Shown here piece after piece: positions 1-36,731 of a DNA stretch of 36,731 bases (position 1 is the first letter of the stretch; every line of letters starts with the position of its first letter). Position numbers and translations under genes: made by a program. The notes below the pieces were generated by a model. The model was given only the letters and a program-made list of their open reading frames with translations. It did no database searches and was not told where the DNA came from. Source of the stretch: Thermoplasmata archaeon (GTDB taxonomy: Archaea; Thermoplasmatota; Thermoplasmata; Thermoplasmatales; ARK-15); NCBI GenBank assembly GCA_023261745.1, contig JAGDXR010000004.1, positions 1-36,731 of the forward strand. The letters are read 5' to 3'.

Positions 1-60
1 GGAAGTCCGTGTATCTCCTCCCTGAAGGTCGGAGTTTTACTGCTTCCCCCAAACCTCTAA
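1..60 (+). pseudogene. possible 3' terminus of an IS200/IS605-type tnpB (truncated by window edge)
   Basis: Frame 1 reads GSPCISSLKVGVLLLPPNL* ending at 60. The GSP-containing tail and a structured 3' end resemble TnpB C-termini. The upstream body is outside the window. Confidence 0.3.
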
Positions 61-78
61 CTTTCCTATAAAAGTTAG
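57..78. repeat. perfect stem-loop CTAACTTT-cctata-AAAGTTAG directly after the stop of the truncated ORF
   Basis: 8-bp perfect inverted repeat with 6-nt loop read directly from the sequence. Confidence 0.75.
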
Positions 79-127
79 AAAGTATTAAAAGGCTGCAGTT
101 AATAGAAATATCCATATTTAAAGCAAA

Positions 128-136
128 TTTTATATA
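128..136 (+). promoter_or_regulatory. putative TATA box for the grpE-dnaK-dnaJ operon
   Basis: TTTTATATA 37-45 nt upstream of the grpE ATG in an AT-rich intergenic region. Confidence 0.45.
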
Positions 137-172
137 GAAGTAATAAAATACCAAAAAAACGGTGTTGAAAGT

Positions 173-688
173 ATGTCCAAAAATATAACAAAAAAGGAAC
201 TTGAAAATATGCTTAATGAGGAGAAAAATAAGAACACTGAACTGAAGAACAGGATAAATGAAAAGGAGGAGGAGATAAAAAAGTTGAATGAAAGGATTCT
301 AAGGATGCAGGCAGATTTTGATAATTATATTAAAAATATTAACAAGGAAAAGATGGAAATGATGAAAATTATTTCAACTGAAATTGTTAAGGAATTCATT
401 GATGACCTTGAAAATATGGAAAAGCTCAAGGATCAAATAAAGGATGAAAATATAAGGGAAAGCATAAATATAATAAAAAACCATATGGAAAGGACACTGA
501 TGAAATTTGGTCTCGAAAAAATTGAATCCGTGGGGATGAAGTTTGATCCATTCCTTCACGAGGCAGTAAATATAGAATATTCCGATGAAGGTGAGGATGG
601 TCTGATAGTTGAAGAATACAGGAAAGGTTACAGGATAAACGGAATTGTTGTGAGGCCATCAATGGTCAAGGTAAAAAGAAAGAGGTGA
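173..688 (+). CDS. grpE: GrpE nucleotide exchange factor
   Basis: Coiled-coil N-terminus, GrpE C-terminal pattern ([10 protein letters not shown]...VRPSMVKV), immediately upstream of dnaK. Confidence 0.93.
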
Positions 689-693
689 AATAT

Positions 694-2517
694 ATGGAGA
701 AGATTATAGGAATTGATCTGGGAACGAGCAATTCAGCTGCAGCAGTGGTGATTTCAGGGAAACCGGTAGTTATTCCTAGTTCAGAAGGGAACACCATTGG
801 AGGAAAGGCATTTCCAAGTTATGTGGCATTCACGAAGGACGGTCAGCTTCTGGTAGGTGAACCTGCCAGGAGGCAGGCACTATTGAATCCCGAGGGTACA
901 GTATATGCAGCAAAGAGGAAAATGGGTACAGATTACAGATATAAAATATACGGAAAGGAATACACACCACAGCAGATTTCTGCATTCATACTCCAGAAAA
1001 TTAAAAGGGATGCGGAGGCTTTTCTTGGTGAAAAGATTACAAAAGCAGTAATAACTGTTCCAGCATATTTTGATGACAACCAGAGGCAGGCCACAAAGGA
1101 TGCAGGGACAATAGCTGGTCTTGATGTGGTTAGAATAATAAATGAGCCAACGGCAGCATCTCTTGCATATGGTCTTGACAAACTTGACAAGGAACAGAAA
1201 ATCCTGGTTTATGATTTTGGTGGAGGAACGCTTGATGTCACCATAATGGAATTCGGTAACGGTGTATTTGAGGTCATCTCAACTTCAGGAGACACACAGC
1301 TAGGTGGAACTGATATGGATAATGCAATAATAGATTACATTGCGAGTGAATTTTACAGGAAGGAAAAGGTTGATCTTAAGAACGATAAGCAGGCATTTGT
1401 CAGGTTAAGGGACGCGGCCGAAAAGGCAAAAATTGAACTGTCCACATCCCTTGAAACGGAAATAAATCTTCCGTTCATTGCAATGGGTACTGATGGTCCA
1501 AAGCATCTTGTGATGAAGCTTACAAGAGCAAAACTAGAGGAACTTGTAAGGCCAATAGTTGAAAAGACAGGTGAATCCATAAACAGGGCTCTTGAAGCTG
1601 CGAAGATTGATAAAAATGGCATTGACAAAATAATACTTGTTGGAGGACCAACGAGAATGCCTATAGTTCAGAAATACGTTGAAGATTTCTTCGGAAAGAA
1701 AATCGAGAGGGGAGTGGATCCCATGGAGGCGGTGGCCATAGGTGCGGCAATACAGGGAGCAGTTCTTGCCGGGGAATTAAAGGATATAGTTCTCCTTGAT
1801 GTTACACCTCTGACATTAAGTGTTGAGACTCTTGGAGGTATTGCAACACCGATAATTCCGGCGAATACAACAATACCAACCAGGAAGTCACAGATATTTT
1901 CTACCGCTGCAGATTTCCAGACCACAGTAACAATACACATAGTCCAGGGAGAGAGGCCCCTGGCAAAGGATAATGTTTCGCTTGGAATGTTCAATCTTGA
2001 GGGTATACCTCCTGCACCGAGGGGTGTGCCTCAGATTGAGGTGACATTTGACATAGATGCCAATGGAATTTTGCATGTAACTGCAAAAGATCTTGCAACC
2101 GGAAAGCAAAATAGCATCACAATAACATCATCAACAAAATTATCCAAGGAAGAGATTGAAAGGATGAAGAAGGAAGCGGAATCATTTGCTGAGCAGGACA
2201 GGAAGAAAAAGGAAGAAATAGAAATAATCAATCAGGCAGAGTCTCTTGTTTATTCTTCAGAGAGGTTCATAAACGAGAATAAGGACAAACTTGACCAGAC
2301 AAAGGTTACCGAGGTTGAAAAGATAATCAAGGATCTAAAATCATATACAGAATCAAGGGATATTGAAAAAATAAAGAATGGAATAAGGGATCTTCAGGAC
2401 AAGGTTCAGGAACTTGGATCATCCATGTACAGGAAGGTAAACATATCGGGCGATGAAAAGAAGGACAGCAATACGGTCGATGCTGAATATAAGGAAAAGG
2501 ATAAGGGTAATAGCTGA
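694..2517 (+). CDS. dnaK: DnaK (Hsp70) chaperone
   Basis: [30 protein letters not shown]. The ORF track begins at a GTG (685); the ATG at 694 ([11 protein letters not shown]) is more likely. Confidence 0.97.
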
Positions 2518-3590
2518 TGGCTGAAGAAAAGGATTATTACAGAATTCTGGGGGTAAGCAGAAATGCATCCAAAGATGAAATAAAAAGGGCATACAGGGAA
2601 CTGGTCAAAAAATACCACCCAGATTTACATCCTGATAATAAAAAGGAATACGAAGAGAAATTCAAGGAGATCAGTGAGGCCTATGAAGTTCTCATGGATG
2701 ATGAAAAGAGAAGGATATATGATCAGTACGGTTCGGAAGGCATAAAATTTGGAAATCAGGGATTTGACTGGAACAATTTCACTCATTATGAAGACATTCA
2801 GGATCTTTTCAGGGACTTCATGAACAATTTCGGATTTGGAGATTTCTTCAGATCTGAAAAAGGTAGCAAAAACATGCATTTAATAATAAACATTGATATG
2901 AAGGATGCTTACAGGGGTTCAACAAAGGAAATATCTTACAGCAGGAACGTGAAATGTGAAGCATGTAATGGCACCGGTGCAAAGGATGGAAAAACAAAGA
3001 GATGCCCTACATGCAATGGTACGGGTGAGATGAGAAAGGTAAGGAATGCCGGATTCATGCAGTTTGTCAGCGTGGAAGTCTGCCCCACCTGTGGAGGTAA
3101 GGGATATGTTCCTGTTGAACAGTGTCCCGTGTGCAAGGGAAAGGGGTATTTAAATAAGAAGGAGAATCTGGAGGTCAGAATACCTCCCGGAGCTGACAAT
3201 GGCCTCAATCTCAGAATTAAAGGAAAGGGAAATGAGGATGGAGACCTGATACTGACAATTAGAATCAATCCTGATAAAAATTTTAACAGGGATGGGGATG
3301 ACCTGTATACGGAAATAACCGTGCCTTTCACGGAAGCAGCTATTGGAGGTGAAGAAAACATCCAGTTGCCTGACGGTGAGAATATAAGAATAAAAATACC
3401 ACCCGGAACACAGCCGGGGGAATTGATAAAACTGAAGGGAAAGGGTATGCCGAGGTTGGGCAGACACGGCAGTGGGGACCTTTTCATAAAAATAAACGTT
3501 TCCATACCCAAAAATCTCACATCGAGGCAGAGGGAATTGCTGATGGAATTTGAAAGGGAAAATGATAAAAGGGGTTTCTTCAGAAGATAA
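2517..3590 (+). CDS. dnaJ: DnaJ (Hsp40) chaperone
   Basis: J domain with HPD ([11 protein letters not shown]), four CxxCxGxG zinc-finger repeats, DnaJ C-terminal domain. Confidence 0.97.
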
Positions 3591-3621
3591 TTATAAATAA
3601 AAAAATTGTTATTTATTTTAT

Positions 3622-4518
3622 ATGTTACCCAAAGAAGTTGTTGAGAGAACGATCTATTCTGTTTCTTCGATATACTCTGAAAACGTTGTGGGTGGAATAA
3701 AGAAAAAGGAGGAAATAAGCAGCGGAACAGGGTTTTTCATCGATAAAAATATCATCGTTACCAATATGCATGTAATCATAAATAGGGACAATATCATGGT
3801 AAAAACATTTGACGGGGAGGAAATAATACCAAAATTCATGGATGGAAGCATCAATCTTGATCTTGCATTTCTTGATCTTGGAAATGTCTCCTATTCTCCC
3901 CTGACATTTGAAAACTCTGATCTTTTAAAGATAGGTGAATATGTAATCGCCATAGGAAATCCACTTGGTATATTCGGTAATCCAACGGTGACATTCGGTA
4001 TAATAAGCGCAAAGAACAGAAATGCCATGGTAAACGATATCTTATTTGAAAATTTGATTCAGACGGATGCTGCCATAAACCCGGGGAACAGCGGTGGCCC
4101 TTTGCTTAATATGGATGCAAGGGTTGTTGGAATTACATCATCAATGATATTTGATGCTCATGGCATCGGATTTGCAATTCCGTCCAATACGATCAAAATC
4201 GCATATGATACATTAAAGGCGAATGGAAAACTGCCAAAAATAAAGCTTGGCATTTCAGGGATATCACTGGACCAGAATATCCCAAAGAAAATAAAACAGG
4301 AGGCAGATTCCGGAGTATACATTACGGATATAAATCCGGGATCGCTTGCTGAAAAAAATGGTCTTATGAAGGGGGACATAATCCTTGAATTCAACGGAAA
4401 CAAGGTTTTCAGCATAGAGGATCTGAGATTTAAATTGGCCATGGCAATTGAAACACAGAAGGTCATTCTGACAGTTCTGAGAGACAGAAAATTAATTAAT
4501 ATAGAGATAAATGTTTGA
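3622..4518 (+). CDS. HtrA/DegP-like trypsin-fold serine protease with one PDZ domain, no signal peptide
   Basis: Triad motifs TNMHV / LDLAFL / GNSGGP, followed by a PDZ region (GVYITDINPGSLAEKNGLMKGDIILEFNG). The N-terminus MLPKEVVERTIYSV is not signal-like. Confidence 0.9.
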   Translation: MLPKEVVERTIYSVSSIYSENVVGGIKKKEEISSGTGFFIDKNIIVTNMHVIINRDNIMVKTFDGEEIIPKFMDGSINLDLAFLDLGNVSYSPLTFENSDLLKIGEYVIAIGNPLGIFGNPTVTFGIISAKNRNAMVNDILFENLIQTDAAINPGNSGGPLLNMDARVVGITSSMIFDAHGIGFAIPSNTIKIAYDTLKANGKLPKIKLGISGISLDQNIPKKIKQEADSGVYITDINPGSLAEKNGLMKGDIILEFNGNKVFSIEDLRFKLAMAIETQKVILTVLRDRKLINIEINV

Positions 4519-4521
4519 CCG

Positions 4522-5685
4522 ATGTATCTTGATAAAGAAGAAGAACGGATGATTTCAGGGGAAATGGGCGAAGGCCTTAAAATTGCAATGGAGATAATAC
4601 TGAAACTTGGTGAATTTTACGGTGCAGAGAGGACAATAAAAATTACGAGTTCACAGATTTCCGGTGTTTCATACAGGAACATAGGAGATGCGGGAATAGA
4701 TCTCCTGAGAAAATTCAGAGACTCAAAGGTATCCGTAAAGACATACCTGAATCCGATTGCATTCGACCTGAATTACCCACATGATTTTACGGAAGATGAA
4801 AATTTTATTTCAAAGCAGATGGAGATTGTTAGGATATTCAATGATCTCGGTGTATATGAATCTCTGACATGCACGCCCTATTATTATTACACACCGTCCA
4901 TTGGAGAACATCTTGCATGGGCAGAATCGTCCGCGATTGTCTATGCCAACAGCGTTCTGGGTGCAAGGACAAACAGGGAGAGCGGTATATCGGCACTCGC
5001 ATCATCCCTAACGGGAAGAACCGCATACTATGGCATGCATATGGACGAAAACAGGAAGGCATCCATTTTCATAGATACCGATTTCACCCCCGATTATTAT
5101 ACTGCCACAGTACTTGGTCTTTATATCGGGAACATGTTCAATGGCAGAATTTCATACTTCAGGAAGGCAGAAAACGATCTCGACACACTTAAGCAGCTGG
5201 GTGCAGCAATGAATGCGACCGGGAGCACGCCCATGTTTCATGTAGAGAACATCACGCCGGAATACAGGAATTCCATTGATTCAGAAAAGGAAAAAATATT
5301 CATTGAAAGGTCCGAGATAGAGGAATTCAGGAAAAAAATAAGCTCTGACATAGATCCGGATGTTTTGATGGCCGGATGTCCTCACCTTTCATCAAATGAG
5401 ATTAAAAAAATAGCAGGATACGTGAAAAATAAAAGGGTAAAAAACGGGAAGAGCATATTTCTGTTCACGTCCAGAAAAATAAAAAATGAAAATTCGGAAA
5501 TCGTAAAAATAATTGAGAATACTGGAATAAGAATCTATACAGATACATGCATGGTGGTGAGCCCTCTCAAGGAAAGGTTTAGCAGCATATATCTGTCGTC
5601 AGGAAAATCATCATATTATATAGGAAAGGAAAAAAGGATTGTTCTTGCAGATCTTTTCGGTATTCTGGAGGTCATGATGTCATGA
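4522..5685 (+). CDS. AcnX-type aconitase / phosphomevalonate dehydratase large subunit-like
   Basis: ISGVSYRNIGDAG, TCTPYYYY, GEHLAWAESSAIVYANSVLGARTNRESG, MAGCPHLSSNEI, TDTCMVV. Three Cys positions consistent with Fe-S ligands are retained. Confidence 0.88.
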   Translation: MYLDKEEERMISGEMGEGLKIAMEIILKLGEFYGAERTIKITSSQISGVSYRNIGDAGIDLLRKFRDSKVSVKTYLNPIAFDLNYPHDFTEDENFISKQMEIVRIFNDLGVYESLTCTPYYYYTPSIGEHLAWAESSAIVYANSVLGARTNRESGISALASSLTGRTAYYGMHMDENRKASIFIDTDFTPDYYTATVLGLYIGNMFNGRISYFRKAENDLDTLKQLGAAMNATGSTPMFHVENITPEYRNSIDSEKEKIFIERSEIEEFRKKISSDIDPDVLMAGCPHLSSNEIKKIAGYVKNKRVKNGKSIFLFTSRKIKNENSEIVKIIENTGIRIYTDTCMVVSPLKERFSSIYLSSGKSSYYIGKEKRIVLADLFGILEVMMS

Positions 5686-6437
5686 GGTTCAAGGGCAAAT
5701 CAATTTTCAAGGGAAGGGTAGAGGGGGAATGCGTTGTATACAATTCAGGATTATCATTTCTCGGTGGTGTAGATCCCACAAAAGGTATAATAAATGAAAA
5801 TGGAAAAAACATTTCTGACAGGGTACTTTCATTTGAAAGGAGTATAGGAAGCACTGTGGGTTCCTACATAATATACGGATTGAAATATTACGGAAATCCT
5901 CCCATGGCAATGATTGTCAATGTCCCAGATGAGACATTCATAACAGGGGCACTTGTGGCAGAAATACCATCTCTGGCATACATCTCATCATACATATTTC
6001 AGGATGGTGATATTGTACATATCGATGGTGATTACGTTGAAATTGATGTGGATCTTAAAGAGGTTGTAACGTCCATTCTGGTACATGGAGATGAGATGCT
6101 GTTGCTCAGGAGAAGCAGCAGAGTTTCAACCTATCAGGGAAAGTGGGCTGGGGTATCGGGATACATCGAGGGCCTTGATCCACAATCCACCGCAATCAAG
6201 GAAATAAAGGAGGAAACCGGGATAGAAAACCCTGTCCTCATAAGGAATGGTGGCAAAATATATGTGAGGGATGGAAAGAGGTTATGGGCTGTTCATACCT
6301 TCCTGTTTCACCTGAAAAACAAAAATGTGAATATAGACTGGGAACACACGGAATATAAATGGATAAAATTGAAAGAACTGAAAAATTTTGAAACGGTTCC
6401 CGGGCTTGACAGGGTTGTCCAGAATCTTTTATTATAA
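5682..6437 (+). CDS. AcnX small subunit (DUF126, swivelling domain) fused to a C-terminal Nudix domain
   Basis: N-terminal half: YNSGLSFLGGVDPTKGII...IGSTVGSYIIY...ITGALVAEIPSL. C-terminal half: GKWAGVSGYIEGLDPQSTAIKEIKEETGI, a Nudix-box-like segment. ATGA overlap with the AcnX large subunit. Confidence 0.85.
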   Translation: MRFKGKSIFKGRVEGECVVYNSGLSFLGGVDPTKGIINENGKNISDRVLSFERSIGSTVGSYIIYGLKYYGNPPMAMIVNVPDETFITGALVAEIPSLAYISSYIFQDGDIVHIDGDYVEIDVDLKEVVTSILVHGDEMLLLRRSSRVSTYQGKWAGVSGYIEGLDPQSTAIKEIKEETGIENPVLIRNGGKIYVRDGKRLWAVHTFLFHLKNKNVNIDWEHTEYKWIKLKELKNFETVPGLDRVVQNLLL

Positions 6438-6629
6438 CTTCTGTATTGTGATTGATCCCGTTGGACAGTTATTCATACATTCCTGGCATCCATCGATACA
6501 TGCTTCGGGATGTACAACCTTACTTACATTTTCTATTGTGAAAACTACTGGATTTGCGGGACATACTGATGCGCAAATACCACATGCGATACATGTGGCT
6601 TCATCAACTACTGGTTTCTGAGCCATCAT
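6432..6629 (-). CDS. small dicluster 4Fe-4S ferredoxin
   Basis: CIACGICASVCP and CIDGCQECMNNCP, 65 aa. Confidence 0.92.
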   Translation of the reverse strand: MMAQKPVVDEATCIACGICASVCPANPVVFTIENVSKVVHPEACIDGCQECMNNCPTGSITIQKL

Positions 6630-6692
6630 AACTCACCTTATGTACTTAAAAGGCAAAGTTATTATAAAGATTTCTTTCATGATAGATGCGAC

Positions 6693-7682
6693 ATGATTTA
6701 TATAAAGGTAAAAAGGGAAGAAACGGAAAAAGCTAAGGAAAAAATGTTTGAAATGGACATGCTTGATGATAATTACAGAATATTTGTGGATGATGAATAC
6801 GGGTACATTCCCGTTAAAAATCATGTTGATGGTTACGAGATTGTGGAATCTGAAGGTGTGAGAAGACAAAGGAATCAGAATCCATATGAAAAAATAAGAA
6901 CACAGTTTCCATTGAGGGAATTCAGAGATCTTCTTCCAGATAAATGGGAGAAATTTGGTGATATAGTTTTACTGAAACTGCCAGAGGAACTGATTCCTTA
7001 TAAATATATAGTGGGAAAAACATATTCGGATGTGCTTAACGCAAAATCCGTGATAAATTACCAATATGTAAGGGGTGAACTGAGAGAACCTGTTGGAGAG
7101 ATCATATATGGAACAGATTCTGAAACTGTGCATCTTGAGAACGGGATATATTACAAATTCGATGCCCTGAAAATCATGTTTTCATCCGGGAATGTTGATG
7201 AAAGGATAAGGGTTTCAAAATTCAATCTTCTGGATATGAGAGTTGTGGACATGTTTGCGGGCATAGGGTATTTTTCGATTCCCATTGCAAGATATACCCT
7301 CGCTGAAAGAATCATTTCAATAGAGAAGAATCCCATATCACATTCATATCTGAAAGAAAATATAAAAATAAATAATGTTAAAAATATAATCCCTGTACTT
7401 GGTGATAACAGGGAAATACGAATCATGGACTGGGCCGACATGGTTTTAATGGGATACATACACACATCAAGTTTCATCGAACATGCCGTGAGGATGCTCA
7501 AAAGAAAGGGGATCATAATATACCATGACACCTTCACGAAGGAGGAAATTAGGAATATTGAAGAAAGAATGGATGAATTTTTTGGAAAATACCAGTACAG
7601 CATCATCAGAAAACACATTCTCAAATCCTATGCCCCATCGATATATCATCTTGTTTTTGACATATTTTTAAGAAAAGTTTAA
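6693..7682 (+). CDS. taw2: Trm5/TYW2-family class I methyltransferase fold, most like Taw2 (wyosine aminocarboxypropyltransferase)
   Basis: VVDMFAGIGYFSIPIAR, GYIHTSSFIEHAVRML...IIIYHDTF rather than an NPPR-type Trm5 motif. Confidence 0.78.
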   Translation: MIYIKVKREETEKAKEKMFEMDMLDDNYRIFVDDEYGYIPVKNHVDGYEIVESEGVRRQRNQNPYEKIRTQFPLREFRDLLPDKWEKFGDIVLLKLPEELIPYKYIVGKTYSDVLNAKSVINYQYVRGELREPVGEIIYGTDSETVHLENGIYYKFDALKIMFSSGNVDERIRVSKFNLLDMRVVDMFAGIGYFSIPIARYTLAERIISIEKNPISHSYLKENIKINNVKNIIPVLGDNREIRIMDWADMVLMGYIHTSSFIEHAVRMLKRKGIIIYHDTFTKEEIRNIEERMDEFFGKYQYSIIRKHILKSYAPSIYHLVFDIFLRKV

Positions 7683-7708
7683 AATTATCTACAATTTAAA
7701 GGATATGA

Positions 7709-7969
7709 ATGAGCAGAGGAACGGAAAGAAAGAGAAAACTGGACATGTCAAAAAATTCAATAATAAGATATCTACTTATGGATGCGGTAAAGAACCTTCC
7801 CGAAAACGTCAGGGGGACAGTGGCAGGAGCCGTATACTCTAAGGGGTCAAAACAGGATATCTTTTCGGCAAGGGATTACATTCTTGAACTGAAAAATAAG
7901 GGAATTATAAGTGAAGAAATAGCAAAAAATCTTATAGATATTATTTTTAAATACAGCAAATATTACTGA
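7709..7969 (+). CDS. small hypothetical protein (86 aa)
   Basis: Intact ORF in an otherwise uncovered stretch. Its stop codon directly abuts the stop of the convergent DUF357 gene. Confidence 0.65.
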   Translation: MSRGTERKRKLDMSKNSIIRYLLMDAVKNLPENVRGTVAGAVYSKGSKQDIFSARDYILELKNKGIISEEIAKNLIDIIFKYSKYY

Positions 7970-8263
7970 TCATCTTTTTAGCGTGAACCTCACATGATCA
8001 TTGCCAACATCAAACAGTCCAAGCCTTGCCCCCGCATCTATCCATCCATATGCATATGACAATGAAGCAAATGCATTGATGAAATCACCCTTTCCATAAA
8101 AATATCTGGCATCATCGGTATAATCCTGTGCCATCCTTCTGAAATCCATGGCTATGTCGTAAAGGTGAGAGTTTTCAGGAACCCTTATTTCTATTATTTT
8201 CAGGGCATTCTCATTCCTCTTAAGATATTCATTTATCTTTTCCTCATCAATTTCCTGTGACAT
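7970..8263 (-). CDS. DUF357-family protein
   Basis: DARYFYGKGDFINAFASLSYAYGWIDAGARLGLF, typical of archaeal DUF357 proteins. Confidence 0.8.
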   Translation of the reverse strand: MSQEIDEEKINEYLKRNENALKIIEIRVPENSHLYDIAMDFRRMAQDYTDDARYFYGKGDFINAFASLSYAYGWIDAGARLGLFDVGNDHVRFTLKR

Positions 8264-9707
8264 TTACGCCTTCACCACCATGTTTGGTTTCCCGTGGCCT
8301 GATGTCCACAAAAAGTGGAAATGAGAGATCCGGATTTGTAACAAGTGCAACGCCTATGGGAAGCCTCTGTATTTCCTCAAGCGAATGTCTGGTCAAACCT
8401 TCGACTGATTCACCTATGGTTTTCAGGTCGTTTGGATTTGTTACCTTCAGGATTACCTGTGTACTGCACTGACTGAGAACGTTCTTATCCACCTTTGCTG
8501 GTCTCTGACTGATTATTCCCAGGCCGAGACCGAATTTCCTTCCCTCGCTTGCTATTGTCCTGAGAATGTCTGATGAAATGGATTTACCCTGTTGAGGTAT
8601 GTAATTATGTGCCTCCTCAAGTATGAGAATCATTGGTGGAATTTCATCCCTTTTCCTCAGCTCAAATAGTGAATATGAAAGCCTTGAAACGAGCATCTCC
8701 TGTATTTTTGGCGGAACACCCTTAAGGTTTATTATGCTTGCCATTCCCTTCTTCACTATGTCGGAAATTTTAGTCCCCTCGGATGAAAATAGGTTCAGGG
8801 AATCAAGGCCCTTAAGTGAATTTATTAAAGCAGCTGAGCTCATGGAATCCTCCTCTCTCTGAAGTTCATTCATGACATCGGAGAGCTCAAACAGTCTTTT
8901 CTTTACCTTTGCCCTTTCCATGGCATTCCTCAGCATGTTAAAATAAACCCTGTCATTGTAATCAATCATCATCAAAATATCCCTGGGTGAAAACTGGGAA
9001 AGGGTGAACTTTATGCTGTTATTTTCCCTATTATTTCTGTTCATTGTTGAAAATAATATTATTTTGTCTTTGTAGCTTCTGGGTTCAACACCAAATTTCT
9101 CCATTGCGGGAGATTTTTCCGCGGGTATTGAGAGAGAAGAATATTCACCGTGAGGGTCTATGATCACCGTGGTCACATCATTCTTAAGCAGTTCCTCAAC
9201 CAGAATTCCTGTAAAATAGCTTTTTCCTCCGCCTGTTTTTGCAAGAATGCTTATGTGTTTCTGAACGAGTGAGTTTATATCAAGAGATATGGGAATTTCA
9301 TGGTTATGCAAAAATCCAATGTAGGCCGAATGATCCTTTTTCACTCCAAGACCGAGGGTTTCCCTTATAATTCCGTCATCGGCAATGTATACCGGTTCAC
9401 CTGCCTTGAACGGATTCTTTGGCCTTTGAAGTATCCTATTCTGGTCCCGGTATCCTATGACATTGATCTGGCCTATCAGGACCTCCTGTATTTTTACATC
9501 AACGCCTGCATTCAGAAGCATTGCCCTGTCAACAGAGAGATCCGTTTTTCTTTCCAGATCCTCAATTATTCCCAATACCCATCCGGCATTTTCATGAAAT
9601 ATTTTAACAAATTCGCCCTCTTCTACCATACCAGTAACGGTTATCTGAAGGCTGGATGTACCAACATCACCGAACAACAGGCCAATCTTATTTTTTTCAT
9701 CATCCAT
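8247..9707 (-). CDS. herA: HerA-like bipolar DNA helicase / DUF87 ATPase
   Basis: HISILAKTGGGKSYFTGILVEELL (Walker A), MILILEEAHNYIP (Walker B), GRKFGLGLGIISQRPAKVDKNVLSQC. Confidence 0.92.
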   Translation of the reverse strand: MDDEKNKIGLLFGDVGTSSLQITVTGMVEEGEFVKIFHENAGWVLGIIEDLERKTDLSVDRAMLLNAGVDVKIQEVLIGQINVIGYRDQNRILQRPKNPFKAGEPVYIADDGIIRETLGLGVKKDHSAYIGFLHNHEIPISLDINSLVQKHISILAKTGGGKSYFTGILVEELLKNDVTTVIIDPHGEYSSLSIPAEKSPAMEKFGVEPRSYKDKIILFSTMNRNNRENNSIKFTLSQFSPRDILMMIDYNDRVYFNMLRNAMERAKVKKRLFELSDVMNELQREEDSMSSAALINSLKGLDSLNLFSSEGTKISDIVKKGMASIINLKGVPPKIQEMLVSRLSYSLFELRKRDEIPPMILILEEAHNYIPQQGKSISSDILRTIASEGRKFGLGLGIISQRPAKVDKNVLSQCSTQVILKVTNPNDLKTIGESVEGLTRHSLEEIQRLPIGVALVTNPDLSFPLFVDIRPRETKHGGEGVNVTGN

Positions 9708-9756
9708 TCTATTTTCACTTGCCTTTTAATTGCAATCGTCATTTAAAAAATTTTCA

Positions 9757-10650
9757 TCACAGAAATATGAGGAGGAAAAACAGAACCGGGCCGATAATAA
9801 GCAGATACCTTATCCTGGTGAATATTATCATCGAAAAAAAGGAGAGTGAAGTTATCAGATATATTATTCTGGAATTTATGAAATAAAGATTGAAGATTGA
9901 AAATACTCCAAGATAAACGGTGGAATATATGATTGATTCACCAATAAGGTTATCGATGCCCATGCCTACATGTCCCTTCACTGACCAGATGATGGATATC
10001 AGAATTTCCGGCAAGGCCGTTCCAAGAGGAATAAGAAAGATCGATAGAATCAGAGTATCCATTTTCAGTGTATCGGATAATTCCACAATTCCATTCAACA
10101 GAAAATACGAGCCTAAGTAAATTCCTGTGAATGAAACAATTATCTGGAAATAGACTGATTTATCATTGCCAAAAATTCTGTTAAATACCGGTATGCTGTA
10201 ATTTTCCATTTCCCCCTTTTTATTCTTCAAAACGTAATAATTGAAGTAGAAATATGCCAGAATTAGAATTATTCCCGTAATTATACGGTTTATTAAGAAA
10301 AACAGGGAGATCAGAAGTGTAATGGAAAAAATGAGAAATTTGAAATCATGATCCGATCTCTTTTTAAAGATAAATAGGAGTAATGGAAGGAAAAGTAATA
10401 TCGTTATGTACACGTCTCCAAATACGGTTCCGAGGGCTTCCTCCCTTCCTGGATTGCCGCTTATTACGATTATGGCAATGAGGACAGTTATCAGTTCAGG
10501 CACGGATGTGAATAAAGGAGAAATCACTGACGCGAGATATTCCCTGGAAATTTTGAATTTTGATGCGAGATATTCTGCACTGTTAACATAAAGATATGAT
10601 GATATGAAAATTATTAGAATGCCCAGGGAAACATTTAAAATACCTTCCAT
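9757..10650 (-). CDS. sodium/calcium exchanger (CaCA) family membrane protein
   Basis: Two alpha-repeat-like motifs (SVISPLFTSVPELITVLIA; IPLGTALPEILISIIWSVKGH) within multiple TM helices. Confidence 0.85.
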   Translation of the reverse strand: MEGILNVSLGILIIFISSYLYVNSAEYLASKFKISREYLASVISPLFTSVPELITVLIAIIVISGNPGREEALGTVFGDVYITILLFLPLLLFIFKKRSDHDFKFLIFSITLLISLFFLINRIITGIILILAYFYFNYYVLKNKKGEMENYSIPVFNRIFGNDKSVYFQIIVSFTGIYLGSYFLLNGIVELSDTLKMDTLILSIFLIPLGTALPEILISIIWSVKGHVGMGIDNLIGESIIYSTVYLGVFSIFNLYFINSRIIYLITSLSFFSMIIFTRIRYLLIIGPVLFFLLIFL

Positions 10651-10754
10651 GAAATAGATTAAAAAAACTAATTATTAATTTTCTTTTTTATTTAAAATAA
10701 TTTATAATCATATAAAAAAATTAAGTTTATCTATTGTTTCTTTATAAGGACATT

Positions 10755-11252
10755 ATGTTGCAGGTTTATACAGGAGATGGAAAGGGAAAAACAACAGCTG
10801 CATTCGGTCTTGCGCTGAGAGCATTCGGAAGAAACAAAAAGGTTGCAATAATACAGTTTGCAAAACCCGAAAGGTCCGGAGAATTTATGGCATGTCAGAA
10901 AATCGGAATAGAGATATACAATTACGGTTATCCGGGTTTCATAATAAGAAATCCCAGGGAGGAGGATTTTTCGGAGGCTGAAAAGGCATGGAAAAAGGCA
11001 AAGGAACTTATGAATTCTGACTTTGAGATAATCATACTGGATGAACTGAACATTGCCCTTTATTACAATCTCATTGATCTTTCTGAAGTTTTAAAGACAC
11101 TCATGGAAAAAAAGGAAAAAATGGAAATAGTAATAACCGGAAGATATGCGAAAAGGGAAATTCTGGAAATTGCAGATCTGGTTACTGAAATGAAGATGGT
11201 CAAGCATTATTTTGACAGGGGAATACCTGCTAGGCAGGGAATCGAATACTGA
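10755..11252 (+). CDS. cob(I)yrinic acid a,c-diamide adenosyltransferase (BtuR/CobO/CobA family)
   Basis: MLQVYTGDGKGKTTAAFGLALRA, IIILDELNIAL, VITGR. The ORF-track start at TTG 10734 looks too early. Confidence 0.9.
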   Translation: MLQVYTGDGKGKTTAAFGLALRAFGRNKKVAIIQFAKPERSGEFMACQKIGIEIYNYGYPGFIIRNPREEDFSEAEKAWKKAKELMNSDFEIIILDELNIALYYNLIDLSEVLKTLMEKKEKMEIVITGRYAKREILEIADLVTEMKMVKHYFDRGIPARQGIEY

Positions 11253-11263
11253 GTTCAGAAATT

Positions 11264-12376
11264 CTAAAAATTTTTTATTAAATAATCCTTTACGATTGAG
11301 GATAAATTTATTGTTTCATCTATGAAATCGTTTATTATCTCTATATTTTTTGAACTGGTGACAATGAGGGAAATCTTGAATTTTAAATTGAGTTCCCTTT
11401 TCAGTTTGGATACTATCAAGGCAACCATGAGATTGTAATTATCATCAGCGGATGATAGGATGACCTGTCTTGCCCGTTTTATTCCTGCCAGCTCCAGCAC
11501 GTGTGTGTTGTCCGCCCTTTCATGCAGTACAATGTATCCATCATTTTTAAGATATGTCGCCATTTCCGTATCCCTAACTATGAGAACCAAAGGAATTCCC
11601 CTGTTCCTCAGTTCTTCCACAAGTAAATTTATAATTGGGTTGTATCCGCAGAAAATTATATGGTTTTTCAATCCTGAAAATTCGACATTTTCCATAATAT
11701 TCACCACCTTTTCCAGCCTCTTCTGGATTACTGGGCCCATAACAGATACCACTGATCCCAGAAATGATACTATACCGAAAACAACAAGGCTCGATGTGAA
11801 CAGTCTTGCGGCATTCGTTACGGGAAGGATATCTCCAAACCCGAGGGTTGTCATGACCTCTATTGTATAGTAAAATGCAGTTGTAAGATTCGTTATCGGG
11901 GGTGAGAACTGCTGCCCGAGGTAAAGTGATCCCCCAATACCGTAAATCATGGAAAGTACCAGGGATGAAAGTGCAAGAAGATTTTCTGTTGAGAGCATGT
12001 AGGTCGGAGGATAGACGTACTCCTTTCTGTATTTCCAGAGCAGATAGAATGTAAATAATGAAATCGAAATCCCCAGAATATCAAAAATCAGGATATGTGA
12101 TACCCTTGCCAGTTCATTCATGACATAAAAAAGAAGAAATCCCTGTACCGCATACCATGATGTCCATGTTTTTCTTTTCAATCCAGAATATAACAGCAGT
12201 AAAAATACACCGTACAGAATGTCCGTTGAACCGGAATATCTGGAATTCAAAAAGTAAAGCTGGGGCAAAAATGCAAGATATTTAATATTAAATATAATAA
12301 AACTTACATTGTAAATAATGTAATATGCACCCAGAATCAAAACAAGGTATGGAATCAATTTTCTTAGATCACGCAT
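11264..12376 (-). CDS. potassium channel with C-terminal RCK/TrkA-N domain
   Basis: Pore TTLGFGDILPVTN, RCK HIIFCGYNPIINLLVEELRNRG. The ORF-track start is TTG-TTG; the ATG at 12376 has a TATA-like ATAAAAAATA about 25-30 nt upstream and is preferred. Confidence 0.85.
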   Translation of the reverse strand: MRDLRKLIPYLVLILGAYYIIYNVSFIIFNIKYLAFLPQLYFLNSRYSGSTDILYGVFLLLLYSGLKRKTWTSWYAVQGFLLFYVMNELARVSHILIFDILGISISLFTFYLLWKYRKEYVYPPTYMLSTENLLALSSLVLSMIYGIGGSLYLGQQFSPPITNLTTAFYYTIEVMTTLGFGDILPVTNAARLFTSSLVVFGIVSFLGSVVSVMGPVIQKRLEKVVNIMENVEFSGLKNHIIFCGYNPIINLLVEELRNRGIPLVLIVRDTEMATYLKNDGYIVLHERADNTHVLELAGIKRARQVILSSADDNYNLMVALIVSKLKRELNLKFKISLIVTSSKNIEIINDFIDETINLSSIVKDYLIKNF

Positions 12377-12452
12377 CTTCTTTAACAATTGAAATCGAGA
12401 TATAAAAAATATTCTCAACAATATTTATATTTTTTCAAGAAATACCGCCTTT

Positions 12453-14315
12453 ATGAATTCTCTATACAGTGAAATTATGAAAAGATATGGGGACGAGGCA
12501 AAAAAACTCTCAGATTTTGAAAATGATGAACTCTTTGAATTTCTTTGGAAATACATGGGAATTCTGAACCCATCAGAAATTTTTGTTGTGACGGATGATG
12601 AAAAGGACAAGAATTATGTCAAAAACAGGGCGTTGGAAGATATGGAGGAAAAAAAACTTAAAAATCCAGGACACACATACCACTTCGATAATTATTATGA
12701 CCAGGCCAGAGATAAGGAAAATACAAAAATACTTGTCCATGGGAATGAAAAGCTTCCATTTCTCAATACCATAAACAGGGAAGATGGTCTCAATGAAATC
12801 CATAGCCTCATGAAGGATATGATGAAGGGAAGAACAATGTACATAGGATTCTTTTCCCTTGGTCCGACAGAATCAGCGTTTTCAGAGCTCGCAGTTCAGC
12901 TGACAGATTCATCATATGTGATGCACAGTGAAATAATTCTCTACCGCACAGCATACGGAAAATTCAGGAATACCAGAAATTCAAAATTCCTGAAATTTGT
13001 TCATTCTCAGGGAGAGCTTGATGAAAGGAAAACTAGCAAAAACCTGAAGAACAGAAGGATATATTTCGATCTTGATACAGATACAGGATATGCAATAAAT
13101 ACACAGTATGCGGGGAATTCTGTCGGTCTTAAAAAGCCTGCATTCAGGATCACAATATCAAAGGCCCTAAGGGAAGGATGGCTGTCTGAACATATGTTCC
13201 TTATGGGGGTCAATGGGCCGGGTGGAAGGGTCACATACCTGACCGGTGCGTTTCCATCCATGTGCGGTAAAACATCAACCGTCATGATCCCCGGCGAAAG
13301 GCTTGTTGGCGATGACCTTGTGTTCATAAAGGATGTTAATGGGGAACCAAGGAGCATAAATATTGAAAATGGCGTATTCGGAATTATAGATGGTATAAAC
13401 CAGAAGGATGACCCCATAATATGGAATGTTCTTAACGGTGATAATGAGGCAATATATTCCAACGTTCTTGTGAACGATGGGGTCCCGTACTGGAACGGCA
13501 TGGGAATCCCGATTCCTGAAAAGGGGGAAAACCACAGCGGTGAATGGTGGAAGGGCAAGAAGGATGCCGAGGGTAAGGAAATCCCTCCATCACACAAAAA
13601 TGCGAGATTCACGGTATACCTTTCATCATTCCCGAATCTTGACCGTACGGCCCTGAATGCAAAAAATGGTGTACCTGTAGGTGGAATGATCTTTGGTGGA
13701 AGGGATTCAGACACATGGCCACCGGTGGTTGAATCATTTGACTGGAACCATGGAGTATACAAGGGGGCATCAATAGAATCCGAAACCACAGCCGCATCCC
13801 TCGGAAAAGAAGGAGTGAGAACGTTCAACGCCATGTCAATAATGGAATTTTTGTCGGTGGACCTGGGCAGGTATCTCAACAATTACCTTGAATTTGGAAA
13901 GAAACTAATGGTCAAGCCGAAAATATTTGCGGTTAACTATTTCCTCAGGGACAGGGATGGGAAATTCCTAAACGAAAAGAATGACAAGGCTGCATGGCTA
14001 AAATGGATGGAACTGAGGATACACAATGACGTTCAGGCAATAAAAACACCCATAGGATACATACCGAAATACGAGGACCTGGTACCCCTGTTCAGGCAGT
14101 TATTCAACAAAGAATACAGAAAAGATGAATATGAGAAGCAGTTCATGATACGCATACCTGAACTCCTTTCAAAAAATGAAAGAATCAGAAAAGTCTATCA
14201 GGATATAAAGACAACACCAGTTGAGATATTCAATGAACTTGACAGGGAGAAAAATGAACTTGAAAAATTAAGAAAAGTTTATGGTGATTATGTTTCTCCC
14301 TTCAAATTTTATTAA
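12453..14315 (+). CDS. pckG: phosphoenolpyruvate carboxykinase (GTP)
   Basis: FPSMCGKTSTVMIPGERLVGDD, GGRDSDTWPPVVESFDWNHGVY. Confidence 0.95.
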   Translation: MNSLYSEIMKRYGDEAKKLSDFENDELFEFLWKYMGILNPSEIFVVTDDEKDKNYVKNRALEDMEEKKLKNPGHTYHFDNYYDQARDKENTKILVHGNEKLPFLNTINREDGLNEIHSLMKDMMKGRTMYIGFFSLGPTESAFSELAVQLTDSSYVMHSEIILYRTAYGKFRNTRNSKFLKFVHSQGELDERKTSKNLKNRRIYFDLDTDTGYAINTQYAGNSVGLKKPAFRITISKALREGWLSEHMFLMGVNGPGGRVTYLTGAFPSMCGKTSTVMIPGERLVGDDLVFIKDVNGEPRSINIENGVFGIIDGINQKDDPIIWNVLNGDNEAIYSNVLVNDGVPYWNGMGIPIPEKGENHSGEWWKGKKDAEGKEIPPSHKNARFTVYLSSFPNLDRTALNAKNGVPVGGMIFGGRDSDTWPPVVESFDWNHGVYKGASIESETTAASLGKEGVRTFNAMSIMEFLSVDLGRYLNNYLEFGKKLMVKPKIFAVNYFLRDRDGKFLNEKNDKAAWLKWMELRIHNDVQAIKTPIGYIPKYEDLVPLFRQLFNKEYRKDEYEKQFMIRIPELLSKNERIRKVYQDIKTTPVEIFNELDREKNELEKLRKVYGDYVSPFKFY

Positions 14316-14321
14316 ATTTTT

Positions 14322-15728
14322 TTAGCTGTTTTCCACCGTGTTCTTTGTTTTTATTTTCTCCCCTGCAACGGTTTCAAGGGACCTGTTCTTTGGCTCAGGC
14401 AGCCCAATGGAAATTATTGCACCCAGGATTGATATTATTCCAAGCATGAACAGCATTTCCTTAAGACCGATCTGCAGGAGTATTGCGGGCAGAAACAGCG
14501 TACTTATTGCTGCACCTGCTTTTCCTGAAGCCGCTGAAATTCCATGTGAAGTTGTCCTGTAATGAACGGGATAAAGCTCTGCGGGAAGTATGAATGTGGT
14601 TGTGTTCGGCCCTACATCTATAAAGAAGAAAGATAGTGAATAGAGTATGAATGTCAGTTCGGCCGGTATCATGAAACCTGTTACCTTTGTTCCCCTGACA
14701 ATCAGTATGTATGAAATGAACATGTATATTACGGCCATGCCGATGAAACCGCCTATCTGAAGCGATTTCCTGCCTACCTTATCTATCAGTGCCACGGCCG
14801 AAAAGTATCCAAAGAATCCAACAAGGAAGGGTACTCCAGCATAGAAAACCTTCATAGCAATGGATGAAGGCACTATGATCTGGGACACTATTGGCCCGGA
14901 ATATATACCCGTCCCGTAGTACGCAATATCCATCAGGAACCATGTGGATGATGTTATGAACAGCAGTTTCCAGTAATTACTGAAGAATTCGGATATCGAG
15001 TGCTTTTCGGTTTCCACAGTGCTTACCGATTCATTTCCGCCCACTACCTTCTTAGCCATTGCAGCCGTATTTTTGTCCTTATTGACAAGGAGTGAATACC
15101 TTGGAGTTTCAGGCAGTTTTCTCCTGAGATATATCACTGCAAGTGCGGGTATCGCACCAAAAAGAAGCATGAATCTCCATGCAAGCTCAGGAGGAAGAAT
15201 AACAACCGATATTATGCCCACGGCAACGGCCGTCACGGAACCAAGACCCTGATTTGCAAAGACCAGGGAAAGCAGTTTCCCCCTGTCCTTCGTGTTTGCA
15301 TATTCGCTCATTATCGTTGCGGATACGGGATAATCTCCACCTATTCCTAGTCCAAGAAAGAATCTTGACAAAAACAGCATGACAAAGCCCGTAGATACAG
15401 CGCTCAGAATTGCACCCAGCGCAAGTATTGTCGCTTCAATTCCATAGACCTTTTTTCTTCCAAACCTGTCAGCTATTATTCCGAACGTCAGCTGGCCGAA
15501 TATTGCAGCCGCGATTGCCGATGTGCCTAGAAGTGAGGCCTGTAAGGTATTTAGATGCATGCTCACGGCATAAGGCCCCGTAAGAAGTATAAGCACTATC
15601 CCTATTATGAACAGGTCATAGGCATCCGTGAAGAATCCCATCCCGGATGTAAACCATACTTTCATGTGTCCGAAATTTAGTTTCTGGTTGTCTATGTCTT
15701 CAAATGGTGTTTCACCATCAACCATCAA
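14322..15728 (-). CDS. MFS transporter, phosphate:H+ symporter / sugar-porter-like
   Basis: GFFTDAYDLFIIGIV, GRKKVYGIEATI, GLGIGGDYPVSATIMSEYA, ELYPVHYRTTSHGISAASGKAGA. Confidence 0.85.
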   Translation of the reverse strand: MMVDGETPFEDIDNQKLNFGHMKVWFTSGMGFFTDAYDLFIIGIVLILLTGPYAVSMHLNTLQASLLGTSAIAAAIFGQLTFGIIADRFGRKKVYGIEATILALGAILSAVSTGFVMLFLSRFFLGLGIGGDYPVSATIMSEYANTKDRGKLLSLVFANQGLGSVTAVAVGIISVVILPPELAWRFMLLFGAIPALAVIYLRRKLPETPRYSLLVNKDKNTAAMAKKVVGGNESVSTVETEKHSISEFFSNYWKLLFITSSTWFLMDIAYYGTGIYSGPIVSQIIVPSSIAMKVFYAGVPFLVGFFGYFSAVALIDKVGRKSLQIGGFIGMAVIYMFISYILIVRGTKVTGFMIPAELTFILYSLSFFFIDVGPNTTTFILPAELYPVHYRTTSHGISAASGKAGAAISTLFLPAILLQIGLKEMLFMLGIISILGAIISIGLPEPKNRSLETVAGEKIKTKNTVENS

Positions 15729-15782
15729 ATATCACCTGAACGTCCAATAATACTGATTTGAGAAAAACCTAATCGATATAAT

Positions 15783-15809
15783 CTATATAGTGATATATAC
15801 TTTATATAG
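15783..15809. promoter_or_regulatory. imperfect palindrome CTATATA-N13-TATATAG in the divergent MFS/PhoU-like promoter region
   Basis: 7-bp arms read directly; lies between the two divergent start codons. Confidence 0.4.
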
Positions 15810-15845
15810 GTTAAAAATTTAATATATATACATTAATTTTCATCC

Positions 15846-16826
15846 ATGATGGGAGAATACAGGAAGGTTCAGAAGACTGGGAATTCATCTTACATAGTAT
15901 CGCTTCCCAAGGAATGGTGCAGGATGCACAACATAGAATCAGGAAGCGAGGTTTACATTGAGGTTGATGAGACGGGTAGACTCACAGTAAACCCCGGTTA
16001 CAGGGAGCCAACAAAAAATGAATTTGTTTTGAGCATAGAGAATGATTATCCAGAACTGATATTCAGAAAACTCATTTCAGTATACCTTTCAGGATACGAT
16101 ACCATAATTGTGCATGAAAAGCCATACCTGACCGAGAAGACCAAGAGCGTGGTTAACAAATTCGTTCTCAATACAATAGGCCTTGAGATCGTCGAGGAGA
16201 CATCAGACAGAATAGTCCTTCAGAATATATCCAACATGAACGAACTTAACAGCGAAAAGCTTCTTAGGAGGTTATATCACATACTGGAAAACATGGTCAT
16301 GGATACTGTAAGTGTACTTGAAAAGTACGATGAAAACCTTGCAAGGGATATCATTGAGAGGGACATGCACATAGACAGGATACTGTATTCCATTACAAAA
16401 CAGCTTTACATGTTCCTAAAGCATCCTTCTATAGCCATGCAATCAGATATGAGGTTGAAAACTATCATGGACATCAGATTTGCTGCAAAGTACATGGAAA
16501 GGATGGGCGATCATCTTGTAAACATAGTTTCCCTTTCACCCCTTCCTGAATATTTAGGGAAGGAGATATCCGAATTCCTGAAGAGTATGAAAAAAAATCT
16601 TGATGATGTGTTTTATTCATTTGTTAACTGCAGGATCGATAATGCAAATTCGATGATAGAGGACACACGAGAAAAAACTAAAAACATAAAAATGAAAATG
16701 GATGAATTGAAATGCAATGGAAGCCCCAAGGTCATACTTGCCTATGAGAGCATTTACAGGATTGGAATGTACATAACGGATTTTGCAGAAACCGTAATGG
16801 ATGAATGCATAGACAGAAATATATAG
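15846..16826 (+). CDS. phosphate uptake regulator: AbrB/SpoVT-type N-terminus plus PhoU-like domains
   Basis: YRKVQKTGNSSYIVSLPKEWCRMHNIESGSEVYIE, followed by a helical PhoU-like region (FAAKYMERMGDHLVNIV). Confidence 0.9.
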   Translation: MMGEYRKVQKTGNSSYIVSLPKEWCRMHNIESGSEVYIEVDETGRLTVNPGYREPTKNEFVLSIENDYPELIFRKLISVYLSGYDTIIVHEKPYLTEKTKSVVNKFVLNTIGLEIVEETSDRIVLQNISNMNELNSEKLLRRLYHILENMVMDTVSVLEKYDENLARDIIERDMHIDRILYSITKQLYMFLKHPSIAMQSDMRLKTIMDIRFAAKYMERMGDHLVNIVSLSPLPEYLGKEISEFLKSMKKNLDDVFYSFVNCRIDNANSMIEDTREKTKNIKMKMDELKCNGSPKVILAYESIYRIGMYITDFAETVMDECIDRNI

Positions 16827-16847
16827 TTAATTTTGACTGTTTAACCC

Positions 16848-17132
16848 ATGCCTAGGTATGAGAGAATAGAGGATATAGATTCAAAGACTGCCGATCTAAC
16901 GAGGGCAAGACAATCATTGATTGAGGAACTTGAGGCAATGATGTTTTACGATGAGAGGGCCAGTGCAACCGGTGACCAGATTTTAAGGGAGATTATGATA
17001 CACAACAGGGATGATGAAAAGGAGCATGCAGCTCTATTAATAGAATATCTCAGAAGAAACGATCCTGAATTTGACAAAGAACTCAGGGAAATACTATTTT
17101 CATCAAAGGAATTCAAGGACATTTTTGACTGA
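16848..17132 (+). CDS. encapsulated-ferritin (EncFtn)-like mini ferritin, stand-alone
   Basis: QSLIEELEAMMFYDER...IMIHNRDDEKEHAALLIEYLRRNDPEFDKELREILF; matches the EncFtn core pattern (EELEA, Y, EKEH, LRRND). Confidence 0.85.
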   Translation: MPRYERIEDIDSKTADLTRARQSLIEELEAMMFYDERASATGDQILREIMIHNRDDEKEHAALLIEYLRRNDPEFDKELREILFSSKEFKDIFD

Positions 17133-17163
17133 AATAAAATCCAGTTTTGTTTCAATCAATTTT

Positions 17164-17184
17164 AAATCCTTTACCCAAGGATTT
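17164..17184. terminator. possible stem-loop AAATCCTT-taccc-AAGGATTT downstream of the EncFtn-like gene
   Basis: 8-bp perfect inverted repeat followed by TT; 32 nt after the stop codon. Archaeal terminators are often hairpin-independent. Confidence 0.35.
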
Positions 17185-17260
17185 TCCATGAAATAATTCA
17201 TAATAACTTATTGGAAGTTCAGTATTAAACATTTATTTATCAAATTTTATAATCAAAATG

Positions 17261-17280
17261 TGAAATGTTTTATCATTTCA
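17261..17280. promoter_or_regulatory. palindrome TGAAATG-ttttat-CATTTCA upstream of the TATA-like element of the MFS gene
   Basis: 7-bp perfect arms; TTATATAT-like TATA element at about 17293-17300. Confidence 0.4.
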
Positions 17281-17333
17281 GCCAGGAAATTCCTTATATA
17301 TCGAGAAGAAATTCAATCAGAAATTCAGAGTGA

Positions 17334-18497
17334 ATGAAAATGAGGTTGAATAAAAGAGCCATATTCCTGATCATAACGATCGTCGCATCCACGGTCTCAA
17401 TGAGAACCGTCAATAACATGTTTGTAACAACTCTCCCTCTTTTCGGGAAGTACATTCTGAATTTTTCAAGTGCAGAGGTTGGAATTTTAAGTTCCATATC
17501 ATTCATAACAACCCTGTTTTCAACAAGCATGTTAAATCCAAGGCTTAATGCCAGGGTGAGGAGGATCTCATACATAACATCCAGTTTCCTAATAATGCTT
17601 GTTCTCCTTATGGTATATTATTCAGATTTTCTAACAGTCTGGATATTTTCTGTCCTGGCAGGATTTCTCTACGGCCTCATCACTCCAAACATAATCACAT
17701 CTGCCTCTCTTGTCGATGACCGGGAACTGGCAGAGAGACTGCTTGCAATATATTCCCTTTCACTCAGCATGAGCCTTGTTCTTGGCCCGCTTCTTGAGAC
17801 GTATCTCCTAAACTATTACGATTACAGGTCCATATTTTTGCTCTTCATTCCACTTGCCGCGCCCCTGTTTATTTTTTCATTTGCTACAAAATTCCCGGAT
17901 GAGGGAAATGAGAGGTTCAGCTTCCGTGAAATAAACAGAAAGGTTCTGTTTGCAGCCGTGATTAACGTCATGATATACAACATACCGTTTTCAATAATAA
18001 CCGTGTACGCATCCATATACACCATGGAGGTTCTCCACGTTTCAAGATGGCTGTCATACTTTGTTTACGTTCCATTTTTTATGGTCTCATTTTTCACAAG
18101 GTTAGTAATGGCCATCAGGCCCATCAGAGACCTCAGGTTCACAATCACGTCATCATCAATTCTCACGGCCATAGGGATCCTGTTGCTCTCATTTCCTGTA
18201 AATATATACTTTGTGTTCATTTCAATGTCCCTGCTCGGCATACCACACGGAACCATATTCCCCATATCAACCATAATGATATCTAGGGGAACGGATGTGA
18301 GAGAAAGGAATTCTGTTAATTCCTATTTCCTTGCATTCGGCAACATTCTGATGATAATATTCCCACCGCTCTACGGTTTTCTATTCACTTATTTTGGATA
18401 CAGCGTTATGATTTCCACCCTTGTAATTCCGGTGATAATATCCTATTCCCTGCTCAGAACAAGGTATTTCAGTGAAAAGTTCATGCACTCAAGGTAA
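17334..18497 (+). CDS. MFS transporter
   Basis: About 12 hydrophobic segments, NxRLNARVRR loop, DDRELAERLLAIYSLSLSMSLVLGPLLE. Start could be 17334 or 17340. Confidence 0.85.
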   Translation: MKMRLNKRAIFLIITIVASTVSMRTVNNMFVTTLPLFGKYILNFSSAEVGILSSISFITTLFSTSMLNPRLNARVRRISYITSSFLIMLVLLMVYYSDFLTVWIFSVLAGFLYGLITPNIITSASLVDDRELAERLLAIYSLSLSMSLVLGPLLETYLLNYYDYRSIFLLFIPLAAPLFIFSFATKFPDEGNERFSFREINRKVLFAAVINVMIYNIPFSIITVYASIYTMEVLHVSRWLSYFVYVPFFMVSFFTRLVMAIRPIRDLRFTITSSSILTAIGILLLSFPVNIYFVFISMSLLGIPHGTIFPISTIMISRGTDVRERNSVNSYFLAFGNILMIIFPPLYGFLFTYFGYSVMISTLVIPVIISYSLLRTRYFSEKFMHSR

Positions 18498-18501
18498 AAG
18501 G

Positions 18502-18586
18502 CGCCGGGGGTGAGATTTGAACTCACGCTCCCCTTTCGGAGAACAGGCTCTCCAGGCCTGCGCCTTGTCCGCTCGGCCACCCCGGC
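18502..18586 (-). tRNA. tRNA-Ser (anticodon GGA), type II with long variable arm, no encoded CCA
   Basis: Reverse complement GCCGGGGTGGCCGAGCGGACAAGGCGCAGGCCTGGAGAGCCTGTTCTCCGAAAGGGGAGCGTGAGTTCAAATCTCACCCCCGGCG folds as a cloverleaf with loop CTGGAGA. Confidence 0.95.
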
Positions 18587-18688
18587 CAGATTACATAAAA
18601 TATTTACCTCAAATATATTTTTCGTTTTTTAGAATTTCATCATGCATTTAAAAAAAATTTATAACTCAATTGCGTTTATTAATGATTC

Positions 18689-19054
18689 ATGAAGATACTG
18701 ATACCCGTTACATCAAAGGATATTGATATTTCTGAAGTATACGAGCATTTCGGCAAATCCAGAATTTTTGCTCTGATAGAATACAGCAACGGAAAAATTC
18801 TGAATGTGGAATACATCGAGAGGAAGACAGAAGACCACAGGGTAGGAGAGATTCCCCAGATGGCGAGGGATCTTGGTGCGGATATTATAATAGTTTCCAG
18901 CATTGGCGAGAGGGCATATGATCTTCTGAATGAGATGGGAATAACGGTCATTGCCGGAGTGAATGGAAAGGTAAGGGACGTAATTGAAAATATAAAGGAA
19001 AATCTCGGTGAACCTGATGACAGAGGTCAGAAAAAAGATACCAAAAAGGATTAA
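18689..19054 (+). CDS. dinitrogenase iron-molybdenum cofactor biosynthesis (NifX/NafY-like) family protein
   Basis: MKILIPVTSKDIDISEVYEHFGKSRIFALIE...GADIIIVSSIGERAYDLLNEMGITVIAG. Confidence 0.82.
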   Translation: MKILIPVTSKDIDISEVYEHFGKSRIFALIEYSNGKILNVEYIERKTEDHRVGEIPQMARDLGADIIIVSSIGERAYDLLNEMGITVIAGVNGKVRDVIENIKENLGEPDDRGQKKDTKKD

Positions 19055-20012
19055 AGGTGACAGGGAAGGACTCAGGATGAGTACCCCTGTCGAGATTGCC
19101 CATTACAGGGCCAGAAGGCTGAGCAACGAGTCCATTTCAGATCTCGGCGCGGGGGTGGGAATACAGACATACTATTTTTCCCTTTATTTCAAAAATGTTA
19201 TTGCTGTTGAGAGTGATGAAAACAGGTTCAAAATCCTGAAAAGGAACATGAAAATCAAGAAACGAAAAAATGTAAAGATACTGTTTGGGAATGTGTTTGA
19301 TGAAAAAATCAGGGAAATGGTTGAATCTTCAGATGTAATATTCTCGGATCCTGCAAGGATAAAAAAGGCGGTGGAATGGACGTTTTCAGAACTTTCACCA
19401 AATCCCCTTGATATTGTTTCCAAAATTAAGGGAGAATCCTATTCATTTGATCTTCCCGTACTGATGAAAAGGGATATCATTCCAGAATCATGGGAAAAGG
19501 AGTACATAAGCCTTTATGGAGAGATAAAACGTCTTGCCGTTTATGTGGGAAAAGCAAAAAATCTTGAACTCAGCGCACTTATCCTTCCCTCCGGTGAAAG
19601 GATTGTATATGATCCAAATATTGAGAGAAACATTTCGTATTATGAAAATGTTCTCGATTATATTTATGAAATAGATCCATCTATAAAGTATTCTGGTCTC
19701 ATACCGGAATTTCAACACCTTTATTCGGATGTCCAGGTCATTGAAAATGGCAAAAAAAATCTATTCTGTACAGGTAATTTGAATTATGCCGATCCATTTT
19801 TCAAAAATACATACAGGGTTTTATTCAGATGTGAAAGCAGGAACTGCCTGATAAATGAACTAATTTCAAACGGTGCAGGAAAAGTATTTTTAAGATACAC
19901 TTCAGAAAATTATTACGACGAAAAAGCCAAAATTGAAAAAAATTTGTCAGGGGATTCAAAATTTTATATATTCCGTTTTTCCGGCGTTTTTTATGGCTGC
20001 GTCAGGGAATGA
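19017..20012 (+). CDS. class I SAM-dependent methyltransferase, possibly RNA-directed with THUMP-like C-terminus
   Basis: ISDLGAGVGIQTYYFSLYFKNVIAVESD, VIFSDPARIKK. Overlaps the end of the NifX-like gene by 38 nt. Confidence 0.75.
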   Translation: MTEVRKKIPKRIKGDREGLRMSTPVEIAHYRARRLSNESISDLGAGVGIQTYYFSLYFKNVIAVESDENRFKILKRNMKIKKRKNVKILFGNVFDEKIREMVESSDVIFSDPARIKKAVEWTFSELSPNPLDIVSKIKGESYSFDLPVLMKRDIIPESWEKEYISLYGEIKRLAVYVGKAKNLELSALILPSGERIVYDPNIERNISYYENVLDYIYEIDPSIKYSGLIPEFQHLYSDVQVIENGKKNLFCTGNLNYADPFFKNTYRVLFRCESRNCLINELISNGAGKVFLRYTSENYYDEKAKIEKNLSGDSKFYIFRFSGVFYGCVRE

Positions 20013-20189
20013 TCAGGCAAGGACTTCTTCGGATCCGGAGTCCAGCACAATGTCTTCCTGGTTCAGTTCCTCAAGTATCCTGAGTATTTCCTCGGCCTTT
20101 TCTGACAGTTTGTCATCCAGCAGATACTCCTCCAGGTCATATACGGAATGTGTTTTCATCCATCTCTTAACTTCATGTGGTATGTTCAT
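20013..20189 (-). CDS. small acidic protein (58 aa) absent from the supplied ORF track
   Basis: ATG at 20189 preceded by the SD-like AAGGTGACCAAAA; encodes MNIPHEVKRWMKTHSVYDLEEYLLDDKLSEKAEEILRILEELNQEDIVLDSGSEEVLA*. Fills the gap between two annotated genes. Confidence 0.72.
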   Translation of the reverse strand: MNIPHEVKRWMKTHSVYDLEEYLLDDKLSEKAEEILRILEELNQEDIVLDSGSEEVLA

Positions 20190-20212
20190 TTTTGGTCACC
20201 TTCTTGTATGAC

Positions 20213-20238
20213 AATAGTCATATGAAAAGATGACTATT
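20213..20238. promoter_or_regulatory. perfect 9-bp inverted repeat AATAGTCAT-N8-ATGACTATT overlapping the minus-strand TATA box of the 58-aa ORF
   Basis: Read directly; the reverse strand shows CTATAAATAGTCAT. A third ATGAC half-site is at 20208-20212. Confidence 0.55.
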
Positions 20239-20248
20239 TATAGTTTAC

Positions 20249-20833
20249 TCAGTTTTTCACCAAATTCAGATTTTGCGATTTCAGTTCACCGTATACGAAG
20301 GGATTTTCAAGAAGTTTTACTGCAGTTATATAATCCTCCTTTGTGTTTATGTTGAAAAACGTGTATTCGGGAAAACTTTCAGCCCTTACGGAAACGAACA
20401 TATTTTTTTCCAGTAGTGATTTCATATCTTTTCTTTCAGGAAATGTTATGGATCTTGGGTAAAAGGCATGGAGGGGTTCAAAATATCCGGTGCTCCATCT
20501 CGGAATGGAAATCAGTGATCCAGGGTATCCAAAAAGCATGGAAATGCTCTCACATGAAACGAATGGCATATCACCTCCTATGAGAAAAACGTCATTGTCA
20601 AATTTTTCCATTGCCTGTTTCATTGCATTTGAAACACCCAGCAGATCATTATCAATAATTAATACTGCATTTTTTATTTCGATTTCTTTATATGAAATTA
20701 CCACAATATCATCGAAAAAATTGCAGTCCATGATTTTATCCACTATGTAATCGATCATCCTCTTTTCGTTTATATGAAGGAAATGCTTGTCCTTGAGTCT
20801 TCTGGACTTTCCAACGGGTATTAGGGCGATCAT
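20249..20833 (-). CDS. MobA-like nucleotidyltransferase (molybdenum cofactor guanylyltransferase family)
   Basis: N-terminal ALIPVGKSRRLKDKHFLHINEKRMIDYIV, LIGGDMPFVSCESI, EPLHAFYP. Confidence 0.72.
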   Translation of the reverse strand: MIALIPVGKSRRLKDKHFLHINEKRMIDYIVDKIMDCNFFDDIVVISYKEIEIKNAVLIIDNDLLGVSNAMKQAMEKFDNDVFLIGGDMPFVSCESISMLFGYPGSLISIPRWSTGYFEPLHAFYPRSITFPERKDMKSLLEKNMFVSVRAESFPEYTFFNINTKEDYITAVKLLENPFVYGELKSQNLNLVKN

Positions 20834-21366
20834 TCTATGTAGTTGAAATCCTCGGTGTTTTCTGTCTCTGCGTGACTTATGAGCATCATGTCCTTGTACT
20901 CCCTTGTCTTCTTGTCAAACTGATAGAGCAGCTTCTTTCCTATCAATGATTCTACATCCATCTTGTTCATTATTTTTACTGCGGATTCCATGTCATTGTT
21001 TTTAATCAGAATCATGAACTTGTTTTCATATGAGAAGAATGATGCAAGCCATAATTTTATTTTTGTATCTATCTCAAGAATATTCTTGATCATAGTGTAT
21101 TCAGGAGAATTCGAGGGAATGTTTTCAAACCTGTTCCAGAGGAAATTCATAGTATCCGTGTTTACGGTATATGCCTTGTATGATGCAAGCCATATCTCAA
21201 GAAACTTATTTATTTCTATGAATTTTTTGAATGCATTGAGTATTCCATCATCAGGCTTTTCCTTTTTCAGCTCGTTTTTTAATAGATAAAGCATGGTTTC
21301 GTCGAGATATTCGAGATCCGTGTCTGTGAAGCCATATTTTATGAACTTATTTTCCTTTTTCTCCAT
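20830..21366 (-). CDS. hypothetical protein (178 aa)
   Basis: Intact ORF in tight operon overlap with mtnA (upstream) and the mobA-like gene (ATGA overlap downstream). Confidence 0.75.
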   Translation of the reverse strand: MEKKENKFIKYGFTDTDLEYLDETMLYLLKNELKKEKPDDGILNAFKKFIEINKFLEIWLASYKAYTVNTDTMNFLWNRFENIPSNSPEYTMIKNILEIDTKIKLWLASFFSYENKFMILIKNNDMESAVKIMNKMDVESLIGKKLLYQFDKKTREYKDMMLISHAETENTEDFNYIE

Positions 21367-22366
21367 ATTTGATCACATCCTTCAAATCCTCTGGCCTCAG
21401 AATGCCAAATTCGGTTATGAATCCTGTGACATATCTGTACGGTGTAACGTCAAATGCCGGATTGTAAGCCTTTGACCCTTCCGGACCAATTTTTTTATTG
21501 TTTATAAATAGGACCTCATTTTCATCCCTTAGCTCTATTGGAATTTCTTCACCGTTTTTGATGTTAGGGTCTATGGTAGATACTGGTGCTGCAACGAAGA
21601 ACGGTATTTCATTTTCATTTGCCAGAACGGCCTTTTCATATGTTCCGATCTTGTTGGCAAAATCGCCATTCATGGCAATTCTGTCAGCACCAACTATGAC
21701 CATGTCAACCAAACCCTTTTTCATAACGTATCCCGCTGCGTTATCAGCTATTATTTTATGTTCAATGCCTTCCATGAGCAATTCCCAGGCAGTCAGCCTG
21801 GCCCCCTGAAGCCTTGGCCTCGTTTCATCCACCCAGACAAAAAGGTTCTTTCCATTCTTCTTTGCAATTCGTATAGGCGCTAGGGCTGTCCCCAGATCAA
21901 GGACCGCAAGGGCTCCTGCATTGCAGTGAGTTAGAATATTCATCCCGTTCTTTATGATTTTGTTTCCATGCTCCCCAATTTTCCATTCCTTATCCCTTAT
22001 CATGTCAGCATAACCTTTTGCAGCCCTGACGGCGTCTTCCCCATCACCTATTCTTTTCATCATATAATCAAGGGCATAAAACAGGTCGTATGCCGTTGGC
22101 CTGGATTTTGAAATTACTTTATATGCCTCATTCAGATCTTTTTTCTGCAGCCAAGCCTGTGCCATTCCGTATGCGGCTGAAACCCCTATTGCCGGGGCGC
22201 CCCTCACAACCATATCCCTTATAGCAAATGCAATGTCATCATAATTTTTAGCCTCAAAGAATTCCACGCTGTCAGGTATTTTTCTCTGATCCAGAAAAAT
22301 AACCCTGTCGCCTTCTATCCAGACACTTACAATTTCCCTTTTTTCCCCATTCAAAATTATCTGCAT
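21347..22366 (-). CDS. mtnA: S-methyl-5-thioribose-1-phosphate isomerase (aIF2B-related)
   Basis: DMVVRGAPAIGVSAAYGMA, HCNAGALAVLDLGTALAP, VDETRPRLQGARLTAWEL, GADRIAMNGDFANKIGTY; ATG at 22366 preferred. Confidence 0.92.
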   Translation of the reverse strand: MQIILNGEKREIVSVWIEGDRVIFLDQRKIPDSVEFFEAKNYDDIAFAIRDMVVRGAPAIGVSAAYGMAQAWLQKKDLNEAYKVISKSRPTAYDLFYALDYMMKRIGDGEDAVRAAKGYADMIRDKEWKIGEHGNKIIKNGMNILTHCNAGALAVLDLGTALAPIRIAKKNGKNLFVWVDETRPRLQGARLTAWELLMEGIEHKIIADNAAGYVMKKGLVDMVIVGADRIAMNGDFANKIGTYEKAVLANENEIPFFVAAPVSTIDPNIKNGEEIPIELRDENEVLFINNKKIGPEGSKAYNPAFDVTPYRYVTGFITEFGILRPEDLKDVIKYGEKGK

Positions 22367-22482
22367 TAAATATCCCCGCAAATAATTAAGATATTCAGGT
22401 ATTTAGGTTTTTATGGAAATAAAAGATAAAATTATATTTCAGATAAAAAAAGGTTTTAAATATTATCTTTATACAGAAATTC

Positions 22483-23856
22483 ATGAAAATTTTTGATACC
22501 ATGGATAGAACAAAAAAGGATTTAATAACAGTGAAGGATAAGAGGATAAATCTGTTTGTCTGTGGTCCCACGGTGTATGATTATTCACATATCGGGCATG
22601 CAAGGACATACGTATTTTTTGATCTTTTTGCATCATACCTCAGATACAGGGGGTATGATGTTTTCTATCTTCAGAATATAACAGACATAGATGACAAAAT
22701 CATAAAGAAAGCGTCCGAAACGAATTCCAGCCCGGAAAATGTGGCCGAAAAATATTTCAGGGAATATCTTAAAGATATGGAGATTCTAATGGTTAATTCT
22801 GTAAACATCTATGCGCCTGCAACACATTACATGGATGAGATCGTTGACCAGATAAAACGACTTCAGCAACAAGGGTATGCGTATGAAACAGGAGACGGTG
22901 TTTATTTTGAGGTAAACAGATTCCCAGATTACGGAAAACTGTCGCATCAGAAACTGGAAGAAATAATTGCAGGATACAGGGTAGAAATCAATGAAAACAA
23001 GAAAAATCCCGTTGATTTTGCGCTCTGGAAAAAGAAAAAGGAGGGCGAACCTTACTGGAATTCTCCATGGGGAGAAGGGCGACCAGGATGGCATATAGAG
23101 GACACAGCAATAACTGAACATTATTTTGGTCCCCAGTATGACATTCATGGGGGAGGGGCAGATCTGATATTTCCCCATCACGAATGCGAGATAGCCCAGA
23201 TGGAATCGGTAAGCGGAAGAAAACCCATGGTAAGGTACTGGATGCACACCGGACTTCTGACAATAAGGAGTGAAAGAATGGGGAAGTCCATGGGAAACGT
23301 CATAAGGATAAGGGATCTCACGGAAAGATATTCTCCATGGGTCATAAGATATTTTCTTCTTTCCTCACATTACAGGTCCCCCATAGATTTTTCGTATGAG
23401 AACATGGACAGGGCGATGGAAAGCCTTGAAAAGATTGTGGTTATTTACAGAAAACTGAAGAACAGGAGAACCTTTGGAAATGGCAGTAAAATAATGAATG
23501 AAATGGAGGAGGAATGGAATCTTCTTATAAATGATATGGATGATGATCTGAACACCCCAGGGGCAATTTCGCACATGATGAAAATAATAAATCTTGCAAA
23601 CAGATATTATTCCGATCTTTCAGAGGTTGAATCAAAGAGAATAATGGAAATGATTGAGGACATGAATAAATTTTTCAAAATACTGCCTGAAATAAATGAA
23701 AACGAAGAAAAACTTATGAACCATATCCTATCTATCAGGGAAATGATGAGGAAAAGGAAGGAATACGAGATCGCAGACAGCATAAGGAATGAACTCAATT
23801 TGATGAAAATTAAAATTGAAGATACTTCAGAGGGTACAGTATGGTACAGAATATAG
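22483..23856 (+). CDS. cysS: cysteinyl-tRNA synthetase
   Basis: FVCGPTVYDYSHIGHARTYVFFD, WHIEDTAITEHYFGPQYDIHGGGADLIFPHHECEIAQ, ERMGKSMGN. Confidence 0.96.
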   Translation: MKIFDTMDRTKKDLITVKDKRINLFVCGPTVYDYSHIGHARTYVFFDLFASYLRYRGYDVFYLQNITDIDDKIIKKASETNSSPENVAEKYFREYLKDMEILMVNSVNIYAPATHYMDEIVDQIKRLQQQGYAYETGDGVYFEVNRFPDYGKLSHQKLEEIIAGYRVEINENKKNPVDFALWKKKKEGEPYWNSPWGEGRPGWHIEDTAITEHYFGPQYDIHGGGADLIFPHHECEIAQMESVSGRKPMVRYWMHTGLLTIRSERMGKSMGNVIRIRDLTERYSPWVIRYFLLSSHYRSPIDFSYENMDRAMESLEKIVVIYRKLKNRRTFGNGSKIMNEMEEEWNLLINDMDDDLNTPGAISHMMKIINLANRYYSDLSEVESKRIMEMIEDMNKFFKILPEINENEEKLMNHILSIREMMRKRKEYEIADSIRNELNLMKIKIEDTSEGTVWYRI

Positions 23857-25097
23857 ATGAAATAGAGTATCTCTATTCGCTATCAAGGTTCGGAATTAAG
23901 CTTGGGCTTGATGTCATGAAGGAACTCTCCGGCAGAATAGGAAATCCTCAGGATTTCTACAGAACGTTTCATATTACAGGATCAAACGGTAAGGGATCAA
24001 CATCGGCCATGCTCTATACAATACTCAAACAGAAGTTTTCAGTCGGTCTTTACACGAGCCCACATATCAAAATATTCAATGAAAGAATCATCGTGAACGA
24101 CAAGTACATTGAGGATGATTATATAAAAAGGTGGGTGAATGAAAAGAAGCAGATTATAACTGACATGGCTAAGTCAGGAATGCAGCCGACATTTTTTGAA
24201 TTTACCACGGCAATGGCATTTGATTATTTCAAAGAAAAGAATGTGGATGCTGCGGTCATAGAAGTTGGGATGGGTGGAAGGCTTGATGCGACCAACATAA
24301 TAAATCCTGAATCATCGGCGATTGTTACCATATCGCTTGAACACACGGATAGGCTCGGCACAACGATCGATAAAATTGCGTATGAAAAAGCCGGGATTAT
24401 AAAGAGTGGCCGGCCGGTGATCATAGGCGTTGAGGATGAAAGGGCCAGATCCGTGATTGAAAGAATAGCGGTAGAAAAAAATTCCCAACTGTATGATGTG
24501 AATGAAATCTATAAAATTTCGAATGTGGAAATGAGCCTTGAGGGAACTAAATACAGGGCCTCAAGGGACGGTAAAATTTATGATGTGAAAATACCGCTTG
24601 TTGGAAAATATCAGATAAAAAATTCGTTGATTTCAATTACAATGGCAGAACTGTTTGACCCATCACTCGATTACAGAAAGATAGAAAATGTGCGTTTCCC
24701 TGGAAGGTTTGAAGTTAAGAGCCGTAAACCGCTCATAATAACCGATGCAGCACACAATCCAGAGGCTGCAAGTGGACTTGTTGATAATGTAAAAACCCTC
24801 TTTTCGAAAAAACCGACGATCGTGATTACTCAGCTCAAGGATAAAAATTCAGTGGAATTTTTCAGGATCATTTCGGAAATAACGGATCACGCTATAATAA
24901 CGGAGGTTAAAGATGAGAGGAGAAAAGATGCGGAGATTCTGGGTCAGGAGGCACGGAATTTCATGAGGAGCGTGGAAGTCATCCGTGAATCTGAAATGGC
25001 ATTTGAGCGTGCCATTGAATCTTCTGATTTCATCATCATCACGGGATCCATATATCTTTTAGGTGAGTTTGAGGAATGGTATGCAAAAAGGCAGTAA
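23841..25097 (+). CDS. folC: Mur-ligase family folylpolyglutamate / dihydrofolate synthase
   Basis: FHITGSNGKGSTSAML, SPHIKIFNERI, VIEVGMGGRLDATN, TDAAHNPEA. Confidence 0.9.
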   Translation: MVQNIDEIEYLYSLSRFGIKLGLDVMKELSGRIGNPQDFYRTFHITGSNGKGSTSAMLYTILKQKFSVGLYTSPHIKIFNERIIVNDKYIEDDYIKRWVNEKKQIITDMAKSGMQPTFFEFTTAMAFDYFKEKNVDAAVIEVGMGGRLDATNIINPESSAIVTISLEHTDRLGTTIDKIAYEKAGIIKSGRPVIIGVEDERARSVIERIAVEKNSQLYDVNEIYKISNVEMSLEGTKYRASRDGKIYDVKIPLVGKYQIKNSLISITMAELFDPSLDYRKIENVRFPGRFEVKSRKPLIITDAAHNPEAASGLVDNVKTLFSKKPTIVITQLKDKNSVEFFRIISEITDHAIITEVKDERRKDAEILGQEARNFMRSVEVIRESEMAFERAIESSDFIIITGSIYLLGEFEEWYAKRQ

Positions 25098-26290
25098 CGG
25101 TCTCTGACAGGGAAGACGAAGAATTCGAAAGCCTCACCAGATCCCTCTACTATGATATTATTGGTTCATTTACATTCAGGCATTATTCATCCAAATATTT
25201 CATTGGTGAAGGAAAACTGGAAGAAATAAAGGAATTCATTGAACAGAATGAAACGGATGTGGTCATAATAAACGGGAAAATCAAGTCTTCGCAGTGGTAC
25301 AACCTTGAAACGTATCTAGGGAAAAGGGTGATTGACAAGACCATGCTAATACTTGAAATATTTGCCGACAGGGCCAGAAGCAAGGAGGCAAGGCTTGAGG
25401 TTGAACTTGCAACGCTCAATTATCAGCTTCCTCTGCTAAAGGAATGGATACACCGGGCAAAGAAGGGAGAACATCCCGGGTTCATGGCCGGGGGGGAGTA
25501 CGATATTGACCAGTACTATTTCCATGTCCAGAAAAGGATCAAGAAAATCAGGGGTGAAATTGAAAAGATCAGGATGGAAAGAAAGGAGAGGAGAAAGAAC
25601 CGGTCAAGAAAAGGGTATTTTCTGGTGACCATTGCAGGATACACAAACAGCGGTAAAAGTCAGCTCATGAAAACGTTATCAGGCGAGAATGTGGTCATTG
25701 AAGACAGGATGTTTTCGACACTTGTAACACGGACCTCGAGAATAATGAACACCAAAAAAAGGGTTCTCATTACGGACACTGTGGGGTTTATAAAGGATCT
25801 TCCCCCACTGATTCTGGAAGCCTTTCAGGCAACGCTGGAAGACATTTTCAATTCCGATCTGATCATTTTTCTGATTGACGGATCAGATGAATTTGATCTT
25901 CTGTCTGAAAAGGTTGAAACTTCGATGAGAATTTTTTCAGGGGAACTGAGCGCGAAAATTCTACCCGTGATAAATAAAATCGACAGGAGAATACGGGACA
26001 TTGACAAAAAGGCAGAATATATAAGGGAAAAAATTTCAGAACCAGTTTTTGTAAGTGCGAAAACGGGAGAAAACATACAGGTTCTGCTTGATAGAATATA
26101 TTCAATGCTGGAATATGACAGGGAATACTCGCTGGAAATCGAGAGCAGCGGAAATTATATGCCCCTTGTATCCTTCGTTTATGATTATGGAGATATCGTC
26201 AATTACGAAATTAAGGACAAGATTTATTTAAAATTTAAAATAAATTCCAGATTTGATGGAATCATAAGGAAATACATAAATTTATTATAA
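25076..26290 (+). CDS. hflX: GTPase HflX
   Basis: LEVELATLNYQLP, VTIAGYTNSGKSQLMKTLSGE, TDTVGFIKDLPP, NKID. Confidence 0.93.
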   Translation: MVCKKAVTVSDREDEEFESLTRSLYYDIIGSFTFRHYSSKYFIGEGKLEEIKEFIEQNETDVVIINGKIKSSQWYNLETYLGKRVIDKTMLILEIFADRARSKEARLEVELATLNYQLPLLKEWIHRAKKGEHPGFMAGGEYDIDQYYFHVQKRIKKIRGEIEKIRMERKERRKNRSRKGYFLVTIAGYTNSGKSQLMKTLSGENVVIEDRMFSTLVTRTSRIMNTKKRVLITDTVGFIKDLPPLILEAFQATLEDIFNSDLIIFLIDGSDEFDLLSEKVETSMRIFSGELSAKILPVINKIDRRIRDIDKKAEYIREKISEPVFVSAKTGENIQVLLDRIYSMLEYDREYSLEIESSGNYMPLVSFVYDYGDIVNYEIKDKIYLKFKINSRFDGIIRKYINLL

Positions 26291-26389
26291 TCATTTAATG
26301 AAATATCTTTTCCGGAGATTATAACTGTTTTGGTAAAAAATATGATAAAGAAATTTTTTTAAACGGGTAACATATAGTTATAAAATACC

Positions 26390-27610
26390 ATGACGGGGTA
26401 TGATAAGATAATTGAGAAATACATTTTGAACGGCATTGAAAAGGTAGACCTTTCATATTTTGAGCCGTCATATATCCCGGAAAGGATAATTCACAGGGAC
26501 GAGGAGATAGACGTCATAATGAAAAATCTGGCCCTCATTTTTAAGAAGATTACACCGAAAAACATGTTCATTTTTGGAAAGACCGGAACGGGGAAAACTG
26601 CGGTGATTAAGTTTCTGGGAAGGGCGATGATGAATTCGAAAAATGAAAAGATAAATTTCGTTTACATGAACTGCCAGATAAATGACAATTCGTATTCCCT
26701 TCTCTATACCCTGGGAAGGAGTGCGGGTGCTGAAATTCCAGTGACAGGATGGTCCATGGACAGGCTGTTCAATTCCGTCAAGGATTCGGTTGAAAAATTC
26801 AGCGGATATTTTATAGTTGTCATGGATGAGATCGACAGATACATAAAGAAAAACGGTGACGACATATTATATTCGATCTTACTCATGAATTCTGAAATGC
26901 AGAACAGCAGAATAATCCTGATAGGAATAACGAATGATGTTACAATAATAGACCATCTTGATCCAAGGGTCAAGAGCAGGCTGAATGAAGAAAAGGTTGT
27001 TTTTCCGCCATACAACCAGTTTGAGATATATGATATATTGAAAGACAGAATTGAAATGGCGAAAATGGCAGGATACATTACCGATTCTGCAATAAGGTAC
27101 ATATCTGCAATTGCAGCCCAGGAAAACGGCGATGCAAGAAAGGCCATAGATCTTCTCAAATCAACACTGCAGATAGGAATTGACCTCAAAAATGTTCCCG
27201 TGGAGGAAAAGCATGTCAATATAGCCAAAAGCAAGATCGAATATGATGCTATATCAGAAACAATAAGATCACTTCCCCTTCATTCAAAAATAGTTCTTTT
27301 ATCGATAACATTGCTGAAGGAATATGGAAATGTGAATATCACCACAGGAGAAATATACAACGCGTACAGGAACCTTACAAACATGATAAACATACCTCCG
27401 CTGACGTCAAGAAGGCTTACTGATATACTGTCCGATCTGGACATGCTCGGAATAATCAATGCAAAGGTGATTTCCATGGGAAGATACGGAAGATCAAAGA
27501 TCGTCGACATAATGCTATCATCCAGCTTCATAAAATCCATACTGATGGAGGAGGAACTCCTGAAGTCAATAAAGGATTCAACGAGAAAACAGTCCCAGCT
27601 CAAAATCTAG
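26390..27610 (+). CDS. cdc6: Orc1/Cdc6 replication initiator
   Basis: YIPERIIHRDEEIDVI, IFGKTGTGKTAVIKFL, IVVMDEIDRYIKKNGDDILYSIL, GDARKAIDLL. Confidence 0.95.
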   Translation: MTGYDKIIEKYILNGIEKVDLSYFEPSYIPERIIHRDEEIDVIMKNLALIFKKITPKNMFIFGKTGTGKTAVIKFLGRAMMNSKNEKINFVYMNCQINDNSYSLLYTLGRSAGAEIPVTGWSMDRLFNSVKDSVEKFSGYFIVVMDEIDRYIKKNGDDILYSILLMNSEMQNSRIILIGITNDVTIIDHLDPRVKSRLNEEKVVFPPYNQFEIYDILKDRIEMAKMAGYITDSAIRYISAIAAQENGDARKAIDLLKSTLQIGIDLKNVPVEEKHVNIAKSKIEYDAISETIRSLPLHSKIVLLSITLLKEYGNVNITTGEIYNAYRNLTNMINIPPLTSRRLTDILSDLDMLGIINAKVISMGRYGRSKIVDIMLSSSFIKSILMEEELLKSIKDSTRKQSQLKI

Positions 27611-28630
27611 ATCAAGAATGTTTTTCTCTTCTCCAAAAGTTGAATATATTCTTCCTTCATTCTTTATTATGTTTTCCCAGACGGTCCTGCATTTACAGTC
27701 AGGAATGTTGCTGAGAACATTTTCATCCTGAGTGTATGAAAACTCCTCAATAATCCCTAAAATTTTTTCATCGCATGACCCGCAGTTATGAATCCCTCTC
27801 ACCTTCGAACCTGCCGTGGGAAATGATACCACCTTTTTGAATTTTGATGTCCTTTTAAGCACTTCTAGGAGACTCCACAACCATGGAGGCCTGTAATATC
27901 CATGGTTCCAGAGATATTCGACCATGGTGTATGACTGCACATCGACGGGATTCACGCTTATTATTTCAGAATATTCTGATGCAAATTCAATCGTTCTTAT
28001 CACATCCTCAATGGCTTCTCTTTCCGTAAGAAATGGTGGTTTCAAAAGAACATAGGTCTTAAGGGGAATGGAGAGATCTTTCAGGATCCCCGCAGCTCTT
28101 TCAAATTCCGATCTGCTGAACCCCTTGTTTATGGAATTTTTTAAAACCTCATCGGATGAGCTCTCAAGACCCACTGCAACCATCAGATTGCTGAATTTTT
28201 TAAATCTTTTCATTCTCTCATATGTTATGAATTCCGGCCTGGTCTCAACTATTACCCTTTTCCTGTCAGAAAAAAGGCTGAGAATGTTTTCCTGAACATT
28301 TTCCGGAATTTCATTGGGGTCAAAGAAACTGCCGGAATTGTATATCTTAATGATACTTTCATCCTTTATTTTTTTTAAAGCCATGTTTATCTGGTTCATC
28401 AGATTTTCCTCATTCACGGGCCCGGGATCTGTATCCGTGTAATACCCGCACATCGAACATCCGGAATGCCTGAACCAGAAACATCCCGTTGTCCTTAAAA
28501 TTATTACGGCCGCCCTCTCCCTTCTGCCTCTGAAAGGCTCATATTCACTCCATACCGAAACATAATCATCAGGAGCATGGTCCCTTTCAGCCCTGTTCCT
28601 GATGCTTTTTATTAATTCCTGCATATTCAT
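27578..28630 (-). CDS. radical SAM protein of the archaeosine synthase beta subunit (RaSEA) type
   Basis: RTTGCFWFRHSGCSMCGYYTD, VETRPEFITYERM, VGLESSSDEVLKNSINKGFS; C-terminal Cys cluster NCGSCDEK / DCKC. Confidence 0.8.
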   Translation of the reverse strand: MNMQELIKSIRNRAERDHAPDDYVSVWSEYEPFRGRRERAAVIILRTTGCFWFRHSGCSMCGYYTDTDPGPVNEENLMNQINMALKKIKDESIIKIYNSGSFFDPNEIPENVQENILSLFSDRKRVIVETRPEFITYERMKRFKKFSNLMVAVGLESSSDEVLKNSINKGFSRSEFERAAGILKDLSIPLKTYVLLKPPFLTEREAIEDVIRTIEFASEYSEIISVNPVDVQSYTMVEYLWNHGYYRPPWLWSLLEVLKRTSKFKKVVSFPTAGSKVRGIHNCGSCDEKILGIIEEFSYTQDENVLSNIPDCKCRTVWENIIKNEGRIYSTFGEEKNILDLDFELGLFSR

Positions 28631-31116
28631 TTTTTATCAATCTTTTCCAGCAGTTCGTAATACTTTTTTCTTATGTCATCAACTTCCCTTTTTAGATTCT
28701 CTATCTCATCCGTGAACATTCTACCCTTTTTAAGCGCATCCATCGTTTCCCTCATTTTTCTTTTCAGTCTTCCATCAAGTTCAATCATATATGCATATTC
28801 GATTTCGGGTATTGCATCCTGCAGACCACAGCTGTAAAGGCCATCAATGGCCCCTGACCTGACAAAGAGATTCTCATCCCTCAAAAGGCGGAATAAAATC
28901 GGAAGAACGTCCTTGTTCATGTACCCGGATTTCCCGATTGACATTGCCGCAATCGCCCTGAGCCTCATGATGTATTTTTTCTCTGTGAATTCTGTTTCCA
29001 TCTTTATTGCATTCTCATTCCTGAAATACGATAATCCATACAGCAGGCCAGTCCTTACTATCTCATTCATTGTTTCATATTCCCTGTATTCCCTTAAAAT
29101 GTCATATGATTCATCCATTCCTGTTTCTCCAATGGATTTCAGAGATGTAGAAATTATGTATGGCCTGTCTTCGGTTTTAAGAGCCCTTTTCAGCATCTCC
29201 AGCGCTTCCCTGTTTTTATAATATTTTCCGAGAGAATCAATGATTGCATTCCTTACCTTTGAATTGACATTCCTGTTACCTATAGATCTATTATATATTT
29301 CATTCAATGCGTTCAGGGAATATTCCGTACCAATTTTTGAAATGGCCCTTATTGCCTCAATCCTGACGCCGTAAAAACTGTCATTCATGGCAGTATCCTT
29401 GAGGATATCGACCATTTCCCTGCCACCGAGTTTAACTGCATCCTTAATCGCCTCGATCCTTTCAATAACAGTCCTTCCATTTTTTATAATGTACCTTACC
29501 ATTTCTGGAGGTTTTGTGAATTCCATATCTTTCAGTATATGGTTTTCCGGATCAATTGAAATTCCTAAAATACCGTCATGGTCAAATGAAAATTCCTCAA
29601 ACCTATTCTCGATTCTAACATTTTTTATTATTCTTTCATTATCTGTATATATTGCGATTTCCAGAGGGAAACTGAAGCATTTTACCGTATTGTCATCATC
29701 CTGTGTCTGTTCAATTTTAATCCTGATGTTTTTATCATCTCTTTTCATGTCAACCTTCAACTGTGGATGTCCACCATGGAAAACCCACTGATCGAAAAAC
29801 CTTTCAAAGGACCTCCCTGTAAATTCCTTCAGGAGTTTCATGAAATCATACGTGTCTATGCTCCTTCCACCATATGTTTCAAGATAGAATTTTATAAACG
29901 ACCAGAATTTTTCGTCACCCATCTCATATCTGAGCATGTGTATGACCCTGGATGCCTTTTCATATGAATGGCGGTCAAATATCTCGGAAGGTGATTCATA
30001 AAGGTTTGTAACTATTGGCCTCCTGTATTTCGAAGAATCCTCTTCCTTGTACGATAGTTCATCCTGATACATGTAATACAGAAATGCGTCATGCCCAAGA
30101 AAATGGTCCTGATAAACGTTCTCCATGTATGTTGCAAAACCCTCATTGAGCCATATATGGGCCCATGATGAGCATGTGATGTAGTCGCCGAACCACTGGT
30201 GTGCCAGTTCATGTGCAATTAATGGTTCAGACATTATTTCGTTATGGGTGTTCAGTTCATGAAGCGTGTATTCTGTAAGTGTTGTGGAATTTATGTTTTC
30301 CATTCCTCCAACCACAAAATCATAAACCACAACCTGGGCATATTTCTTGTATGGATATTTGAAACCCGTGATCCTGCTGTAAAACCGTATCATGTCAGGT
30401 GTGTTTATGAACGTTCTGTTGATGTATTTTCCCATTCCTTCCGGAACAAGATAAATAAGTTTTACGTCATCAACCTCATCCTCAAGGATATCAAAAACAC
30501 CAGATACAAATGAAATCAGGTATACGGGATGGGGAAAATCCTCCTTCCAGTGGAATACGGTTTCATTTTGAAGTTCTTTCCTTTCTAACAGAATTCCGTT
30601 TGAAAGGGCATAAAACCCCTTGGGAACGTGTGCTGTGATTTCACTTGAACTTCTCTGGTTTGGAAAATCATATGATGGAATCCAGTATCTTGAATCCTCA
30701 TCCTCGCCCTGAGACCAGACCTGTGGATGATTTCTTTCTTTTTCCTTATCCGCAGGAATGAAATAAAGGCCCTTTCTTGGTGTAGATGAATATTCTAGTG
30801 TAATTTCAACATCATCGCCTTCTGGTATTTCATCCTCGAAGTATATGTTGAGGGTTTTACCATCATATTCATAATTTTTAATTCTGTGCGTGGAAATTAT
30901 GTTTGAAAATTTCAGCTCAATCGCATCAAGGCTTATTTTATTTATATTGGAAAACTTGGTGTTCAGCATGATTTTTTCAATGGCCCTGAAACTTCTGCTT
31001 TCAAAATCCGGCCATATTTCAACAGATATGTGTTTCTGAAGGAATTCCTTATCCCGCTCATAATTCTTTTTATATTCTGGATATGCAAATGGTTCCCTAT
31101 AGAGTTTGTCTAACAT
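28627..31116 (-). CDS. M1 family zinc aminopeptidase with C-terminal HEAT-like repeats
   Basis: GGMENINSTTL, LIAHELAHQWFGDYITCSSWAHIWLNEGFATYMEN; C-terminal repeated IxAIxxLG / AIRAISKIG units. Confidence 0.92.
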   Translation of the reverse strand: MLDKLYREPFAYPEYKKNYERDKEFLQKHISVEIWPDFESRSFRAIEKIMLNTKFSNINKISLDAIELKFSNIISTHRIKNYEYDGKTLNIYFEDEIPEGDDVEITLEYSSTPRKGLYFIPADKEKERNHPQVWSQGEDEDSRYWIPSYDFPNQRSSSEITAHVPKGFYALSNGILLERKELQNETVFHWKEDFPHPVYLISFVSGVFDILEDEVDDVKLIYLVPEGMGKYINRTFINTPDMIRFYSRITGFKYPYKKYAQVVVYDFVVGGMENINSTTLTEYTLHELNTHNEIMSEPLIAHELAHQWFGDYITCSSWAHIWLNEGFATYMENVYQDHFLGHDAFLYYMYQDELSYKEEDSSKYRRPIVTNLYESPSEIFDRHSYEKASRVIHMLRYEMGDEKFWSFIKFYLETYGGRSIDTYDFMKLLKEFTGRSFERFFDQWVFHGGHPQLKVDMKRDDKNIRIKIEQTQDDDNTVKCFSFPLEIAIYTDNERIIKNVRIENRFEEFSFDHDGILGISIDPENHILKDMEFTKPPEMVRYIIKNGRTVIERIEAIKDAVKLGGREMVDILKDTAMNDSFYGVRIEAIRAISKIGTEYSLNALNEIYNRSIGNRNVNSKVRNAIIDSLGKYYKNREALEMLKRALKTEDRPYIISTSLKSIGETGMDESYDILREYREYETMNEIVRTGLLYGLSYFRNENAIKMETEFTEKKYIMRLRAIAAMSIGKSGYMNKDVLPILFRLLRDENLFVRSGAIDGLYSCGLQDAIPEIEYAYMIELDGRLKRKMRETMDALKKGRMFTDEIENLKREVDDIRKKYYELLEKIDKK

Positions 31117-31207
31117 GATGATCCATATTTCTTATGATATATTAAGCATTTCTCCTAAAAGAATCACATAGTTAATTTTATAAGTAATTTTATTTTAATG
31201 TAATCAT

Positions 31208-31280
31208 AGCCCCGTGGTGTAGTGGCCAAGCATGCGGGACTTTGGATCCTGCGACGGCAGTTCGAATCTGCCCGGGGCTG
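31208..31280 (+). tRNA. tRNA-Gln (anticodon TTG), no encoded CCA
   Basis: AGCCCCG...CGGGGCT acceptor, anticodon loop CTTTGGA, T-arm GGCAGTTCGAATCTGCC. Confidence 0.93.
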
Positions 31281-31298
31281 TTAAATATGTGATTTAAT

Positions 31299-32447
31299 AT
31301 GGATGAATTTGAAGTATCTCCATGGAATGTTTCTGGAAAAATAGATTACGATAAATTGATTGAAAGATTCGGTACACAAAAATTGAGCAATGATTTATTA
31401 AGTGATTTAAAAAATTTATCTGGGGAATTGCATCTCTTTTTTAGAAGAAATGTATTTTTTTCACACAGGGATTTTGACAAGATTATAGAAGATATAAAAA
31501 ATGGTAAGTCATTTTTCATTTATACTGGTAGAGGTCCATCAGGTCCAATGCATATTGGACATCTTCTTCCATTTATTTTGGCAAAATGGTTTCAAGAAAA
31601 ATTCAATGTAAATGTTTATATAGAAATCACAGATGATGAAAAATATCTTCATTCAGATAACCTCGATTTAAAGGATACAAAAAAATATGCAATAGAAAAT
31701 ACGTTGGATATAATATCCTTAGGATTTAATGAAGATAAAACATTTGTTTTTTTTGATACAGAATACATAAAAAACATGTATAAATTAGCACTAAGGATAG
31801 CCAAGAAAATTAATTTTTCAACTGTAAAGGCGGTTTTTGGATTTAAAGAGAGTACAAATATAGGAATGATTTTTTATCCAACATTGCAATTAGTACCTAC
31901 ATTTTTTGAAAACAACAGATGCTTAATTCCTGAAGCAATTGATCAAGATCCATATTGGAGGATTCAAAGAGATATTGCAGATTCGATAGGAAAATATAAA
32001 GCTTCAGTAATACACAGCAAGTTTTTGCCTCCATTATCAGGAATTGAGGGAAAAATGAGTTCATCAATTCCTGAGACAGCCATTTATTTAAATGATTCAC
32101 CAGAAATTGTAAAAAAGAAAATAATGAAATATGCCTTTTCCGGAGGACAACCTACTATTGAAGAGCATAGGAAGTACGGTGGAAATCCAGATATTGACGT
32201 ATCTTTTCAATGGCTATACATGATGTTTGAAGAGGATGATGAGAAAATCAAAGAGATTGAAATTTCTTATAAAAAGGGTGATTTATTGACCGGAGAATTA
32301 AAAAATATTTTAATTGAAAAAATTAACAAATTTTTAATTGATTTTAGAGAAAAAAGGGAAAAATATAAGGATAGGTTGGAAAAATATTTATATGATGGAA
32401 AACTTGCTAATAAAATGTGGAATACAATTTATGATAATGTAAAATAG
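31299..32447 (+). CDS. trpS: tryptophanyl-tRNA synthetase (archaeal/eukaryotic type)
   Basis: YTGRGPSGPMHIGHLLPF, AIDQDPYWRIQRDIA, GKMSSSIPETAIYL. Confidence 0.95.
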   Translation: MDEFEVSPWNVSGKIDYDKLIERFGTQKLSNDLLSDLKNLSGELHLFFRRNVFFSHRDFDKIIEDIKNGKSFFIYTGRGPSGPMHIGHLLPFILAKWFQEKFNVNVYIEITDDEKYLHSDNLDLKDTKKYAIENTLDIISLGFNEDKTFVFFDTEYIKNMYKLALRIAKKINFSTVKAVFGFKESTNIGMIFYPTLQLVPTFFENNRCLIPEAIDQDPYWRIQRDIADSIGKYKASVIHSKFLPPLSGIEGKMSSSIPETAIYLNDSPEIVKKKIMKYAFSGGQPTIEEHRKYGGNPDIDVSFQWLYMMFEEDDEKIKEIEISYKKGDLLTGELKNILIEKINKFLIDFREKREKYKDRLEKYLYDGKLANKMWNTIYDNVK

Positions 32448-32448
32448 T

Positions 32449-33660
32449 ATGAAAATATATTTTGAAAAATATGGATGCAGCCTTAATCAGGCTGAAACAA
32501 TTGAAATATTAGAAAATTATTTGGATAGAGGATATAATTTAACCGAAAAACCAGAAGATGCCGATAGAATTCTTATTGGTACATGTGTTGTAATACAACA
32601 CACTGAAAATCACATGGTAAAAAGGGTTGAGGAATTAAGCAAATATAACAAGCCTGTTATAGTTTATGGTTGTTTGCCAACTGTAAAGGAGGATAGAATT
32701 AAAAATATAAAAAATGTCTATCCATTAAAGATTGGAGAAAAAAATACAATCGATTTTGAATTAAATTTAAATCATAACATATACAATATAGAGAGCACAT
32801 ATACAATACCAATAGCCCAGGGATGCAATGGATATTGCACTTATTGCATCTCTCGATTATCAAGGGGTTATGTGAAAAGTAAAGAGATAGATTATATTCT
32901 TGAAAGAGTAAAGATTGCCATTTCAAGAGGTTTTAAAGAGATTAGAATAAGTGCATTGGATGCGGCAGCTTATGGAATTGATATAAATTCAAATTTAGCA
33001 ATATTATTAAATAAAATAAATGAAATTGATGGAGATTTTATGATTAGGGTTGGAATGATGGAACCTTCAAATTTATTGAGAATTAAGGATGAATTATTAA
33101 ATTCATTTTTAATAAATAAAAAAATTTTCAAGTTTTTCCATATTCCAATACAAAGCGGTAGTGAAAAGGTATTAAAATTAATGAATAGAAAATATAATAT
33201 AAAAGATATTAAAAATTTAATAGATGAAATTAAATCAAAATTTGAAAATTATACCTTTTCTACAGATATAATAACAGGTTTTCCAGGAGAAGATGATGAA
33301 GCTTTTGAAGAAACCGTAAAACTGGTTGAATATATAAAACCCGACATTTTGAACATAACAAGATATTCTCCGAGGCCAAATACCCCTGCATATAAATTAA
33401 AAATGCCAAAGTCTATAGATTCAAAAAATAGGTCTTCATATTTAACCGATTTGCATAGGGAAATAAGTTTAAAGAGGAATGAATTATTGGTTGGAAAAGA
33501 ATTTCAAGTATTAGTTACAGAAAAGGGTAAAGAGGGTTATTTGGCAAGGACCACTTTTTATCGTCCAGTAATTTTGAAAGAGGCAAAGATTGGTGTTTGG
33601 TATAATGTATATATAAAGGAATTAACACCATATTATTTAATTGGTGAAATACTAAAGTGA
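32449..33660 (+). CDS. MiaB-family tRNA methylthiotransferase, e-MtaB/CDKAL1-like (t6A37)
   Basis: YGCSLNQAETI, GTCVVIQHTENHM, YGCLP, AQGCNGYCTYCISRLSRG, HIPIQSGSEKVLKLMNRKY, C-terminal TRAM-like region. Confidence 0.92.
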   Translation: MKIYFEKYGCSLNQAETIEILENYLDRGYNLTEKPEDADRILIGTCVVIQHTENHMVKRVEELSKYNKPVIVYGCLPTVKEDRIKNIKNVYPLKIGEKNTIDFELNLNHNIYNIESTYTIPIAQGCNGYCTYCISRLSRGYVKSKEIDYILERVKIAISRGFKEIRISALDAAAYGIDINSNLAILLNKINEIDGDFMIRVGMMEPSNLLRIKDELLNSFLINKKIFKFFHIPIQSGSEKVLKLMNRKYNIKDIKNLIDEIKSKFENYTFSTDIITGFPGEDDEAFEETVKLVEYIKPDILNITRYSPRPNTPAYKLKMPKSIDSKNRSSYLTDLHREISLKRNELLVGKEFQVLVTEKGKEGYLARTTFYRPVILKEAKIGVWYNVYIKELTPYYLIGEILK

Positions 33661-33695
33661 AAACTAAAAATAGATAAAGATATATAATATTAATA

Positions 33696-33893
33696 ATGAC
33701 AAGGTTAAAAATAATAAATGATAATAAAGAATTCACAGTTAAAGGAAATAGAAAGATAATAGAAATATTAAAAGAACTTTCATTAAATCCTGATGCATAT
33801 ATTGTTTTAATAGATGGAAAACCTGTGCCTGAAGATGAATATGTTGAAGAATCTAAATACATCGAATTGCTGAGGGTCTTTTCAGGAGGATGA
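33696..33893 (+). CDS. ThiS/MoaD-like (beta-grasp) sulfur carrier protein with C-terminal GG
   Basis: 65 aa ending LLRVFSGG; DAYIVLIDGKPVPEDEYVEE. Confidence 0.85.
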   Translation: MTRLKIINDNKEFTVKGNRKIIEILKELSLNPDAYIVLIDGKPVPEDEYVEESKYIELLRVFSGG

Positions 33894-33931
33894 ATTAATT
33901 TTTATATACTCAATTTTTAATTAAATAAAAT

Positions 33932-35473
33932 ATGAAAAATAAACTACTATATTTATTAATTTTATTTTCCATATTTATTTCTATATCTTCAATATCTTTT
34001 TCGGAGACATTATCAACAAGTTATTTACAAAATAATGCAAATGCCGCCGAACCAATGACAATACTAGGAATTTATGTGCATGGATTTTTTCTTACATTTG
34101 CGGTTGGTTTGCCATACCTCGTTTTGACCTACGAATTTCTGGGGATTAGAAAAAATGATAAAACATATCTGAATGCGGCGAAAAGGCTTAGCCTTGTTTG
34201 GGGTGTATCCTTTGGTATAGGGGCTGCAACAGGAACTTTGGTCGAGTTTGGACTGGTTCAAGTATGGTCAGGTACACTTTTGGCTATAGCCACATTTTTC
34301 TTTGCCCCATTAACTTTAGAACTTTATGCCTTTATGCTAGAGATTGTTTTTGTAGTTGTATACATATTTACATGGGATATTAATAAACCATCTTATAGGC
34401 ATTTGATTTTGGGAATAATATTAGCATTTGGTTCAAACTTATCGGCTTACATGATTTTGGCAGTAAATGCATTTATGAACGTTCCTTGGGGAACAGGAAA
34501 TTTAGTTAGCCAAATTTTACCTTGGTCTCCAAGTTATGGACCTAATTACGTAAACACAAATGCATTGGTATCATTATATGAATATTTAAATAAATACCAT
34601 ACATTGTCCTTGGCATCTTCAGGTTTATTTTTATCAACTGGAACTATATTGTATAATCAATGGGTTGTTTTTTATAACCCAGATCTTTATGCCACATTTT
34701 TCCACACGGTTTTAGCAACAATAGTAATATCATCATTTGAGGCAAGCGCTTTCTTAGGTTTAGATATGATTAGAAATAAGGATTTCTCAGGATATAGGAA
34801 AAAGTTGCTAAAGGTATCCTTTGGAGTTGGTGCAATAGCCTCAATATTAATTCCAATATCAGGAGATTATATGGGAAGAATAGTTTATCAATTTCAATAC
34901 TTAAAATTCTTGGCGTTCGAGGGTTTTGGCCCAAATGGTGGTAAAGATCCAATAATGGGAATATTGCTATATGGAAATCCAAATTATTATTTTAAAGGAT
35001 ATAATTATCTTTTGAGCTTAGCTCAGAATTCCATAGATCCAACCAATGCAATAAATTCTATTTTATACATTGAAAATCAATTCCAGCCATGGGCATTTTA
35101 CGTTTATTGGACTATGGTAATATCCGGAATTATATTATTTATTTTTGCCATAGCATATTTTGGATTTTATATAAAATGGATAGAAAATATAATCAAAATA
35201 ATTTTTAGGATGGACATTACTAAATTTATATCTTATGCTTCTTTAATAGCCCCAATATTAGGCATAATAGCAGCATCATCCGGTTGGGCAGTTAGAGAAG
35301 CGGGTAGACATCCTTGGGTTATTTATGGTTTAATTCAATATTGGCAAGTAATAACTCCCGATCCTATAACACCATTGTTATCAATTTTGATAATTATGGT
35401 TGAACTAATAATATTGATATTGGGTTCTTGGGCAATAATATATGTTATTAGGAGACGTGATAAAAATGACTGA
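33932..35473 (+). CDS. cydA: cytochrome bd-type oxidase subunit I (CydA-like) with N-terminal signal-like extension
   Basis: GIYVHGFFLTFAVGLP, LEIVFVVVYIFTWD, FGSNLSAYMILAVNAFMNVPWG, FHTVLATIVISSFEASAF, GWAVREAGRHPW (W/E/R of the GRQPW region). Confidence 0.9.
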   Translation: MKNKLLYLLILFSIFISISSISFSETLSTSYLQNNANAAEPMTILGIYVHGFFLTFAVGLPYLVLTYEFLGIRKNDKTYLNAAKRLSLVWGVSFGIGAATGTLVEFGLVQVWSGTLLAIATFFFAPLTLELYAFMLEIVFVVVYIFTWDINKPSYRHLILGIILAFGSNLSAYMILAVNAFMNVPWGTGNLVSQILPWSPSYGPNYVNTNALVSLYEYLNKYHTLSLASSGLFLSTGTILYNQWVVFYNPDLYATFFHTVLATIVISSFEASAFLGLDMIRNKDFSGYRKKLLKVSFGVGAIASILIPISGDYMGRIVYQFQYLKFLAFEGFGPNGGKDPIMGILLYGNPNYYFKGYNYLLSLAQNSIDPTNAINSILYIENQFQPWAFYVYWTMVISGIILFIFAIAYFGFYIKWIENIIKIIFRMDITKFISYASLIAPILGIIAASSGWAVREAGRHPWVIYGLIQYWQVITPDPITPLLSILIIMVELIILILGSWAIIYVIRRRDKND

Positions 35474-36608
35474 TGTATTTGATGCATTTGTATTATTGGG
35501 TTATGCTGTAATTACACATCTTTTATTGGTCAATTTCATACTTGGATTATCAATAATAATTCCTTTAATGGAATATTATTATTATAAAAAGAATGACCAA
35601 GATGGTAAAAAGATTTTAAAAAACATGTTTAAATTCATGATATTGTCAGATTTATTTGCAGGAGTTTGGGCCACATGGATTACCGTCTTTCTTGGAGGAT
35701 TCTGGCCATCAGTAACATACATTGCAACAACAGATTTGTTTGCATCATTGGTCATAGCATTAATTGGAATTCTTATAGCATTGCCAAGCATAGGAATATA
35801 TTGGTTTACATGGGATAAAATTTCTGAGAAATTACATGTTTTAATAGGTCTATTTATGGCCATTGGAGCAATCATGGTGGCATCAGGTTTTAATATGATC
35901 TTTGCATTTATAGACGATCCTGTTGGCCTTGGATCTCCAAATTACGTTTACAAACAAAATTCCTATTTTTCAATATATTCAAATCCGTTATATCCAGATT
36001 TTACATTACACAGAATATTTGGTGCACTAACTTTAGTATCATTAACATTTGCAGGAGCATACATTTATTCCTATTTAAAAAATAGGAATGAATTAAGTAA
36101 AAAGTCTGCAATAGTATTCATTAAAATAGCGATGATATCACTGCCTATAGAGGTATTATTAGGATTTATTTATTCGCTAGAATTAATATCAAATACTCAA
36201 TACATTGCTAATCAAATATTCTGGCCTTTATTAAACACATCACATTATAATGCGTTATCAATTTTATTCATTATTTTCATAATTTTCATCTTTTTCATGT
36301 GGTATCTTTTGTATTATCTCTATTTTTCAATAGATAAAGAAAAAATCAATAAAATTATACCATTAACATTATCTTCATTGGCTATCATTACCTTCATTTT
36401 AGGTGAATTCTTAAATGATTATTCAAGATATCCTTACTTTGTTATAACTGGAAATACTGGTATTAATGCATCTCAATTCATAAATAACTTAACATATTTA
36501 ACCAATATATGGTACATAATGTCTTATACAATATCTTTGATATTATTAATAATATATATCTGGCTTATAAACAGAGTAATTATCAAAAATAAAGGCATTG
36601 ATGCATAA
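35466..36608 (+). CDS. second oxidase subunit, a CydA-paralogue (CydA'-like) rather than canonical CydB
   Basis: Position-by-position CydA-like pattern: AVITHLLLVNFILGL, WFTWDKISEKLHVLIGLFMAIGAIMVASGFNMIFAFIDDPVG, FTLHRIFGALTLVSLTFAGAY, GEFLNDYSRYPYFVITG. Start ATG 35466 overlaps the cydA stop. Confidence 0.75.
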   Translation: MTDVFDAFVLLGYAVITHLLLVNFILGLSIIIPLMEYYYYKKNDQDGKKILKNMFKFMILSDLFAGVWATWITVFLGGFWPSVTYIATTDLFASLVIALIGILIALPSIGIYWFTWDKISEKLHVLIGLFMAIGAIMVASGFNMIFAFIDDPVGLGSPNYVYKQNSYFSIYSNPLYPDFTLHRIFGALTLVSLTFAGAYIYSYLKNRNELSKKSAIVFIKIAMISLPIEVLLGFIYSLELISNTQYIANQIFWPLLNTSHYNALSILFIIFIIFIFFMWYLLYYLYFSIDKEKINKIIPLTLSSLAIITFILGEFLNDYSRYPYFVITGNTGINASQFINNLTYLTNIWYIMSYTISLILLIIYIWLINRVIIKNKGIDA

Positions 36609-36650
36609 TTTTTTTATTTATTTTTTATTTTATTTAATAAATAAATTAAA
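36609..36650 (+). terminator. T-rich putative terminator after the oxidase genes
   Basis: ATTTTTTTATTTATTTTTTATTTTATTTAATAAATAAATTAAA directly after the stop; archaeal termination commonly uses T-runs. Confidence 0.45.
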
Positions 36651-36673
36651 CATTAAGATCAAAGTAAATTTTT

Positions 36674-36698
36674 AATATTGTATTTCAATATTGTATTT
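36674..36698. repeat. tandem 12-bp perfect direct repeat AATATTGTATTT-c-AATATTGTATTT directly before the tRNA
   Basis: Two identical 12-mers at 36674-36685 and 36687-36698. Confidence 0.85.
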
Positions 36699-36731
36699 GC
36701 GGGGTCGTAGCTTAGCCAGGTGGAGCGGCGG
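36699..36731 (+). tRNA. 5' part of a tRNA gene (truncated by window end, identity not determinable)
   Basis: GCGGGGTCGTAGCTTAGCCAGGTGGAGCGGCGG: acceptor 5' strand plus D-arm; anticodon lies beyond the window. Confidence 0.8.

Follow-up and report, generated by a model that had tools for sequence, protein, structure and literature searches.

A conserved fusion of the AcnX swivel subunit to a Nudix domain in archaea of the class Thermoplasmata

The locus and its fused small subunit

The window, the whole 36,731-nucleotide stretch of archaeal DNA analyzed here, contains a predicted phosphomevalonate dehydratase of the AcnX type whose small subunit runs on without a break into a Nudix domain (Table 1). 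In a profile search the large subunit matched PF04412 (AcnX) at E 7.8e-128, and its nearest solved relative in a search of the PDB was the AcnX of Thermococcus kodakarensis (7cnr_A, E 5e-91). The protein has exactly three cysteines, C117, C286 and C343, which align with the corresponding motifs of 7cnr. In the phosphomevalonate dehydratase of Aeropyrum pernix, mutating the matching residues at sites A, 1 and B, Cys122, Cys297 and Cys356, cost more than 96% of the activity (PMC10040528), and all three cysteines of the window's protein are predicted Fe-S ligands.

The two open reading frames overlap by 4 bp (ATGA at 5682-5685). Within the fused protein, PF01989 (AcnX swivel) matched residues 24-96 at E 1.7e-21 and PF00293 (NUDIX) matched residues 129-248 at E 2.9e-13, each above its Pfam cut-off, and the swivel sequence matched 7cnr_B of T. 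kodakarensis AcnX at E 1.6e-22. An AlphaFold2 model of all 251 residues has a mean pLDDT of 96.5 and a pTM of 0.88; a Foldseek search with this model took its first half to 7cnr_F and its second half to the archaeal MutT 3grn. An earlier note, made from the letters of the DNA, had named the pair as AcnX, picked out Fe-S cysteine positions in TCTPY, GCPH and TDTC motifs, and proposed that the small subunit (DUF126) is fused to a Nudix domain. All of this holds: the AcnX, DUF126 and Nudix profiles were each matched, the last two above cut-off and within a single 251-aa frame.

The Nudix box spans G160 to G180 and is one residue short of the canonical form between G160 and the helix; we judged it to fit the canonical pattern G-x5-E-x7-R-E-U-x-E-E-x-G-U, with K replacing R. 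The metal-binding residues E174, E177 and E178 are invariant in an alignment of 42 fused proteins, and their positions are likewise invariant across 69 aligned Nudix domains. The Nudix domain of the fused protein is thus apparently catalytically competent, as judged from these residues.

Upstream of the pair lie genes for GrpE, DnaK and DnaJ in a row (173-3590, named by eye) and an HtrA/Deg-like protease (3622-4518), with 3 bp between the end of the protease gene and the start of the large subunit; cotranscription of the AcnX pair with these heat-shock genes is a possibility. On the minus strand, a small ferredoxin-like ORF with two CxxCxxC-type motifs (6432-6629) is convergent with the fused gene and overlaps its end by a few bases.

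Table 1. Features of the AcnX-Nudix locus, in window coordinates
Feature	Coordinates	Strand	Basis and remarks
AcnX large subunit (predicted phosphomevalonate dehydratase, type IIb)	4522..5685	+	387 aa; PF04412; PDB 7cnr_A
Cys117 codon	4870..4872	+	TCTPY motif at 116; aligns with the cysteine of this motif in 7cnr and, by motif, with Cys122 of A. pernix PMDh
Cys286 codon	5377..5379	+	GCPH motif at 285; aligned with 7cnr; Cys297 of A. pernix PMDh by motif
Cys343 codon	5548..5550	+	DTC motif at 341; D-x-C of 7cnr; Cys356 of A. pernix PMDh by motif
GGAGGT, ribosome-binding-like	5667..5672	+	nine bases before the fused-ORF start; sequence read directly
Fused protein, AcnX swivel (DUF126) small subunit plus Nudix	5682..6437	+	251 aa; PF01989, PF00293; AF2 model
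Swivel domain, residues 1-122	5682..6047	+	PF01989; 7cnr_F over about 126 columns, TM 0.88 by target, 40% identity (Foldseek)
GSTVGSY swivel signature, residues 56-62	5847..5867	+	alignment; gone in decayed relatives L181/L182/L179/L186
Nudix domain, residues 129-248	6066..6425	+	PF00293; 3grn_B archaeal MutT, TM 0.80 by target (Foldseek)
Nudix box GYIEGLDPQSTAIKEIKEETGI, E174/E177/E178	6159..6224	+	glutamates invariant in alignments
DWEHTEYKW, Nudix-subfamily hallmark	6336..6362	+	shared with solo archaeal and bacterial members

Spread, origin and decay of the fusion

The fusion is genuine and ancient, and more than a hundred relatives have conserved it. Uninterrupted matches over at least 204 of the 251 residues occur in at least 149 of 400 genomes of the class Thermoplasmata, and in the window's own family the fusion is present in each of the five genomes sampled, at 47-55% identity in the other four. 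At the loci that we read, the AcnX large subunit usually lies directly upstream of the fused gene; the same order, with overlapping ORFs, recurs in a Methanomassiliicoccus MAG (L002). The earlier note had raised a frameshift or an assembly error as what might undo its reading, and the window does come from a fragmented genome (1.07 Mb in 68 contigs, 82.55% complete). However, the open frame without stops and the same fusion in all five family genomes exclude a frameshift or chimaera, as does the class-wide survey, in which the join recurs without an internal stop in those 149 or more genomes, single-contig ones included. An artefact has, in our estimate, practically no chance of being the explanation. 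In one genome of family f4 (G222) a swivel match is followed by a Nudix match in a different frame (C4:280675-281411; open frames of 173 and 133 aa), so that either the fused gene was later split there or the break is a frameshift.

When 392 genomes of the phylum were searched by profile, full-length fused matches were confined to this class, among the matches listed, and the roughly 250 genomes of other classes gave no full-length fused match among them. In those classes the swivel (profile positions 2-129) and the Nudix domain (131-258) are encoded apart, often on different contigs of one genome, again among the matches listed. In a tree of 40 large subunits, a single branch with an SH-aLRT of 100 separates all those with a fused partner from those with a plain swivel partner, and the latter mix with sequences from other classes. 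Because the large subunits with fused partners form one clade, a single origin is likely; a tree of the Nudix domains did not reject one origin, at weak resolution. The fusion therefore probably arose once, within the class Thermoplasmata, from two genes that other classes keep separate, and some lineages of the class appear to carry a different, unfused AcnX. More than one large-subunit match above cut-off was found in three genomes (G384 of family f6, G026 and G222), with four in G384, partly fragments.

The fused protein has a second history in lineages that seem to have parted with its dehydratase partner. No AcnX large subunit was found in family f14 or in most of the sampled genomes of family f15. 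Both families retain a roughly 260-aa protein that has the same Nudix domain, with all catalytic glutamates kept, as its C-terminal half and that lacks GSTVGSY and SFLGGVDP in its N-terminal half. In f14 this N-terminal half keeps the swivel order of secondary-structure elements, matches the swivel profile over no more than its final 32 residues (hhalign E 1.4e-5, probability 80%), and sits in a gene at the same IleRS/FEN1/Rpo7/S24e/membrane-pyrophosphatase locus as true fusions (names beyond IleRS by eye). The best 50 matches of a fold search with a model of the f14 protein were Nudix only, with no swivel among the matches listed. Families f20 and f29 have an unfused AcnX elsewhere in the genome and keep a remnant of the fused protein. 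One such f20 protein (L183) is intermediate, aligning over its full length at 36% and missing GSTVGSY, in a genome with a separate UbiD-AcnX-swivel-UbiX cluster. The assignment of these halves as swivel remnants draws on synteny, secondary-structure order, the f20 intermediate and the 32-column profile match. Taken together, where AcnX has been lost or is unfused, the fused protein appears to persist with a decayed swivel and an intact Nudix domain.

Rates of substitution are consistent with this picture. In an f14 genome pair dN/dS is 0.27 for the swivel remnant versus 0.09 for the Nudix domain. In true fusions selection acts on both domains, with values mostly of 0.03-0.19 and one pair at 0.39 for the Nudix domain, at very low dS. 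Since the Nudix domain is kept under selection beside a decayed swivel and in genomes where AcnX was not found, it would seem to have a job of its own. That it outlives the dehydratase warns against assigning Nudix function from the fusion alone, and the case shows how a domain can decay inside a fused protein.

The survey covered one archaeal phylum in depth and, beyond it, one pattern-limited scan. A literature search for AcnX, DUF126 or phosphomevalonate dehydratase joined with Nudix in an archaeal context found no paper. Both parts belong to known families; neither their lasting association nor the subsequent erosion of the swivel was described in the literature searched. The dehydratase makes an early building block of membrane lipids. 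As a conserved "Rosetta stone" made by nature, the fusion belongs to an archaeal membrane-lipid pathway, in a class that includes the Methanomassiliicoccaceae methanogens.

The role of the Nudix domain

We favor, at a probability of roughly 55%, a model in which an ordinary dehydratase carries a competent, nucleotide-type Nudix hydrolase that has its own substrate and that the mevalonate route can do without. The large subunit and swivel would form a [4Fe-4S] phosphomevalonate dehydratase that converts mevalonate 5-phosphate to trans-anhydromevalonate 5-phosphate, and a putative Nudix pyrophosphohydrolase would have been joined to the C-terminus of the swivel in the single event within Thermoplasmata. 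Its substrate would most likely be a small nucleoside or dinucleotide polyphosphate, in a clean-up role like those of MutT, NudB and NudI. The dehydratase would then be the carrier of the Nudix domain, the two presumably lacking a functional link.

The survival of the Nudix domain and its relatives lead us to this model. The NCBIfam models nearest to the fused Nudix are NudB, NudI and NudG, and no equivalog cut-off of a named subfamily (NudB, NudI, NudG, MutT) was reached, the best being NudB at 24.5 bits against 103. Because these matches lie far below the curated cut-offs, the proposed substrate class rests on weak similarity. Structure points the same way and no further, as the closest PDB relatives are mixed nucleotide hydrolases, from which a particular substrate could not be chosen. 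Solo members of the DWEHTEYKW subfamily occur in Patescibacteria, WOR-3, Aerophobetes, Bathyarchaeota and Asgard archaea. Solo genes stand in tandem with PurQ, a PIN-domain ATPase or a PrmC-like methyltransferase (neighbors named by eye), and several solo loci lie near the archaeal lipid genes GGR, GGGPS or UbiA. With partners this mixed (PurQ, PIN-ATPase, PrmC-like, Trm5, GGR, GGGPS), gene neighborhood was not decisive for the substrate either. Most fusion-bearing genomes in which Nudix genes were counted have two to four of them, the fused one included. Against the favored model, conservation of a fusion in more than 20 families is usually a sign that its parts work together, a number of solo loci are close to lipid genes, and NudB and NudI also dephosphorylate DMAPP. 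The short profile match of the f14 swivel remnant and the lack of a swivel among the listed fold matches count against it as well.

Two neighborhoods deserve mention. In the window's family a Trm5/Taw2-type tRNA methyltransferase gene is close to the fused gene (6693-7682 in the window; L211, L212, L213), and in another class one stands beside the solo Nudix gene (L003, L005, L282, L283, L288, L289), hinting that this neighborhood with the Nudix gene is old and shared. A conserved cluster in sister classes (L003, L005, L282, L283, L285, L288, L289) runs, by eye, through GGGPS, a DUF99-like gene, Pth2, geranylgeranyl reductase, Trm5, Nudix and a PIN-domain ATPase, and mixes lipid and tRNA genes.

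The earlier note had proposed that the Nudix domain acts on an isoprenoid diphosphate or monophosphate in the same route, and an isoprenoid-diphosphate hydrolase comes second in our ranking, as a possibility that we hold clearly less probable than the favored one. Such an enzyme would convert DMAPP to DMAP for UbiX, which would make the prFMN needed by the UbiD-type decarboxylase directly after the dehydratase, or would convert IPP to IP and so tune flux against isopentenyl phosphate kinase (IPK). Several points favor the idea: the Nudix domain is attached to an enzyme subunit from the only mevalonate route dependent on prFMN; UbiD, UbiX and IPK are all present in the window's genome; and the lipid-gene neighbors of some solo relatives would fit. 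There are precedents as well. The E. coli enzymes NudB, NudF, NudI and NudJ convert DMAPP to DMAP, the substrate of UbiX (PMC12359138), two of them being the nearest models to the fused domain, and in plants Nudix hydrolases together with IPK balance IP and IPP (PMC8248349); an isoprenoid role is therefore chemically plausible. However, no UbiD or UbiX above cut-off accompanies the Nudix in two f14 genomes (G008 and G020, 95-97% complete), f2 genomes lack such a Nudix but encode AcnX, UbiD and UbiX, and the bacterial members, Patescibacteria among them, are unlikely to use this pathway. Neither AcnX, UbiD nor UbiX predicts the presence of the Nudix domain. As its presence tracks UbiX and UbiD in neither direction, we rejected DMAP supply as the general reason for the domain and keep it only as a rival; the proposal of the earlier note is so far unsupported, and the choice of an isoprenoid substrate goes beyond what sequence alone can assign. 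The more specific version, in which a DMAPP (or IPP) pyrophosphohydrolase is built into the dehydratase as its own source of DMAP for prenyl-FMN or as a regulator of IP/IPP, strikes us as a shade more doubtful still. The question bears on where DMAP comes from in archaea that rely on a prenyl-FMN-dependent decarboxylase and on how the IP/IPP ratio is regulated.

Third, and improbable in our view, the Nudix domain could be a sensor: on binding an isoprenoid diphosphate or nucleotide it would control the dehydratase by way of the swivel, hydrolyzing the ligand barely or not at all. A continuous strand region connects the two domains, which the structure model shows with confidence as a single unit, and dehydration is an early committed step of the route. 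Yet all metal-binding glutamates are kept and the Nudix domain survives where the dehydratase is gone, both of which speak against a sensor.

The Nudix fold is also that of type I IPP isomerase, whose models are among the weak NCBIfam matches of some family members. Such an enzyme requires a catalytic Cys and is ruled out, to within a very small residual probability, by the lack of any cysteine in residues 119-251 and by the presence of a type II isomerase (IDI-2) above cut-off beside IPK in the window's genome.

Pathway context and known systems

The window's genome is predicted to encode the whole archaeal modified mevalonate route (AcnX/UbiD/IPK), to which the earlier note had assigned the pair. 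Matches above curated cut-offs comprise MVK (TIGR00549), a UbiD-family decarboxylase (TIGR00148), UbiX (TIGR00421), IPK (NF040647) and IDI-2 (TIGR02151), the genes for the last two adjoining. Of the three GHMP genes, one reads as MVK, one as pantoate kinase and one as a heptose-phosphate-kinase-like protein, in a search in which PF00288 may miss M3K and in a genome of the completeness given above. Elsewhere, family f20 has a compact cluster of UbiD, AcnX large subunit, swivel and UbiX with no Nudix (L207 in G026, L247 in G015), which unites the prFMN-dependent decarboxylase, the enzyme for its cofactor and the dehydratase.

One family of the same order uses the Thermoplasma-type mevalonate pathway, with mevalonate 3-kinase. 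From this the earlier note had reasoned that a complete AcnX pair would itself be notable here, which holds for one family only: AcnX was not found in family f3, by size and biology probably Thermoplasmataceae, in genomes up to 99% complete, but is present in the sampled families f1, f2, f4, f5 and f6. AcnX is normal in this order, and surprise at it applies only to f3. The window's genome differs from the Thermoplasma-type pathway in having the AcnX/UbiD/IPK route.

In most respects the window's pair resembles the type IIb AcnX enzymes of A. pernix (Ape_2087.1/Ape_2089) and T. kodakarensis (7CNR/7CNS). Common to them are two subunits encoded by adjacent genes, three Fe-S cysteines, the GSTVGSY swivel signature and the remaining archaeal mevalonate genes in the genome. 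The difference lies at the C-terminus, since the solved small subunits of this type end at about 130 aa and that of the window adds a Nudix domain. The added domain shares its fold, its E174/E177/E178 box and a similar size with MutT/NudB/NudI-like hydrolases (3grn, an archaeal MutT; 6dt3, NudI; 3ees, BdRppH), but is only 15-25% identical to them and has the AcnX fusion and the DWEHTEYKW motif as features of its own. Another related system is the plant module of Nudix enzymes and IPK. As there, Nudix and IPK occur here in one pathway and could set the IP/IPP balance; unlike here, the plant enzymes are not fused, and the putative IP/IPP role of the archaeal domain lacks the support of co-occurrence.
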